Origin: a bacterium
GTDB taxonomy: Bacteria > Zhuqueibacterota > QNDG01 > JAFGCO01
Assembly (NCBI GenBank): GCA_016932575.1
Contig: JAFGCO010000067.1
Span: 62,001-126,000, forward strand
Length of the DNA stretch: 64,000 bases
Reading direction: 5' to 3'
The notes under the pieces were generated by a model. It saw only the letters and a program-made list of their open reading frames with translations, was not told the DNA's origin and made no database searches. Both the position numbers and the translations under genes were made by a program. This document shows, piece by piece, positions 1 through 64,000 of the stretch (position 1 is the stretch's first letter; each line of letters opens with the position of its first letter).

Positions 1-965
1 CGGATCCCCTTTTCAAAAGACACTTTTGGTTTCCATCCGTCCAGCAATTCTCTTGCGTATTGACAATCTGCAACCTGTCCCCAAATGTTTGTCTCTTTTG
101 ATTTATCAAATTCGAGCTTGATTGGTTTTCCAGAAGTTTTTATAACAAGCGATGCGATATCTTTGATCTTTATTCTTTGTTCACTGCCCAGATTAAATGG
201 GCCGATCAGTGTCATACTGTCTAATTTTTCAATGCTTTTCATAAGACCCTCAACCACATCATCAATGTAACAATAGGATCTTGTCTCTTCTCCCGTCCCC
301 CAGATACGAAAAGGCTTCCGTTTTGGATATTCAATCGCCCTTCTGCAAAAAGCCGGAATGGCAGAAGCCGTCTCCAGTTCAATATCCTGGTTTTTACCGT
401 AAGCCCCGATCAGACGAGGGACAGAAAATCTGGCATTTGTATTGCCTTCCTCAATAAGATATTCAATCTGTTTTTCTCCAAACAGCTTTGCCCAGCCATA
501 AGAAAGCTCCGGTTGTGCAGGAATCGCCTGATTTTCAAGCATCTTTGGAGAATCAGGCCTCATTTGCAAATCAATAGGATAAACATGAGCGCTGCTTGCG
601 TATAAATACTTTTCCACATTATTCTCAAGAGCTGCGGTTAAAGTCGTCGTATCAATGATGGAATTCTGAACAATGACTTCTCCCGGACTGGAAAGGTAAT
701 ATCCAATTCCTCCCACTTTTGAGGCCATATGAAAAACCACCTCGATGTTTTTCATGGCTGTTCTTGCGTCCTGCTTTTTACGTAAATCGCCATGGATAAA
801 TTCAATCTGATCGATTATGGAAGCCAGGTACTCCTTTTTACCACGCTCTAAATTATCAATAATTTTTACCCTGGCGCCCTCACAGACAAGACGCTCGGCG
901 AGATTTGAGCCAATAAAGCCGGCACCACCTGTTATAAGGACTTTCTTATTCTTCCAATAGTGCAT
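1..965 (-). CDS. NAD-dependent epimerase/dehydratase (extended SDR), 3' end outside window
   Basis: About 321 codons are visible; the gene runs off the left edge. It starts at an ATG that overlaps by one base the TGA of the upstream gene (TGATG), so the two are translationally coupled. The N-terminus has the Rossmann motif GGAGFIGSN (residues 13-21), then HMASKVGGIG, an ASSAHVYP serine strand and a Y-x3-K pair in SYGWAK. The VGGIG segment is typical of GDP-mannose 3,5-epimerase and GDP-fucose synthase relatives, so a GDP-sugar substrate is likely. The exact reaction cannot be told. It acts in the cytoplasm, supplying activated sugar to the adjacent polysaccharide locus. Confidence 0.85.
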   Translation of the reverse strand, partial: MHYWKNKKVLITGGAGFIGSNLAERLVCEGARVKIIDNLERGKKEYLASIIDQIEFIHGDLRKKQDARTAMKNIEVVFHMASKVGGIGYYLSSPGEVIVQNSIIDTTTLTAALENNVEKYLYASSAHVYPIDLQMRPDSPKMLENQAIPAQPELSYGWAKLFGEKQIEYLIEEGNTNARFSVPRLIGAYGKNQDIELETASAIPAFCRRAIEYPKRKPFRIWGTGEETRSYCYIDDVVEGLMKSIEKLDSMTLIGPFNLGSEQRIKIKDIASLVIKTSGKPIKLEFDKSKETNIWGQVADCQYARELLDGWKPKVSFEKGI

Positions 966-1924
966 CAAACAGCCCTGTTTTCATGAATGTTGTCCTGATT
1001 TGATTTATACCACTCGATCGTCTTCGACAGTCCTTCTCTCAACGGTGTGTTCGGAACATAACCCAGGACTTTCTTCAGCCTGGACATATCATAATACCGC
1101 CTTGGCTGTCCATCCGGTTTTGTGGAATCCCAAGTGATCTCGCCTGAAAAACCCGCAAGATCCGATATGGTATTGACCAATTCTCGGATACTTGTCTCCA
1201 CGCCTGTCCCTAAATTGAACGGTCCGGATTCAGTTATTTTTTCCGCAGCATCAACAATGACTTTTGCGGTATCTTCAACATATAAAAATTCCCGTGACGC
1301 TTTGCCTGATCCCCAGACAATAACCTCGGGTTGATTTTTCTCAACAGCTTCCACAAATTTTCGGATCAGCGCCGGCACCACATGTGATGTCTCAAGATTA
1401 AAATTATCATGCGGACCATACAGATTGGCGGGCAGTAAAATTGTCGAGTCAAAGCCATATTGATCACGGTAGGTCCAGGACTGAATGATCAGCATCTTTT
1501 TCGCCATGGAATATCCGATTGAATTTTCATCCGGCAGACCCGACCAGAAATCATTTTCTTGATAAGGCACTTTTAGATATTTCGGATATCCGCATCCGGC
1601 AGCCAATGCCACTGTTTTCTTTGCGCCGATTTTTCTTGCATATTCCATGACAAGTGTGCCCATCATCAAATTATCGTAAAAAAACAGTCCCGGTGCTGCT
1701 TTATTGGCTCCAATTCCGCCCACACGGCCTGCCAAATGTAATACAACATCAGGCTGTGTCTCTTCGAAAAGTTCTTTGACCTGTTCCTCTATCGTCAGAT
1801 CGTATTCTTCAATTCCGGGTGTAAAAATCTCCTCCGGTCTTTTCTCTTCTAAGACTTTCAGCACACTATGTCCGACAAATCCCTGGCTTCCGGTGACCAG
1901 CACCTTCTTATCTTGCCAAAACAT
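965..1924 (-). CDS. GDP-L-fucose synthase-like SDR
   Basis: 319 residues, the usual length for GDP-L-fucose synthase, which epimerises and reduces GDP-4-keto-6-deoxymannose with NADPH. Seen: GSQGFVGHS near the N-terminus, HLAGRVGGIGANK, NLYGPHDNF, TSHVVPAL (the histidine region) and Y-x3-K in GYSMAKK. Odd: the strand that carries the catalytic serine in the Escherichia coli enzyme (SSCIYPK) reads AAGCGYPK here. The cysteine is kept but both serines are replaced. It may act on another GDP-sugar or use another residue. It follows the gene at 1940-2872 by a short gap and overlaps the next gene by one base. Confidence 0.8.
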   Translation of the reverse strand: MFWQDKKVLVTGSQGFVGHSVLKVLEEKRPEEIFTPGIEEYDLTIEEQVKELFEETQPDVVLHLAGRVGGIGANKAAPGLFFYDNLMMGTLVMEYARKIGAKKTVALAAGCGYPKYLKVPYQENDFWSGLPDENSIGYSMAKKMLIIQSWTYRDQYGFDSTILLPANLYGPHDNFNLETSHVVPALIRKFVEAVEKNQPEVIVWGSGKASREFLYVEDTAKVIVDAAEKITESGPFNLGTGVETSIRELVNTISDLAGFSGEITWDSTKPDGQPRRYYDMSRLKKVLGYVPNTPLREGLSKTIEWYKSNQDNIHENRAV

Positions 1925-1939
1925 GGATGAACCCCTTAA

Positions 1940-2872
1940 TTAAATATTTGAATAAAAATTTTCTCTGATAACCTGATATCCTTTGACCAGCTCTCTGATG
2001 CCAGATTGCAAGGAGTGTTCCGTTGTAAATCCGGCGTTTTCTATTTTTTCATTACTTACGATATAGTTGCGTTTATCAGGATCTTCCCCAATTTCTGAAA
2101 CAAGCGGTGTAAATTTGGGCACTTCCTTTTGGATTTGTTCGCACAATTCCAGTTTTGATAAATTTGCATCGCTTAATCCCACATTGTATGGTTCATCCTT
2201 CATACTTACAAAATTTGCGATACTGTGCAAAAATGCTTTAGCGACATCGCGTATGTGGATATAATTCCTTTTAAAATTGGCCTGGAAAAGGACAACCGTT
2301 CTGTCAGTCACGGCACGATAAGTAAAGTCGTTAACAAGCAAATCCAGACGCATCCGCGGACTGATCCCGAAAACCGTTGCCAGACGTAACGTAATGACTT
2401 CACCGGCGTCAAGTAATTTCTTTTCAATGTCTACTTTTAACTTACCATAGAGTGAAATTGGATTCAACGGTGTTTCTTCAGTACAGTAAATACCGTCCTG
2501 CCCGATACCGTAGCCGCTGTTGGTTGTCGGAAATATAATTTTCTGGTTTTTACTTCTCAGGTCCAACAGCATCTCAATGGCGTCATAATTAACGGTCTTT
2601 GCTCCGACAGGATTGAATTGACAAAGGGGTGCGCCGACCATACATGCCAGGGGTATGATGATATCTGCATCTTTCATACAACGATGAATAAGATTTTTAT
2701 CACGAACATCCCCCCTGATAATGGTTAGATTTTCATTATGACAGCAGTCAAGCAGCGATGTTTGTTTATACATAAAATTATCAACCACCTGAACTGAATA
2801 GCCTTTTTTCAATAATTCGGGAGTTAAGATTGATCCTATATATCCTCCTCCCCCCGTAACTAAAATTTTCAT
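1940..2872 (-). CDS. NAD-dependent epimerase/dehydratase (extended SDR)
   Basis: 310 residues from the ATG at 2872. This start is preferred over an in-frame ATG 12 bases upstream because GGAGAG sits 4 bases before it and the protein then opens with MKILVTGGGGYIGS, the normal dinucleotide-binding start. Other signs are the NYDAIEMLLD helix, the TTNSGYGIG serine strand and Y-x3-K in LYGKLK. Extended SDRs of this kind epimerise or dehydrate nucleotide sugars in the cytoplasm. Substrate not predictable. It is the third SDR in a row and part of the same minus-strand run feeding the glycosyltransferases. Confidence 0.85.
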   Translation of the reverse strand: MKILVTGGGGYIGSILTPELLKKGYSVQVVDNFMYKQTSLLDCCHNENLTIIRGDVRDKNLIHRCMKDADIIIPLACMVGAPLCQFNPVGAKTVNYDAIEMLLDLRSKNQKIIFPTTNSGYGIGQDGIYCTEETPLNPISLYGKLKVDIEKKLLDAGEVITLRLATVFGISPRMRLDLLVNDFTYRAVTDRTVVLFQANFKRNYIHIRDVAKAFLHSIANFVSMKDEPYNVGLSDANLSKLELCEQIQKEVPKFTPLVSEIGEDPDKRNYIVSNEKIENAGFTTEHSLQSGIRELVKGYQVIRENFYSNI

Positions 2873-2905
2873 TAATCTCTCCATAAAAATTGAACCGCGA
2901 AATAA

Positions 2906-4084
2906 CTATTTGATCGAAGTCATGATAGACTCAAATTTATCGGCAATGACTTCAATTCGATAATTCGATTGGGCATAATTTCTGCCGTTATTACCCAATT
3001 GGTTTCTCAGTTCTTCAGAATGATATAATTTCAAAATTGCGTCAATGAACGCTTTAAGATTGTCCGGTTCAACAATCAGCCCGGCATTAATTCTCCGGGT
3101 AATGCGTGAAACAAGGTTTGCCTCAGGAGCGACAAGTAAAGAAGCTTTGCCGGAACAGTATCCTGTCCAAACTTTGGAAGGTACACAATATTGGCTGGCG
3201 TCATTATCAAGTATTGTTAATATAACGTCAGCCGATGCAAGCACATCCGGCAATCTTCCGTAATCCTGAAAGGGTTTTATCAATATATTGGTGAGGTCTC
3301 TTTGTTTTATCGCATTTTTAAGAATCTCGACACCAATCCCCTCAGAGACAACCAAAAAAACAATATCTGATATGTCCTTCAGCTTTTCTGCAGCCTGTAT
3401 AATCATCTCGGGATTGTGTTTCAATCCAAGTGAACCGGCATATAAAACAACAAACTTATCATGAATTTTATTTTCGGATGAAAATGAATTCTTCCTGTCA
3501 CGGAGAGGAAAATCGTTTATCGGCGTCCAATCTGGAATCACAGTGGTTTCCGCATTCACTTCCCAGCTTTTCAACACAGGTAAAAAATCTTCAGTTAGGC
3601 TGATAATATGCCTGGATGATTTCATTATTTTTTGTTCCTTGTGAATATAATATTTCCCTATAATTCTACCCGGCAATCCAAATTTTTTTGAAAGAACCGA
3701 ATAGACAGCCAGGCTGCGTAAATCCTTTAACCAGAAAATAAAGGGAATATTGTTTTTTAAAACGTATCGGACAATTTTTCCTTCAGGATCGGTCGGTGTG
3801 TTGGCAGATATAATTAGATCCGGTTGAATACTGCATAATAATCGATAAATTTTACACCCATATTTTTGCTCTTCGAAATATCTGTTGATTAAATCATCTT
3901 TCCTTAAGATCTTACCTTTAAGTGAAATCACCTTCAAATTATTAATATGTACATTAAAGTCTGCCTTCGGACCCCCGCATGTCGCATTATAAACATGAGT
4001 AATCTGGAAATCTCTCTGAGCCAGTTCCTTGCTTAAATCAAAATGAGGCGGAGTGCCGTGATAGTCATGGATTAATATGTTCAC
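2906..4084 (-). CDS. glycosyltransferase family 4 (WbuB/WcaI-like)
   Basis: 392 residues with a GTG start. It has the GT-B plan of family 4: an acceptor half opening with an HDYHGTPPHF loop and a donor half starting near residue 210 (VLYAGSLGLKHNPEMIIQA). Later comes the C-terminal segment SKVWTGYCSGKASLLV followed by AGLIVEPDN, typical of the WbuB subgroup that transfers N-acetylated aminosugars in O-antigen synthesis. It acts at the inner face of the cytoplasmic membrane. Linkage and sugar are unknown. It sits 13 bases after a sulfotransferase gene. Confidence 0.85.
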   Translation of the reverse strand: MNILIHDYHGTPPHFDLSKELAQRDFQITHVYNATCGGPKADFNVHINNLKVISLKGKILRKDDLINRYFEEQKYGCKIYRLLCSIQPDLIISANTPTDPEGKIVRYVLKNNIPFIFWLKDLRSLAVYSVLSKKFGLPGRIIGKYYIHKEQKIMKSSRHIISLTEDFLPVLKSWEVNAETTVIPDWTPINDFPLRDRKNSFSSENKIHDKFVVLYAGSLGLKHNPEMIIQAAEKLKDISDIVFLVVSEGIGVEILKNAIKQRDLTNILIKPFQDYGRLPDVLASADVILTILDNDASQYCVPSKVWTGYCSGKASLLVAPEANLVSRITRRINAGLIVEPDNLKAFIDAILKLYHSEELRNQLGNNGRNYAQSNYRIEVIADKFESIMTSIK

Positions 4085-4097
4085 AGAATGTTGTCTT

Positions 4098-4961
4098 TCA
4101 CCAGTTTATAGTATTTTCGTATCCTAAATCTATCAGTAATTGTCCTGATATCTCTTTAATTAAATCAATATGTTCATTGGTCATGACTTTTTTCCAACTA
4201 CCAGACTCTCCTTTTCTGAAAGTATGGGATTTTTCCGGTTGAATATTTTTCTTCATTTTATCAAGCATTTCATTGACATCCAATGACATACTTTTTTGTG
4301 TGTTATAAAAATTTATAATATTTTTCAGTTCGATATCTCTGGCCTCACCAATTAAATTTTCATATTTAATTGCGTATACATCATTATTGTTTATCCAGGG
4401 TTGATACCGTTTAAAACGTTCAGTTATGTTTGGAAAGTCATATTTAAAATTTTTCTCTGATATACCACGAATAGATAACATTATTGCTTCTTCATCCGAG
4501 TGGCAACTGCGAAAAAACCTGCTTAATCGGTGCCAACGATTCATGTATCGCAGATAGTACGCATCTGAGATGACAACATCCCTAATATCACGATAAATAA
4601 AATAATGGATGGCTCTCACTGAATGAAGTGCATTTTCTATAATGGGTGAATAGAATAAATGAGATGGAATGAGCTCATTTTCTGCAGACCGGATAATCCT
4701 CTTTCTTAGGGTATCCAAATCGATTTCACGATATGGCACGGATGGCATGCTTGCAAGAAACATCCCCCAGTCACGTATACCAGGCAGTTTCTGTAAAATT
4801 TGAACCAATAAATGTGTTCCGCTCTTGGGGAAAGAATTGGCAATGACTGGATAAGAACCATTTGATACCGACATTTTGCCAGACATATAAAGAGAATACC
4901 TTGGAATATACATACAATATTCTCTAATTTTTTTTATCAATGTGTATTTACGCCAATTCAT
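4098..4961 (-). CDS. sulfotransferase domain protein (PAPS-dependent)
   Basis: 287 residues. The 5'-phosphosulfate loop is clear as FPKSGTHLL around residue 45. The 3'-phosphate site is seen as YRDIRDVVIS around residue 125 and a basic RKGESGSW segment near the C-terminus. These are family marks of enzymes that move sulfate from PAPS to a hydroxyl or amino group. In this locus the likely acceptor is the nascent polysaccharide or its lipid-linked unit, which is inference. The PAPS genes lie about 12 kb away on the same strand. No good ribosome binding site precedes the ATG; the coding DNA is A+T-rich. Confidence 0.85.
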   Translation of the reverse strand: MNWRKYTLIKKIREYCMYIPRYSLYMSGKMSVSNGSYPVIANSFPKSGTHLLVQILQKLPGIRDWGMFLASMPSVPYREIDLDTLRKRIIRSAENELIPSHLFYSPIIENALHSVRAIHYFIYRDIRDVVISDAYYLRYMNRWHRLSRFFRSCHSDEEAIMLSIRGISEKNFKYDFPNITERFKRYQPWINNNDVYAIKYENLIGEARDIELKNIINFYNTQKSMSLDVNEMLDKMKKNIQPEKSHTFRKGESGSWKKVMTNEHIDLIKEISGQLLIDLGYENTINW

Positions 4962-4973
4962 AAGTATATATTA

Positions 4974-5516
4974 TTAATAGAAATGACGACGGGACTTTAA
5001 AATATAGTTTGGTTTGATAACTCTCTTACCTATTTTATTTGCGGGCACACCTCCAACAATAACATTTGGCGGTATATTTTTAGTAACCACAGCACCAGCG
5101 GCAACAATTCCTCCTCTCCCAATCTCAGCACCTGGTAAAATGATACATCTTGTGCTTAGCCAAACGTAATCATTTACTATGACCTTGCCTTTTTCAGAAG
5201 AAAAATCGGGGCAATTGACTTTATGTTGTACTGTCCAAATACTAACTTCCGAACTTATATTGACGTTGTTGCCTATTAATAATTCCCCTCTCCCATCCAA
5301 TGTTGCATGATTACCGATGATTGTATTTTCTCCAATTTCAATTTTCCAGGGAGCACGTATTTCAGCCCCATAACAAACGACTGAATTTTTGCCAATTTTC
5401 ATTCTATAAATATATTTATATAACCATTTTCTAAGCCGGTTTGAAGGCATATATCCACATAAAATTAATGAATAATGAATTAAACTATAAAAATATTCTT
5501 TAAGTTTATTTATCAC
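4974..5516 (-). CDS. hexapeptide-repeat acyltransferase (WcaF/LacA-like)
   Basis: 180 residues. The start is a GTG with AGGAG ten bases upstream. The middle holds a left-handed beta-helix: imperfect hexapeptide turns such as IGENTIIGNHATL and IGNNVNISSEV, then VWLSTRCIILPGAEIGRGGIVAAGAVV and the closing GGVPANKIGKR of acetyltransferases of the WcaF, maltose O-acetyltransferase and serine acetyltransferase type. The role is probably O-acetylation of a sugar in the polysaccharide with acetyl-CoA. It lies between two sulfotransferase genes, so the glycan may carry both sulfate and acetyl groups. Confidence 0.85.
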   Translation of the reverse strand: MINKLKEYFYSLIHYSLILCGYMPSNRLRKWLYKYIYRMKIGKNSVVCYGAEIRAPWKIEIGENTIIGNHATLDGRGELLIGNNVNISSEVSIWTVQHKVNCPDFSSEKGKVIVNDYVWLSTRCIILPGAEIGRGGIVAAGAVVTKNIPPNVIVGGVPANKIGKRVIKPNYILKSRRHFY

Positions 5517-5529
5517 CAGACAATGTCTC

Positions 5530-6516
5530 CTAATTATGCATAAAATTCATAAATGACTTATCACAAAAATCCGAATTATAACGGTATATATCCAAATCAA
5601 ATTTTTCAAGTACTGCCATAGCCTCTCTTTCGATGTTTTTATCAACATCTTTGCGCCACTTATTAATAACATAATTGGAATCAGCCTTGTTTATTGCATT
5701 TTTCGTCTCAGTTGTTGACAATCTTGAAGACTTGGAAGGTTTATTAACCATTTCAAACATTTTTTCTTTCTCGTCTAATTTGAGTTCCTTTACAAACAAA
5801 ATAATAAAACATTCTGGTCTTAATACCATTTCCTCATAGGATACACGTAGCCAATTTTTTAAATATTTACTTTTTAATGGAGGCAAATTCTCCAACACCC
5901 AATTTAACACATATTGATTAAGACTTTTTCTTCCCTTTAAAATATCCATTGCATAGTCATATTGATCTGAGGTAATATATTTATCACAATATCTTTCATT
6001 TTTCAAATAAGCATCTGCTGTGAGGCCCCAATTCAATCTATAAAGCGAGTGTGCATTTGCTATTGGATGCCGGATTTGATAAATAAAATGGGCATTATTG
6101 TTTTCATAAAACCAATCACATAATGCCTTAGCTTCAGTGATTTTAAATAAAATCCTATTTGAAACAAAGTCAAATTGAGGATGCCAAAAACGCCAATCAG
6201 TTTTACCTATTAATCGACCGCTTGCTAATAATGCCAAATAATCCTTAATCCAATCATCGTTATTAATATATTGATTTAAATATTGTTTTTTTAAATACTT
6301 TCTTACTATTCTATCCGCACCTAAATAGCCAAATGCGTGATCAATAAACCTGATTCCCCTGTTTATAGTAATGATATCTCTTAACCAGGTGCTGCCCCCT
6401 CTTCTTGTACTGAACAAAAAGATGTTCTTCTTGCTACTCTGTGCATGTCTTACAAAAAGAGTCCAGATTGTCCTTTTAATAGCATTCTCAATCCTTATAT
6501 CGACCTTCGTTTTCAT
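5530..6516 (-). CDS. sulfotransferase family protein
   Basis: 328 residues, not closely similar by eye to the sulfotransferase at 4098-4961. The N-terminal phosphosulfate-binding loop reads FSTRRGGSTWLRD. The 3'-phosphate site is YQIRHPIANAHSLYR near residue 145. A C-terminal basic stretch (NKWRKDVDKN) fits the family, which uses PAPS. The acceptor is unknown; the context suggests a sugar of the surface glycan. The gene is only 9 bases downstream of a glycosyltransferase stop and 14 bases upstream of the acyltransferase start. The coding DNA is strongly A+T-rich with many AAT and ATA codons. Confidence 0.8.
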   Translation of the reverse strand: MKTKVDIRIENAIKRTIWTLFVRHAQSSKKNIFLFSTRRGGSTWLRDIITINRGIRFIDHAFGYLGADRIVRKYLKKQYLNQYINNDDWIKDYLALLASGRLIGKTDWRFWHPQFDFVSNRILFKITEAKALCDWFYENNNAHFIYQIRHPIANAHSLYRLNWGLTADAYLKNERYCDKYITSDQYDYAMDILKGRKSLNQYVLNWVLENLPPLKSKYLKNWLRVSYEEMVLRPECFIILFVKELKLDEKEKMFEMVNKPSKSSRLSTTETKNAINKADSNYVINKWRKDVDKNIEREAMAVLEKFDLDIYRYNSDFCDKSFMNFMHN

Positions 6517-6524
6517 CTCATCTT

Positions 6525-7769
6525 TTATCCCTCATTCAATAATGAATGACCAAAATTATATGTGATTTCAGACCAATTGAATTTTTCTTTGACAAATTCC
6601 CTTGCATTGCCACCAATGAATGTGCGCAAATCCTTATTATTAGCTAAAGACAATATCTTTTCAATATATGCTTGTTTGTTATTGGCAATAAATACCTGGT
6701 TACCATCCATTACATCCAAACCTTGTATTGCATGTTCTGAACATACTATTGAAATACCCATTGACATTACCTGTAATATCTTCAATTTTGTTCCTCCCCC
6801 AAAAGCAATTGGTGCAATAAAAATATCAGTCATCATTAAGTATGGTCTTACATCTTGGATTGTTCCAGTGACAATTATTTTATCAGTATTTTTTCTTTCC
6901 AATAAACGTATTTTTTTCACAGGGGATCGACCAATAACTAAAAACCGAAAATTATGTTTATTGTTCTGATTCAATATTGGTAATAATTTTGATTTAATAT
7001 AAATAACAGCCTTAATATTCGGTTCAAAATCCATTGCTCCCATATACGACAGAGTGATAGTATTATCTTTATGTGTATTCATGTAAGACAAATCATTTGA
7101 TTTATATCGTTTTTGAGGAGTAAAAAAAGTCACATCAACACCATTTGGTACAACCCAGTATTTTTGAACATCCGGATATGCATATTTTCTTGTATCATAC
7201 ATATCCTTTTTTGAAACGGAGACAATCCCCCATAAATTTTTATATATGTAACGCTCAAAGTCAATATACTTTAAATAATTTGCATAACTAAAAATTTTAT
7301 CTAAAAAATTTGTGCCACTTTTAGAACGCAGAAACCACATATTTCTATCAACATTATGCTGATCAAGAATAATATTTGAGTCATTATTATTCAGCACAAA
7401 GAAAATTGGCCTCAAAGAATGTAAATATATATATTTATATTGATTTTTTTTTAAATAATCGCTTATTTCATTATATATCTTTAAATTACGATAAATATTA
7501 ATATGGTATGGTATTAGAGAAGTCAAAGCAAAAATTTTATTTAAAAAATTGATTTTAATTTGAAAAGCGTGGATTGTATTTACGCCTCGATATGCTTGTA
7601 ATTCCAACGACTCTTTTAATACAAATTTACTTTTATAGAAAAATATAACATCGATCTGAAAATATCCGCTCAATCCCTTTAAAATATTAATCATTCTAAT
7701 CTTTCCACCATTATCAGCAGGTAAAGGAGGAACCGGAAAAATCATTAACATTTTATTTCTCTTTGCCAT
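6525..7769 (-). CDS. glycosyltransferase family 4
   Basis: About 414 residues from the ATG at 7769, eleven bases after the previous gene's stop. A longer frame exists, but its extra 24 residues overlap the upstream gene, and an ATG 18 bases further in is also possible. The protein opens with MIFPVPPLPADNGGK, the usual acceptor-side loop of GT4 enzymes. It later has VVPNGVDVTFF, LSYMGAMDFEPN and the donor-site region IAPIAFGGGTKLKILQVMSMG. It forms a glycosidic bond in the polysaccharide repeat; donor and linkage are unknown. The coding DNA is A+T-rich. Confidence 0.85.
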   Translation of the reverse strand: MAKRNKMLMIFPVPPLPADNGGKIRMINILKGLSGYFQIDVIFFYKSKFVLKESLELQAYRGVNTIHAFQIKINFLNKIFALTSLIPYHINIYRNLKIYNEISDYLKKNQYKYIYLHSLRPIFFVLNNNDSNIILDQHNVDRNMWFLRSKSGTNFLDKIFSYANYLKYIDFERYIYKNLWGIVSVSKKDMYDTRKYAYPDVQKYWVVPNGVDVTFFTPQKRYKSNDLSYMNTHKDNTITLSYMGAMDFEPNIKAVIYIKSKLLPILNQNNKHNFRFLVIGRSPVKKIRLLERKNTDKIIVTGTIQDVRPYLMMTDIFIAPIAFGGGTKLKILQVMSMGISIVCSEHAIQGLDVMDGNQVFIANNKQAYIEKILSLANNKDLRTFIGGNAREFVKEKFNWSEITYNFGHSLLNEG

Positions 7770-7779
7770 AAGAAATAAG

Positions 7780-8988
7780 CTATAATATATTACCTGTAAA
7801 GATATTTTTAAAATTTTTCTCTCTATAATACTCCATATCAAAATTATTTTTAATTGACAAATATTGGTTTTTCCTTTTTAATCCATATACAGTCATAATT
7901 GTTTTTCGTAATGAATTGATGTTATTATGCTCAAATGTATACCCAGCGCTATGTGATTTTATATAATGTCCGAGCCAATTCTGGTCGCTTGCGATGATTA
8001 ATTTTTTAAGAACCAATCCCTGAATCAGGATGCTTACTGAACCAATATGATTAATATATGGCAAACAGATACAATCGCTTGAAAGTAAATATTTAAGACT
8101 TTCTGCATGTGTGATAAATTTATTTACCAGAATAAGACCACTATTTTCTTGTACTTGTTTGGCTCTTTTGGATCTCAATGTATTTAAAATATTACTATCC
8201 ATAATTGGTCCGACAATCAACAATTGTAATTTAAAATCTTTATTTTCCTGTAAAATATCAATAATTGAATTAAGAAGAAGATTTGTCCCTTTCCTGACTG
8301 TATGCCAGCCATAAGCAATAATTTTAAACGGTATTTTGTGACCACCTTGGCCATCATCAAGCTTTTTATCATTGTTATTATAATAAATATCGGGTACTGG
8401 ATCTGGTAAATGTTTAAATTTATTAGTATTGAAATATGAATTGAAATATCCTGTCGCAAATTCATCAAGCATAAAAACGGTATTCAAATTATTATCCGAG
8501 ATAATTATCCTAAAAACCAATTTCTTAAAAAATAATTTGATTTTTGTTGCTCTTTTATAATAATAATCTGATTTTATGTCTGCATTTGAATAATGCATGA
8601 TTGGTCTGAAATATAGAGTTGTCCATTTTATATTAAAACATTTTCCACCGTTTATGATAAAAATTAATAATATATTCATAAAAAGGCCATCTAACATTGG
8701 AATTATTAGGTGATTAGGATGATTTTTGTTGATTATGTTCCAAGCTTTTAAAAAATATACAAATGGGTATCTTTTGAATGTTGATTTGTTAATGAATATT
8801 ATATTAAGATCATTCTTATACTTCACCCATACTTTATAAGAATGATAATTAATAATATCCATACTTGTCAAAAATGTAACCCGATAACCAGATGAAATAA
8901 TTTTATCAAATAACAAACTATTATAATAGGTATGATGACCCTCAACTTTATAGTCAAAAATAATAATTTCTTTTTTTTCATTCCTCAT
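7780..8988 (-). CDS. glycosyltransferase (GT-B fold, family 4-like)
   Basis: About 402 residues if the ATG at 8988 is used; an in-frame TTG at 9003 would add five. The N-terminus reads FDYKVEGHHTYYN, like other GT-B enzymes of surface-glycan loci. The donor domain starts near KIIAYGWHTVRKGTNLLLNSI and ends with the weakly conserved ASDQNWLGHYIKSHSAGYTFEHNN. The E-x7-E donor motif is not obvious, so the family call is moderate. It sits between the CDP-paratose epimerase (across a 164-bp very A+T-rich gap with no visible feature) and another glycosyltransferase. Confidence 0.7.
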   Translation of the reverse strand: MRNEKKEIIIFDYKVEGHHTYYNSLLFDKIISSGYRVTFLTSMDIINYHSYKVWVKYKNDLNIIFINKSTFKRYPFVYFLKAWNIINKNHPNHLIIPMLDGLFMNILLIFIINGGKCFNIKWTTLYFRPIMHYSNADIKSDYYYKRATKIKLFFKKLVFRIIISDNNLNTVFMLDEFATGYFNSYFNTNKFKHLPDPVPDIYYNNNDKKLDDGQGGHKIPFKIIAYGWHTVRKGTNLLLNSIIDILQENKDFKLQLLIVGPIMDSNILNTLRSKRAKQVQENSGLILVNKFITHAESLKYLLSSDCICLPYINHIGSVSILIQGLVLKKLIIASDQNWLGHYIKSHSAGYTFEHNNINSLRKTIMTVYGLKRKNQYLSIKNNFDMEYYREKNFKNIFTGNIL

Positions 8989-9167
8989 AATCTGGTTACT
9001 CAATCTTTTTATATTTAATAGCTTATTGGCGATAAATTATTTGTTTATTTTTTAAAGAATATCTAAACAATCAAGCAATTAAAATAGTATTATATAACAT
9101 TGAATTATCATTAATTTATTAATGAGATATTCATGGTCCATTTTCTTAAATCAAATATTCAGTAGTA

Positions 9168-10229
9168 TTATAACCACCTTTTGCTACTATTGACTATAAT
9201 CTCTTCAATTATTTGTTCTAAATTGTATCTATAATGCCAATTCGGATAGTGCTTCATAAATTTTCTAACATCAGATATCCACCAAATGTGATCACCAATT
9301 CTATTCTCATTAACGTATTTAAAATTCATTTTTTTATTTGATAATTTTTCACCTATCTTTATTGCTTCCAATATCGAGCAATTGCTATGAATCCCACCTC
9401 CAATATTATAAACCTCACCATTTCTTGGTTTCTTTTGAAAATGATAAAATGCATTTATTAAATCAGAACTATGAATATTATCTCTAACCTGTTTCCCCTT
9501 ATAGCCATAAATGATATATTCTTTTCCAGTAATAAGGCATTTAAGTAAATATGATAAAAAACCATGTAACATGGCCCCGGAATGGTTTGGTCCGGTCAAA
9601 CAGCCTCCTCTAAATGCCGCAGTCTTCATATTAAAATATTTACCATACTCTTGAACCATAATATCACCCGCCAATTTTGAAGCGCCAAAAACAGAATGTT
9701 TACACTGATCGATTGACATACTTTCATCGATTCCAAGCGCATATCTATGATTTGGTGCTATTTTCCATCTTGTTTCTTTTTCAATCAGCGGTAAATGATT
9801 GGGCGTATCACCATAGACTTTATTGGTCGATACAAAAATAAAAGGGCAATTGATCGCATGAATTCTTGTACATTCAAGCAGATTTAAGGTACCATTTGCA
9901 TTAATTGTGAAATCGGTTATTGGTTCTTTTGCCGCCCAGTCATGAGAGGGCTGCGCCGCAGAATGTAATACCAACTCCAAATCTGTTGAATATTTCGAGA
10001 ATATTTTATTGATTTCCTTAAAATCTCTAATATCAATTTCCATATGAATATAATTCGAATATAACTCCTGCAAATGACTTGCCCGCCAAATTGTCGATCC
10101 ATCTTCACCAAAAAAATATTTTCGCATATTATTATCAATACCGACAACCGTATATCCCTTTTTACAATAAAACTCAACTGCTTCTGATCCAATTAATCCT
10201 GCTGAACCAGTAATTATTATAACAGACAT
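9168..10229 (-). CDS. CDP-paratose 2-epimerase
   Basis: 353 residues, full length for this SDR, which interconverts CDP-paratose and CDP-tyvelose with bound NAD. Diagnostic segments are [13 protein letters not shown] at the N-terminus, [15 protein letters not shown] around residue 90, [15 protein letters not shown]-type YALGIDES, and [32 protein letters not shown] before the ATG at 10229 supports the start. It implies a 3,6-dideoxyhexose or a related CDP sugar in the glycan. The CDP-glucose dehydratase and deoxygenase genes of that pathway are not in this window, so they are elsewhere or the substrate differs. Confidence 0.85.
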
Positions 10230-10264
10230 TATGTTACCTCAATTTATTAGTAAATTAAAATTAA

Positions 10265-11611
10265 TTATTGATATTTTTTAATAATATCAACAAATAAAAC
10301 ATTCACATCTTTATACTTTTTCCATATATATCTTTCGATAACGATTGGCCATAACAATGCGTCAATTGTAAAACTAGTAATAGTAAAAGACCAGATAATT
10401 TCTATTAATAACAGATGATTATTCGAAAAGAATATCAGCAATGAAGCATACAATATTGCTCTTAAAAATATATTTACAGTATTCAATGTTGGGTTACCAA
10501 TACCATTTGCTAAGTGATATGGTGCGGGTGAAAGACACAGAAATAAATATCCCAACATTAATACTTTAAGCATACTCACAATTTCTACAAGATTCGACTC
10601 TCCAATCCAAAGTGTAATTATCCCCTCCGGGATGATATAAAAAGGCAATGCGAACAATATCCCAAAAAATAGGGAGGAAATCATCATTTTATAATAAAGT
10701 ATCCTCACCTTTCGGGGATTTTCTGTAATCAAACCACTTGATATCGGAAAAAGCACCTCCGTGCCTGTCGTTATTACTGCTTTAATTTTTGATGCAATTG
10801 CAAATGCAATTGCATAATTACCAACAACAACGGCACCGTAAAGATACCCGATAATATATCTTTGAGATCTGAAATAAATTAAAATTCCAATAGAAGTTAT
10901 TGACATCATTATGACATATTTCATCATTTTCTTTAACATTAAATTTAATTTTTTAGTCACAATAGGAAGAATGTTTAATTTCCTGCTCCTAATATCATAT
11001 ATCACCATACCTATGGAAATAACAAATGTAAAAATATTGGAAATTAGTGCCAGCCCCATTGTGACAATAATATCATTATTGATTAAATATAGACCAAGGA
11101 TGATAAATATATATTTATTAACGGTTAACATTGATCGTATCAAAGTTGAGTGTGCAAATTTTTGCAAACCTTTAAAATAACCCACGAATATATTTGTACC
11201 CAATACAAATAATATTTGAAAAGCCCCCAAATAAAATGCTTTCAGAGCATCAGAATATAATACTGTCTTAAAATCAAGATTTTTTAAAAACAAATCACTT
11301 AAGAAGATAATGATAATAATTGAAAATGATGCGATTATTGAATAATAGATTAATGAAGATATAATTATTGGGATAAATTGCCTGTGTTTACCTGCGCTGT
11401 TATATTCTGCAATATATTTAACAGTACCTGCAACGATTCCAGAACCAAAAAAATTAATGGCTTCGGGTATACTATTTGCTAATATAAAAATACCAAACGC
11501 CTCATTACCAATTAACTTGATTAAAATCGGATAAGCAAAGAATATTGAAACGGTTGGTATAACAAAACCTAATATATTTAAACCAATTTTGCGTTTTAAT
11601 TTAATAGACAA
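10265..11611 (-). CDS. polysaccharide flippase, Wzx-like (MOP superfamily)
   Basis: 448 residues, very hydrophobic, with about 12-14 predicted membrane spans. It opens with GLNILGFVIPTVSIFFAYPILIKLIGNEAFG, shown here only as the family pattern of two initial helices around a Y-P/L-x3-G-x2-x-FG loop typical of PST/MOP transporters. It would flip undecaprenyl-linked repeat units across the inner membrane. The start is a TTG one base after the stop of the Wzy-like gene, with only a weak ribosome binding site, so a start a few codons in is possible. Confidence 0.8.
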   Translation of the reverse strand: MSIKLKRKIGLNILGFVIPTVSIFFAYPILIKLIGNEAFGIFILANSIPEAINFFGSGIVAGTVKYIAEYNSAGKHRQFIPIIISSLIYYSIIASFSIIIIIFLSDLFLKNLDFKTVLYSDALKAFYLGAFQILFVLGTNIFVGYFKGLQKFAHSTLIRSMLTVNKYIFIILGLYLINNDIIVTMGLALISNIFTFVISIGMVIYDIRSRKLNILPIVTKKLNLMLKKMMKYVIMMSITSIGILIYFRSQRYIIGYLYGAVVVGNYAIAFAIASKIKAVITTGTEVLFPISSGLITENPRKVRILYYKMMISSLFFGILFALPFYIIPEGIITLWIGESNLVEIVSMLKVLMLGYLFLCLSPAPYHLANGIGNPTLNTVNIFLRAILYASLLIFFSNNHLLLIEIIWSFTITSFTIDALLWPIVIERYIWKKYKDVNVLFVDIIKKYQ

Positions 11612-11612
11612 A

Positions 11613-12866
11613 TTAATTATTACTCTGTGTTTTTAGTGTTCGTTCAGCAAACATCAGATTGGCTATCAATAAATATATTGTAAAATTAAAATATGTCAGT
11701 CCAAGATTGTTTTCACTAAATCCTCGTATAAAAATATATATTGTCAAAACAACATGAAAATAAATAGGAATGTTCAATGATTTTTCTTTTCTTAGCTTAA
11801 TCAGTTTTTTTACACTCCACCTTAACAATCCAAAAAATGCCAAATATAAAGATATTAATCCAAACAATCCAGTTGACCATAATATATTTAAAAAATCATT
11901 ATGGCTTAATAAATATGCATTTCTATGCCCTTCAACTTCCAATCCATATTTCAAACCATTATATCCGTTACCAAATAAAAAAGTGGCTAAATTATTAAAG
12001 GCGTCATTAAATACTGCAATCCAAATTTTGGTTCTATAAGTAAATGTAAATGTACCAAATAAATTTGAGCTGTCTAAATACGAATTAAAAATAATTGATA
12101 TTTCCTCACTGTAGAGGATATAAAAAATTGTCATTGATAATATATAGAACGATAGTTTTACTAATCGGTGTGTATCAAATAAAATCATGACCGGTACCAG
12201 AATTAAAAAAGTCAACAAAACTGTTTTTGATAAAGTAAGCACAATAAAAATAACAAAAAGTAATTGACAACAACACAGCAATAATGATATTATCTTGTTC
12301 GTATTTATCTTAAGAATCAACCATCCAAAAATAAATGCAATGCAAGCCTGATTTGCAAGATAATTACCATGTGTAAACACCAACCAATCTCCAATAGAAA
12401 GTCTATGATATTTTATTAGACTAAATTTTAAAAAATTTGTATGGTATAAGGTATATGTACAATTTATTAATACTCCTATAATTAGGCAAAAGCCAATTAT
12501 TTCCATCATCTTCTGACGATTCTTTATATTCGGAATAATGATTGATAATGATAAAAAAATTAAAAAATCAGACATGAAGCCAAAAAGCATAAAATCGGGA
12601 TTGATATTTATTCCAAATAACAAAGAAAAAAGAGCAGTAAAAAAATAAATATATAGACAAAATTGTAAAAAATCGGGTCGATACATTTTAAACTTAAATA
12701 ATAGTGACTCCATAATAAATATTACTGTAAAAGACAAATTAATTATCGGTCCAAGAGCTGTAGTAAGGTGACCGGGAAAATTTAACAAATGGGCAATTAA
12801 TAAACACATTGTATTTAAAATAACAAATATGCCCAATTGTATAAGTATCAAACGTTCATTAATCAT
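11613..12866 (-). CDS. O-antigen polymerase/ligase-like membrane protein (Wzy/WaaL type)
   Basis: 417 residues with around ten hydrophobic spans and a large periplasmic loop near residues 270-330 (TYRTKIWIAVFNDAF, LFGNGYNGLKYG, HNDFLNILWSTG). This is the arrangement of Wzy polymerases and O-antigen ligases: R and G-x-G followed by H-N-x-F/Y-L. It would join lipid-linked repeats, or glycan to acceptor, at the periplasmic face. Its ATG overlaps the end of the lipoprotein gene by 8 bases and its stop touches the start of the flippase, so all three are co-transcribed. Confidence 0.8.
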   Translation of the reverse strand: MINERLILIQLGIFVILNTMCLLIAHLLNFPGHLTTALGPIINLSFTVIFIMESLLFKFKMYRPDFLQFCLYIYFFTALFSLLFGININPDFMLFGFMSDFLIFLSLSIIIPNIKNRQKMMEIIGFCLIIGVLINCTYTLYHTNFLKFSLIKYHRLSIGDWLVFTHGNYLANQACIAFIFGWLILKINTNKIISLLLCCCQLLFVIFIVLTLSKTVLLTFLILVPVMILFDTHRLVKLSFYILSMTIFYILYSEEISIIFNSYLDSSNLFGTFTFTYRTKIWIAVFNDAFNNLATFLFGNGYNGLKYGLEVEGHRNAYLLSHNDFLNILWSTGLFGLISLYLAFFGLLRWSVKKLIKLRKEKSLNIPIYFHVVLTIYIFIRGFSENNLGLTYFNFTIYLLIANLMFAERTLKTQSNN

Positions 12867-14040
12867 TCTGATTTACCATATAAGAAACAGAATTGTTGTT
12901 TTCAACATATTTTTCTGAAAATGGTTCGATTAATATCACTTCATCAATATTATTATAATTGCCGCTACTATTTTCTATTGTCTGCATAATTTCTTCTATT
13001 TTATCAGTATTCCACCAATTATATCTTAAGTTAATTTTTTTATTACAATTTTTTCCCAATAATATTTTTCCTTTTGTACAATTTAAAAAATTATTATAAT
13101 TAACACTTGGATCAGAGTTGACTTCAAATAATATAAAATGAATACCATTTGTAAATTTATTGTATATAACATTCCCTGTACTTTTTGTAAAAGTTAAACT
13201 CATATCCAGATGATCAAATAAATTGTGAAGCATATCGACCGCTGAAAAATAATTAATGCATATTCCGGTTTCGCAGTTCGAAAAGATATTATTTTGAATG
13301 TAGACATTTGAATAATTAATAAATACACAATTATCAGAACAATCTTCAAAATCATTATTCATTATTTTTATCTCTGAATCTTCTGTTTGAGGTGACAGAT
13401 CAATATTGACTGCTTCTGAGCAGCGAATGAAGTTTGAAAATTCAATAAGCACCGAACCTGTTTTGTAATTATTGAAAATATTTTTGCATTCAATAAAGGT
13501 ACAGGAACTAATGGTCATTTGTGATCTTGTATTGCTAATTACTTTATCCATTTTATTAAATTTACAAAAATTAAAGAGTTGAATACCCTTCGAATCTTCG
13601 AACTCAATTAAGTAATTATTTTTATTTATATCATTATCTGAACATAACAATTCAATACAATTAATCGAATCTTGACCTAAGCATTTTAACTGTCCTGAAA
13701 CAACAATTCTCCCTGGTATTTCATTCTCACTCTTACTAAAATATATACATGCACCACTTTGAACTTTAAGTAAAGCATTTTCATGAACAAATATCAACCC
13801 CTTTACAATATAATCCTTTCCGCTCTCCCAGACCGTATCTTCCGTAATATCTGCATCAACAATAATTTGAGGGCGTTTGGAGTTGGATGAAGTGGGTGAC
13901 GAACAGCCCACGAAAAGCAATATCACCAATAAACAAAGAGCAGCCCACCGAAAACACGAAAAGCACGGGGAAGAGCGTACATAGGACACAAAAATCACTG
14001 AATATTCATTTTTTTTTATTAAAAAATTCTTTTTCGCCAT
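12859..14040 (-). CDS. lipoprotein with right-handed beta-helix repeats
   Basis: About 393 residues. AGAGG lies 9 bases before the ATG at 14040, favouring it over one 9 bases earlier. A hydrophobic helix (AALCLLVILLFVGC) ends in a lipobox, giving an outer- or inner-membrane lipoprotein. The body has 20-25-residue rungs of NosD/parallel beta-helix type (for example CTFIECKNIFNN, NDFEDCSDNCVF, NIFSNCETGICI). Such proteins often bind or cleave polysaccharides. Odd: the leader before the lipobox is about 45 residues, much longer than usual, and it is encoded by DNA resembling a dispersed intergenic repeat. A GTG further in would give a normal length. The exact function is unknown. Confidence 0.7.
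   Translation of the reverse strand: MAKKNFLIKKNEYSVIFVSYVRSSPCFSCFRWAALCLLVILLFVGCSSPTSSNSKRPQIIVDADITEDTVWESGKDYIVKGLIFVHENALLKVQSGACIYFSKSENEIPGRIVVSGQLKCLGQDSINCIELLCSDNDINKNNYLIEFEDSKGIQLFNFCKFNKMDKVISNTRSQMTISSCTFIECKNIFNNYKTGSVLIEFSNFIRCSEAVNIDLSPQTEDSEIKIMNNDFEDCSDNCVFINYSNVYIQNNIFSNCETGICINYFSAVDMLHNLFDHLDMSLTFTKSTGNVIYNKFTNGIHFILFEVNSDPSVNYNNFLNCTKGKILLGKNCNKKINLRYNWWNTDKIEEIMQTIENSSGNYNNIDEVILIEPFSEKYVENNNSVSYMVNQND
13891..13991 (-). repeat. degenerate 'cttttcgtgttttcggtgg'-type repeat inside a coding region
   Basis: On the minus strand this stretch reads as successive imperfect copies of TTTGTGTCCTATGT, GTGCTTTTCGTGTTTTCGGTGG and TTTTCGTGGGCTGTTCG. It resembles the dispersed Ctttgtgtcctttgtggtt-type intergenic repeat seen again at 20779-20861. 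Here it codes for the signal-peptide region of the beta-helix lipoprotein. Confidence 0.5.
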
Positions 14041-14166
14041 TTTTTTCATCCTCTAAATTTTTAAATATTTGTTTTCTGTGACATCTTTATATTTCATATC
14101 CTTCGCAGGCTATTTCATTCGGCAATTCAGAAATTTCATACTTTATGCACTTGATGCTGAAACACT

Positions 14167-14466
14167 TTAAAATTCCTTTAACGCAGTTTCGATTAAGAAC
14201 GATTGAATTTCTTTTTGAATCAGGCAATGAAACTGATCAAACGCTTCATAAAGAACATCCTGAACGTGAAATGCACTTTTTTTTATGATATTCTGGATTT
14301 GAATCCGATGGATATCGCCTTTTGTAAACAGATCAAAATCGATGGACCGCCGGTGCCCGATCTGTAACGCAATTGCAGTGTCTCCTGCCAGATAATAGGA
14401 ATCGGAAAACTTGTGGATCATAGGCAAGAAGTTATTCTGGTTTTGTGTGAGCACTTCAGGATGCAT
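14167..14466 (-). pseudogene. nucleotidyltransferase AbiEii/AbiGii-type, C-terminally truncated
   Basis: 99 residues from the ATG at 14466. The N-terminal nucleotidyltransferase core of the AbiEii (DUF1814) family is recognisable: YYLAGDTAIALQIGHRRS followed by IDFDLFT, which holds the aspartates that bind metal. The family is normally over 200 residues; here a stop follows residue 99 and the downstream DNA shows no continuing family sequence in the other frames. It is therefore probably a remnant of a toxin-like enzyme. The first glycine pair of the usual GGTA motif is changed to AGDTA. It overlaps by 11 bases the gene for its usual partner at 14456-14728. Confidence 0.65.
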
Positions 14467-14728
14467 GCTTTTCAAAATACAGTTTGAAAAAGTGAAGCGT
14501 TCTTTTGGGATAATTTACCCGTTTCCCGGATATTTGCTTCTGAAAAATTTTGTAAACCTGATCAATTCCGGCCAAGTCGATCAGTTCCCGGATATCTGAA
14601 GTATGTCCGTATTTCAGAATCGTTTCCACCACAGCGCTTAAACTCAAATTTTCGACAGCATCTTCACGAATATCCCAGAAAAGGCGTCGATGCCGTCGTA
14701 TATATTCTTGATAACTTTCAGGATTCAT
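14456..14728 (-). CDS. DUF6922-like small protein, partner of AbiEii-type nucleotidyltransferase
   Basis: 90 residues from the ATG at 14728, nine bases after the upstream stop. A longer frame would overlap that gene. The segment RRHRRLFWDIRED, then VETILKYGHTSDIRELIDLAG, matches my recollection of DUF6922, a family usually found directly before AbiEii-type nucleotidyltransferases and thought to act as the antitoxin-like partner. It looks intact although its enzyme partner downstream is cut short. It shows no membrane segment or signal peptide. The family call is from memory of the pattern, so moderate. Confidence 0.55.
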   Translation of the reverse strand: MNPESYQEYIRRHRRLFWDIREDAVENLSLSAVVETILKYGHTSDIRELIDLAGIDQVYKIFQKQISGKRVNYPKRTLHFFKLYFEKHAS

Positions 14729-14736
14729 AGGTCGGA

Positions 14737-15060
14737 CTATCTCCTGCCCACATACGCCCACGCTTCCGCACTCAACTGAATCAGCCCGCGCTGTATGGTC
14801 TTCAGGGGATCGGATTCATGCTGAACATAATGCCGTGCGATCAGTTCCCGGGCTCTTAAAAACTCCCGCAATCGGGGACGCGTTCGCTCGTCATCAATAG
14901 AAAAATCCATAAGCTCCAGGGCACGCTCCAATGCATTTTTATATTCCTTCGGGTCTTTCTGGAGATTCCCGGCGCGGTTCAATTCATTGCAGATCATTAA
15001 AATCTGCTGAAACACCGGCAGGGTGTTCCATCGTTTTTCAAGCGCCGGATGCCAGAGCAT
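14737..15060 (-). CDS. hypothetical protein, helical, unknown function
   Basis: 107 residues, not assigned to a named family. The sequence opens with LWHPALEKRWNTLPVFQQILM, followed by NELNRAG and a charged helical stretch (YKNALERALELMDF, RLREFLRARELIARHY). It looks all-helical and cytoplasmic, with no membrane span. Its ATG overlaps by one base the TAA of the DUF5674-like gene upstream, so the two are surely co-translated. It may be a partner of that protein. It lies within a run of small accessory genes that includes toxin-like nucleotidyltransferase remnants. Confidence 0.6.
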   Translation of the reverse strand: MLWHPALEKRWNTLPVFQQILMICNELNRAGNLQKDPKEYKNALERALELMDFSIDDERTRPRLREFLRARELIARHYVQHESDPLKTIQRGLIQLSAEAWAYVGRR

Positions 15061-15437
15061 TATCCGGGCTCCGGCATGTGCATTGTTTCATCTTCATTCA
15101 GAAGCAAATTCGCAGCCAGAATTTGCATCTTCCGACGAATCTCCGAATCCATGACTTCCATACTTGTGTTATTATCACGGGAACGGATATTGATAAAGCT
15201 GGTATATTCCAGTCTTTCATTGGGATGCTTCCACGGATAAAAATTCCCGCCCCAGAGATTGGATTGTTTTGATCCTGACTCAAGAAGTTCTTTTTCTGTA
15301 TCCGCATGGAGCTCACCGCCGGCTGCTAAAATTTCCTTTTCAATATCTGCCACAAATTTGACAAAGGTCTTAAAATGGGCCTCACAGTATTGATAAAGTT
15401 CTTCTTGTGTGATTTTCTTTCTTATGATCCCGATCAT
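15060..15437 (-). CDS. DUF5674-like protein
   Basis: 125 residues. The core GGELHADTEKELLESGS, LWGGNFYPW and EYTSFINIRSRDNNTSMEV matches the conserved pattern I associate with DUF5674 (H-A-D, then LWG-N-Y-P and EYTS-INIRP). The biochemical role of that family is not known. The N-terminal 35 residues (ITQEELYQYCEAHFKTFVKFVAD) are helical. The gene precedes and overlaps by one base the 107-residue protein. Nothing in the sequence indicates secretion. It is either a metabolic accessory gene or part of a toxin-antitoxin-like pair; the sequence cannot decide. Confidence 0.6.
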   Translation of the reverse strand: MIGIIRKKITQEELYQYCEAHFKTFVKFVADIEKEILAAGGELHADTEKELLESGSKQSNLWGGNFYPWKHPNERLEYTSFINIRSRDNNTSMEVMDSEIRRKMQILAANLLLNEDETMHMPEPG

Positions 15438-15618
15438 AACAATAAACCGTACTCAGGATGACCGGTGACCCGTATGCCCGGCCCACAGATCATCGAGAGC
15501 CGCTTCTTTCAACATTTCTGTAATTCTTCAGCGTTTTGCTGTGACATATGTCTCTTTTGTTCGCCACTCTATTTGATAATGAAGTATAAACTGGACCATT
15601 GGATAAATTGAAAATCAC

Positions 15619-15753
15619 TCAACTCCTATGGGCATGCTTCTTGATCCACTGAATGTCATACCAATATTTTTCTCTGCCACTCGCCTTCTTATTTGCTTCT
15701 AAATCACCGTTTAATAATTTGATAAACTCTTTGAAGTCTTCTGGGAGTTCCAT
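15619..15753 (-). pseudogene. nucleotidyltransferase with deleted catalytic core (44-residue remnant)
   Basis: An ATG at 15753 opens a 44-residue frame. It begins MELPEDFKEFIKLLN, the start of a common class of small MNT-type nucleotidyltransferases, where a VEYLVVGGYAV-type core should follow. Instead the frame jumps to NKKASGREKYWYDI, which matches the family's C-terminal end (NK-ASGR-KD-x-D). The whole catalytic middle appears to have been removed by one in-frame deletion near 15705. It cannot be an active enzyme. It overlaps the end of the frame at 15704-15874, the normal layout of this two-gene module. Confidence 0.6.
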
Positions 15754-15874
15754 GATGAAAAGTCCAATATTGACACCGTATGGATTCCAAAATTATCAAT
15801 TTCTCACTGCCATCGAGATGCTTCCAATATTCGATATCCGCTTTTTCCTGCTTTTCGAAACCCGAAATTTTTAA
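15704..15874 (-). pseudogene. small partner protein of the nucleotidyltransferase module, start codon lost or non-standard
   Basis: An open frame reads KISGFEKQEKADIEYW, then GSEKLIILESIR and GTPRRLQRVYQIIKR before its TGA. This pattern (adIeYw..l...ekl.ileslR ending in RvyriikR) is that of the short protein usually encoded just before MNT-type nucleotidyltransferases. No ATG, GTG or TTG opens it: the first codon after the upstream TGA is TTA, and an ATT two codons later is the only near-start, with AGAAGGTG seven bases before it. It is probably inactivated by loss of the start codon; use of ATT cannot be excluded. Confidence 0.5.
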
Positions 15875-15929
15875 TCACCTTCTTCACAGCCCGATCCGTA
15901 TATCCTTAGTTTAGTTTTACCCGGCGGGT

Positions 15930-16046
15930 TCAGATATGCTCCAGTGTGTCGAGTTTATACTCGACAGTCTGTCTCTTTCTAAACTCCTTTTCATCCTTTT
16001 TCTGGTTTTTATCATCTGTATGATAAATTTTTATTTTGGATTTCAT
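15930..16046 (-). other. possible 38-residue ORF of unknown status
   Basis: A short frame from an ATG at 16046 codes for a highly charged peptide (MKSKIKIYHTDDKNQ...KLDTLEHI). No good ribosome binding site precedes it. It could be another small nucleotidyltransferase-partner fragment, given the neighbouring remnants, but there is no clear homology. A longer reading back into sat is less likely. The rest of 15438-15930 outside the two remnants shows nothing I can name. Confidence 0.2.
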
Positions 16047-16120
16047 GGCAAAAACCATGTGAACTGAACGTGCATTGTTCTCCTGTTGTACCTTCTCACT
16101 TTTTTTGCTTTCATACAAAC

Positions 16121-17377
16121 TTATTTGCCCGTATAAAACTCTTTCAGCACATCCCCCACGCATTTCCGCATGATGCGCTCATCCACATCTTCACCTGACT
16201 GCAGTTTCGCGCGGACATCCTTGCCTGAAATGAAGACTGTGTGATACCCCCTGGGTTTGAATTCATCAATGAGGCCGACACGGTTGATCTCTTCAAAGAA
16301 TGCGGCGAATCCGACTTTCGAGGGCTGAATCAGCAGTTCTCCGTTCAATTGATCAAACTTCTCATGTGCATCAAAATCCCCCCAGATCGCGGATCCGTCA
16401 TCGTAAGGCGCGTCCGCATGCTTGCGGCCGATAACGATATTGGTAAATCCGTAATTTTGACGGTAAATGGCATGCATGATGGCCTCTTTGGGACCGGCGT
16501 AAAACATTTTCATATCCATGCCGACTAAAACCAGGTTGTCTTCGAAATCCAGATTTTTGGACTTCCAGAGTTCAAGATCCAGATCCCCCTGACCGAAAAC
16601 ACGGGTTTCAAGCATGGTTTCATAGGTATGCATACGGACATCGGCAGGAATATCATCGGACTTGGTCGCACCGACCAGGGGATTCAATACAGCACCGGTA
16701 AAATATCCTTCCCGGGTCAGGGTTTCGACTGCATAAATAAGCGCGTATTCATGTGCCCTGTGCAGTGCGTTCCGGGTTTGAAAGGCGACAGCTTTTTCCC
16801 AGCCCCGGTTTTCAATCAAGGTGCGGACTTCTATCGGACTGAGCATGTATTGCCCGAACTTCGGATCTCTGGGCTGAGGCAAGGCCCTGATTTTACCGCC
16901 GAGCAGCATATCACGGGGATCCTCATTGAAAATCCGGGCGCCTGGATGATCCTTCCGCTCTGTGCCGTATACGGAGCGGTTATATTTTACTTTATCAAAA
17001 GGATAAATATCCTCGACAGAGAGAGTTCCCACAAAGTCACCCGCACTGTTTTCAACTGCCACGGTTTCACCCACCTCGAATGCGGATGCGTCTTTTCTGG
17101 AAACGGGAAATGCCAGAGGAATGGTCCATGCGTACTTTTTTCCGTCACGGACGATGACTTCTTCTTCCAGCACTTGAGTGAATTCATCCGCGTTCATCGG
17201 TCCTGTCAGCGGGGACAAAACCCCGTCGGCAATTCTATAAAAAACGGATAAATCCGCATCCTGAATCTGATACGTTTTTCTTTCGCATTGTTTTCTCAAT
17301 GTTCCTCTTTCAACCTCAGTCACAATTCGGTTAATCAATCCATTTCCGCCATGAGCCGGATAACTGCTGTTTGACAT
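16121..17377 (-). CDS. sat: sulfate adenylyltransferase (ATP sulfurylase)
   Basis: 418 residues from the ATG at 17377, which has GGAGG eight bases upstream. Single-chain (non-CysDN) ATP sulfurylase: sulfate + ATP gives APS + pyrophosphate. An N-terminal PUA-like domain covers about residues 1-165 and the catalytic domain follows. The nucleotide motif reads QTRNALHRAHEY around residue 200, where most family members have a proline after QTRN. A second site GRKHADAP is near residue 300 in place of the common GRDHAG. Both changes fit a divergent subgroup rather than inactivation. It lies 16 bases after the permease and is the last gene of the sulfate-activation set. Confidence 0.92.
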   Translation of the reverse strand: MSNSSYPAHGGNGLINRIVTEVERGTLRKQCERKTYQIQDADLSVFYRIADGVLSPLTGPMNADEFTQVLEEEVIVRDGKKYAWTIPLAFPVSRKDASAFEVGETVAVENSAGDFVGTLSVEDIYPFDKVKYNRSVYGTERKDHPGARIFNEDPRDMLLGGKIRALPQPRDPKFGQYMLSPIEVRTLIENRGWEKAVAFQTRNALHRAHEYALIYAVETLTREGYFTGAVLNPLVGATKSDDIPADVRMHTYETMLETRVFGQGDLDLELWKSKNLDFEDNLVLVGMDMKMFYAGPKEAIMHAIYRQNYGFTNIVIGRKHADAPYDDGSAIWGDFDAHEKFDQLNGELLIQPSKVGFAAFFEEINRVGLIDEFKPRGYHTVFISGKDVRAKLQSGEDVDERIMRKCVGDVLKEFYTGK

Positions 17378-17393
17378 AAAAACCACCTCCAGA

Positions 17394-19166
17394 TTAAAAG
17401 TATAACAATCGAATCGACAGTAACGTCACACACCCTACAATTAAATTTAACGGGATGCCAATTTTCATAAAATCCCTGAACCGATACCCCCCCTGGCTGT
17501 ACACCATCAAGTTCGTTTGATAGCTGATGGGCGTCACAAAACTCGAAGAGGCACCCATGGCCAGAGTCAGCATGACCGCCCGGACATCCAAAGCGGATAC
17601 TTTTGTAATGGCCAGCGCAATCGGAAACATAATGGCTGCGACCGCATTATTGGTGATAATCCAGGTAAGCAGGCTGGTAAGAATATATAATCCGACAAGC
17701 ACGCCCAAAGAGCCAAAGGCATGCATGCCGAGCGTCAATTTCTGGGCAAGCCAATATGCGAGCCCCGAATTATACAATGCCTTTGCAATCCCGAATGAAG
17801 AGGCAATAAGCAGCAAAACATCCACATTGACAGATTTTCGGGCATCACCCGGACTGATGATGCCAATGATTACCATCAGGACCGCCGTGGCTGCGGCTGC
17901 CAGAATGATGGGCAGCCATTTCATTGCAGCAGACAGAATCATCACAAACAAAAGAAAAAGTGCAAGATTGCCTTTCCATCTGGGCTTTTGATAAATATCC
18001 ACGCTCGAAGAAACAAGGGCAAAGTCCGTCTGATGATACCATACCTGATCAAATCCCTTTTTGGCAATAAGGAACAAGGTATCATTCGGTTCAAAAACAA
18101 TATCTCCCACTTTCTGTTTTACCCGGCTGCCGCTTCGATGAATGGCCAGAATCACAGCGTTATATCGTTTTCTGAAATTACTCTCCCGTACGGTATGCCC
18201 GATTAACGGCGAATGATTCGAAACAACAGCCTCATAGGTGCCGAGCGAATCCGAATCAATATTCTTTAAATCATATTCGGTATCTTTGATCACATGAAGG
18301 CCCGGCATTCTTTGAAGCTCGTAAATTGTTTCAGGCAGTCCTGTAAAAAAAAGACGGTCATCCTGAAACAGCCGTTCGTCATGAGAAACCGGAGCAATAA
18401 TTTCCCCGTTTCGGATAATCTGAAAAAGAAACAATCCCTGTAAATGTCTGAGACCGGCTTCTTTTACGGTTTGACCCAGGTGTTCAAAAGCAGGACCGAT
18501 CTTGATAGCGATCACAAATTCACGCGTCTGCTCTCCCAATTGGACTGACAGCTCCTTGCGTTCCGGCAGCAAGCGATATCCATACAGAGCCAGAAAAAGG
18601 AGCCCTGCAAGGGTCACCGGCAATCCTATTTGAGTGATTTCGAAAAATCCCAGACCCGGCATATTCCGTTCCAGGAGCATCCCGTGAACGATCAGGTTCG
18701 TACTTGTCCCGATAAGGGTACATGTGCCCCCCAGTATGGCCGCATATGAAATCGGCAACAGAAATCTGGAACTGCTCATTCCTGTTTTTTTCGACCAGTT
18801 TTTAATAAGCGGAATTAATGAAGCCACAATGGGGGTGTTGTTTAAAAAAGCGGATAATCCGGCCACAGGAAAAAGCAGACGAAAATATCTTGTAACCGGG
18901 CGCATCTCGGCATGACCGAGAATCTGCATTACCTTTTTCTCATACAATCCCGAAGTCTGCAAAGCGGCGCTGACCACAAAAAGGAATGCGACAGTAATCA
19001 TTCCCTGGTTTGAAAATCCCTGAAATGCCTCATCGACTGTGATGATCCCGCCGAACAACAGTAAAAGCAATGCCAGAAAAACCGCAAGAGCAGGCTTCAC
19101 AGCTTCATTGACCAGTAAAATAATCAAACAGAGAAGAACAACAGATGTATAAATGAGGGAAAACAT
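17394..19166 (-). CDS. SLC13-type anion permease with two RCK_C domains (putative sulfate importer)
   Basis: 590 residues. Membrane spans at both ends (about 1-200 and 395-590) flank a soluble middle with two RCK_C/TrkA-C domains (about 205-290 and 300-380, the second containing SPLIGHTVRESNFRKRYNAVILAIHR in spirit). Family motifs include LNNTPIVASLIPLI and TNLIVHG in the first half and ITNNAVAAIMFPIAL with SYQTNLMVYSQGGY in the second, typical of Na+/sulfate symporters such as Sac1-like proteins. It brings sulfate across the inner membrane. Its place between cysC and sat supports sulfate as the substrate. Confidence 0.85.
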   Translation of the reverse strand: MFSLIYTSVVLLCLIILLVNEAVKPALAVFLALLLLLFGGIITVDEAFQGFSNQGMITVAFLFVVSAALQTSGLYEKKVMQILGHAEMRPVTRYFRLLFPVAGLSAFLNNTPIVASLIPLIKNWSKKTGMSSSRFLLPISYAAILGGTCTLIGTSTNLIVHGMLLERNMPGLGFFEITQIGLPVTLAGLLFLALYGYRLLPERKELSVQLGEQTREFVIAIKIGPAFEHLGQTVKEAGLRHLQGLFLFQIIRNGEIIAPVSHDERLFQDDRLFFTGLPETIYELQRMPGLHVIKDTEYDLKNIDSDSLGTYEAVVSNHSPLIGHTVRESNFRKRYNAVILAIHRSGSRVKQKVGDIVFEPNDTLFLIAKKGFDQVWYHQTDFALVSSSVDIYQKPRWKGNLALFLLFVMILSAAMKWLPIILAAAATAVLMVIIGIISPGDARKSVNVDVLLLIASSFGIAKALYNSGLAYWLAQKLTLGMHAFGSLGVLVGLYILTSLLTWIITNNAVAAIMFPIALAITKVSALDVRAVMLTLAMGASSSFVTPISYQTNLMVYSQGGYRFRDFMKIGIPLNLIVGCVTLLSIRLLYF

Positions 19167-19264
19167 CCAAGTCCTGATAAAGTACTAAGTTAAAAATTTG
19201 CGTTGATTATTGTTCAACCGCGGGTCATTATTATCGGTCAGTCGCCCTGTTTTTTTTGAGCAGA

Positions 19265-19870
19265 TTAAATAATTGCTACCTTTTCCAGAAAGGCCAGGAC
19301 GTGATCGACACTTTCTGCCAACGTGAGTTTATCTGTTTCTATGACAATTTCCGGGGCCTCCGGGGCCTCATATGGGGCATCGATGCCGGTAAACTGTTTA
19401 ATTTCTCCCGCCCGCGCTTTTTTATAAAGGCCCTTGGGATCCCGTTTTTCACATTCATCCAGGGCACATTGACAAAATATCTCGATAAATCGGCCCTTGT
19501 CGACCAGAGAACGGGCCTTGTCCCGGTCCGTCCGGTAGGGAGAAATAAACGCGGTCATGGCAATAACGCCCGCATCGGTAAACAGTTTGGCCACTTCTCC
19601 GATCCGACGGATATTTTCCTCCCGGTCTTCCGGTGAAAATCCCAGATTTTTATTCAATCCGTGCCGGATATTATCCCCGTCCAGCACATAAGTCAGGTGT
19701 CCGGTTTCAAATAATTTCTTCTCAACCGCATGGGCCAATGTGGATTTTCCTGAACCTGACAATCCGGTAAACCAGAGTACCGCGCCTTTTTGATTCAGCA
19801 TTTTTTCTCTTGTTTCCCGTGTTATGTCCGCTTCATGCCAGGTAATATTCGTTGCTTTCTGTTCAGTCAT
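19265..19870 (-). CDS. cysC: adenylylsulfate kinase
   Basis: 201 residues, usual length. Phosphorylates APS with ATP to PAPS. The P-loop GLSGSGKST is at residues 36-44. It is followed by [17 protein letters not shown] and [13 protein letters not shown], the APS-binding region, then [13 protein letters not shown] and the lid [23 protein letters not shown] stands four bases before the ATG. It is encoded with cysQ upstream and permease and sat downstream. With no APS or PAPS reductase in the window, the product most likely goes to the sulfotransferases of the polysaccharide locus rather than to cysteine. Confidence 0.95.
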
Positions 19871-19926
19871 TACACCTCGCTTTGTTTATTAGTTACTGTA
19901 CTTTCATACATTCCGTCTTGACAACT

Positions 19927-20691
19927 TTAAAAAATATCCGGGAGTTTTTTGCTGGACCGTACCAAAAAAGGCCCGTTTCTCAAATCACTTTTATTATACT
20001 GAAGACCCGATACAACAGCACCCGCTGCTTCCGCAATGGCATGCCCCGCTGCCGTATCCCATTCCATGGTCGGACCGTGCCGATAATAATAATGCGCCTG
20101 TCCCTCAGCCACACGGCAAAACTTCAAAGAGCTGCCTGCAGAGAGTATTTCATCACATCCGACCTTGTTGGCATATGCTTCTTCTTCAGGAGAGGCATGA
20201 GAACGGCTGCGCACTGCAGTCACACCTGGCTTAAGATTCGGATTTACTGAAATGGATTCAATATCTGATGCCCCCTTCTGTCGAAATGCACCCTGGTTCT
20301 TCTGTGCATAATACTGGATACCGAGCACGGGTACATCGATAACGCCAAGAGTAATGATGCCATTTTCCAATAATGCGATGTTAACCGTAAATTCTCCGTT
20401 TCTTCGGATAAACTCTTTGGTACCATCCAGTGGATCCACAATCCAAAACCGGGTCCACTGTTTTCTGATCTCACAGGGGATGGCTTTCCCCTCTTCGGAT
20501 AAAATGGGGATGTCCGGGTACTGTTTTTTTAATTCGGATTCAATCAGTCGGTGCGATGCACGGTCTGCCTCGGTCAGCGGTGAATTATCCGCTTTTCTCT
20601 CGAATTGAAAATCGGCCTGACCATATATTTCAAGAATTCGTTTCCCGGCCTCTCCGGCTATCTGACGAAGTGTCTGAATCTCAATATTCAC
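19927..20691 (-). CDS. cysQ: 3'(2'),5'-bisphosphate nucleotidase
   Basis: 254 residues from a GTG at 20691. AAGGAG six bases upstream decides this start over an in-frame ATG 24 bases further out. Inositol monophosphatase superfamily: metal site LSEEGKAIP with the acidic pair, then VDPLDGTKEFIRRNGEFTVN around residue 90, and a C-terminal MEWDTAAGHAI. It turns 3'-phosphoadenosine 5'-phosphate, the by-product of sulfotransfer, into AMP. This prevents inhibition of the sulfotransferases. First gene of the sulfate-activation set. Confidence 0.93.
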   Translation of the reverse strand: MNIEIQTLRQIAGEAGKRILEIYGQADFQFERKADNSPLTEADRASHRLIESELKKQYPDIPILSEEGKAIPCEIRKQWTRFWIVDPLDGTKEFIRRNGEFTVNIALLENGIITLGVIDVPVLGIQYYAQKNQGAFRQKGASDIESISVNPNLKPGVTAVRSRSHASPEEEAYANKVGCDEILSAGSSLKFCRVAEGQAHYYYRHGPTMEWDTAAGHAIAEAAGAVVSGLQYNKSDLRNGPFLVRSSKKLPDIF

Positions 20692-20778
20692 ACTGATCTC
20701 CTTAAAACGCCTCATCCAAGTTCATATTGCACATTGGCTCCCGGAGGCTCTGTATCAGAAGTATAAAAAATTAATAGT

Positions 20779-20861
20779 ACCACAGAGAACACAATGAATC
20801 AATAATATTAAAGTTATCTCTTTGACCTCTGTGCATCCTTCGTGTCCTACTTTGTGGTTGT
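20779..20861. repeat. imperfect inverted repeat of the 'accacagagaacac / gtgtccttgtggtt' class
   Basis: The left arm reads ACCACAGAGAACACA and the right arm CTTCGTGTCCTACTTTGTGGTT, with CCTCTGTGCATC before it. The arms are imperfect reverse complements and resemble a repeat seen in intergenic DNA of many unrelated bacteria. The rest of the gap (20692-21090) holds only an A+T-rich hairpin (AAAATATTT/AAATATTTT near 21010-21030) that might end nusG transcription. Confidence 0.55.
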
Positions 20862-21090
20862 CTTTTAATCTTTTAATTCAGCTCCTCATTGATAATCACC
20901 ATAGCAATCCAACTTAAATAATAATCATTCAATTTAATTCGCGATAATAATATACAGCTCCGCCATCTCAGTCCCATATCCGGAACCGGGCCGGCATAAA
21001 TACAACAAAAAATATTTCATTATAAAATATTTTGTGAAGCAATCATTCACGGATATTAAGAAATTTATGCTTCACGGCTGTTTACAAGTA

Positions 21091-21588
21091 CTATTTAATC
21101 TTTTTTACATCCCGAATATCCACACTCACACGGATAGCCTGCCGGATGGAAGGCACATCAATGATGAGCCGGTGCGTATTCTGGAACGCTTCCAGCCGTC
21201 CACGCAATCCCATCAGCGGTCCGACCTGAACTTGTACTTCATCACCGACATGGACGCAGGGTACGGCCTCCGCATTCTCGGATTCATGAAGTATCTTCTT
21301 GATCATCTCTATTTCTTCATCATGAACCACCGCCATTTTGCCCCCGAACATCACAGCCCGGACCACACCGCGCGTCTGCACAGCACGATAACGGAGGGCT
21401 TCATCGCCATAGATAAAAATATAGCCTTTAAACAGGGGCTCTTCGATCCACTTCCTCCGGTCACTCCACTGTCTCAGAACCTTCCGCATGGGCAGGTAAC
21501 AGACTATCTGCTTTTCCTGAAGCGAGGCAAGAACCATTTTTTCATGCCTTGGCTTCGTATAGAAGGCATACCAGTGAAAATTGTCCAT
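21091..21588 (-). CDS. NusG-family antiterminator, UpxY/RfaH-like
   Basis: 165 residues from the ATG at 21588. NGN domain at the N-terminus (WYAFYTKPRHEKMV, then ADRRKW-type RKWIEEPLFKGYIFIY) and a KOW domain at the C-terminus (VHVGDEVQVQVGPLMGLRGRLE). This is a specialised NusG paralogue. RfaH, LoaP and UpxY relatives ride on RNA polymerase and stop premature termination in long polysaccharide operons. Its position upstream, in transcription order, of the sulfate-activation and polysaccharide genes fits that role. No ops or JUMPstart element was found by eye. Confidence 0.85.
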   Translation of the reverse strand: MDNFHWYAFYTKPRHEKMVLASLQEKQIVCYLPMRKVLRQWSDRRKWIEEPLFKGYIFIYGDEALRYRAVQTRGVVRAVMFGGKMAVVHDEEIEMIKKILHESENAEAVPCVHVGDEVQVQVGPLMGLRGRLEAFQNTHRLIIDVPSIRQAIRVSVDIRDVKKIK

Positions 21589-21624
21589 GTCTGATACCAA
21601 ATCAAAGAACAGGTGTTAACTTAT

Positions 21625-21978
21625 TTATCGGGCAACCATCCAGACACCGGCAACAATTAAAATAAAACCAAGCACCTGTATGGCAGCAATGGGTTCTTTC
21701 AGTAAAAAAAAGGAGACCAGAACAACAATCACCAGTCCGAGGCTCACCATAATAGGATAGGCAACACTTAAATTCAGACGGCTCAGTACAAGACTGTACG
21801 CCACGAGTGCCAATCCAAACAGGCATATGCCCCCCCAGAACGCCGGTTGAGACAGAGCGGCGAGCAACACCCCCGGCGATTTCGTATTTTCAGGGATGCG
21901 GCGCATTCCGACCTTGATTAATATATTGGCTGAAGCGTTCAGAAAAACAGCCAATGCCAAAACAAAATATCCCTGCAT
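21625..21978 (-). CDS. small DMT/EamA-type transporter (four TM)
   Basis: 117 residues from the ATG at 21978, five bases after the UbiA-family gene's stop. Four hydrophobic spans: ALAVFLNASANILIKVGM, FWGGICLFGLALVAYSLVL, LNLSVAYPIMVSLGLVIVVLVSFFLL and VLGFILIVAGVWMVAR. The A-N-x-L-x-K and SVAYP motifs are those of small drug/metabolite transporters such as EmrE-like and ArnE/F-like flippases. Next to a polyprenyl-phosphate pentose enzyme it could flip a lipid-linked sugar across the inner membrane. That role is inference. Confidence 0.75.
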   Translation of the reverse strand: MQGYFVLALAVFLNASANILIKVGMRRIPENTKSPGVLLAALSQPAFWGGICLFGLALVAYSLVLSRLNLSVAYPIMVSLGLVIVVLVSFFLLKEPIAAIQVLGFILIVAGVWMVAR

Positions 21979-21982
21979 TCGG

Positions 21983-22867
21983 TTACCCCAAATAAATAAA
22001 AACAGACGAAACAAGAATCCAAAGCATAATATTTATCACAAGCTCTTTATCTTTTAATAATATATGCTCCGGGCTTCCACCCAGCCCTTTCTGATGAACC
22101 AGGTATAAATATCTGAAAATACCGTAAATCACAAATGGCAGGGTAAAAACAAGATTGCGCGATCCGAATTTCTGGATGGTCTCTTCAGACGTCGTATAAA
22201 GCGCATAGGCCATCAGTGTGCATGCGGACACCATGGTAATCATCAGATCCAGCAAAAAGGGGCTGTATTCCATTAGATTTTTCCGATGTTTTTTTGCCTC
22301 ATCTCCCAGCAGGACCAGTTCATGCCGGCGTTTATTTAAAGCTAAAAACAATGCCAGGAAAATTGTACAGACAAGCAGCCATGAAGAAATGGTTACACCT
22401 ATGACGGCAGCACCTGCGACAGCACGCAGTACAAATCCCATGCTGATCACCATGACATCCAAAATGACCAGATGCTTTAAAAAAAAGGAATAACATAAAA
22501 TTAAGAGGACATAACTCAGTGCAACCCATCCAAAAGAAGCGCTCAGTAAAAATGAAAAAATCAGGGATACAGGAATAAGAACCACAGAGGCGATAATTGC
22601 CGGAAAAAGCGCAAGCCGTCCGGAAGCAAGGGGACGGTCTTTTTTCAAAGGATGGGCACGGTCATTGCTGAGATCCTTGATATCGTTGACAAGGTATAAT
22701 CCACCGCTGATCGCACAAAACAGCACAAATGCCGTGACAGAGCGGATAAGATGAGGCGCGGAAAACAAACACTGGCCGAAAATCACGCCTGCGAATAACA
22801 GTAAATTTTTAGTCCATTGTCTTGGGCGGAGGGAATATAATAACAAACGAAGCATATGATTATTCAC
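21983..22867 (-). CDS. decaprenyl-phosphate phosphoribosyltransferase-like (UbiA family)
   Basis: 294 residues, about nine membrane spans. It starts with LRPRQWTKNLLLFAG, and the first aspartate-rich motif is YLVNDIKDLSNDRAHP followed by KKDRPLASG. This is the pattern of Rv3806c-like enzymes that transfer 5-phosphoribose from PRPP to polyprenyl phosphate. The second motif region is DEAKKHRKNLMEYSPFLLD. The product is the precursor of lipid-linked ribose or arabinose in mycobacteria. The DprE1/DprE2 epimerase and the phosphatase are not seen here. It forms an operon with the DMT transporter and NusG paralogue. Confidence 0.85.
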   Translation of the reverse strand: MNNHMLRLLLYSLRPRQWTKNLLLFAGVIFGQCLFSAPHLIRSVTAFVLFCAISGGLYLVNDIKDLSNDRAHPLKKDRPLASGRLALFPAIIASVVLIPVSLIFSFLLSASFGWVALSYVLLILCYSFFLKHLVILDVMVISMGFVLRAVAGAAVIGVTISSWLLVCTIFLALFLALNKRRHELVLLGDEAKKHRKNLMEYSPFLLDLMITMVSACTLMAYALYTTSEETIQKFGSRNLVFTLPFVIYGIFRYLYLVHQKGLGGSPEHILLKDKELVINIMLWILVSSVFIYLG

Positions 22868-23012
22868 TATCGTAAGAACAGCTGATTTCTGTTAAATTCA
22901 AGTATATAAACAGCACTGGCGGACAGTATCCTTTTATGAATTTTTTCGTGCTCCCATTATTTCTGCAGCATTGACCGACTGATTCATTTGACCTTGATGA
23001 ATAACTTTACAT

Positions 23013-25316
23013 TTACACAAGCGTTTTGTGCTTGCCAATTCTTTTTTTCTTCTTGCCGTCCCCGGCGTAATAATATTGATAATATTGATAATAGGATCCG
23101 TACATCATATTCACATTGACGCCATTGACCAATACACCGAGTAAATTGGCATTCACTTTATCCAGAAGCATATGACTCCGGGTAATCACATTCCTGTCCG
23201 TTTCGCCGGACTTGACAACCAGAACGACACCCGCCACTTTTGTCGATAATACAGCGGCATCTGTTACCGCGATTACAGGGGGTGTATCAAACAATATTAT
23301 ATCATACAAAGGTTTTGTTTTCTCGATTAATTTTGTCATCATCTTGGAATTGAGCAATTCCGACGGATTGGGCGGCAATGTACCCGAAACAAGCAGGCTG
23401 AGCCCTTCAATGCGTGTCTGATGAATGGCCTCTTCCAGCGTGGAACGTCCGACAAGAATGTTGGTTAATCCCTCGTTTCTGGAACATCCGAAAATACCAT
23501 GCAGTACAGGACGCCGGAGATCCGCATCAATGAGCAGCGTCTTCGCCCCCATCTGTGCAAACGTAATGGCCAGGTTGGCTACCGTGGTCGATTTTCCTTC
23601 CCCGGGAACCGAGCTGGTGACCAGTGCAGTTTTCACTTTTTCATCTGCTTTGGCAAACTGAATGTTTGTCCGTAAGGATCGATAGGCTTCCGAAACCGGA
23701 GATTTGGGTGCAAAATGGGTAATCAACCGGGACTCAATCCGGGTAATTTCGCCATTTTTGCCTTTACCGTTTTTGCCCACCGAATGAGAAGAGATAAAGG
23801 GAATGGATCCCAGAACTGTAAAATCCATCTGTTCCAGATCTTCAACCGTTTTGACAGTCGTATCCAGATACTCCCGGATAAAAGTAATTCCCACGCCCAG
23901 CCCGATGCCAACCAGAAAACCAAGAATAAGGTTCATCTTTTTTTTGGGTTTAATCGGTTCTTCCGGAGGTTTGGCCCGGTCGATCGGCCGCACGGAACCG
24001 ATCTGACCCACCTCTGCGATTCGATTTTCTTCGTATTTTTCCCGGAGCATCAGATAAATATTGTTGTTGACTTCCATTTCTCTTTGAAGCTGAGCGAGCC
24101 GAAGATGCTTTTCTGGCAAAGAATTCAATTCACGGTTGTACTTGTTGACAATTTTGCTTAATTCCTGGGTTTTGGCTTTCAAAGAGCTGTTTTCTGCCTC
24201 TATTTCCAATATCGAGCCCACCAAGCCTTCAGAAACGCCCAGAGGATTCAGCGAAGCCGCGCCGCTGGAAACCATTTTGTTCATCTCTTCTCTTATCTGT
24301 TCCTGAAGACCGGACAGGCGCTGCTCGTACTTTTTTAATGTGGCATCATCCGGTGAGTAGTAATCCGTACTTTTCAGCTGCTGCTCATAACTCGCTTTGG
24401 ACGCAATCAGCTGTGCCTGCTGTTTCTGCAGCTCCAGAATGACCGGACTGGAAAGACTGCTGCTCAACGCCGCTTTCTGGCTTTCATTTAATTTGGACTT
24501 CAGCATAGCGAGACGCCGCTCATTGGCTTCGAGCTGGGTGACCGCTTCCTGGTACATGGTTTCAAACTCTGCGGACATTCTTATGACCTGTTCCGTCTCA
24601 GAAGTCAGTTCCGCAACTCCATGTTTTTCTTTGTAATTCTTTAAAGCATTTTCTGAAGTGGTCAGCTTCTCTTCCATTTCCCGCTGTTTGTCCTCCAGAA
24701 ACCGGACAATGTCGGTCACTTCGGCCCGGCTGTCCCGGATATCCATATTGATATAGGCTTCCATCCATGTGTTCGCGATCAGGGCGGCTTCAAAGGGGCT
24801 GAAAGCCTGCACCTTCAGCTCCACCAGATCCGTATCCCGTTTGGGAACCACGGAAATGGCCTCCTCGCGGAAGCTTTTCACCAATTCTTTAAAAACAGGG
24901 CCCTCTTCTTCGGCAGCATTCGGAGCCAGCAATGTTTTCAGCCATTTCTTCCATTCAAAATGTTCTTCACGCTTCCGGTTGCCTAAAATCCACAGGCTGT
25001 CCGCAAAAGAAGATTTGTATAAACTGGTAATGACTTCTTCCGCCAGCGTCCTGCTTTTTAAAATCTCTATATGATTGTTAATCATGGTTTCCCGCTTCAT
25101 GAAGCTGCTGACCTCAAAGATTTCCTGAGCCATACCGCCCTCTTCTTTCAGCATGATCAGTGCGGATGCCTCATAAACCGGCTGCGCTGTAAATGTAAAA
25201 TAAACAGTGGCGATCATCACCACCAGAAAAGAAAGAAATATGATCCAACGCCCACGGCGAAGAATGCGCAGGTAATCGGCTAAGGTGACTTGTTGCTCCT
25301 GTAATTCTTCCACCAC
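23013..25316 (-). CDS. wzc: polysaccharide co-polymerase / tyrosine autokinase (Wzc-like)
   Basis: 767 residues, GTG start with GGGGG five bases upstream. The N-terminal Wzz domain has a first span near residue 35 and a second near residue 470 (LILGFLVGIGLGVGITF), with a long coiled-coil periplasmic stretch between. The cytoplasmic BY-kinase domain has Walker A SSVPGEGKSTT, Walker A' LLIDADLRRP and Walker B ILFDTPPV. A tyrosine cluster (GSYYQYYQYYYAG) near the C-terminus is the autophosphorylation site. It controls chain length and export. No Wza porin or cognate phosphatase gene is next to it. It heads the minus-strand block. Confidence 0.93.
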   Translation of the reverse strand: MVEELQEQQVTLADYLRILRRGRWIIFLSFLVVMIATVYFTFTAQPVYEASALIMLKEEGGMAQEIFEVSSFMKRETMINNHIEILKSRTLAEEVITSLYKSSFADSLWILGNRKREEHFEWKKWLKTLLAPNAAEEEGPVFKELVKSFREEAISVVPKRDTDLVELKVQAFSPFEAALIANTWMEAYINMDIRDSRAEVTDIVRFLEDKQREMEEKLTTSENALKNYKEKHGVAELTSETEQVIRMSAEFETMYQEAVTQLEANERRLAMLKSKLNESQKAALSSSLSSPVILELQKQQAQLIASKASYEQQLKSTDYYSPDDATLKKYEQRLSGLQEQIREEMNKMVSSGAASLNPLGVSEGLVGSILEIEAENSSLKAKTQELSKIVNKYNRELNSLPEKHLRLAQLQREMEVNNNIYLMLREKYEENRIAEVGQIGSVRPIDRAKPPEEPIKPKKKMNLILGFLVGIGLGVGITFIREYLDTTVKTVEDLEQMDFTVLGSIPFISSHSVGKNGKGKNGEITRIESRLITHFAPKSPVSEAYRSLRTNIQFAKADEKVKTALVTSSVPGEGKSTTVANLAITFAQMGAKTLLIDADLRRPVLHGIFGCSRNEGLTNILVGRSTLEEAIHQTRIEGLSLLVSGTLPPNPSELLNSKMMTKLIEKTKPLYDIILFDTPPVIAVTDAAVLSTKVAGVVLVVKSGETDRNVITRSHMLLDKVNANLLGVLVNGVNVNMMYGSYYQYYQYYYAGDGKKKKRIGKHKTLV

Positions 25317-25707
25317 GAATGCCCCCTATTTTAACGAAACCCTGTTCATGAAAATGAAATCGTATCCGAATATTTGAAACGCCTCAGGTGTTGCAATATA
25401 TGGAAGGATACAAATAACTCCCGCACGATGATAACCATATGCTTTATATGCAGTTAAAACGCTGATGAATGATCGGTTTTTCAACTGCCCCCCAGGCGTT
25501 TCATTTGATTTACTTCGAAACGAACCAATACAACTTCCATGCCACGAAGTCTCAGTAACGCAAGCTCATAAAAATATTATACATAAAGTATACGATCTTT
25601 TATCGCCCTGTTTCTTCATGTCATGCGTCTTCGTGACAATAACCTGCAAATCATTCAAAATAAAAAATACAAAAAAAAACAATAAATTCAAAGCAATAAA
25701 ATGCACC
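25317..25707. other. 390-bp gap between lolA and wzc
   Basis: Contains the presumed leader and promoter of wzc. On the minus strand a TATAAT occurs (tttatgTATAATatt, about 25575-25590) without a convincing -35 box. A poly-T run follows lolA without a strong stem. A short stretch reading TCACGAAGACGCATGACATGAAGAAAC on the minus strand weakly recalls the dispersed repeat at 20779. No gene seen. Confidence 0.4.
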
Positions 25708-26346
25708 TCACATCTCAATCACTTCAGCGCTGTCGGGTATCGTAAATTGAAATAAATCATCATTTAAAACCACACCCTTTTTAACTGAATTCAGATGATA
25801 TATATTTTGATTCCCGTTCAAATCTTCCTGCATCAATTTGACAGGCAGAAACGTGTCAGGATCAATCCAGACCTGCCATTTCGCATAATAAGACTCGGCT
25901 TCTTCGTCCCTGAATAACAATACGATGCACGGCCGTTTGTTCACTGTTTCATCAGGCAATTTTTCCACAGTATAACCTTCGGTATACCGCAAAAGCAACT
26001 GCCTTGGCAGCAATGCTTCATCTGATTCTGCCAATCGATCGATAAGCACCCGATTGGCCGGCTTGCTGTATGTCCAGAGTTTTTCCCCGTTTGAAACAAG
26101 AATCTGATCTTCGGTTTCAATTCTGAATTTATCATCCCCGGACATCTTTAAAGTGCCATTCAGCACACTCTCCTCTCCCGTCATTTTCCAGACAAACTGT
26201 TCTTCAAAAACAATTTCAAGGGTCCTGGCTTCGCGGACAGATTTCTCAACTTTGGACAACAATTTTTCAGCTTCTCCGGATACTGCATATGTTGTGCCTA
26301 AAATGATAATCACTGTAAAAAGCAGGGCATTCCTTCTTGCTTTCAT
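25708..26346 (-). CDS. lolA: outer-membrane lipoprotein carrier protein
   Basis: 212 residues with a signal peptide (KARRNALLFTVIIILGTTYAVSG). The mature part shows the LolA fold: VEKSVREARTLEIVFEEQF, GTLKMSGDDKFRIET, ILVSNGEKLWTYSKPANRVLI and a PDTFLPVKLM segment. It binds lipoproteins released by LolCDE and ferries them across the periplasm. Its ATG overlaps the TGA of ftsK by one base, so the two are coupled as in many Gram-negative genomes. Confidence 0.88.
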   Translation of the reverse strand: MKARRNALLFTVIIILGTTYAVSGEAEKLLSKVEKSVREARTLEIVFEEQFVWKMTGEESVLNGTLKMSGDDKFRIETEDQILVSNGEKLWTYSKPANRVLIDRLAESDEALLPRQLLLRYTEGYTVEKLPDETVNKRPCIVLLFRDEEAESYYAKWQVWIDPDTFLPVKLMQEDLNGNQNIYHLNSVKKGVVLNDDLFQFTIPDSAEVIEM

Positions 26347-28685
26347 CAGATATCCTCACTTTGATTTTTGGTCATTTCAGTTTCATACAGAGTGTCGATA
26401 TAGGCTTCATCGACCAGCACTTCACGGGACTTGCTTCCCTCAAACGGTCCCACAATGCCGGCATCTTCCAGTTCATCAATCAAACGACCGGCCCGTGCAT
26501 ATCCCACACGCAAACGACGCTGAAGCAAAGAAGCGGAAGCCTGATTATGGCGAACCACCAGCTTGGCCGCCTCCCAAAACAATTCATCCCTTTCCATACT
26601 CATATGGCCGGATTGTGATACCGAACGAACAGGAGCGCCTCCCTGCAGGCGGAAAAGCGCCTGCCTGGGCTGCTGTGCAATATGTGCAACCACCCGCTGC
26701 ACCTCCTCAGTGGTAACATAGGCGCCATGAATCCGAATCGGTTCCGGTACCCTGGAATTGAGAAAAAGCATATCGCCCCTTCCCAGCAATTTTTCAGCAC
26801 CATTCCGGTCAAGAATTGTACGTGAATCTGTTTTTGCAGCCACCTGAAAAGCGATCCGTGCCGGAAAATTGGCTTTGATAACACCGGTAATCACATCCAC
26901 TGAAGGCCGTTGCGTTGCCAGAATCAGATGAACGCCCACAGCGCGGGACATCTGGGCAAGTCTGGCAATCGGATCCTCAATTTCCCGCGCCCCGGTCAGC
27001 ATTAAATCAGCCAGTTCATCCACAACAAGAATAATATAGGGCAGTGTGGGAAGCACTTTTTCTCCATCCGGAGTTTGTATGCTCTGACCGGCCGCTGTCC
27101 TATTAAACTGTTGAATATTCCGGACGCCGACTTTGGCAAGAATACGATACCGCCGCTCCATTTCGGATTCCAGGCTGCGAAGGACAGCCACTGCGTTCTC
27201 CACAGTTGTAATCACTTCTTCATTAAGGTCATCCCGGGTTGTCAGATGATGGTTGCGTAATTTTTTAAAAAGATTCAGTTCCAATTTTTTTGGATCGATC
27301 AGCAGCAGCTTGACCTTATCCGGCGCCCACCTGTAGAGGATGCTCATTAAAATTGTATTTAAACATACCGATTTTCCGGATCCGGTGGCGCCGGCTACCA
27401 GCAGATGCGGCATTTGCGCCAAATCCGTAACATAGGGCTTCCCTTCAATGGTTTTCCCCAGAGCAACAGGCAGCTCATCATCGGATTTTTGAAAAGCCTT
27501 TGATGATAGTATTTCCCGTAACGTCACCATACTGGGTTTTTCATTGGGGATTTCAATGCCCACAGCAGCCTTTCCCGGAATTGGTGCCACAACCCGTACC
27601 CGTGTCGCCCGCATAACCAAAGCCAGATCATCCTGAATATTCAGGTATTTATTGACTTTTACACCCGGTGCGGGGCTGACCTCAAAACGGGTAATCACCG
27701 GTCCTGGTTGAATCCCGGTAACTGTGCTTTGTACATCGAATTCACGAAGTTTTTCTTCCAGAAAATGAGCCCGGCGTTCCAGGGCCTCACGATCAATCCG
27801 CTTATCGTCTTCGGCCGGGGGATGCAATAAATGCAAAGGTGGTGGATGGTATTCCCCCCCCGCGGGTGCCCTTTCCGGTCCGGGAGAGGTATTTGCCGCG
27901 GCCGGTTTCTTTATTTCCTGGGCAGCCGCGGATTGATCGATTTTTGAAACGTCTTCAGTTTTTCGAATTTTTCTGTCAGGCCTGGACGGAGGGGCTGTTT
28001 TCAAAGATTCCGCTGGCGAAACGGTTTCCGGTTCTGTGTGTATCGGTATTGATGAAGACCCTGCTTTCACAGGCGTTTTCATTTTTGCCCTCTTGCGCCG
28101 TTCTTTCTGTTTTTCAGTAATCCGGTACATGGAAGACCGTATGCTCTCCCGCAATCCCAGAACGGCTTCCCGCATACTCCATGATGTGGCTGTCAGTAAA
28201 AAGATGATTAGAAATGTAATCAGAACAATAAAACTTCCGACAGTCCCGAGATATTTGTAGAGATTCTCAGCAAAAAATAATCCCAGCAAGCCACTGAATC
28301 TCACTCCGTATTTACTTCCCTCCTCAGAAAGCGCTTCCGGCATGGCCAGCGCTGTGGACAGAAATATTCCCAGGGTTAAAAGATATACACTGATCCGCAA
28401 GAACGGCAGAAGCGCACGCTGCAAAAACAAGTACCACCCAAAAAGAAAAATCAGAACCGGAAAAATCAGACACGCATAGCCGATGGTATGCACATGCAAA
28501 TGGAAGGCAATCACAGCTCCGGCTTCTCCCACCCAGTTTTGAATCTGATCTCGTGATCCGCTGTTGGGAAAATCGGAAGGATGATATGAAATCAGGGCAA
28601 CGAAAATCAGCAGAGCCAGCATCATAATCCCGACGCCGAAGGCCTCCATTAAACGCCCCTGATTTCGACTGGTGTTATTCCCCAT
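26346..28685 (-). CDS. ftsK: DNA translocase FtsK/SpoIIIE
   Basis: 779 residues from the ATG at 28685, with GGGGG nine bases upstream. A longer frame would overlap comB and adds no family sequence. Four to five N-terminal spans anchor it at the septum. A proline- and charge-rich linker follows (about 190-300). The motor has Walker A GATGSGKSVCLN near residue 435 and Walker B ILVVDELADLM, with RPSVDVITGVIKANFPARIAF after. The C-terminal gamma domain (winged helix; SASLLQRRLRVGYARAGRL) reads KOPS-type sites. It pumps chromosome ends apart at division. The short linker is closer to SpoIIIE than to E. coli FtsK. Confidence 0.95.
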   Translation of the reverse strand: MGNNTSRNQGRLMEAFGVGIMMLALLIFVALISYHPSDFPNSGSRDQIQNWVGEAGAVIAFHLHVHTIGYACLIFPVLIFLFGWYLFLQRALLPFLRISVYLLTLGIFLSTALAMPEALSEEGSKYGVRFSGLLGLFFAENLYKYLGTVGSFIVLITFLIIFLLTATSWSMREAVLGLRESIRSSMYRITEKQKERRKRAKMKTPVKAGSSSIPIHTEPETVSPAESLKTAPPSRPDRKIRKTEDVSKIDQSAAAQEIKKPAAANTSPGPERAPAGGEYHPPPLHLLHPPAEDDKRIDREALERRAHFLEEKLREFDVQSTVTGIQPGPVITRFEVSPAPGVKVNKYLNIQDDLALVMRATRVRVVAPIPGKAAVGIEIPNEKPSMVTLREILSSKAFQKSDDELPVALGKTIEGKPYVTDLAQMPHLLVAGATGSGKSVCLNTILMSILYRWAPDKVKLLLIDPKKLELNLFKKLRNHHLTTRDDLNEEVITTVENAVAVLRSLESEMERRYRILAKVGVRNIQQFNRTAAGQSIQTPDGEKVLPTLPYIILVVDELADLMLTGAREIEDPIARLAQMSRAVGVHLILATQRPSVDVITGVIKANFPARIAFQVAAKTDSRTILDRNGAEKLLGRGDMLFLNSRVPEPIRIHGAYVTTEEVQRVVAHIAQQPRQALFRLQGGAPVRSVSQSGHMSMERDELFWEAAKLVVRHNQASASLLQRRLRVGYARAGRLIDELEDAGIVGPFEGSKSREVLVDEAYIDTLYETEMTKNQSEDI

Positions 28686-28704
28686 AGTGTTGTTCCCCCA
28701 CGGC

Positions 28705-29430
28705 TTAAGTCGCAACAAAAGCGCCTTGACTGAAAACAGGTATAATCGCAAAGCGGTTTCTCTGAGCACAAAAGGATATATCCCGGATAAATCCCAGTTC
28801 AATCAAATATCTGCCATGAAATGACAGCCGCATCATATTTTCCAGGTTGTCGGCATGAAGCAGATATAACTGCTCGGCTGCATATGCCGCATCGCTCGAT
28901 TCACACGGTTTTGATTCACGCTTCCGAATCCCGTGGACCAGCATGCCGGCATACACGGCATCCTCCAGAGAGAACCGGCCTTCCCGGCCAGCGCAGGCAA
29001 AAACCACATTGTTCTCTGTTTTGATAAGACAATCCGTTAATGCCTGTTCATTCACAATGCTTCCAATCATAACCCGTTCTGACTGTTTTGTCACCTTTGA
29101 TAAAAGTTGTGAACCATTGGTACTGCTAAATACCAAAGTTTTATTTTCAACCTGTTCGCGTGTATACTCCCACGGAGAATTTCCCAGATCAAATCCTCTG
29201 ATAATCAGTCCGTCTCGTTCACCGCAGAGCAGCACCTCATCTTGATCAAATTTCGTTTTTAATGCAAATGCTTCTTCCGGTGTACTGACCGGAATGACTT
29301 TTTCTGCACCGTGTGCCAGGGCTGTAATAATCGAAGTGGATGCGCGCAGCACATCGATCACCACAATAATCCGGTCGATGCTGAAACCGTCATCATAGTC
29401 ATCCGATGTGAATGTAACATCGATATCCAA
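28705..29430 (-). CDS. comB: 2-phosphosulfolactate phosphatase-like (ComB)
   Basis: 241 residues. TTG start at 29430 with AAGGA seven bases upstream; no ATG is in frame nearby and the N-terminus then aligns with the family (DIDVTFTSDD). Core motifs are IIVVIDVLRASTSIITALAHGA, CGERDGLIIRGFDLGNSP and LVFSSTNGSQ. ComB removes phosphate from 2-phosphosulfolactate in coenzyme M synthesis. Most bacterial homologues occur without that pathway, so here the product may be sulfolactate or something else. It precedes ftsK by 20 bases, behind its own promoter. Confidence 0.85.
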   Translation of the reverse strand: MDIDVTFTSDDYDDGFSIDRIIVVIDVLRASTSIITALAHGAEKVIPVSTPEEAFALKTKFDQDEVLLCGERDGLIIRGFDLGNSPWEYTREQVENKTLVFSSTNGSQLLSKVTKQSERVMIGSIVNEQALTDCLIKTENNVVFACAGREGRFSLEDAVYAGMLVHGIRKRESKPCESSDAAYAAEQLYLLHADNLENMMRLSFHGRYLIELGFIRDISFCAQRNRFAIIPVFSQGAFVAT

Positions 29431-29450
29431 GGTTCCGTCCTTGCATTTCC

Positions 29451-29479
29451 AATTTACTGAGCCAGATAAATATTGTCAA
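29451..29479 (-). promoter_or_regulatory. sigma70-type promoter for comB-ftsK-lolA
   Basis: On the minus strand TTGACA (29479-29474), a 17-base spacer, then TAAATT (29456-29451), about 20 bases before the TTG of comB. It follows directly after the gcvT terminator. Confidence 0.65.
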
Positions 29480-29490
29480 GATAGTTAAAT

Positions 29491-29515
29491 AAAAAAATAG
29501 GCACGTGTGTGCCTT
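29491..29515 (-). terminator. Rho-independent terminator of gcvT
   Basis: On the minus strand AGGCAC, a four-base loop and GTGCCT form a stem directly followed by TATTTTTTT. It lies about 50 bases after the gcvT stop. Confidence 0.75.
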
Positions 29516-29561
29516 GATATATTCCTGTCTTAAAAAAATGGTTCCGGCCAACACCCGGTGC

Positions 29562-30689
29562 TTATAAAAAATCAGCGATTTTTTTACGGGCGGTCAAAGG
29601 GACAAATGGCATCTCACAAATCATGCCGTTTAAGCTCAGGTCGCGTCCTGCCTGCCGGCACTCAATTTCTGTTCCAGCGGTTAAATGGTGCCCGGATTCG
29701 AGAAATCCGATAGGAATATTACCCAAAGTGGGAGAAAGCACGGCGCTGATAACCTTTCCCGCAAAATCGCCGTCGCAAAATACATCCCATCCCGGCATGG
29801 CTTTACGCGGACCCGTCAATCGAAACGGCACAACAAAACGCTTCAATCCCTTTTTGCGGGCTTTTAAAAGTGCTTCTTTACCGATAAACAGTTTTTCCCA
29901 ATCAAAGACAAACTCCCATTGATGCCCCAGTCCCACACAACCGGGCAGAATTTCATGACCATGGAGTGGCAAACCGGCCTCAATACGGAGGGTGTCTCTG
30001 GCACCCAGACCACAGGGCAGCAAACCATCCTCCCTGCCCTCTTCGAGTAAAAGATTCCATAAATGGACGCCATTGCCCACATCTGTATACAGCTCAAAAC
30101 CAATTTCTCCAGTATAGCCAGTCCGGGAAATCATGACAGGAACATGTTCAATATAAATATAGCTCAGTGCCCGGAAAAACTTCAATGATCCCAGCAAGTC
30201 CCGATCGATCCATTTTGAAAGTAATTTTGGAGATTTCGGGCCCTGAAGATCAATCTTAACGGTCTGGTGGCTGATATTCTCCAGCACCACATCACCGGGA
30301 GCATGCATTTTCAGCCAGTTCCAATCCTTTTGAACATTTGCTGCATTGACCACCAGCATCCAGCGCTCCTCGTTGAAGCGATAGAGAATACAGTCATCAA
30401 TCACCCCGCCTGATTCATTCAGCATGAAATTGTAGAGCGCCTGACCATCAGTGATACGATCAACATGGTTGGTAAGAATATAGGAGAGATAGGGTTTGGC
30501 GCCTTTCCCTGTAATTTCAAATTCGCCCATATGACAGATATCAAACAGACCACACGCCTGCCGTGTGGCATGATGTTCCCGGCTCTGACCTGTCGGATAC
30601 CACAGTGGCAGCATCCATCCGGAAAAATTGACCATCTTCGCGCCTAATTGAACATGCGTTTGAAAAAGGGGAGTCTTGTGAGCATGCAT
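29562..30689 (-). CDS. gcvT: aminomethyltransferase (glycine cleavage T protein)
   Basis: 375 residues, full length. Takes the aminomethyl group from lipoyl H-protein to tetrahydrofolate, giving methylene-THF and ammonia. Seen: MVNFSGWMLPLWY near the N-terminus, CGLFDICHMGEFEI, then SRTGYTGEIGFELY around residue 200 and LPCGLGARDTLRIEAGLPLHGHEI, which contain the folate-binding aspartate and arginines. The C-terminal barrel has VISAVLSPTLG. No gcvH or gcvP is adjacent. It is transcribed alone between its own promoter and terminator. Confidence 0.9.
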   Translation of the reverse strand: MHAHKTPLFQTHVQLGAKMVNFSGWMLPLWYPTGQSREHHATRQACGLFDICHMGEFEITGKGAKPYLSYILTNHVDRITDGQALYNFMLNESGGVIDDCILYRFNEERWMLVVNAANVQKDWNWLKMHAPGDVVLENISHQTVKIDLQGPKSPKLLSKWIDRDLLGSLKFFRALSYIYIEHVPVMISRTGYTGEIGFELYTDVGNGVHLWNLLLEEGREDGLLPCGLGARDTLRIEAGLPLHGHEILPGCVGLGHQWEFVFDWEKLFIGKEALLKARKKGLKRFVVPFRLTGPRKAMPGWDVFCDGDFAGKVISAVLSPTLGNIPIGFLESGHHLTAGTEIECRQAGRDLSLNGMICEMPFVPLTARKKIADFL

Positions 30690-30719
30690 TGTCGGCCCGT
30701 ATTTAAGTTTGAATAATTA

Positions 30720-30748
30720 AATGTACTTAAATTTGGAGAGCTTGTCAA
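30720..30748 (-). promoter_or_regulatory. sigma70-type promoter for gcvT
   Basis: On the minus strand TTGACA (30748-30743), 17-base spacer, TACATT (30725-30720), about 30 bases before the gcvT ATG. The -35 is perfect, the -10 matches at four of six bases. Confidence 0.55.
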
Positions 30749-30749
30749 C

Positions 30750-31829
30750 TTATTTATGGATAATTCCGACAATATCATTGTATACCACAAATACCATCAA
30801 TCCGAGAATCAGCATCATGCCGATTTGCTGAACCACAAGCTTCGTTTTTACAGAAACCGTTCTCTGTGTAACTGCCTCAAGATGGATAAACACAAGATGC
30901 CCGCCATCCAGAACGGGAATGGGCAGCAGGTTCAGAAGTCCCAGATTAATCCCGATAAAGGCCATAAAAGCCAGCAAATTCGAAAATCCTGATTTTGCAG
31001 TTTCTCCGGCCATCTCCGCGATCTTCACCGGTCCGGCCAAAGACCGGATGGATTCTTTTCCTGTTAATAATCGTTTCCATGAGGTAAAAAACAACCTGCA
31101 ATTGACAACGAACAATCCGGATCCGTATTTTAGGGCTTTGAAAAAACCAACATCCACATGGATGGTCTGCTGCCTGATACCGATCAGGCCCACCGAATCC
31201 GGCTCCATGTTCCGGTTTATGATCGGGGATTTTCGAGGGATAATTACAGCCTGAAAGAGCGAATCGTTTCTTTCCCATGAAAATGCAAGCGGCTGCCCGA
31301 CGGAAGGGTGCACTATTTCCGCCAGGGCTTCAAAATCAGTTACCCCTTCATGATTCACTTTCACAATTTTATCCCCTGTCCGCATACCCGCCTCATAAGC
31401 AGCACCGCCATCCATGACTTCCACCGTGCCGTTCCAGGATTCCGGCACATCTTCAATGCCCTGAATCCATATCAATCCCCAAAATATGAAAAAAGCCAGC
31501 AGAAGATTCATAGCTGAGCCCGCACAAACCACAATCACTTTCTGAACCCAGGGACGTGACCGGAACTCCCAGGGCTGTGGTGGACCCTCCAGAAAATTCG
31601 TATCCATACTTTCATCCACCATGCCTGCAATCTTTGCATAACCCCCAATGGGAATGGCTGAAATACAATAATCCGTTTCCCCGATCTTTTTGCCGAATAA
31701 CCGGGGCGGAAATCCGAGAGAAAACCGATCTACCCTGATTTTAAACAATTTTGCAGCCAGCAAATGGCCGAACTCATGGACAAAAACCAGCACACCTAAA
31801 ACAAAAACTGTCGATAGAATTGTAACCAT
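30750..31829 (-). CDS. rseP: RseP-family site-2 zinc metalloprotease
   Basis: 359 residues. The zinc site HEFGH is at residues 18-22 in the first span and the second motif is NLLPIPVLDGGH near residue 305. One PDZ domain (about 115-190, GGAAYEAGMRTGDKIV) lies between; E. coli RseP (450 residues) has two, so this is the shorter form common outside Proteobacteria. It cuts single-span proteins within the inner membrane, such as anti-sigma factors or leftover signal peptides. GAGG seven bases before the ATG supports the start. Placed after dxr, as in many genomes. Confidence 0.93.
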   Translation of the reverse strand: MVTILSTVFVLGVLVFVHEFGHLLAAKLFKIRVDRFSLGFPPRLFGKKIGETDYCISAIPIGGYAKIAGMVDESMDTNFLEGPPQPWEFRSRPWVQKVIVVCAGSAMNLLLAFFIFWGLIWIQGIEDVPESWNGTVEVMDGGAAYEAGMRTGDKIVKVNHEGVTDFEALAEIVHPSVGQPLAFSWERNDSLFQAVIIPRKSPIINRNMEPDSVGLIGIRQQTIHVDVGFFKALKYGSGLFVVNCRLFFTSWKRLLTGKESIRSLAGPVKIAEMAGETAKSGFSNLLAFMAFIGINLGLLNLLPIPVLDGGHLVFIHLEAVTQRTVSVKTKLVVQQIGMMLILGLMVFVVYNDIVGIIHK

Positions 31830-31924
31830 ATAAAAACCTCATTGACTACATTTGAAAATTCCTGAAACTGTGTATGTACATTTTATCAGCCACTCTTTAT
31901 TTTCTGCCCGATCCCGGAAATCCC

Positions 31925-33085
31925 CTATTTCATCAGACGAATGAATCCCTGAACAGTATCACGCGCTTCCTGATCCGCATTAATTATCTGTTCCAGACTC
32001 GGATTATCGATCTTCTGATGTCGATTCAACGCTTCCATGATACATTCTGTAATCTGCGTAAATTCGATTTTTCGATCTAAAAACGCCTTAACAGCCGCTT
32101 CATCCGCGCCGTTGAATACTGCCGGAGCGGTCCCTCCGGTCTCCAATACCTGATAAGCCAGTTTAAGCGCCGGAAAACGATCCGGGTCTGGCGGAATCAT
32201 TTCCAGCCGGTAAAGCTTCGATATATCAAGACTTCCAAAAGGCAGACCCAATCTGTCAGGCCATGAGAGGGCATAGGCAATCGGGACCCGCATATCCGGG
32301 ACACTGAGCTGAGCCTTCAGTGAACCGTCGACAAACTCAACCATGGAATGCAGAATGGATTGTGGATGAATAACCACTTCGATTTGCTCCGGGGATACGC
32401 CAAACAGCCATCGTGCTTCTATAATCTCCAGGGCTTTGTTGATCATTGTTGCTGAATCAATGGTTATCTTTGCGCCCATGTCCCAATTCGGATGGGCAAG
32501 TGCCTCTTTGACTGTAACATGTTTTAATTCATCCAGAGACCGACTGCGGAATGGTCCGCCCGATGCGGTCAGAATGAGACGCCGAATTGATTCGGGAGAT
32601 TCCCCCTGCAGGCATTGAAAAATAGCGCTGTGTTCACTGTCCACCGGAATCAGCTTGACATGACGGTTCCTCAATAAGCTGTTAATCAAATCTCCGGCCA
32701 TCACCAGCACTTCCTTATTGGCCAAAGCAATATTTACGCCGGCCTGAATGGCATTCACGGTACAGGTCAGGCCGACTGCACCCACCAATCCATTGACCAC
32801 CATATCTTCAGAACCGGACGATGCCGATGTGATCAACGCTTCCGGACCCGTTTCCAGTCGCACGTCCATATCATGAAATCTGGAATGCCATCCGGATTCG
32901 ACTTCTCCGGTGAGAATGACACAACTTGGCCTGAACTCTTTTGCCTGATTAAAAATGATCTCGGCATTTTTGTGGGCCACCAGATTGACGATTTTAAATC
33001 TTTCTGGATGCTGCCTTACCACATCCAGGGTCTGGGTGCCGATAGAACCGGTGGATCCCCAAATTGATATACGTTTTTTATTCAT
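31925..33085 (-). CDS. dxr: 1-deoxy-D-xylulose 5-phosphate reductoisomerase
   Basis: 386 residues, full length. Makes 2-C-methyl-D-erythritol 4-phosphate with NADPH in the MEP isoprenoid pathway. NADPH site SIWGSTGSIGTQTLDVV at residues 7-23; active-site segments ALANKEVLVMAGDL, PVDSEHSAIFQCL (metal-binding D and E) and LTASGGPFRSRSL; the C-terminal PVFNGADEAAVKAFL is typical. Same minus-strand run as rseP downstream and the lpx genes upstream; uppS, which uses the isoprenoids, is also on this strand. Confidence 0.96.
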   Translation of the reverse strand: MNKKRISIWGSTGSIGTQTLDVVRQHPERFKIVNLVAHKNAEIIFNQAKEFRPSCVILTGEVESGWHSRFHDMDVRLETGPEALITSASSGSEDMVVNGLVGAVGLTCTVNAIQAGVNIALANKEVLVMAGDLINSLLRNRHVKLIPVDSEHSAIFQCLQGESPESIRRLILTASGGPFRSRSLDELKHVTVKEALAHPNWDMGAKITIDSATMINKALEIIEARWLFGVSPEQIEVVIHPQSILHSMVEFVDGSLKAQLSVPDMRVPIAYALSWPDRLGLPFGSLDISKLYRLEMIPPDPDRFPALKLAYQVLETGGTAPAVFNGADEAAVKAFLDRKIEFTQITECIMEALNRHQKIDNPSLEQIINADQEARDTVQGFIRLMK

Positions 33086-33158
33086 AAAAGAAATTGACGG
33101 TACGCCGTTCGTATTCTGAAATTAATCCTTATTATTTAATAATAATCAAAATGCCCCT

Positions 33159-33986
33159 TTATTCAGTATTTTTCAGAACCGAGAACCTGTATTGCCGTTT
33201 CTCGATCTCATACAATTCATCTGAGCTCATTGTTTTATCCTCAAACCGAATGCCCAGGATCCCGGCCATCTCTTCTTTTAAAGCCGCGGCGATCGTTTCA
33301 TGATCGGGGATTGAATCGACCCATTCACTGATACAGGTGGTCTTTTCAGATATTTCCATTCTCATGTTCTGCACATCGTTATCGGATAATCCCTTCATAT
33401 AGCAGAACAAATGCTGATGCGCCGGCCCGATCAGGATTGAACCATGTTGAAGAACTCCCGTGGGCATGCGTCGCTGGGCGCTGCCGACCAGTTTTTTACC
33501 ATGAATAACGATTTCATGTAACGAGGCGGCTGCAAAACAACTGGCGGATATTTTGGTCGAATAATGTTTCTTCAAATTAACGGACCGTTTCTGAAAAGAT
33601 GCGGGAACACCCAGCCTGCGCAATCCATTCGCCAGTCCGTAACTTAATCTGTGATATGTCTCAGTGGCAGAGGCCGCAATTGCATGATCCCGAGGGAGTA
33701 TTACGGAATAGGTCATCTCTTCCGCATGAAAAACCGCCCGCCCGCCAGTCTGTCTGCGCACCACATCGACACCTGATTCCCGGCACCGCACCAAATCGAT
33801 ACACTCAGCATCCTGATGATACCCCAGAGAAATGCACCATGGCTTCCATTGATACACCCGCATAACCGGCTGACAGATCTCCGCCATCCGTTCCGTTAAA
33901 AACTGATCAGCCGCCATATTCCAGGCGCCGTCTTTAGAACCATTGTCCAGCCATCGCCAGAGGCTATCGGATAATACCGCGTTCAC
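33159..33986 (-). CDS. octanoyl/lipoyl-protein transferase (LipM/LplA family)
   Basis: 275 residues, biotin/lipoate ligase fold. Motifs: WKPWCISLGYHQ, RRQTGGRAVFH followed by EEMTYSVI, and CFAAASLHEIVIHGKKLVGSAQRR-type, in which the cysteine before the AAAS loop matches the acyl-carrying cysteine of LipM. H-G-S-I-L (QHGSILIG) follows. It probably moves octanoyl from ACP to H-protein or E2 domains; an ATP-dependent ligase role is less likely because of the cysteine. The start overlaps the end of lpxA by 23 bases. Confidence 0.8.
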   Translation of the reverse strand: MNAVLSDSLWRWLDNGSKDGAWNMAADQFLTERMAEICQPVMRVYQWKPWCISLGYHQDAECIDLVRCRESGVDVVRRQTGGRAVFHAEEMTYSVILPRDHAIAASATETYHRLSYGLANGLRRLGVPASFQKRSVNLKKHYSTKISASCFAAASLHEIVIHGKKLVGSAQRRMPTGVLQHGSILIGPAHQHLFCYMKGLSDNDVQNMRMEISEKTTCISEWVDSIPDHETIAAALKEEMAGILGIRFEDKTMSSDELYEIEKRQYRFSVLKNTE

Positions 33987-34737
33987 TTTTTTCTACAAAT
34001 TTCAATACAGTTTCAATTTCAGGGATGGAAGGTACCTCAGACCGAATCGCCTTCAGCGCTTGAGATCGGTTCATATTGGATTTGTAAAGCAGGCGATAAC
34101 ATGTATGCAGGGCCCGGATTGTTTCCTTATCAAATCCCCGGCGCTTCAATCCGGTGATATTCAGGCCCTTATATCCTAAAGGTTCTCCTGCAGCTAAAAT
34201 ATAAGGAGGCACATCCTGCGGAACCCGGTAACCACCGCCTATAAACGCATGCTGACCGATCGTGCAAAATTGATGCACGGGTACCAGACCGCCAAGAATA
34301 ACATAATCCTCAATGGTGACATGTCCGGCAAGCTGGACACCATTCGCCAGAATGACATAATTCCCGATAAAACAATCATGGGCGACATGCGTATAGGCCA
34401 TGATAAAAGAGCCTTCACCGATCAATGTTTTGCCCCGGTCTGCGGTGCCGCGATTGAGATCAGCATATTCCCGGATAACTGTGTTATCGCCAATTTCCAG
34501 CGTGGTTTTTTCGCCTCTGAATTTTAAATCCTGCGGCTGGGTGGAAATCACCGCGCCATGGTGGATTGCACAATTACAGCCGATACGGGCTCCGCCAGCA
34601 ACCAGTACATGAGAATGAATCCGACTCCCTGCAGCGATCTTCACATCCCCTTCGATGATAGTAAAAGGGCCGACTTCAACATCGTTGTCCAGGTCGGCTT
34701 TGCTATCGACAATCGCAGTCGGATGGATTTTTGGCAA
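33964..34737 (-). CDS. lpxA: UDP-N-acetylglucosamine acyltransferase
   Basis: 257 residues. TTG start at 34737 with AGGAG seven bases upstream; the protein then begins PKIHPTAIVD as the family does. Hexapeptide left-handed helix to about residue 190 with HHGAVISTQPQDLKF, DNTVIREYADLNRGT and MAYTHVAHDCFIGN (catalytic histidine), then the helical C-terminus GLKRRGFDKETIRAL. Adds a 3-hydroxyacyl chain to UDP-GlcNAc, the first step of lipid A. Directly follows lpxC-fabZ. Confidence 0.96.
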   Translation of the reverse strand: MPKIHPTAIVDSKADLDNDVEVGPFTIIEGDVKIAAGSRIHSHVLVAGGARIGCNCAIHHGAVISTQPQDLKFRGEKTTLEIGDNTVIREYADLNRGTADRGKTLIGEGSFIMAYTHVAHDCFIGNYVILANGVQLAGHVTIEDYVILGGLVPVHQFCTIGQHAFIGGGYRVPQDVPPYILAAGEPLGYKGLNITGLKRRGFDKETIRALHTCYRLLYKSNMNRSQALKAIRSEVPSIPEIETVLKFVEKSERGIIR

Positions 34738-34764
34738 CAGAATTCTCCTGAAGGTTTATTTATT

Positions 34765-36165
34765 TTATCGATCGACAATCATGGCCATCATTTCAGCTTC
34801 GCAGACCAGATCATTATCAACATAGGCCCGGCCTATCATCTTGCATGAATTTTTACGGAGACGAATTTGTTCGATTTCCAGTTGAAGCTGGTCGCCGGGC
34901 AGCACCGGCCTTCGAAATCTTACGCCGTCAACGCCCATAAAATAGGCTACCTTCTCCTCGGGATTATCCAACGCATCCAAAATAAGAATAGAACCGGTCT
35001 GGGCCATCGCCTCAACAATCAACACACCGGGCATAATCGGGTGATTGGGGAAATGCCCCATAAAATAAGGTTCGTTCATTGTGACATTTTTAATGCCGAT
35101 GACCCGTTCTCCCGGGACCAGATCGACAATTTTATCCACCAGAAGAAATGGATACCGGTGCGGCAGTATTCTTTCAATGGCATTGATGTCCAAGAGCGCA
35201 CCCTGATGCGCCTTGGTCTTCTGATAACGGCTGGTCAGCTGCTTTTTCTTATAAATCTTCCTGATCTCTTTAACCAGAGAAACGTGCGCGGCATGGCCGG
35301 ACCGGGCTGCCATCACATGCGCTTTCAGAGGCACACCCAGCAAGGCCAGATCTCCGATTAAATCCAGGGTTTTGTGTCTCACCGGTTCATTGTAGAAACG
35401 CAGTTCTTTTCCGCCAAGAATGCCATTCGTGCCTAAAACCACATCGTCATGATTCAACTCGAAACGTGCCGCAAGGTCTCTCAGCTCATTCTTCGACAAT
35501 TCCCGGTCTACGATCACCACGGCGTTTTCCAGATCGCCTCCCTGTATCAGCCCCTGATCATGAAGCACCTCAACCTCATGTAAAAAACAAAAAGTCCTGG
35601 CAGGCGCAAATTCACGAACAAATTCATCGGTTAACGAATACATGGATGTGTATTGTGTTCCCAGAGCCGGATTTTGATAGTCCACCATAAATGTGATGCG
35701 CAGCTCATCCGAAGGGAACACCACCATATCAATGCCTTTTTCCTTATCGGAAAAAGTGATGGTCTCGTTAATCACCAAAAAATCTTTGGGTGAATTCTGT
35801 TCTTTGAACCCGGCTTTTTGCAGGATTTCAACAAACGGCATCGCACTTCCATCCCCCACAGGCGGTTCATTGCCGTCTACTTCAACGATACAGTTATCTA
35901 TTTCCAGGCCGTACAGCGCCGCCAGAACGTGTTCTACCTGGCGGATATGCACATCACCGATACCGATTGTTGTGTCTCGGCTGTTATCGACCACATGATC
36001 AATGTCTGCGGGGATTTCCGGAGCATCTTTAATGTCCACGCGTTTGAACAATATACCCGTATTCTGAGAGGAGGGATGAAAAGTGACCGTGGTTTTACCC
36101 CCTGTGTGTAATCCTTTTCCGGACAGGGAAACCGGCTTTGATATTGTACGCTGATATTCTAACAT
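34765..36165 (-). CDS. lpxC-fabZ: fused LpxC deacetylase - FabZ dehydratase
   Basis: 466 residues. The LpxC half (about 1-305) has the zinc ligands in RQVEHVLAALYG and VRHKTLDLIGDL and removes acetyl from UDP-3-O-acyl-GlcNAc, the committed lipid A step. The FabZ half (about 320-466) has ILPHRYPFLLVDKI with the catalytic histidine and MGHFPNHPIMPGVLIVEAMAQ; it dehydrates 3-hydroxyacyl-ACP. Both enzymes compete for hydroxyacyl-ACP, so the fusion may balance membranes and lipid A. The fusion is known from Bacteroidota/Chlorobiota and relatives, and is a lineage marker. Its start overlaps lpxD by 7 bases. Confidence 0.96.
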   Translation of the reverse strand: MLEYQRTISKPVSLSGKGLHTGGKTTVTFHPSSQNTGILFKRVDIKDAPEIPADIDHVVDNSRDTTIGIGDVHIRQVEHVLAALYGLEIDNCIVEVDGNEPPVGDGSAMPFVEILQKAGFKEQNSPKDFLVINETITFSDKEKGIDMVVFPSDELRITFMVDYQNPALGTQYTSMYSLTDEFVREFAPARTFCFLHEVEVLHDQGLIQGGDLENAVVIVDRELSKNELRDLAARFELNHDDVVLGTNGILGGKELRFYNEPVRHKTLDLIGDLALLGVPLKAHVMAARSGHAAHVSLVKEIRKIYKKKQLTSRYQKTKAHQGALLDINAIERILPHRYPFLLVDKIVDLVPGERVIGIKNVTMNEPYFMGHFPNHPIMPGVLIVEAMAQTGSILILDALDNPEEKVAYFMGVDGVRFRRPVLPGDQLQLEIEQIRLRKNSCKMIGRAYVDNDLVCEAEMMAMIVDR

Positions 36166-37202
36166 AATTTTTTCAGTTTCTCCTCCAAATCCCGTACTCT
36201 TGTCTGAAGTGCCTTAAATTCTTTTAATATTGCCGGAAGGCGCCGCACTGCCGCTTCCATTTTCAACTCTTCCCGATGAGGTTTGGCCGGATATCCGGAA
36301 ACCATGGTCCCCTCCATGACATCTTTGGATACTCCCGCCTGAGCTCCTATGGCTGCTCTGTCACCGATATGAATATGACCACTGAAACCCGCTTGTCCTC
36401 CGACACGGACATAATTACCGATATGGGTACTTCCAGAAAGCCCGGTTTGTCCCGAAATGACTGTATGATCACCAACCGTACAGTTATGGCCGATCTGTAC
36501 AAGGTTGTCGATCTTGGCGCCCCGACAGATTCGGGTCTCTCCCAGCATGGATCGATCAACAGCCGTATTGGCGCCTATTTCAACATCGTCTTCAACGACC
36601 ACTGTTCCGACCTGGGGAATTTTATGATACTTCCCCTCTTCCTGAGTAAAACCGAATCCGTCACTTCCCAGAACCACACCATTATGTAAAATAACGCGTT
36701 TTCCAAGCCGAACCCCCTCCCTTAAACTGACATTGGCATGAATAACGCATTCTTCGCCGACGACAACGTCATGGCCGAGGACGGCTCCAGGCAGAATCAC
36801 GCAGCGGTCTCCGATCTGACAGTTTTCACCGATAACCACATACGCCCCGATGGACACATCCTGACCAACCTTTGAGGTTTCGGCTATGACCGCAGTCTTA
36901 TGCACGCCCTTTTCTATTAATGGTTCGGGCGGATAAAACACTGCCACTACTTTTAAAAATGCAAAATAAGGATTATCAGCACGAATCAGAGGCAACTGGG
37001 TATCCAGCACCATGGTTTTCGGAACAATAAGAGCTGAAACCGGTGAATTTTCCAGATATTTCACATATTTGGTATTGGCTAAAAATGAGATGTCGCCTGC
37101 TTTGGCATCTTCGATTCGGGCCACACCCTGAATGGAAACAGTCCCGTCTCCTGCCAATTCACCACCGGCGATCTCGGCAATTTTGGATAAATGTAAACTC
37201 AT
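36159..37202 (-). CDS. lpxD: UDP-3-O-acylglucosamine N-acyltransferase
   Basis: 347 residues from the ATG at 37202, 11 bases after the skp stop; a longer frame reaching into skp is less likely since MSLHLSKIAEIAGGEL is the family start. N-terminal uridine-binding domain (about 1-100), hexapeptide helix with SDGFGFTQEEGKYHKIPQVGTVV and the catalytic-histidine region DNLVQIGHNCTVGDH, and a C-terminal helical coil. Adds the second hydroxyacyl chain in lipid A. Between skp and lpxC-fabZ, the usual order. Confidence 0.96.
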   Translation of the reverse strand: MSLHLSKIAEIAGGELAGDGTVSIQGVARIEDAKAGDISFLANTKYVKYLENSPVSALIVPKTMVLDTQLPLIRADNPYFAFLKVVAVFYPPEPLIEKGVHKTAVIAETSKVGQDVSIGAYVVIGENCQIGDRCVILPGAVLGHDVVVGEECVIHANVSLREGVRLGKRVILHNGVVLGSDGFGFTQEEGKYHKIPQVGTVVVEDDVEIGANTAVDRSMLGETRICRGAKIDNLVQIGHNCTVGDHTVISGQTGLSGSTHIGNYVRVGGQAGFSGHIHIGDRAAIGAQAGVSKDVMEGTMVSGYPAKPHREELKMEAAVRRLPAILKEFKALQTRVRDLEEKLKKLC

Positions 37203-37212
37203 GAAACGGTTA

Positions 37213-37758
37213 TTATTCCGATGAGGTAGAAGCGGTTGCCTTCTCCAACTCTTCAATGACCAAATCGGTTAAATCATATTTATTTTCTGCATAAAGCAGA
37301 TTGCCGTTCACAGTATCAAAAATAAAATCGTAACTGCCTTCTTCTCCTACTTTGTGAATGGCCGCATTGATTTTTTCATAGACCGGTCCAAGGAATTGTT
37401 GGCGCAGTTTAAAGGCTTCTCCATTATCGCCCCATTTGTTCAATTGATACTGCTGAGCTTGTTCCTGGAGACCCTGTAACTCCTGAATACGCTCTTGTTT
37501 CTTCTCTTCGCTTAAAAGCAGGCTCTGCTGTTCCAGAGTTTCCATTTTCTCTTTGATCTCCTGTTCCATTCTCTGCAACTCCTGGGTCCACTTGGCGGCT
37601 TCGGCTTCCAGTTTCTGCTGAGCGTCTTTCGCATCTGCATTGGTTGACAAAATACGCTGTGAATCGACATATCCTAACTTAAGCTGAGCAAATACTGAAC
37701 CGGTGCTGAATAAAAGCACCAAACAAAAAAGCAGAACAGCTGTCCGTCGATTAAACAC
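37213..37758 (-). CDS. skp: periplasmic chaperone Skp/OmpH
   Basis: 181 residues; GTG start with GGAGGAGG upstream. Signal peptide to about residue 25 (LLFCLVLLFSTGSVFAQ). The mature protein begins LKLGYVDSQRIL, then a long charged coiled coil (about 40-130, rich in Q, E and K) and a C-terminal strand. It escorts unfolded outer-membrane proteins across the periplasm to BamA, which is encoded immediately upstream. Confidence 0.9.
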   Translation of the reverse strand: MFNRRTAVLLFCLVLLFSTGSVFAQLKLGYVDSQRILSTNADAKDAQQKLEAEAAKWTQELQRMEQEIKEKMETLEQQSLLLSEEKKQERIQELQGLQEQAQQYQLNKWGDNGEAFKLRQQFLGPVYEKINAAIHKVGEEGSYDFIFDTVNGNLLYAENKYDLTDLVIEELEKATASTSSE

Positions 37759-37849
37759 GATAAATCCTCCTCCAATTTTCTTCCTGTTTTTCCAATAAAT
37801 TTGAATTTCCGGCTGCCCGTCTTTGGGTGCCGGCAGTTCATATCGTTAT

Positions 37850-40204
37850 TTAAAAGCTTCGTCCAAAGACGAAATGCGGTTTCCACCGTCCGTACTTATT
37901 ACCATATGCATCCTGGTAATCAAATCCGTAAGCATAATCAAACCCGATCATGCCGATCATCGGCATGAAAATCCTGGCGCCGATACCGACCGAACGACGC
38001 AAATCAAACGGATCAGTGTGAGACAAATCCCGCCAGGTATTGCCTCCTTCGACAAACAGCATTCCGTACATTGTAGGATTGGGGATCAGCGGAAATCGAA
38101 TTTCAAATGTTGTTTTCAGCATGGTCTTGCCGCCCCATGTACTGTAACTGCCACCGGCCAAAGGATCATCATAACCCCGCAACGGGGTGGACCGGGAAAG
38201 ACCGCTTCCTCCCATAAAGAAATAATCCATGTACTGAATCTTGGCATCTTTGCTTAACCGGTTCATATATCCGATCTGAGCCCGTGTCATAAAAATCAGT
38301 TTATTGGAAATCGTGGGGATAAAAAATTCGGAACTGAAAATATGTTTATGGTATCCCACATTACCACCGAAAATACCTCCGGCCAGCTCTGTGGTCAGGC
38401 TCACAAGCGATCCCCGGGTAGGAAATTCCGGCTGGTCCAGGCTGTTTCTTGAGATTTCCTGGGTCACACCGCTTGAAGTTAACGGCCACGGTGTGTTTTC
38501 TCCCGAATCTTGAATATTATTTCCGTTCCTGTCTTCATAGACAATATTATTGGGATTGCTCTCCTTCATCCAATCTGAGAAGTCCCCAAGTTCGGTTTCG
38601 TCAATCCGGTAGGTCCAGACGCCCCTGAAATAATTGTCCGGCCAGCTGAACCGTCGGCCATACCGCAGAGAAAATCCCTTGCTGCGCTGGCTGTAACCAA
38701 TATAGTAAGAATCACGCTTTATATCATAAATACTGGCCCCGATCATGGTCGGTGTATTGAGGAACCAGGGCTCTGTAAAACCAAGGCTGAATGAACGATA
38801 ATACCGTCCGAAATTCCAATCCAGATTCAGTTGCTGACCATTACCGAAAAGATTGTTCATCCCCAGCCCGATACTGCCTATCAGGCGATCCAGCTCACTC
38901 CACCCGGCTGACATGTTTGCTGTATCCGTGGATTTTTCTTCCACACTGAAAGAAAGATCAACATGCTCTTCATCCACCAGCAGCACATCCGGCACCACAT
39001 TGGCAAAGTAATTCAACATCATCAAATCCCGATGGCTGCGCAGTAAAAGCTCCTTGCTGAACACCATGCCCGGACGCAAACGAATTTCCCTGCGAAGCAC
39101 TCGGTCCTTGGTACGCGTGTTGCCCGCTATATGGATTTTACGTATCTTCACCGGATTTTTTTCTTCGATAAGAAAATGGACATCCAATGTGTCTCCGGAA
39201 CGTAAAACCTCTTTTGGGCTGATCTGGGCATAAATATAACCGAGATCGTAATATGCACCGCCGATTTTTTCTGTCCGGGTTTTCTCAAATTTTTCCTGGC
39301 TGAATACATCTCCGGTTTTAAATTCCAGAAGCGAATTTAAAAGTGCTTCATCGAACAGTTCATTGCCCTCCCATGTAACATTTCCAAAATAATAGCATCG
39401 TCCCTCCCTGACCCATACATCAATGAACATGTCTTTTTTCTCATCATCATAATACAGTGAATCACGCAACACATCCGCATCCCGATACCCATGATTGCAG
39501 TAATAGGCAATCACTTTTCCCTTATCCTTTTCATATTCTTCCTTCTTGAAGTCAGCACCCCGCCACCATCGGTCCTCTTTGGTTTCTTTCATTTGCTTAC
39601 GTAGTGTCTTATCGTTGAAAACCGTGTTTCCAAAAAATCGAATATGTTTAATTTGAACTTTTTTCCCTTCGTCAATTTTAACTAAAAGATTCACCCTGCC
39701 CTCCTCGTCGGCAGGTTCCGTCTCCATATCCACATCAGCCAATGTAAATCCTTTTTCTGCATAGGCCTCAAGCAATCGTTTTTTAGCTTTGGCGATTTGA
39801 CTGGGATTAATCACCTGACGGCGGAAAAAACCAAGTTCATCTTCGACATCTTCCTTTTTTAACTTTTTATTGCCTCTGACTTCATATTTTTCCAATCGAG
39901 GGTACTCTTTGACTTGAATGGTTAAAAACAGGCCTTCCGTGGTTCTGTAATTCAACAATATGCGGATATCTGAAAAGAGTCCGAGTGCCCATATCTGTTT
40001 GATAGCGCTCTGCAGATTTTCCCAGGAAATCTCCTGGCCTTCTTTCAAACCGGAACTCAGTTTTACCACACTTGCTTCGGCTGTTTTATTGCCCGCGACA
40101 GAGAGCTGGATCAATTCACCGAGTGTACTGGATTGTCCGGCAACTGAAGACGAAAAGACAATCCATGCTATTCCTATAAAGAGTAGGTTTTGAAAACGCA
40201 TCAA
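37850..40204 (-). CDS. bamA: outer-membrane assembly factor BamA
   Basis: 784 residues with signal peptide (LLFIGIAWIVFSSSVAGQ). Five POTRA repeats span about residues 25-430 (for example EVRGNKKLKKEDVEDEL and IAGNTRTKDRVLRREIRLRPG), then a 16-strand barrel with the signature GSGLSRSTPLRGYDDPLAG near residue 665 and a terminal FGRSF aromatic. Inserts beta-barrel proteins into the outer membrane. The start is TTG at 40204 or the next codon ATG at 40201; GGAGG is nine bases from the TTG. Confidence 0.95.
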   Translation of the reverse strand: MMRFQNLLFIGIAWIVFSSSVAGQSSTLGELIQLSVAGNKTAEASVVKLSSGLKEGQEISWENLQSAIKQIWALGLFSDIRILLNYRTTEGLFLTIQVKEYPRLEKYEVRGNKKLKKEDVEDELGFFRRQVINPSQIAKAKKRLLEAYAEKGFTLADVDMETEPADEEGRVNLLVKIDEGKKVQIKHIRFFGNTVFNDKTLRKQMKETKEDRWWRGADFKKEEYEKDKGKVIAYYCNHGYRDADVLRDSLYYDDEKKDMFIDVWVREGRCYYFGNVTWEGNELFDEALLNSLLEFKTGDVFSQEKFEKTRTEKIGGAYYDLGYIYAQISPKEVLRSGDTLDVHFLIEEKNPVKIRKIHIAGNTRTKDRVLRREIRLRPGMVFSKELLLRSHRDLMMLNYFANVVPDVLLVDEEHVDLSFSVEEKSTDTANMSAGWSELDRLIGSIGLGMNNLFGNGQQLNLDWNFGRYYRSFSLGFTEPWFLNTPTMIGASIYDIKRDSYYIGYSQRSKGFSLRYGRRFSWPDNYFRGVWTYRIDETELGDFSDWMKESNPNNIVYEDRNGNNIQDSGENTPWPLTSSGVTQEISRNSLDQPEFPTRGSLVSLTTELAGGIFGGNVGYHKHIFSSEFFIPTISNKLIFMTRAQIGYMNRLSKDAKIQYMDYFFMGGSGLSRSTPLRGYDDPLAGGSYSTWGGKTMLKTTFEIRFPLIPNPTMYGMLFVEGGNTWRDLSHTDPFDLRRSVGIGARIFMPMIGMIGFDYAYGFDYQDAYGNKYGRWKPHFVFGRSF

Positions 40205-40282
40205 AAAAATTAACCTCCAAAATGATTTAAAAGGTACGAAAATTTCACCTTATTGTAAAGCGATAAATACAATATTCTATCA

Positions 40283-43200
40283 TTAGAACGGAAACACATG
40301 ACGAATCCAGATCCGCTTGTCTTCACGCCTGTCGTACAACAATTTACTATCATAGGTGTATTCCATTTCCACAAACAGATCCGGACGAAATGTATATTCC
40401 AGAGACAGTGCATGGCGAAATCCCAGGCCTTCCTCATGGTACTGATATTTCCATGCTGTCTGAAGCTGGCCGGAATAGGTCACAAACACACCGGGTGCCA
40501 GATATTTTCCCAGGGTCAGCCTTGAGCTGCGAAGCAAGAATTTTGGATCGAATACCGGTTGTTCAACAGCCTGTAATTGTATCAGATTACTGCTGAATTT
40601 ACTGGAAAACCGGACGACATCCAATCCCAGATAGCGGCGCATCTCGCGTTCCAACGGACGAAGAATCGGACGCAATACCAAATTATCTACCTGAAGTCCC
40701 AGGGCGTCATAAGCGCGTTCCGTGATATGACTGGTTGAATATCCCATGGCTTCCAACAAATCAGCTTCATTTCTTGCCAGATTCGGATTGTCCGTACTGA
40801 ACCGGAATAAAATATTATTCCATCCTCCCCCTTCCTTTTCAAGACCTGTGGCATGATCCACAGTCGTCAGCGTCAACCAGACAGTTGACGGAATTCCCAT
40901 CGAATCAATAACCGTGGTATAAGCACGTCCTGTAACAATCGGATTTGAAGTGCCTTTTGGATAATCAAAGGTAATTCTTTCCGGTCTGAAATACATATCA
41001 AGCACTTCAATATTCCCTTCCGTCGATTCCAGATTGCCCCATACCTGTAAAGTTCCGTCTTCGATCATACCCTGAACATTAAGACGGCCATAAGCCTTTT
41101 TTAGTTGCAGATCCGCATAGACATTCCCAAGCGGACTTTCAATAGAGCGGACATAGTGTACATCCGAAAGCGGACGCACCCGGATATCCCAGGAAATTCT
41201 CCGTAAAAATGTTTCAATCGAATTCAACTCGGTGGATTGACTAATCTGATAGAAGGGGTAGGTCAGTCGTAAATTATTCAAATTTAACATCCCATGAAAG
41301 CGGGGCCCCATATCGGTGCCACCGCTAATCATAAAGGGCTCATCAGAATCAAATCCTTCGAATGCGACCATGCCTGCATCTCCCCGCTCCATCAGACCGG
41401 GCAGATGCAGCTGGATTCCCCGTTTATCGGTTTCCAGACAGATAAGACCAAAATGAATACCGAGATCTTCAGAACGAAGCGGGGGAAGGGTGTGACTATG
41501 ATTCACATTCCAAAGACGAAATTTTCTGCCCCGAACTGTTCCGGAAAAATTGGGGATCTCAAGAAACCGGTCCTCTGCCTGAAGACGTGCAGACAGCTGC
41601 AATTTCTTAACTTCGCGGACAATATCCGCACACTGAATATTTCCATTTTTAATAAAAATTTCTCCACTGCCCAGGATAGGCGATTCCGGACGACCACCCA
41701 CACGAAAAACTACCTCGCCCTCACCTTTGCCTGATTTGATAAAAGGGCTCATTTCTGCTAAGGCATTTAATAAATTGCCATCGGCATGTATGTTCAAGTC
41801 CATGTCTTCCTGTGAGAAGAGAGGAACCTTACCCTCAAATGTTAATTTCACACCATCAGAACGATATATTTTCCCCTGTGACAAACACAGAACATGGCGC
41901 CCGGTTCCCCATCCGGAACGTAAAGTATCTGAAAATTGCACTTTCAGGCTATCATACCTGAACAAACCCATGTTCCCCTCATAAACGGACAGATCACCCT
42001 CTAATACCGGACGCCGACTCTTCCCGGCAATCTGCATTTTCAGATAACCCCGCCCTCCCCAGCGATCTTCGCCGAAAAAGGCCGGCAAAAGATGAGAAAA
42101 ATTCAGATTTTCTCCATGAATAATCCCATGCAACGAGTCATTTGAAACAGAAGACACAGATCCGCTGATTATCGGCTGACCGTCACGTTTCATCTTACAT
42201 GAAAAGGTTCTCAGCGTGTCTTGATCCCAAATGCCGGCAACCTCTCCCGCAAAATCACCAAATCCGTGCAGCCTTCCATCATAAAAATTGAAAGCCAGTT
42301 CCGTATGAGGCGCTTTTCTGGTTCCCTTGATATGAATCCCCCCCTCAATTGTCCCTTTATAAAATTTTGATCGGTGGAAAATGGGATGAAACAGATTGAG
42401 TGTGAGCCCATCAAGACGGGCGCTTATCTGAAAAGGAGAATCCTTTGAGAATGGAATACTCCCTGAAATGGTCAAGAAGCGATCGCATGAAAAAGACGTG
42501 ATTTGAATGGATTCCGAATCCCAGAGGGATGTTCCCTGAAAAGGAACCGGATTGGCAGAATCAGGATAAAAGGCTCCGGTAAGATCAAGTTCATGCCGAT
42601 TCTCGTTCAGATGTTTGGTTTCAAGAGCCCATTTCCATGTGAGGCTGTCTGTGGTTTCAGAGATTCCCTGAGTGGTACACAACCATTTTTTGGAATTTCC
42701 ATGACATTCTAAAAGAATATACTGACCTTCAATCCATTGACTGTAGGCATCACCAATCACTTTCTGTAAAAATACTTCAGCACCCTGAACCTGAAAATGC
42801 CAATCCTGATGGACAGATAAAAAATGATTGATATCGCCGGAAAGTAAAAACGCCCCGTTGGATTGAAGCTTTACCCGAAGTTGATGATTCTGATAGACCA
42901 GATCGGGAACAAATTGCATGATGTTTCCGGTTTTTGATTTCGCCTGGATCAGCCCGTTAAGTTGTCCTGAAGGACTTGATAAGGGTCCGGTAAATGTAGC
43001 TTTTGTTTTACCCTGCCAATGATCAAAATACGTCTGTAAATGCGATGGTAATACTGGCAAAAAATTACCCTGGAGGTTCACGGACGTTTGAGAAGGAAAT
43101 TCGGGCTTTGAAAAATCAATCCGACTCGTCAATGCCAGCTGGACTCCTTTGTTCTGCAAGCCGTCTGCCATGACATTCAGGACACTGTCCTGAAGTACCA

Positions 43201-44344
43201 TGGAAACAGACAGCGCATCCATGTGAAAATGTGATATACCGCAATGACGTGCATCAAAGGCACCCCTGACCACAGGATTATTTAAGGCACCGAAGATTTT
43301 CAGATGAAACTGTCCCGTTCCCTGAACGATCAGGCTGGATCGAGGCGCCAACAGCTGGAAAAAAGGAGAAAAACGAAAAATATCAGATGCAATGTTGATA
43401 TTCAATTGAGGTTTTAAAAGATGGGACAAACTGCCCGATAAAGACATCGATGACCCGTTAAAATCGCCAATCTCACCGGAGAGATGCAGACCATTTTCAA
43501 AAATCTGTCCCTTGACATGAACATCTTTAAAACAGAACGGGTGATTCTGAAAGCAGAATGCACCATTTTTTATCTCGATGAATCCTGAATGATAATGACC
43601 GGAAACATACTTCCCTGAACCTGAAAGCTCGCCGCCCATGACCTTAATAAATTCGGGGATAAGTATCGGCAATGATTTTGGGGTTTGTGAAGGCTTGATT
43701 GTCCATTGAAATGAGTGGGGCAAAACCGTTTTAAGATTGATCTTCGCTTCTACATTAAGGTTTCTGTTTTTAGACTCCAGAAGTCTTCCGGAAAGCTGTA
43801 AGCGAGCGGAATCAATCGGCGATGTCTGCATCCATCCATCCAAGTCATGACCCAATACAAGGCAATGCAGGGAATCAACAATCCTGACTTCAGCATCCAG
43901 GACTGTTAATGATTTCAGAGTGCTGAATTCTCCCACCAGTTCCTGAAAAGCTTCCCAGTTGGACTCTGCAGGTGATATATCAGAATCTGCATCTTCCCTG
44001 ATGATTAATACGGGATGAATCAGCATCATCTCATGAACAATCCTCTGTGGAGCGAATCCATACCGGATCACATTCCATAATCTGTAGCCGATTTCAATGT
44101 TTTCAATTTCAAGAGCGAGTACTCTGTTTTTGGGAACTAAATGCACCCCTTGCATTCTTACACTGTTAAGATTGATTTCTAAAGACCTGATCCCTGATTC
44201 CTGCGTCACAAATGGCTGGATTTTTTCAATGATCATTGCCTTGAGTTTTTCATTGGCCCTGGAGACGCGCCATCCTGTATAAGCACCCAGAACGGTAATA
44301 ATAAAAATGCCCATCACGACCAGGACCCAGATTCTTCTTCTCAT
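40283..44344 (-). CDS. tamB: TamB / DUF490 inter-membrane protein
   Basis: 1353 residues. One N-terminal span (WVLVVMGIFIITVLGAYTGW), an AsmA-like region and long beta-taco repeats (I-x-I-x-N-G-x-F and L-N-I-x-A-D types), then the conserved C-terminal DUF490 domain with WGNLESTEGNIEVLDMYFRPERITF, the YSTSHITERA-type helix and a barrel-like end ending in VFPF. TamB proteins bridge inner and outer membranes, helping phospholipid transport and barrel assembly. AGGA before the ATG supports the start. Just upstream of bamA in the same direction. Confidence 0.9.
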   Translation of the reverse strand: MRRRIWVLVVMGIFIITVLGAYTGWRVSRANEKLKAMIIEKIQPFVTQESGIRSLEINLNSVRMQGVHLVPKNRVLALEIENIEIGYRLWNVIRYGFAPQRIVHEMMLIHPVLIIREDADSDISPAESNWEAFQELVGEFSTLKSLTVLDAEVRIVDSLHCLVLGHDLDGWMQTSPIDSARLQLSGRLLESKNRNLNVEAKINLKTVLPHSFQWTIKPSQTPKSLPILIPEFIKVMGGELSGSGKYVSGHYHSGFIEIKNGAFCFQNHPFCFKDVHVKGQIFENGLHLSGEIGDFNGSSMSLSGSLSHLLKPQLNINIASDIFRFSPFFQLLAPRSSLIVQGTGQFHLKIFGALNNPVVRGAFDARHCGISHFHMDALSVSMVLQDSVLNVMADGLQNKGVQLALTSRIDFSKPEFPSQTSVNLQGNFLPVLPSHLQTYFDHWQGKTKATFTGPLSSPSGQLNGLIQAKSKTGNIMQFVPDLVYQNHQLRVKLQSNGAFLLSGDINHFLSVHQDWHFQVQGAEVFLQKVIGDAYSQWIEGQYILLECHGNSKKWLCTTQGISETTDSLTWKWALETKHLNENRHELDLTGAFYPDSANPVPFQGTSLWDSESIQITSFSCDRFLTISGSIPFSKDSPFQISARLDGLTLNLFHPIFHRSKFYKGTIEGGIHIKGTRKAPHTELAFNFYDGRLHGFGDFAGEVAGIWDQDTLRTFSCKMKRDGQPIISGSVSSVSNDSLHGIIHGENLNFSHLLPAFFGEDRWGGRGYLKMQIAGKSRRPVLEGDLSVYEGNMGLFRYDSLKVQFSDTLRSGWGTGRHVLCLSQGKIYRSDGVKLTFEGKVPLFSQEDMDLNIHADGNLLNALAEMSPFIKSGKGEGEVVFRVGGRPESPILGSGEIFIKNGNIQCADIVREVKKLQLSARLQAEDRFLEIPNFSGTVRGRKFRLWNVNHSHTLPPLRSEDLGIHFGLICLETDKRGIQLHLPGLMERGDAGMVAFEGFDSDEPFMISGGTDMGPRFHGMLNLNNLRLTYPFYQISQSTELNSIETFLRRISWDIRVRPLSDVHYVRSIESPLGNVYADLQLKKAYGRLNVQGMIEDGTLQVWGNLESTEGNIEVLDMYFRPERITFDYPKGTSNPIVTGRAYTTVIDSMGIPSTVWLTLTTVDHATGLEKEGGGWNNILFRFSTDNPNLARNEADLLEAMGYSTSHITERAYDALGLQVDNLVLRPILRPLEREMRRYLGLDVVRFSSKFSSNLIQLQAVEQPVFDPKFLLRSSRLTLGKYLAPGVFVTYSGQLQTAWKYQYHEEGLGFRHALSLEYTFRPDLFVEMEYTYDSKLLYDRREDKRIWIRHVFPF

Positions 44345-44362
44345 AAAATCCTTATCAATCCA

Positions 44363-44387
44363 GAAAAATAAGGGGGTCTCCCCCCTT
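44363..44387 (-). terminator. hairpin terminator or attenuator between uppS and tamB
   Basis: On the minus strand AAGGGGG, GAGA-type loop and CCCCCTT form a 7-bp G-C-rich stem followed by ATTTTTC, 18-40 bases before the tamB ATG and about 40 after the uppS stop. Confidence 0.7.
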
Positions 44388-44424
44388 CAATACGATTAAA
44401 CGACGCTCATTGAATTTTGTTCGA

Positions 44425-45192
44425 TTACCGAACCTGTTCGCTGACTTTACCAAACCGCCGTTCACGACGCTGAAAATCGTCAATCGCCTGATATAATTGC
44501 TCCCGGCGAAAATCCGGCCACAAAATATCAGTAATAAAAATTTCGGTATATGCTAACTGCCAGAGTAAAAAATTGGAAAGTCTGAATTCACCACTGGTCC
44601 GAATCATAAGATCGGGATCAGGAATATTGGCTGTATATAAATGTTCCTGAATGCAATTGGCATTGACAGCACCAGGAACCAATTGGCCGGATTTTATTTT
44701 ATTTGCAATAGAACGCACGCAAAAGATGATTTCTTCCCGGCTTCCGTAATTTAATGCCAAATTGAGATTCAATCCTGAATTGTCCTTCGTAAGCTCAATG
44801 CCCTCTCGAAATTCCCGGGCCGCTTCCCCCGGCAAATTATCTATCTGACCGATTGCGGTTAAGCGCACATTATTTTTCATCAGGTCGTCAATTTCTTTTC
44901 TCAATGTGCGAACCAAAAGTCCCATCAATGCGGATATTTCTTCCTTGGGACGCCGCCAGTTTTCTGTTGAAAACGTATAAAGGGTTAACACTTGAACATT
45001 CAATTCACCGCATGCTTCGACAATATCCCTGACAGATTTGACTCCTTCACGATGCCCGGCAACACGGGGTAATCCCCTCTTTTTCGCCCACCGGCCATTG
45101 CCATCCATAATAATTGCAATATGACAGGGAATATTGTCCCGTTCCCGAATGGTCTGTAAAATATCTTTTTCCCCATGAGTGATCATAATCAT
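44425..45192 (-). CDS. uppS: isoprenyl transferase (undecaprenyl-diphosphate synthase)
   Basis: 255 residues. AAGGA is six bases before the ATG. Cis-prenyltransferase motifs: IAIIMDGNGRWAKKRGLPRVAGHREGV with the catalytic aspartate near residue 29, YTFSTENWRRPKEEI, LNLALNYGSREEI, and DPDLMIRTSGEFRLSNFLLWQLAYTE with the C-terminal E-x-x-F. Makes undecaprenyl diphosphate, the lipid carrier for peptidoglycan, lipid A-linked O-antigen and the polysaccharide encoded in this window. Confidence 0.96.
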   Translation of the reverse strand: MIMITHGEKDILQTIRERDNIPCHIAIIMDGNGRWAKKRGLPRVAGHREGVKSVRDIVEACGELNVQVLTLYTFSTENWRRPKEEISALMGLLVRTLRKEIDDLMKNNVRLTAIGQIDNLPGEAAREFREGIELTKDNSGLNLNLALNYGSREEIIFCVRSIANKIKSGQLVPGAVNANCIQEHLYTANIPDPDLMIRTSGEFRLSNFLLWQLAYTEIFITDILWPDFRREQLYQAIDDFQRRERRFGKVSEQVR

Positions 45193-45219
45193 TATTTGTC
45201 CTTAAATATACAGAATAAA

Positions 45220-45248
45220 AAATTAAGATTGTATACCATCAATGTCAA
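45220..45248 (-). promoter_or_regulatory. possible promoter for uppS
   Basis: On the minus strand TTGACA (45248-45243), 17 bases, then TAATTT. The -10 is poor. It stands back to back with the moxR promoter 15 bases away. Confidence 0.4.
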
Positions 45249-45262
45249 GAACTTATTTCAAG

Positions 45263-45291
45263 TTGACTTTCTGAACAAAAGTGTTTATTTT
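45263..45291 (+). promoter_or_regulatory. sigma70-type promoter for the moxR operon
   Basis: TTGACT (45263-45268), 17-base spacer, TATTTT (45286-45291), 40 bases before the preferred moxR ATG at 45331. It supports that ATG over longer readings, because transcripts would start after them. Confidence 0.55.
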
Positions 45292-45330
45292 CATCATCAA
45301 AAGAATGAATATCAATCCGAGAACCCATAT

Positions 45331-46323
45331 ATGAAATCATCGGAAAAAAACGACACAAAAATTCTTGAAGAATTAAAAAATACCAACGCTCTGATTATGC
45401 AGGAAATCTCCAATGTCATCGTTGGTCAGAAAGTCATTATCGAAGAACTGCTGATCAGTCTGTTTTCGCGCGGACACTGTTTGCTTGTTGGCGTTCCGGG
45501 CCTGGCAAAAACATTGCTTATTTCTACTCTGGCACAGGTATTAAACTTAAAATTTAACCGCATTCAATTCACACCGGATTTAATGCCGTCTGATATCACA
45601 GGAACTGAAATCCTTGAGGAAGACCGTTCGACGGGGAAAAAAGTTTTTCGATTTGTAAAAGGACCCGTTTTTGCAAATATCATTTTAGCAGATGAAATTA
45701 ACCGGACTCCTCCAAAAACACAGGCCGCCCTGCTTCAGGCCATGCAGGAATATGAAGTCAGCGCGGGCAATGAAACCTTCAAACTGGATACTCCTTTTTT
45801 CGTCCTGGCCACTCAAAATCCTATTGAACAGGAAGGCACTTATCCCTTGCCTGAAGCGCAATTAGACCGATTTATGTTCAGCCTGTGGATCGACTATCCG
45901 TCCAGGGATGAAGAAAAACGGATCGTCCGGAATACCACCGGCTACAGGGAACCCGTGTTGAAAACTGTTGTCAGGAAAGAAAAAATATTGGACTTGCAGA
46001 ATCTGGTCCGACGCATCCCTGTCGCCGATCATGTGGTCGATTACGCTGTGGACCTGACCAGAAAAACGAGGCCCGATGCCGAAGGCACTCCTGACTACAT
46101 CAATGAATGGGTAAGCTGGGGTGCCGGCCCGCGAGCCTGTCAGTACTTAATTCTCGGTGCCAAAAGCCGGTGTGCCCTGGACGGCCGTCCGACACCGGAC
46201 ATTGATGATATCAGACGCGTGGCACATTCGGTGCTGCGTCATCGCATTGTGACCAACTTTAACGCTGAGGCCGAGGGTATTCAGCCGACAGACATCGTCG
46301 ACAAATTACTGCAAGAAATGTAA
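45331..46323 (+). CDS. MoxR-family AAA+ ATPase
   Basis: 330 residues from the ATG at 45331; an upstream frame extension lies before the promoter. Walker A reads GVPGLAKTLL (residues about 50-59), Walker B ILADEINRTPPKTQAALLQAMQE, sensor 1 ATQNPIEQEGTYPLPEAQLDRF; the C-terminal lid has WGAGPRACQYLILGAKS. MoxR proteins act as chaperone-like ATPases with DUF58 and von Willebrand A proteins, often in envelope stress or cofactor insertion. Here the DUF58 partner follows after one inserted ATPase gene. The target is unknown. Confidence 0.9.
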   Translation: MKSSEKNDTKILEELKNTNALIMQEISNVIVGQKVIIEELLISLFSRGHCLLVGVPGLAKTLLISTLAQVLNLKFNRIQFTPDLMPSDITGTEILEEDRSTGKKVFRFVKGPVFANIILADEINRTPPKTQAALLQAMQEYEVSAGNETFKLDTPFFVLATQNPIEQEGTYPLPEAQLDRFMFSLWIDYPSRDEEKRIVRNTTGYREPVLKTVVRKEKILDLQNLVRRIPVADHVVDYAVDLTRKTRPDAEGTPDYINEWVSWGAGPRACQYLILGAKSRCALDGRPTPDIDDIRRVAHSVLRHRIVTNFNAEAEGIQPTDIVDKLLQEM

Positions 46324-46441
46324 TCGATCAACACACATATATCGATCCGCTAAATGATGAAAACTGAATGAAAGCCAGCTGAAAAAAGATTTATCAAAAT
46401 GGGGATTGGTGCATCCATCATAATTTCAAGGAGTATGTTCT

Positions 46442-47155
46442 TTGCATTTAGAATCATTTTATTTGGACACTGATAAATATCCGACACAAGCATGTTATCC
46501 CTTTAATCTGCCTGTTTTTAAAAAAAAACTGAGAATACCGCTCTTGTCTCCGGTAACATTTTTCATTGGTGAAAACGGCACCGGAAAATCAACTCTGCTC
46601 CAGGCCCTCGCAAGAAGATGCAATATATTCATCTGGGAGGACAATGAACGCCGGCATTACAATTTCAATCGTTATGAGACCCGGCTTCACCTGGCATTGA
46701 ATATTCAATGGTCAAATGATTCTGTGCCCGGATCCTATTTTGGATCTCAAATCTTTCATGATTTTACCCGGCGTCTCGATGAATGGGCGGTTGCAAATCC
46801 AGGCATTCTTGACTATTTTGGAGGAGATTCTCTGAGGTCGAAATCCCACGGACAATCTCTGATGGCTTTTTTCAGATCTCGTTATAAACGAAAAGGTATA
46901 TATCTAATGGATGAACCGGAAACGGCTCTTTCCCCCAGGAGCCAGATGGCCCTGCTGCAATTATTAATCAAGATGGGACAGGCCGGTCACGCCCAGTTCA
47001 TCATTGCTACTCATTCCCCCATTCTTATGGCATGCCCCGGCGCAACACTTTATAGTTTTGATCATATTCCAATACAAAAAGTATATTATGAAGAGACAGA
47101 TTATTACAATGTCTATAAAAAATTTTTAAATAATCGGAAAAAATACATCGATTAA
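46442..47155 (+). CDS. AAA/ABC-type ATPase of unknown role
   Basis: 237 residues. TTG start at 46442 with AGGAG eight bases upstream; no ATG is suitable. Walker A GENGTGKST near residue 44; an ABC-signature-like SHGQSLMAFF near 140; Walker B GIYLMDEPETALSP near 160, and THSPILMACPGA after. A compact SMC/ABC-like ATPase without membrane domain, from a widespread family whose role is unknown. It is placed between moxR and the DUF58 gene on the same strand with short spacing, so it is likely co-expressed. Confidence 0.8.
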   Translation: MHLESFYLDTDKYPTQACYPFNLPVFKKKLRIPLLSPVTFFIGENGTGKSTLLQALARRCNIFIWEDNERRHYNFNRYETRLHLALNIQWSNDSVPGSYFGSQIFHDFTRRLDEWAVANPGILDYFGGDSLRSKSHGQSLMAFFRSRYKRKGIYLMDEPETALSPRSQMALLQLLIKMGQAGHAQFIIATHSPILMACPGATLYSFDHIPIQKVYYEETDYYNVYKKFLNNRKKYID

Positions 47156-47186
47156 TCCATTGTTCCTTGTAATAAATACTTAAATT

Positions 47187-48086
47187 ATGAAAAGCAGCTA
47201 TAAACAATATCTGAATCCTGAAACCGTATCTCAACTATCACGGCTGGATCTCATCGCCCGCCTTGTGGTAGAAGGTTTTATCACAGGCCTGCATCGCAGT
47301 CCCTATCATGGATTTTCCGTGGAATTCTCTGAATACCGACCTTATATGCCGGGCGATCCATTGAAAATCATGGATTGGAAAGTCTTGGGACGAACCGAAC
47401 GATATTTTGTAAAACAATATGAAGAAGAGACCAATTTAAAAAGCTATCTGATTCTGGATGCTTCGGGATCGATGAATTACAGCTCGCAAAATATTACCAA
47501 ATTTCAGTACGCCTGTTACTTATCCGCCGCACTGGCTTATCTGATGCTATTACAGAGAGATGCTGTCGGACTGATCACATTCGATAAAAAATTACGGTCC
47601 TACCATCCGCCACGGTCAATAATGAGCTATTTAAACGTGCTTCTGACAGAGATCGACAAGTCAATCCCTCAAGGAGAAACTCAAATTTCAACAGTTTTTC
47701 ACGATCTTGCTGAACGTATCAAGCGCCGCGGCCTGGTGATTGTATTGTCCGATTTAATGGACAACCCGGACCATGTACTAACAGCCCTGAAACATTTTCG
47801 GCATCGTAAACATGAGGTGATCCTGTTTCACATTTTGGATCCAATGGAAAGATTATTTCATTTCAACACCGATTCAGAATTTATCGACCTCGAAAATCAT
47901 GAGAAAATTCAGACACAACCATGGCATATTCGTGAAGCTTATCAAAATCTGATTCAGGAGTTTCAAAAACGATTTAAACGAGAATGCCGTCAGCATCGCA
48001 TCGATTACATCATGATGGACACAGCCCAGCCTTTTGATACTGCACTGCTGAATTACCTGACTGCCCGTAAACGTATTGGAGGGTGA
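47187..48086 (+). CDS. DUF58 domain protein (von Willebrand A-like)
   Basis: 299 residues, soluble. The DUF58 signature is EYRPYMPGDPLKIMDWKVLGRTERYFVKQYEEE, shown here in two pieces: YMPGDPLKIMDWKVLGRTE then KQYEEE. A MIDAS-like LILDASGSMNYSS follows. Proteins of this kind work with MoxR ATPases; the metal-site motif D-x-S-x-S is present, so ligand binding is likely. Its stop overlaps slightly the long reading of the next gene; the true start of that gene is two bases after it. Confidence 0.88.
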   Translation: MKSSYKQYLNPETVSQLSRLDLIARLVVEGFITGLHRSPYHGFSVEFSEYRPYMPGDPLKIMDWKVLGRTERYFVKQYEEETNLKSYLILDASGSMNYSSQNITKFQYACYLSAALAYLMLLQRDAVGLITFDKKLRSYHPPRSIMSYLNVLLTEIDKSIPQGETQISTVFHDLAERIKRRGLVIVLSDLMDNPDHVLTALKHFRHRKHEVILFHILDPMERLFHFNTDSEFIDLENHEKIQTQPWHIREAYQNLIQEFQKRFKRECRQHRIDYIMMDTAQPFDTALLNYLTARKRIGG

Positions 48087-48087
48087 T

Positions 48088-49647
48088 ATGTCCTTTTTTT
48101 TTATTTGGTCAGGAATTGTCTTTCTGCTGATTGGTGTAATTTGTCTGGTGGTCTGGAAAACACATGCCCAAGTCCGGTTTCGTTCGAAACTCATCCTGAC
48201 ATTTTTGCTTTTTGTAGCCATTCCGGTCATCCCCCTGACTTATATGACCGCCAGTTTGCTCACCGGCAGCGCCCGTGTATTGCTTCCTGACACGATCGGA
48301 GAGGCCCTTAATTGTTCTTTAAACTGCCTTCGGACACAATTTGCCGAAAAAGGAGAACGGTTTTTTGAAGCGTATTCGGATAATTTAAATTCTGATCCGC
48401 AGACGCTGAAAGCATTTGACATACAATCTATGAGCCTGTTCAAAATTGATCCGGATACGGTGACTTTAATCCGCCATACAGGCAGTTCCGATCACTGGGA
48501 TAAATTCTTAGAACCACAGGATATTTTACAACGCTTTTGCTATGGCACTTCCAGCCGATTGATTAAAAACAAACATCAGGAATGGTTCTGTTTATATCGG
48601 GCTCAGACGGATTCCACAATCCTGGTATTGAAATACCCCATCGATCCCAAAATGGCACAATCAAGGCGTAAAATCGAAACTGCCCTGATCATGGTAAACA
48701 CGCTCTCTATGATCAGAGAGTCCGTTATGCAAAAAAAAATAATCTGGGTTTTGGCTGTTTTCTGGATTATCGGTCTGATATGTCTGGCCTGGGTGGCTTC
48801 TCAACGGTTGTCCGGAGAAATGACCCGTCCTATACGGGCACTTGTGAATGGCATGGAACAGGTGGCCTCAGGAAATCTCGAACATCAGGTTCAAACAAAA
48901 GCAAACGATGAATTTAAATATCTCGTCGACCGATTTAATGCAATGACAAAAGATCTGCGTGATACCCGTGAACGCCTGCTTCAAGCTGAACGGCTGGCTG
49001 CATGGCAGGCCGTTGCACGTCAAATATCCCATGAGATAAAAAACAGCCTGACACCTATTTCCATTTCTCTGCACCGGATAAAAAAGCAGCTCGGTCCTTC
49101 GATCCCGTCCAAAATTAAAAGCAGCATGCAAACCATTGAAGAAGAAATGAGGATGCTTCAAAACATGGCCGCAGAATTTTCAAACTTTGCCCGCATGCCC
49201 GAACCAACGATGGAGAATATTCAAATCAACGAGATTGCCCGGACGGCCTTGCAGTTATTGAAGCACAGCCATCACGCCATCCGATTTCATGAATCATTCG
49301 ATTCAGATATTCCGACAATTATTGCTGACCGGGATCAAATGAAACGTATGTTGAACAATCTGCTGAAAAACGCAGTCGAGGCCCTTGATGAAACAGGGGA
49401 CATCTGGATAAAAACCGAAACCGTTTTTGGTGATAAGAAAATTCGGCTTGAGATTCGGGATTCGGGTAAAGGCATGGATGAGAATGCCCGGTCACACATC
49501 TTCCAGCCTTACTTTACGACTAAAAAAGGAGGCACCGGTCTGGGCATGGCAATGGTCCGTCAAATCATTGAATCGCACAATGGTTCGATACATATCAGCA
49601 GTTATCCAGGAAAAGGAACAACAGTGACCATTCAACTGCCGACTTAA
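48088..49647 (+). CDS. sensor histidine kinase, NtrY-like
   Basis: 519 residues from the ATG at 48088, GGAGG five bases upstream. Two N-terminal spans, a periplasmic-type sensor region (about 60-215), a third span near 225-240, HAMP (about 240-290), then AERLAAWQAVARQISHEIKN with the phospho-accepting histidine at about residue 315, and the ATPase domain with NLLKNAVEALDE, DSGKGMDE and TKKGGTGLGMAMV. The HisKA wording is that of NtrY-type kinases. No response regulator gene is next to it, so it is an orphan by position. Confidence 0.9.
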   Translation: MSFFFIWSGIVFLLIGVICLVVWKTHAQVRFRSKLILTFLLFVAIPVIPLTYMTASLLTGSARVLLPDTIGEALNCSLNCLRTQFAEKGERFFEAYSDNLNSDPQTLKAFDIQSMSLFKIDPDTVTLIRHTGSSDHWDKFLEPQDILQRFCYGTSSRLIKNKHQEWFCLYRAQTDSTILVLKYPIDPKMAQSRRKIETALIMVNTLSMIRESVMQKKIIWVLAVFWIIGLICLAWVASQRLSGEMTRPIRALVNGMEQVASGNLEHQVQTKANDEFKYLVDRFNAMTKDLRDTRERLLQAERLAAWQAVARQISHEIKNSLTPISISLHRIKKQLGPSIPSKIKSSMQTIEEEMRMLQNMAAEFSNFARMPEPTMENIQINEIARTALQLLKHSHHAIRFHESFDSDIPTIIADRDQMKRMLNNLLKNAVEALDETGDIWIKTETVFGDKKIRLEIRDSGKGMDENARSHIFQPYFTTKKGGTGLGMAMVRQIIESHNGSIHISSYPGKGTTVTIQLPT

Positions 49648-49669
49648 AAAAAGCGATTAACAAAGAAAA

Positions 49670-49687
49670 GGGGTTCTTTCGAACCCC
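49670..49687 (+). terminator. hairpin after the kinase gene
   Basis: GGGGTTC, loop TTTC, GAACCCC, 22 bases after the stop. No T-run follows, so it may be a weak or Rho-assisted end. From 49690 to 49955 I see no gene or known RNA. Confidence 0.45.
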
Positions 49688-49959
49688 TAATCGGAGGGAG
49701 AAGTACGCGGCGAATATGGGATAGTGCCATGTGTGTCATCTATACCACTTCACGGGCAAATCATATGCCAATTCTTGTGAATGATTTTAGTTAAAATTTC
49801 TAGCACTTGTTTATTATATATTTACGAAAGTCCGGACTCTGAAATTGGTTCTGAATAATCATGAAATGACCCCTACCTTTTTCCCAACCGGCAGTGAAAT
49901 TCTCCCCACTCATCTGGACTGTTCAATGAGCGGACACATTCCCTTGTTGGATTTTTAAA

Positions 49960-49988
49960 TTGACAAAACTCATTAATCTTACTATAAT
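49960..49988 (+). promoter_or_regulatory. consensus sigma70 promoter of the queuosine operon
   Basis: TTGACA (49960-49965), 17-base spacer, TATAAT (49983-49988): a perfect match. The expected start is near 49995, leaving a leader of about 38 bases before the queD GTG, too short for a preQ1 riboswitch with expression platform. Confidence 0.85.
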
Positions 49989-50032
49989 GAGACAACCGCA
50001 GGTTTAATGAAGATACAATTAAGGAGACCGGA

Positions 50033-50401
50033 GTGTTTCGTACCTTTGTAGAGACACGTTTTTCTGCAGCGCATCGGATTAATGGGTATCAGGGACAATG
50101 CGGTAAACTGCACGGACATACATGGAAAGTGCGCGTCCAGATAAAGACCCGGCAAATCGATGCAATAGGAATCAGTATCGATTTTAAGGAATTGCGAACC
50201 CTGACTGAAAATGTCCTTGAAAAGCTGGACCATCAGTTAATCAATGAGATTGCGCCTTTCCATTCCCAAAATCCTACTGCTGAAAATTTGGCAAAATATG
50301 TGTTTGAAGGGGTTGCCCGTCAATTACCCGAATCTATCCAAATGGACAATGTGACAGTATGGGAATCCGATAATTACGCGGTCACCTACCAGGCTTCCTG
50401 A
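50033..50401 (+). CDS. queD: 6-carboxy-5,6,7,8-tetrahydropterin synthase
   Basis: 122 residues. GTG start with AAGGAG six bases upstream. Zinc histidines and the catalytic cysteine are visible in RFSAAHRINGYQGQCGKLHGHTWKV; the second half has GISIDFKELRTL and KLDHQLINEI, and the end VTVWESDNYAVTY. Converts dihydroneopterin triphosphate to 6-carboxytetrahydropterin, the first dedicated step to queuosine. First of six tightly spaced genes behind a consensus promoter. Confidence 0.95.
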   Translation: MFRTFVETRFSAAHRINGYQGQCGKLHGHTWKVRVQIKTRQIDAIGISIDFKELRTLTENVLEKLDHQLINEIAPFHSQNPTAENLAKYVFEGVARQLPESIQMDNVTVWESDNYAVTYQAS

Positions 50402-50402
50402 A

Positions 50403-51041
50403 ATGTTGAAGGTTAATGAAATATTTCACTCCATTCAGGGTGAATCCACACATACAGGGCGCCCCTGTGTTTTCATCCGTCTGACAGGATGCAATCTTAG
50501 ATGCCATTACTGTGACACCCCGTATGCTTATGAGGCCGGCCGGACATATCAAATCGAGACTTTGCTGAAAAAAATTAATGACTATGAATGCAGGCTGGTG
50601 GAAATTACAGGTGGAGAGCCCCTCCTTCAAAAAGAGACCCCGAAACTTTGCCGGCTATTAACAGAACAGGGATTTGAGGTGCTTGTCGAGACCAATGGAT
50701 CTAAAAATATCAACTGCCTTCCCGCGCCGGTAAAACGTATTCTGGATGTGAAATGTCCCGGCAGTGGAGAGGCGGATAAAATGGATGAAAAAAATTATCA
50801 TCGGCTCCGCTACGGTGATGAGGTAAAATTTGTACTGGCAGACATTGCAGATTATCGTTGGGCCAAATCAATGATCAGCCAACGCCTGATCCCTGACTTC
50901 GTCCCAATCCTTTTTTCTCCGGTTTTCAGCAAGCTTGAGCCAAAAATTCTGGCCGCGTGGATTCTGCACGACAGGTTAAATGTTCGGTTGCATTTGCAAC
51001 TTCAAAAAATTATTTGGCCTGAATCGGAACAAGGAAGATAA
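50403..51041 (+). CDS. queE: 7-carboxy-7-deazaguanine synthase (radical SAM)
   Basis: 212 residues. Radical SAM cluster motif C-x3-C-x2-C in [16 protein letters not shown] near residue 30, preceded by [15 protein letters not shown] that binds substrate and [12 protein letters not shown] near 75 and [10 protein letters not shown] follow. Converts carboxytetrahydropterin to 7-carboxy-7-deazaguanine. One base after the queD stop. Confidence 0.95.
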
Positions 51042-51043
51042 CC

Positions 51044-51742
51044 ATGAAAAAAGCGGTGATATTGTTCAGCGGCGGTCTTGATTCGACCACAACGCTGGCT
51101 ATTGCAAAGGCACAAGGATTTCAATGTCACGCAATCAGCTTTCGTTACGGCCAGCGGCATCATCATGAAATCACCATGGCACGTGAGATCGCCGGACAAA
51201 TCGGTGTGAAAAACCATATAATTCTTGATATTCCTCTCACAGAGATAGGCGGTTCGGCCCTGACCGGCAAAATAGCAGTGCCGAAAAACCGGTTGAAACA
51301 AAAACAGGACCAGACAGTACCTGTCACTTATGTGCCCGCCCGCAATACAATTTTCCTTGCTTATGCACTCGCGTGGGCGGAAACCCTGAATGCCTTTGAT
51401 CTGTTTATCGGAGTGAATGCCCTTGATTACTCCGGATATCCAGACTGCCGGCCGGAATACATCGAAGCATTCGAATATATGGCCAATCTGGCAACCAAAG
51501 CCGGCGTGGAGGGCAAAAATTTTTCCGTCCGTACGCCCCTCATTCATATGACCAAAGCCCAGATTATTCAAAAAGGAATGACATTGGGAGTGGATTACAG
51601 GTTGACCCATTCCTGTTATGATCCGGATGAACGCGGAAGAGCTTGCGGACATTGTGACAGCTGCCTGCTGAGAAAAAAGGGATTCAGAGAAGCGGGCGTA
51701 CCGGATCCCACACGATATATCGAAGATCAACAGGCTGTATAA
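51044..51742 (+). CDS. queC: 7-cyano-7-deazaguanine synthase
   Basis: 232 residues. PP-loop [15 protein letters not shown] at the N-terminus and the zinc cluster C-Y-D...[16 protein letters not shown] at the C-terminus; also [14 protein letters not shown] and [17 protein letters not shown]. Uses ATP and ammonia to make preQ0. Two bases after the queE stop with a short AAGGAAGA site upstream. Confidence 0.96.
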
Positions 51743-51792
51743 ATGCTTTTAAAGCATTAAGACATACGAGCCAGTTATCAATGAGGAAAAAA

Positions 51793-52185
51793 ATGAAAGA
51801 AAAATCTAAAAAAGGCACATTGGAAATCCAGAATGCGAAACTTACTGCTGTTCCCAATCAATATCAGGATCGTGACTATGAAGTCTCGATTTCTTTGCCG
51901 GAATTCACAAGTCTTTGCCCCATTAGCGGATACCCTGATTTTGCGACCATCCATGTCAAATACATACCGGATCAGGATATCATTGAATTGAAATCTCTCA
52001 AACTTTACATTAATCAGTACCGGGAAAAAGAAATATTCCATGAAGAAAGTGTGAACAGGATATTGGATGATATCGTAAGCTGTATTCGGCCTCGATGGAT
52101 AGAGGTCGTCGGTGATTTCAATCCACGGGGAAATGTCAAAACTGTGGTCCGGGCAGAATATAAAAAGGATAAAATCAGTGGTTGA
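51793..52185 (+). CDS. queF: NADPH-dependent 7-cyano-7-deazaguanine reductase
   Basis: 130 residues from the ATG at 51793, chosen over an ATG 12 bases earlier because GAGG lies six bases before it. Short (type I, YkvM-like) form. Catalytic cysteine in FTSLCPISGYPDFATI; the NADPH motif ELKSLKLYINQYREKEIFHE follows. Reduces the nitrile of preQ0 to the amine of preQ1, which is then put into tRNA by Tgt (not here). Its end overlaps the folE2 start by 8 bases. Confidence 0.95.
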   Translation: MKEKSKKGTLEIQNAKLTAVPNQYQDRDYEVSISLPEFTSLCPISGYPDFATIHVKYIPDQDIIELKSLKLYINQYREKEIFHEESVNRILDDIVSCIRPRWIEVVGDFNPRGNVKTVVRAEYKKDKISG

Positions 52186-52954
52186 TATACAGAATCAGAA
52201 AGATTTACGTAATCTGCCCATTGACCGGGTGGGTGTTAAGAATTTACGTTATCCGGTCACAGTTCTGGATCGTGTTAATAAAGTACAGCATACGGTTGCA
52301 TGGGTGAATATGGATGTTAACCTGCCTCACCATTTCCGCGGCACACATATGAGCCGGTTTATTGAGATTTTAAATGCCCATCACAGGGAGCTGCATATTG
52401 ATAAAATCGGCACTATCCTGCAGCAGATGAAAGACCGGCTCAAAGCTGAAGAAGCCCGCATGGAAATCCGGTTTCCTTATTTCATTGAAAAACATGCGCC
52501 TGTTTCCGAAGCGACAAGCCTGATGGAATACCAGTGCATTTACTGTGGTGTTCTGACACACAGGCCGGATTTTATTCTGGGTGTGGATGTTCCGATAACA
52601 ACCCTCTGCCCCTGTTCGAAAGAGATGTCCGTCCAGGGTGCGCATAACCAGCGCTCTATTGTCCGCATTCGCGTCCGCACAAATGCCTTCGTCTGGATAG
52701 AAGAACTCGTCGAATATGCCGAACAATCTGCTTCCAGTCCTCTATATGCCTTGCTGAAACGGGAAGATGAGAAGGCAGTCACGGAACAGGCCTATGCCAG
52801 ACCCATGTTCGTTGAAGACATGGTCCGGGATGTCGCCCTGAAATTGGAAAACGATAAGCGAATTGTCTGGTATGCTGTGGAATCGGAGAATATGGAATCC
52901 ATTCATAACCACGATGCATATGCACGTATTGAAAATCCAAAAACCATCCCATGA
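52178..52954 (+). CDS. folE2: GTP cyclohydrolase FolE2 (type IB)
   Basis: 258 residues from the GTG at 52178, with AAAAGGA upstream; the homology begins just after. Motifs: DRVGVKNLRYPVTVLD, the middle MEYQCIYCGV, and PITTLCPCSKEMSVQGAHNQRS that carries the catalytic cysteine, then YALLKREDEKAVTEQAY. Turns GTP into dihydroneopterin triphosphate, the queD substrate, using metals other than zinc. Its place in the que operon supplies the precursor directly. Confidence 0.94.
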   Translation: MVDIQNQKDLRNLPIDRVGVKNLRYPVTVLDRVNKVQHTVAWVNMDVNLPHHFRGTHMSRFIEILNAHHRELHIDKIGTILQQMKDRLKAEEARMEIRFPYFIEKHAPVSEATSLMEYQCIYCGVLTHRPDFILGVDVPITTLCPCSKEMSVQGAHNQRSIVRIRVRTNAFVWIEELVEYAEQSASSPLYALLKREDEKAVTEQAYARPMFVEDMVRDVALKLENDKRIVWYAVESENMESIHNHDAYARIENPKTIP

Positions 52955-54210
52955 AAACAAATGTTCTGGTCATCGGTGGCGGTGCGTCTGGTCTCATGGC
53001 AGCGGGATGGGCCGCAAATTCAGGTGCATACGTCACCCTTCTGGAAAAAATGCGAAAACCCGGCCTCAAACTGGCAATCACAGGCAAAGGCCGCTGCAAT
53101 TTGACCAATATCGCTCCGATCCATGAGTTCATTGAGCATTTCGGATCCAATGGAAAATTTTTATACCAGGCCTTTTCCCGCTTCTTTTCGAAAGAACTGA
53201 TCAATTTTTTTCAAAATCTCGGCATAGAAACCGAAATCGAACGGGGCGGCCGTGTTTTCCCTATTTCTAATCGTGCACCGGACATCGTGGATGCATTGAT
53301 CCGATGGAACAAAAAAAACGGGGTTCAGATTAAAACCAACCATCCAGTGAAACGCCTGCTCATCCATGAGCAAAAAATTTATGGAGTTGAAACACCGGCC
53401 CAAAATAAAGCTTTCCACGCAGATGCAGTTATCCTGGCATCAGGTGGCGCGTCGTATCCGGAAACCGGTTCTACAGGTGACGGCTATGAGCTGGCAAAAT
53501 CTGCGGGCCACACCATTATTCCCATTCAACCGGCACTGATCCCTCTGGAAACAGCAGAAAACACGGCCCTGCAATTGCAGGGCCTGAGTTTACGCAATAT
53601 CAATGTCTCGGTGCTTTTTAAGGGCAAAAAACAAACCGAGGCATTTGGAGAAATGCTGTTTACCCATTTTGGCGTATCCGGTCCGGCTATCCTGAAGCTG
53701 AGTCACAGGATCGTTCAGGCGCTCAACGCCGGGCTGCCAGTCGAGATTTCAATTGATCTCAAACCGGCTCTGGATATGCATAAGCTGGATGCCCGTCTGC
53801 TTCGTGACTTAAATGCAAACGGTAAACAGCACATACAGAACTTATTAAAAGGCATGATGCCCCGGGCATTGATTCCTGTTTGTCTGGAAACCGTTAAAAT
53901 TCAATATGACAAACCGGCGCATCAAATCAATGCCGCAGAACGCCGGCGCCTCGGGGTCTGGCTCAAAGATTTTCGATTGCAGATTACAGCACATCGTCCA
54001 ATTTCTGAAGCCATTGTAACGGGGGGAGGTGTATGCCTGAAAGATGTGGATCCCAAGACTCTTCAATCCCGTATAATTCATGGACTCTATTTCTGTGGGG
54101 AGTTATTAAATATCCATGCCGATACGGGGGGGTATAATCTGCAGGCGGCATTCTCAACAGGATGGCTGGCGGGAAGCTCTGTTGTGCAAAAAAACGGTTA
54201 TATCCATTAA
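52951..54210 (+). CDS. HI0933/BaiN-like FAD-dependent oxidoreductase
   Basis: 419 residues. Starts with the dinucleotide fold LVIGGGASGLMAAGWAA, then EKMRKPGLKLAITGKGRCNLTN, a hallmark of this flavoprotein family. Mid-protein GGASYPETGSTGDGY; C-terminal CGELLNIHADTGGYNLQAAFSTGW. The family's reaction is uncertain in most bacteria. Its ATG overlaps the folE2 stop (ATGA), so it is transcribed with the queuosine genes; whether it takes part in that pathway is not shown. Confidence 0.88.
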   Translation: MKTNVLVIGGGASGLMAAGWAANSGAYVTLLEKMRKPGLKLAITGKGRCNLTNIAPIHEFIEHFGSNGKFLYQAFSRFFSKELINFFQNLGIETEIERGGRVFPISNRAPDIVDALIRWNKKNGVQIKTNHPVKRLLIHEQKIYGVETPAQNKAFHADAVILASGGASYPETGSTGDGYELAKSAGHTIIPIQPALIPLETAENTALQLQGLSLRNINVSVLFKGKKQTEAFGEMLFTHFGVSGPAILKLSHRIVQALNAGLPVEISIDLKPALDMHKLDARLLRDLNANGKQHIQNLLKGMMPRALIPVCLETVKIQYDKPAHQINAAERRRLGVWLKDFRLQITAHRPISEAIVTGGGVCLKDVDPKTLQSRIIHGLYFCGELLNIHADTGGYNLQAAFSTGWLAGSSVVQKNGYIH

Positions 54211-54226
54211 AAAATTGTTAAATACC

Positions 54227-54254
54227 TTGACAAAATCGTGAATTCTTTTATATT
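54227..54254 (+). promoter_or_regulatory. sigma70-type promoter upstream of the KamA-like gene
   Basis: TTGACA (54227-54232), 16-base spacer, TATATT (54249-54254); TATTAT two bases further gives an 18-base spacer. The predicted start is about 390 bases before the gene. The leader (54265-54652) has a small inverted repeat TTCCGA-TAT-TCGGAA at 54555-54569 and no riboswitch I can name. Confidence 0.6.
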
Positions 54255-54652
54255 ATTAATACTGTGTCCCGCACTTATTTAGGATACACGAACGACTCAG
54301 AGGCATATATATGTTTTCCAGGATAACATCCCTCCTTTATATTAAGTCGGTATCCATAAAAGCCCTTTACTGGCATCTCTTCTAACTTCTTACGGGGCCA
54401 AAGAGAAATACTCTGCCAAATTTATAAGCCGTCTTCATATTCCGGGGCTCTTCAATTTGAGTAACAGGTTGAAAGTGTGGTTTCTTGTGATAATCCAAAT
54501 TTATAAAATCCGTTTCTTCGAAGGATTGTCCGCATTTCCCATTTGTGGCCTGCGTTCCGATATTCGGAAAACATAAACCGCAGCATCTGATTCCCGCTCT
54601 GTACAGAACCGAAGAACCGGTTTAAGCTGATGAATTTCAGGAGGTGATTGCT

Positions 54653-55987
54653 ATGCATCATTTGGATTATTTACCCAATTACCTGTACAATATTCCATCA
54701 ATAAAATATCAGGCCATTACACTTCGAAATTTTAAGACCATCCCCCAGGTTCAGAAGCTGACCGGGGAACAGATCTTTGCCATTGAAGTCGTCGGAAGTG
54801 TGCTTCCGTTTAAAACCAATAATTATATTGTCGAACATTTGATTGACTGGGAAAACATTCCCGATGACCCAATTTATATTTTGAACTTCCCCCAAAAAGG
54901 CATGTTGAAACCGCATCATTTCAATCGAATGGCGGATTTGATCCACAACCGGACGACGACTTCTGAAGAAATACGAAAGGCCGCTCACGAAATCAGAATG
55001 GAGCTCAATCCAAATCCTGATGGACAGATAGAGCGTAATCGGCCATTTTTAAATGGAAAAAAATTAAAAGGAATGCAGCATAAATACCGGGAAACGGTCC
55101 TGTTTTTCCCAAGCCAGGGTCAAACCTGCCACGCTTATTGCACGTTTTGCTTTCGCTGGTCACAGTTTCTCGGAATCGATGAATTACGCTTCGCCATGCA
55201 TGAAGCAGATGTGCTTCAGCAGTATCTCTCCAAACATACTGAGGTTACAGATGTGCTTTTCACAGGCGGAGATCCGCTAATCATGAAAGCGAATACATTG
55301 ACCACTTATTTAGACGCAATCATTGATGGTGATCTGCCGCATATTCGGAATATTCGAATCGGAACAAAAGCCCTGACATACTGGCCCTATCGATTTCTCA
55401 GCGATGAAGATGCTGATACTCTCATGGCTGCCTTTCGAAAAGTCATTCGATCAGGTCGGCACCTGGCTCTTATGGCCCATTTTAACCATCCTCGTGAAAT
55501 GCAGACCGATATTGCTCAAAAGGCCATTCACCGGCTTCGGCAGGTAGGTGTTGAGATTCGCTGTCAGTCACCCCTCCTGGCACATATCAATGATGATCCG
55601 GAGGTCTGGGCCCAGTTGTGGAAAGATGAGGTAAGACTGGGATGTATTCCTTATTATATGTTTATTGCACGAGACACGGGTGCCCAGCATTATTTCGGCG
55701 TTCCATTACATCTTGCCTGGCAAATATTTCGGCAGGCCTACCAAAAAGTCAGCGGTCTGGCACGAACTGTACGCGGACCGGCCATGTCCTCCGATCCCGG
55801 AAAAATTCAGATTCTCGGCCTGAGTAATGTAAGAAATCAAAAAGTATTTACCCTGCGGTTCCTGCAGGCCCGCAATCCCGATTGGGTTGGCCGCCCATTC
55901 TTTGCACGGTTTACCAAAAATGCGCTTTGGCTGAATGATCTGAAACCCGCATTTGGAAACCCCCGGTTTTTCTTTCAATCACCATAA
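54653..55987 (+). CDS. KamA-family radical SAM protein
   Basis: 444 residues. ATG at 54653 with AGGAGG eight bases upstream. Radical SAM motif C-x3-C-x2-C in QTCHAYCTFCFRWSQFLG near residue 160, GGDPLIMK near 210. Relative to lysine 2,3-aminomutase, the PLP-lysine loop (PGGGGK) is replaced by GPAMSSDPGKI near residue 380. The lysine before I may still hold PLP, but the substrate need not be lysine. EpmB, which modifies EF-P, is shorter. It stands alone between its promoter and terminator. Confidence 0.85.
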   Translation: MHHLDYLPNYLYNIPSIKYQAITLRNFKTIPQVQKLTGEQIFAIEVVGSVLPFKTNNYIVEHLIDWENIPDDPIYILNFPQKGMLKPHHFNRMADLIHNRTTTSEEIRKAAHEIRMELNPNPDGQIERNRPFLNGKKLKGMQHKYRETVLFFPSQGQTCHAYCTFCFRWSQFLGIDELRFAMHEADVLQQYLSKHTEVTDVLFTGGDPLIMKANTLTTYLDAIIDGDLPHIRNIRIGTKALTYWPYRFLSDEDADTLMAAFRKVIRSGRHLALMAHFNHPREMQTDIAQKAIHRLRQVGVEIRCQSPLLAHINDDPEVWAQLWKDEVRLGCIPYYMFIARDTGAQHYFGVPLHLAWQIFRQAYQKVSGLARTVRGPAMSSDPGKIQILGLSNVRNQKVFTLRFLQARNPDWVGRPFFARFTKNALWLNDLKPAFGNPRFFFQSP

Positions 55988-56019
55988 CTTGCCCTGATCG
56001 CTCAATGAATAATCATCAT

Positions 56020-56049
56020 CCCCGGCGTTAAAAAATGTCGGGGTTTTTT
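56020..56049 (+). terminator. Rho-independent terminator of the KamA-like gene
   Basis: CCCCGGC, A-rich loop, GTCGGGG, then TTTTTTA, 33 bases after the stop codon. Confidence 0.85.
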
Positions 56050-56241
56050 ATGTGATACCAAAAATTTTTATCGGCAGCATCGCGATGGCCACCTTTTTTG
56101 TTGCATTTTTTAATCAAGTTGCGTATTTTTAGAAAAAATGTGCATAACTTCGTTTCTTTTAAAGAAGTTGTTATTCCAAATAAATATATGATTTATTGAA
56201 AAAAATATACATTTTGTACTTCTATAATCGGAGCCTATCCT

Positions 56242-57510
56242 ATGAATTCAACATTGATTGAAAAACAATATCAGATTGCAAAAGAAAAATATGCTGAATA
56301 TGATATCAACGTAGAAAAAGTAATTACAACACTTGAAGCCATTCATCTCTCCATTCCCTGCTGGCAGGCCGATGATGTCATCGGTTTGGAATTTCAGGAT
56401 ACCATCAGCAACGGAGGTGGTATCATGGCCACAGGAAATTATCCGGGCCGTCCGCAAAATATGACAGAGATACAAATGGACCTTGCCAAATGTCTTTCTT
56501 TGATCCCGGGTAAGCACCGGGTGAATCTTCATGCGATGTATGGAGAATTTGGTGGCAAAAAAGTGGACAGAAACGAAATTGAGGCATCCCATTTTCAATC
56601 ATGGCTGGATTGGGCCAAATCGCTGGATATCGGATTGGATTTCAACTCAACCTATTTTGCACATCCAAAGGCCGATGCGGGATTTACTTTAAGCAGCAAA
56701 CAGGAGGACATCCGCCGGTTCTGGATCGAGCATGGCAAACGCTGCAGGGAAATTGCCGCGGCTATCGGCAAATCTCAGGGAACCCCCTGCATACATAATA
56801 CATGGATCCCGGACGGATGCAAAGATCTGATCATCGACAAATGGGCTTATCGGGAAAACTTGAAAAAAAGCCTTGATGAAATCTATAAAAAAGCGTATCC
56901 CGGATCTTTGATGAAAGATTCTGTTGAAAGCAAACTTTTTGGTTTGGGGAGTGAAACCTTTGTCGTCGGTTCTTATGATTTCTATATAGGATATGCAATT
57001 AAAAATCGAAAAATCATTTGTCTGGATATGGGTCATTTTCATCCTACCGAATCCGTAGCGGACAAACTCAGCGCTATATTGCAATTTTCGGACGAAGTAC
57101 TGATTCATGTCACACGAAGCGTACGCTGGGACAGCGACCATGTCCCCCTTCTGAACCAGGATTTAAAAGAACTGATGCATGATATTGTCCGAAACGGATT
57201 GTTGGATCGGGTAACCATCGCCCTGGATTTTTTCGATGCGAGCATCAACCGCATTGCCGCCTATGTACTGGGCGTTCGGGCGACATTACAAGCCTTGCTC
57301 ATCGCTCTTCTGGAACCGATAACTTTGCTTAAAAAAATAGAGAATACGGACAGCAATCATGTTAAACTGGCCCTGGTCGAGCATATTAAATCTCTGCCAT
57401 TTGGTGCAGTCTGGGATTACTATTGTGATAAACATGGCACGATGACTGCGACCGGATGGATAGATGAAGTAAAACAATACGAAAATACCGTGCTGAAAAA
57501 ACGTAATTAG
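56242..57510 (+). CDS. rhaA: L-rhamnose isomerase
   Basis: 422 residues, full length. GGAG eight bases before the ATG. Family marks: HLSIPCWQADDVIGLEF, GGGIMATGNYPGRPQN, LNLHAMYGEFGG-type VNLHAMYGEF, LDFNSTYFAHPKADAGFTLS, IHNTWIPDGCKD and CLDMGHFHPTESVADKLSA with metal ligands. Converts L-rhamnose to L-rhamnulose. No rhaB or rhaD kinase and aldolase genes are in the window. A dyad AACTTC...GAAGTT at about 56150-56175 upstream could be an operator. Confidence 0.95.
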   Translation: MNSTLIEKQYQIAKEKYAEYDINVEKVITTLEAIHLSIPCWQADDVIGLEFQDTISNGGGIMATGNYPGRPQNMTEIQMDLAKCLSLIPGKHRVNLHAMYGEFGGKKVDRNEIEASHFQSWLDWAKSLDIGLDFNSTYFAHPKADAGFTLSSKQEDIRRFWIEHGKRCREIAAAIGKSQGTPCIHNTWIPDGCKDLIIDKWAYRENLKKSLDEIYKKAYPGSLMKDSVESKLFGLGSETFVVGSYDFYIGYAIKNRKIICLDMGHFHPTESVADKLSAILQFSDEVLIHVTRSVRWDSDHVPLLNQDLKELMHDIVRNGLLDRVTIALDFFDASINRIAAYVLGVRATLQALLIALLEPITLLKKIENTDSNHVKLALVEHIKSLPFGAVWDYYCDKHGTMTATGWIDEVKQYENTVLKKRN

Positions 57511-57636
57511 ACCAAGCCCGTATCGTTTGATAATTTTTTTAAGAATAAATAGAGACTGAGCAGAATGATAAATTATAATTTATCATTGTTTGTTCTTTTT
57601 TAGGATTCTGTGGGCCTAAATACTAAGGAAAACATC

Positions 57637-59013
57637 ATGTCAAAACAACACCGCCTTATCAATCGTCTGGACGCACTCTATGAATTTGACCGGGAGCCGG
57701 TAACCCAGAACAAGTTACAGGGATTCGGTAACTTTTTGGGTTTGTATGCGGGTGAACATGTGGCCGGCACCGAATTTGTTATTGGACCGCTCTTCGTGGC
57801 CCATGGCGTGTCCGCCACCGATCTTTTTCTGGGGTTGATCGTCGGCAACATTCTGGCCGTGCTTTCCTGGGCATTTTACTGTGCGCCTATTGCTGTCAAG
57901 ACGAGATTGACTCTCTACTGGCAGCTCAGAAAAATCTGCGGTCCCTACATTAATTTTGTCTACAGCATCGTGAATGCCGTCATGTTCTGCTTTCTGGCCG
58001 GTGCCATGATCGCCGTTTCTGCCACGGCTGTGGGATTGCCGTTCCACATGCCAATGCCTACTCTCCAGGATATGCTTCCGACCAGCATAAGCTGGGTATT
58101 GGTGGTTTTCGCTGTGGGCGCAATTGTCACAATTCTGGCTATTTACGGTTTTGAAAAGATTTCTCATTTTGCCAAAGTCTGTGCCCCCTGGATGTTTCTG
58201 GTCTTTGTGGCCTGTGGTGTCGCTGTACTGCCCAACCTGGGCTGCCACTCGTTTGGAGATTTCTGGCGTGTAGCCAATGAAAAAATTTGGACAGGCGTGC
58301 CTATGGCCGGGCAGTCCAAATTCACGTTTTGGCATGTCATGTTTTTTGCCTGGTTCTGCAATATGGCCATGCATATCGGACTCGCGGACCTGTCGATTCT
58401 TCGATATGCGAAAAAATGGACTTACGGATTCGCAAGCGCCGCAGGGATGTTTCTTGGACACTTCATCGCATGGATTGCCTCGGGCATTCTATGCGCTGCG
58501 GCTGCGGGCAGTGTGGCTCCCGGCCCCATTGCCTATCTCGGCGCAGGAGTGGCCGGCGTGATTTGTGTTGTGATTGCCGGCTGGACCACGGCCAATCCCA
58601 CATTATATCGGGCAGGTCTGGCGTTACAGGTAGTGACTCCCAACTGGAAACGCTGGCGGGTAACTCTGATTGCCGGTCTTATCACCACAATAGCCGCATG
58701 CTTTCCGGCTCTGGTAATGAAACTGCTGGAATTTGTAGCCATCTACGGTCTTGTGCTTATGCCCATGGGCGTCGTGATATTTATTGATTTTCTTATTCTT
58801 CCGAAATTGAATTTAAAAAGCAATTATGCGGAGGCATTTCAAAAACCGGTCAATCTCGCTGCTGGCCTGGCCTGGTTGATTACATTGTCGATTTGTCTGT
58901 GGCTCAATCTGGTTTTGGGCATTGAGGTTTTCTTTTTAGGCATAATAGGAATCGTGCTGACATTTCTTCTGTATCTCTCAGGCAGTTGGATTATGCAAAA
59001 ACACACCGCATAG
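57637..59013 (+). CDS. NCS1-like permease (purine/cytosine permease superfamily)
   Basis: 458 residues from the ATG at 57637, with AAGGA seven bases upstream. About twelve spans. N-terminal NFLGLYAGEHVAGTEFVIGPLFV and GLIVGNILAVLSWAF are those of nucleobase:cation symporter-1-like proteins; WFCNMAMHIGLADLSILRYAK and AGWTTANPTLYRAGLAL follow. The superfamily moves nucleobases, allantoin or hydantoins with Na+ or H+. The location after rhaA suggests a sugar-related substrate in this branch, which is inference. Confidence 0.8.
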   Translation: MSKQHRLINRLDALYEFDREPVTQNKLQGFGNFLGLYAGEHVAGTEFVIGPLFVAHGVSATDLFLGLIVGNILAVLSWAFYCAPIAVKTRLTLYWQLRKICGPYINFVYSIVNAVMFCFLAGAMIAVSATAVGLPFHMPMPTLQDMLPTSISWVLVVFAVGAIVTILAIYGFEKISHFAKVCAPWMFLVFVACGVAVLPNLGCHSFGDFWRVANEKIWTGVPMAGQSKFTFWHVMFFAWFCNMAMHIGLADLSILRYAKKWTYGFASAAGMFLGHFIAWIASGILCAAAAGSVAPGPIAYLGAGVAGVICVVIAGWTTANPTLYRAGLALQVVTPNWKRWRVTLIAGLITTIAACFPALVMKLLEFVAIYGLVLMPMGVVIFIDFLILPKLNLKSNYAEAFQKPVNLAAGLAWLITLSICLWLNLVLGIEVFFLGIIGIVLTFLLYLSGSWIMQKHTA

Positions 59014-59026
59014 AAAGGATTTTTTC

Positions 59027-59197
59027 ATGAAACAGATGGCATTGATATATTCATTGGAAGGACTCATTTTCACCATTGCTCCGTCCTTTTTACATTTCTT
59101 TGGTAATATCTCCTGGGATACACACGCAAAAATGATGTTCATCGGCATGATTCTCTGGTTTATTTGTGCGCCCGTCTGGTATTTCAAAAAAAGCTGA
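59027..59197 (+). CDS. small two-span membrane protein, 56 residues
   Basis: ATG with AGGA upstream, 13 bases after the permease stop. The protein has two hydrophobic helices (LIYSLEGLIFTIAPSFLHFF and MMFIGMILWFICAPVWYF) joined by a short charged loop and ends KKS. It is probably an accessory subunit of the permease, judged by distance and direction only. No family recognised. It is too short to be listed by most gene callers. Confidence 0.65.
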   Translation: MKQMALIYSLEGLIFTIAPSFLHFFGNISWDTHAKMMFIGMILWFICAPVWYFKKS

Positions 59198-59248
59198 ACC
59201 GCCAATATCCATATTTTGAAAATCGCTGAATATCAAACTGGATAAATC

Positions 59249-59279
59249 CCTGTCCCTGTTATCATGATACAGGGACAGG
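59249..59279. terminator. perfect 11-bp inverted repeat after the small membrane protein
   Basis: CCTGTCCCTGT, nine-base loop, ACAGGGACAGG. No T-run follows on the plus strand; it may still end transcription or protect the 3' end. The remaining gap to 59624 contains an open frame at 59264-59476 in which I see no family sequence. Confidence 0.5.
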
Positions 59280-59624
59280 ACGCTTTGTTGAACAAATTCC
59301 CGCCATTGACCGGCCATTATTCAACCTCTTCATCCAATCATCACTCATCAGGCAGAATATCAACAATAAAAGTCCGCCTGCGGCTTTTCCGGACGAAAGA
59401 AAGCGGGCGCCGGTTAAAGATCACGATCTCAATAACTTATACAAACATATTAAATATTGGTCCCCGTTTTTTATAAAATCAATATAGAATCTATATTTAA
59501 AAAGACCACAATTATTTTAAAAAAACGTCACAATCCACTTTCCCGGATTGGTTCTTGCATAATTGCTCCACAGTTGTACGTGCCACGATTATGAAAAAAT
59601 GGGAATGCCAAAAGGAGGAAGAAA

Positions 59625-60482
59625 ATGATACGCGTGCTCTCTTTATTTTTCATGATCCCCTTTTTCCTGAATGCCCAGCAGATCTGCGGATTTCTCAACA
59701 ATTCAGTAATTATCGAAAATGGTGAGTATATCGGGAATGCGGGGGATGAAAAAAGTATTATCAGACAATCCTATTCCGGCCAAATTAAGGTTGGAATGAT
59801 TCGTATCGAAGAACGTTTTGAGGATATGGTGATCGCCACAGTGATTGATGTCGAGCCCGGCTGTCAGATAACCGTGGGAGACAGGATTGCCAGCCGTGAG
59901 TGGCCTATGATATCCAACCTGACCAAAGAAAACAAACTGTCTGGAAACAGCCCTCAAAATAATTATCAGCAAAATGATCATAATGGCTCCGATGTCGATT
60001 TCCGGCGTCTTCGTATGGGTGTATCCCTGGGTACGCTCCTGCCCTATCAAACCTTGCACCAGAGGACAAATTATTCCTACCAGGCTGGGGCGGTGTTCCA
60101 ATATGGTTTCACTCCACGGTCTTCTCTGATGTTTGATTTGATGTACTCATTCATGGATGAACAATCAAGGCCCAAAAACGCGCCTGATCTGAACAACCAG
60201 TCTGTTCTGAATGTCAATGCCCTGTTCCGCCAGGGAGTGTATCATTCCATATTTATGGATCTCGGCGCGGGTGTTTACGTGCCAAATTTATCAATTACAG
60301 CCTCAACTGATCAGAGGGAAGTCAATTCTCTGGAATACCACTACGGAGTTTGCGCCGGACTGGCCATCAATTTTATCCGCTCCAATGCGCTTTCTATGTT
60401 TCTGAATCCGAGATACCATACATATCTTATGCGGGACAAAATGATTGAAAATGTTTCTGTGGGCATGAATCTTATTCTATAA
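59625..60482 (+). CDS. secreted outer-membrane beta-barrel protein, unknown role
   Basis: 285 residues, GGAGGAAG before the ATG. Signal peptide VLSLFFMIPFFLNAQ. Residues about 20-90 form a small domain (GQIKVGMIRIEERFEDMVIATVIDVEPGCQITVGDRI in outline) like those of CsgG/FlgT-associated proteins; then a 160-residue region of alternating strands (MGVSLGTLLPY, SLMFDLMYSFMD, IFMDLGAGVYVPN, SVGMNLIL) looks like an eight-strand barrel ending in a hydrophobic residue. It has no close name. Position between the sugar transporter and mannonate dehydratase remnant is not informative. Confidence 0.6.
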   Translation: MIRVLSLFFMIPFFLNAQQICGFLNNSVIIENGEYIGNAGDEKSIIRQSYSGQIKVGMIRIEERFEDMVIATVIDVEPGCQITVGDRIASREWPMISNLTKENKLSGNSPQNNYQQNDHNGSDVDFRRLRMGVSLGTLLPYQTLHQRTNYSYQAGAVFQYGFTPRSSLMFDLMYSFMDEQSRPKNAPDLNNQSVLNVNALFRQGVYHSIFMDLGAGVYVPNLSITASTDQREVNSLEYHYGVCAGLAINFIRSNALSMFLNPRYHTYLMRDKMIENVSVGMNLIL

Positions 60483-60510
60483 AAAGGCTGACCTCCACTC
60501 CCCATACGCC

Positions 60511-60554
60511 TTAGAGGGCCTTTGTTCTTAAAGTCAGGAATGAAGGCCCTCTAA
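60511..60554. terminator. 12-bp perfect inverted repeat after the barrel gene
   Basis: TTAGAGGGCCTT, 20-base loop, AAGGCCCTCTAA, starting 29 bases after the stop codon. No T-run follows. Confidence 0.5.
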
Positions 60555-60617
60555 ATAATTGTAAGGTCGCGACTTCCTTTACAATAGAATTTAAATCCTT
60601 GCCAACCTCCCTAATGC

Positions 60618-60654
60618 ATCATCGGACCTCCGGATCAACCGGAGGTCCGATGAT
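60618..60654. terminator. 16-bp perfect hairpin followed by T-run
   Basis: ATCATCGGACCTCCGG, five-base loop, perfect complement, then ATTATCTCTTTTT. Likely the main terminator of the block that ends with the barrel gene. From 60670 to 60951 no gene or site was recognised. Confidence 0.7.
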
Positions 60655-60951
60655 ATTATCTCTTTTTACTGAAATGAAAATGATAAAAACTTATTAGGTC
60701 GCAACTGACAATGACGGGTCATGAAAAGCAGCACCTGTCCATACAGAACGAAAAATTCCAGACATCCGGGCCTCCGGCGATACAAATTGTGTATGGTGTG
60801 GGAAGTATCAGTGCAAAATTGGCTTGATTAATCGTAACATTATTATTAGTTTACCAAAAGATAACCTGCGGTACCGAACTTAAAAGCGTTCTTCAGGAAG
60901 CTCAGTCTGATAAAAAATCCCTGATTTTCATATACGGGAACAGAACGGCGA

Positions 60952-61464
60952 ATGCATATGAAAATAGGCTTCGGACTCTATCATCATCAATTAACGGATG
61001 AAAATTTTCAATTTGCCAGACAATGCGGGGCGACACATCTTGTTGTCCATCTGGTCGACTATTTTCATGGTCAAGATGTACAGGACAACCAACCTGTGGG
61101 CGGAAACCATGGATGGGGAATCGCGGGACATTCGTCGAAACTCTGGGAAACCGATTCTCTGATTGCCCTTAAAAAAAGAATTGCGCACCATGATCTTGAA
61201 TTGTATGCCATTGAGAATTTTGATCCGTCCCATTGGTATGATGTAATATTGGCAGGTCCCAAAAGAGAAGAACAACTCGAAAAAATTATAGACAAGGGCG
61301 ACATCGACCTGATTCGAATCCTCCGTATATTAAAAAATCACCGGTTTACAGGCGTACTCATACCGGATCACGCGCCATTAATGAGTTGTACGGCGCCATG
61401 GCATGCCGGAATGGCCTATACGATGGGGTATTTGAAAGCCGTTCTGAAAGAACTTGAATCATGA
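60952..61464 (+). pseudogene. mannonate dehydratase (UxuA) with internal in-frame deletion
   Basis: 170 residues, while UxuA proteins have about 350-390. Residues 3-110 match the N-terminus (MKIGFGLYHHQLTDENF, GATHLVVHLVDYF, AIENFDPSHWYDVIL, GPKREEQLE). Residues about 114-170 match the C-terminus (DKGDIDLIRILRILK, GVLIPDHAPLM, APWHAGMAYTMGYLKA). The whole middle with metal-binding residues is missing, with the frame kept across the junction near 61282-61295. UxuA removes water from D-mannonate to give 2-keto-3-deoxygluconate; this version cannot do so in the known way. No clear ribosome binding site. Confidence 0.75.
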
Positions 61465-61532
61465 AATTTTAACACAAAAGGAGGCTTCGCAAATTTACGG
61501 CATACGACTCAAGTGTCCGGATTTGCGTCTGT

Positions 61533-62282
61533 ATGATGTTTAAACTTGTACTTTTACGCCACGGTGAAAGCTGCTGGAATCAAAAAAACCGTTTTACCGG
61601 CTGGACAGACGTCGATCTTTCAGAAAAAGGCATCCTGGAAGCAAAGAAGGCTGGCCTGTATCTGAAAGAGGGGGGATTCTCATTCGACCTTGCCTACACA
61701 TCCGTCCTCAGACGCGCTATCCGCACACTCTGGTTTGTTCTTGATGTCATGGATCTCATGTGGATTCCTGTTGAGAGAAACTGGCGGCTGAATGAACGCC
61801 ACTATGGAGCGCTTCAGGGATTAAACAAGGCTGAAACCGCTGAAAAATATGGCGAAGAACAGGTGTTGATCTGGAGAAGGAGTTATGATACACCTCCGCC
61901 CGGACTCGATAAAAAGGACAACCGGTATCCCGGTAATGATCCGAGATATAGCCAGCTGAACGAAGAGGAGCTGCCGCTCACTGAATCCCTGAAAGATACC
62001 ATCAAACGATTTTTACCTTACTGGCACCAGACAATCGCACCCTCTATCCGGAATGGCAACAGGATCATTATCGTCGCACACGGAAACAGTCTGCGTGCCC
62101 TGGTCAAATATCTGGACAATATCTCCGATGAGCAGATTGTTAATATGAATATTCCTACAGGCATGCCACTCATATATCAATTAGATGACAAATTAAAATC
62201 GGTCCATCACTACTATTTAGGCGATCCGCAAAAAGTGAAAAAAGCAATGGAGGCGGTCGCAGGTCAGGGAAAGATAAAGTAA
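61533..62282 (+). CDS. gpmA: 2,3-bisphosphoglycerate-dependent phosphoglycerate mutase
   Basis: 249 residues, usual length. Phosphohistidine motif [20 protein letters not shown] at the start; [32 protein letters not shown], and [18 protein letters not shown] with the second histidine. Interconverts 3- and 2-phosphoglycerate in glycolysis. It lies 68 bases after the UxuA remnant and 31 before the aldolase gene, forming a glycolytic pair with it. Confidence 0.95.
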
Positions 62283-62313
62283 CAGAGTATTAAAAAACCA
62301 TGGAGAAACGACT

Positions 62314-63366
62314 ATGTCAGTCAACATCATGAAGCAACTCGGCGATGAGGCGAAAACCTTGCTAAGCCACACCTGTAATACTGTAAAAAAGAATATGCTG
62401 CATCTGCCTGGTCCGGACTTTATTGACAGAATTATGATAAACACGGACCGGCCGGTCCGCGTTCTCCGAAACATGCAATCCGTATTTAATCACGGCAGGC
62501 TTGGAGGCACAGGATACCTTTCCATTCTTCCTGTGGATCAGGGCATCGAACATTCAGGAGGTGCATCTTTTGCGCCCAATCCTATTTATTTTGATCCGGA
62601 AAACATCATCAAGCTGGCCATCGAAGGGCAGTGCAATGCAGTTGCCTCCACTCTTGGCGTCCTTGGTGCAGTGTCAAGAAAATACGCCCATAAGATCCCT
62701 TTTATCACCAAATTAAACCATAACGAACTTCTGACGTATCCAAATAAATATGACCAGAGAATGTTCGCATCCGTGGAGCACGCTTTTAACCTGGGCGCGG
62801 CTGCGGTTGGGGCAACGATATATTTTGGATCCGAACAGTCCGGCAGACAGATCGAAGAAGTCTCCCGGGCATTTAAGCGCGCTCACGAACTGGGAATGTT
62901 TGCTGTACTCTGGTGTTATCTGAGAAACAGCGCGTTTAACAAAGACGGCGTTGACTATCATGTATCATCAGACCTTACCGGGCAGGCAAATCACATCGGC
63001 GTAACCATTGAGGCGGATATTGTGAAACAAAAACAGCCCCAGTGCAACGGTGGTTTTACGGCTGTTCATTTTGGTAAAACCCACCCCCTTGTTTACGAAC
63101 AGCTGACCAGCAATCATCCGATCGATCTGACAAGATATCAGGTTGTCAATTGTTATATGGGAAGAATCGGCCTGATTAATTCCGGCGGAGCCAGCGGCAA
63201 AAATGATTTGCAGCAGGCAATAAAAACGGCTGTCATTAATAAACGGGCCGGAGGAATGGGGCTTATTTCAGGCAGAAAAGCCTTCCAGAAATCCATGGGA
63301 GACGGCGTTGAATTGTTGAATGCCATACAGGATGTTTATTTATCAAAAGAGATCACCGTGGCCTGA
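62314..63366 (+). CDS. fbaB: class I fructose-bisphosphate aldolase (FbaB/DhnA type)
   Basis: 350 residues; GGAG before the ATG. TIM-barrel aldolase of the archaeal/bacterial DhnA kind, using a Schiff-base lysine. Seen: [55 protein letters not shown] where the lysine is the likely Schiff-base residue, and [20 protein letters not shown] with [12 protein letters not shown] binding phosphate. Splits fructose 1,6-bisphosphate; works with gpmA next door. It may also serve gluconeogenesis. Confidence 0.92.
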
Positions 63367-63480
63367 CCAACAACAGATCAAATCCCTTCTTTATGAAAAC
63401 ATTTGATATTGACAGCGGATATTGAATTCCTGTGAAATTAACTCAATGAAAGAACAGCTGGTTATACAGCTATTGTATCA

Positions 63481-64000
63481 ATGAATGTATTTATAAAAAA
63501 TAAACGGGATGACATAAAGCCCCGTTTTTTTAGCTTCTGTATAAAAATCGGAGCCGCCTTCATTGTGATGCTTATACTGATCTATGTCATCCTGTTGCTC
63601 CCATGGACCCAGAATAAGTTACAAACAATTTTCATCCCTAAGCTCAATGAGCAGCTTCCCGGTTATTTATCTGTTCAATCCATTCGTATGGATGGATGCT
63701 TTCAAATTAACATCCGGGAAATCAATTGGTCGAATCATTCGTCCATGAAAGAACCATTTTTATCCTGCACGAACGCCTCTTTACAATTGAACCTTCTTAA
63801 ATTCATCAGGCATCAGTTCCCCTTCACTCATGTGTCGATTGACTCACTGTGGATCGATGACCGTTTACTGAAACAGTTATCCCCGAATGATTTGCAGAAT
63901 TCATCAGCAGATCAAAAAATGTCGTCGTCCTGGCCTATCAAAGACTGTGATTTTCAAATTTCAAATAGCACCTTCATCTCGAGGAATCCTGAAATCTTTG
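63481..64000 (+). CDS. TamB/AsmA-like inner-membrane-anchored protein, 3' end outside window
   Basis: About 173 codons to the right edge, frame open from the ATG at 63481. A basic N-terminus (KNKRDDIKPR) is followed by a single span (IGAAFIVMLILIYVILLLPW), then QNKLQTIFIPKLNEQL and SVQSIRMDGCFQINIREINW, as at the start of TamB/DUF490 proteins (compare tamB at 40283-44344). A second TamB-like protein is thus likely. No ribosome binding site is near; a terminator-like hairpin lies inside the first codons, so the true start may be GTG 63565 or ATG 63568. Confidence 0.7.
   Translation, partial: MNVFIKNKRDDIKPRFFSFCIKIGAAFIVMLILIYVILLLPWTQNKLQTIFIPKLNEQLPGYLSVQSIRMDGCFQINIREINWSNHSSMKEPFLSCTNASLQLNLLKFIRHQFPFTHVSIDSLWIDDRLLKQLSPNDLQNSSADQKMSSSWPIKDCDFQISNSTFISRNPEIF
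63502..63531 (+). terminator. terminator-like hairpin inside the start of the TamB-like gene
   Basis: AAACGGG, 12-base loop, CCCGTTT with a run of seven T. It could end the gpmA-fbaB transcript, or be chance within codons 8-17 of the TamB-like frame. Confidence 0.45.

Follow-up and report, generated by a model that had tools for sequence, protein, structure and literature searches.

An internally deleted mannonate dehydratase-like gene in a bacterial genome, probably a young pseudogene

The locus and its surroundings

The gene considered here lies in a stretch of 64,000 nucleotides, hereafter called the window, and is an open reading frame (ORF) of 170 aa on the forward strand at 60952-61464, which starts with ATG and contains neither internal stops nor a frameshift of its own. 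On its contig of 315 kb the same ORF occupies positions 122952-123461, far from both contig ends. The assembly is probably a binned metagenome of 4.41 Mb in 72 contigs, 94.5% complete and 2.69% contaminated. The features discussed in the following sections are all on the forward strand:

60618..60654, + strand, terminator-like hairpin 3' of the preceding gene, in the flank upstream of the remnant; 16-nt arms, 100%
60952..61464, + strand, internally deleted UxuA-like gene; 170-aa ORF, stop included; score with Pfam UxuA 22 bits, cut-off 23.7
60952..61278, + strand, remnant of the N-terminus (residues 1-109) with barrel strands 1-3 and a portion of helix 3; tblastn places residues 3-112 in relatives, strand positions taken from the modelled structure of L003, an intact relative
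61279..61287, + strand, deletion junction at codons 110-112 (E-K-I), over which homology to the N side and to the C side overlaps, with 185 residues missing; tblastn and pairwise alignment
61288..61461, + strand, remnant of the C-terminus (residues 113-170) with strand 8 between helices 7 and 8; tblastn places residues 110-170 in relatives, secondary structure from the L003 model
61366..61371, + strand, Asp139-His140, of which Asp139 is the one presumed metal ligand to survive and His140 a conserved neighbour; pairs with L003 D323-H324 (invariant in the alignment of relatives) and with the D-H of 3BAN

Upstream of the ORF, a 285-aa ORF is found after a gap of 469 bases; besides the hairpin listed above, this gap contains a second strong inverted repeat (60511-60554, 17-nt arms, 88%), and its six-frame tblastn comparison with the set of loci matches only L001, which is this very locus. 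Downstream, a phosphoglycerate mutase gene follows after 68 bases and is in turn followed by a class I fructose-bisphosphate aldolase gene; between the ORF and the phosphoglycerate mutase gene, the regulatory scan found no terminator-like site on the ORF strand. The same scan gave 3 promoter-like and 2 terminator-like sites, numbers similar to the averages of 2.6 and 1.2 obtained after shuffling. Three neighbours, L-rhamnose isomerase, phosphoglycerate mutase and fructose-bisphosphate aldolase, pass equivalog models and cover them nearly in full. Adjoining L-rhamnose isomerase, a 467-aa membrane protein (57610-59013 of the window) is transporter-like by eye and, scanned from the codon at 57637 on, matches nothing in Pfam or NCBIfam at E<=0.001. 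No Rfam families or tRNA genes were found in the window.

The two ends and the deletion junction

In tblastn searches, residues 3-112 of the ORF correspond to the start and residues 110-170 to the end of one family of about 355 aa, in order and orientation; a chimera of two genes was rejected as needless, since one and the same set of relatives is matched by the two ends in order. Pairwise alignment over both flanks gives 185 missing residues (555 bp) with respect to 64 of the 79 full-length relatives, with a range of 183-188, inside the 180-200 residues that an earlier note on this DNA had estimated; that note's description of 110 N-terminal and about 57 C-terminal residues joined without frameshift is correct to within one or two residues.

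E110 is identical to the residue of the N side in 70/79 relatives and to that of the C side in 79/79. C-side identity before E110 is practically nil, with the exception of K104 (76/79), which is taken for a chance match, and N-side identity after I112 is practically nil as well. Since the homology of the two flanks overlaps only over E110-K111-I112, the breakpoint repeat is at most about 9 bases, a length that would fit illegitimate recombination and is far below the k-mer that an assembler could collapse. Third-position GC is 0.369 in the N part and 0.492 in the C part, calculated over 111 and 59 codons only.

The missing middle in the assembly

With the intact relative L003 as a query against the organism's own assembly, only the two ends are matched; neither the middle of UxuA nor a second UxuA is found at E<=10, whereas in genomes from elsewhere in the phylum the same query does detect UxuA proteins, at 29-45% identity. 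Elsewhere in the window the missing middle has only weak matches (best E 0.99). The middle is therefore present in intact homologues and missing both from the ORF and from its own genome, as is to be expected of a pseudogene.

The main rival to a young pseudogene is an artefact of assembly or of strain mixture, in which the organism would possess the full gene and the assembly would have misjoined its ends or taken the deleted allele of a minority strain. The ends do resemble those of a working gene, and the number of contigs together with the contamination makes a strain mixture possible. However, a repeat collapse, the refuting case named in the earlier note, needs a match at the junction at least as long as the k-mer, and the two sides overlap over about three codons, which makes a collapse unlikely and leaves a chimeric join as the possible form of the error. 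Moreover, the middle is absent from the assembly although a misjoin often leaves it on a separate contig (very short contigs may have been dropped), and the nearly complete coverage of the equivalog models by the three neighbours also speaks against an artefact. On balance, an artefact is considered unlikely.

The parent family

The UxuA identity proposed in the earlier note holds at the level of the Pfam family, as L003 scores 182 bits with UxuA (PF03786) against a cut-off of 23.7, and fails with the curated NCBIfam models, for which L003 reaches 146.7 bits against 191 (NF003027) and 113.6 against 199.55 (TIGR00695). L002, another member of the subfamily of about 355 aa, likewise lies below both NCBIfam cut-offs. 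The ORF itself falls short of the Pfam cut-off, has 12.5 bits with NF003027 and does not match TIGR00695 at E<=1, so that it belongs to none of the three by score.

L003 is similar both in sequence and in fold to the mannonate dehydratases of Streptococcus suis (3BAN), Enterococcus faecalis (1TZ9) and E. coli (4EAC): it matches 3BAN by sequence at E=2.9e-38, and the three structures occupy the top ranks of its Foldseek search. Unlike L003, the 170-aa ORF reaches the solved mannonate dehydratases only at E=0.17. L003 and L002, the two intact relatives tested, belong to a divergent UxuA-like subfamily, and 'mannonate dehydratase-like' is the safe name because L003 does not attain the curated NCBIfam cut-offs. 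Members of about 350-380 aa, such as L002, L003 and L017, occur in Verrucomicrobiota, Bacteroidota, Spirochaetota, Planctomycetota and others; the ends of the ORF align with them at an identity of at most 62% over 166 columns, while the ORF lacks 185 of their residues, among them all but one of the four presumed metal ligands, together with strands 4-7. A separate model, and a substrate test, may be warranted for the subfamily of about 355 aa.

Consequences of the deletion for the product

In the model of L003 (pLDDT 90.3) the barrel strands, which were chosen by the author among the listed strands, are 2-8, 27-31, 81-85, 124-127, 209-212, 247-252, 277-281, and 319-321. The part missing from the ORF corresponds to L003 residues ~110-295 and contains strands 4-7; the ORF thus lacks a complete eight-stranded TIM barrel.

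The metal ligands of the S. suis mannonate dehydratase, which we take to be His199, Cys237, His266, and Asp310, fit the chain numbers of 3BAN once a fixed offset of 20, determined by a hand count, is applied. Alignment with 3BAN places three of them on H213, C252, and H281 of L003, all of which are invariant in 30 relatives and fall in the gap; the fourth putative ligand, the equivalent of D323, is kept in the ORF as Asp139, followed by His140. The assertion that the metal ligands are gone is consequently right for three of the four presumed residues and wrong for the fourth. Because strands 4-7 and three presumed ligands have been lost, the product should not catalyse mannonate dehydration; that it functions as a mannonate dehydratase is very unlikely, and annotation of the ORF as a working UxuA should be avoided.

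Distribution among relatives

The genome_contigs search gave 367 pattern-matching stretches, 297 of which encode a relative, and the best 80 of these 297 were kept; a full-length open frame is present in 79 of the 80, with lengths of 350-381 aa when the starts are chosen by the author. No other short in-frame UxuA form was found among these best 80 of 297 genome loci. Records from plasmids number 20, of which 17 cover most of the query as two pieces over ~1.05-1.07 kb and are of full length, while the remaining 3 match one end only and are uninformative on length. A search of viral_contigs found no relative of the ORF and no copy of the junction 24-mer; an origin from a phage or a plasmid was rejected in view of the lack of a relative in viral_contigs and of the full length of all 17 well-covered plasmid copies.

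With the ORF as a query, a match was obtained in 1 of 59 genomes, namely its own; these 59 include 11 of the same order and none of the same genus or family. The search for further 170-residue forms proposed in the earlier note thus returned none from the best 80 genome loci, the 20 plasmid records and the 59 genomes. With L003 as a query, 12 of 82 genomes of the phylum were matched, own genome included, and none of the other 11 contains a relative of close kind. In the tree built from the ends, an open set of 8 rows (97/89) contains the ORF alongside Spirochaetota, Pseudomonadota, and a single row from Verrucomicrobiota; the end branch of the ORF measures 0.55 compared to a median of 0.16. 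A transferred origin of the gene appears likely, because no close kin was found in its own phylum.

Two other loci deserve mention. In an Akkermansiaceae MAG, a second broken UxuA-like gene (L059:5001-5803), the single one of the 80 loci that is not of full length, lacks ~90 residues' worth between its N and C parts; as in the ORF, the deletion is internal and both ends are recognisable, but it lies at another place and the two parts are in different frames. L008 was considered as a second short form and rejected, its ORF being of full length (360 aa); it had looked short because its tblastn row, with query residues 3-164 in 465 bases, is an alignment forced across the gap.

Age of the deletion

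The ends of the ORF are fresh. Near-invariant columns were defined as those at least 95% conserved in the 79 intact relatives, L059 being left out, and covered by the ORF, which keeps 60 of these 61 columns, the single change being Leu to Ile at residue 99; the 79 intact relatives, each compared with the others, break 0.75 such columns on average and 5 at most. In simulated neutral drift, the probability of at most one change at the 61 columns is 0.61 at 1% substitutions per site, 0.40 at 1.5%, 0.078 at 3%, and 0.005 at 5%; therefore, if the ORF is unconstrained, the deletion should be younger than roughly 3-5% neutral divergence. The very recent deletion with well-kept ends that had been proposed from the sequence is supported by these residues, which include ones dependent on the missing half. 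Selection on the remnant could also yield the kept columns; a new role is not expected to preserve Asp139, His140 and other residues of the former active site plus all the rest.

A possible retained mini-protein

The same conservation bears on a second rival, according to which the fused ends would be retained as a (beta-alpha)4 half-barrel, made up of strands 8-1-2-3, with a new role such as binding or the formation of a homodimer. A half-barrel is imaginable because strands 8, 1, 2, and 3 adjoin in a barrel, so that the removal of strands 4-7 leaves four strands contiguous round it. The AlphaFold2 model of the 170-aa ORF has a moderate confidence (pLDDT 76.6, pTM 0.72) and contains strands 4-9, 29-33, and 83-88 with their helices, in line with this reading; however, it was built from an alignment of intact relatives and for this reason favours the contacts of the parent and imposes its pairings, strand 8 is hardly formed, being shrunk to two residues, and the comparison with the PDB by Foldseek gave no match at E<=0.001. 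As a prediction, the model neither supports nor excludes a stable remnant protein.

Passages of two reports (PMC8250049, PMC3741200) describe half-barrels of other TIM barrels that can fold and reassemble. The fragments treated in these passages were obtained by engineering or by human splicing and likewise consist of four neighbouring beta-alpha units; they are studied fragments, whereas the half-barrel of the ORF is a prediction only. A second example is missing among the best 80 of the 297 relatives and the 17 well-covered plasmid copies, and the retention of all the residues that served the lost active site fits a short time better than a new constraint. The retained mini-protein with a new role, which the earlier note offered as its other alternative, finds no positive support in these results and is regarded as improbable. 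Less probable still is a fresh natural (beta-alpha)4 half-barrel that would be stable and expressed as a 170-aa protein, might dimerise to a pseudo-barrel and would have or gain a new role; if true, a stable, used half-barrel of this kind would offer nature's own test of the idea that TIM barrels originated from (beta-alpha)4 halves.

Proposed course of events

The best explanation, to which we assign a probability of about three in four, is a young pseudogene derived from one in-frame internal deletion in a single-copy UxuA-like gene. The ancestor would have been a UxuA-like mannonate dehydratase gene, present in one copy and encoding a xylose-isomerase-like TIM barrel; it may have undergone one internal deletion of ~555 bp through illegitimate recombination at breakpoints with at most ~9 bases in common. 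The lost length would be a multiple of three by chance, leaving both ends to be read as one ORF; in-frame joining needs no selection, since it is expected one time in three. Deprived of three metal ligands out of four along with strands 4-7, the product would have no catalytic activity and probably no present function, and the young pseudogene would have had little time so far to drift.

Some observations count against the pseudogene reading. The ORF is open, without a stop or frameshift of its own, and could still be translated; the spacing of 68 bases to the phosphoglycerate mutase gene contains no terminator-like site on the ORF strand; and the predicted mini-protein has the moderate AlphaFold2 confidence given above. 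In addition, the nearest identity is 62% and no close relative was found that dates the deletion or shows the intact ancestral allele. A pseudogene would be an ordinary case, and in itself the broken gene matters little. Internally deleted pseudogenes are known from bacteria, and the nearest example in this data set is L059.

The pathway in the same genome

The genome that harbours the broken gene still encodes UxaC and KDPG aldolase, and the broken gene suggests a recent loss of a mannonate dehydratase-like step in this lineage. No protein with Mannitol_dh_C, the class to which E. coli UxuB/UxaB belong, was found in this genome, a search that would overlook reductases from other families. Directly 3' of UxaC, the same genome contains an ORF that is sulfatase-like by eye (L084:2-1435).
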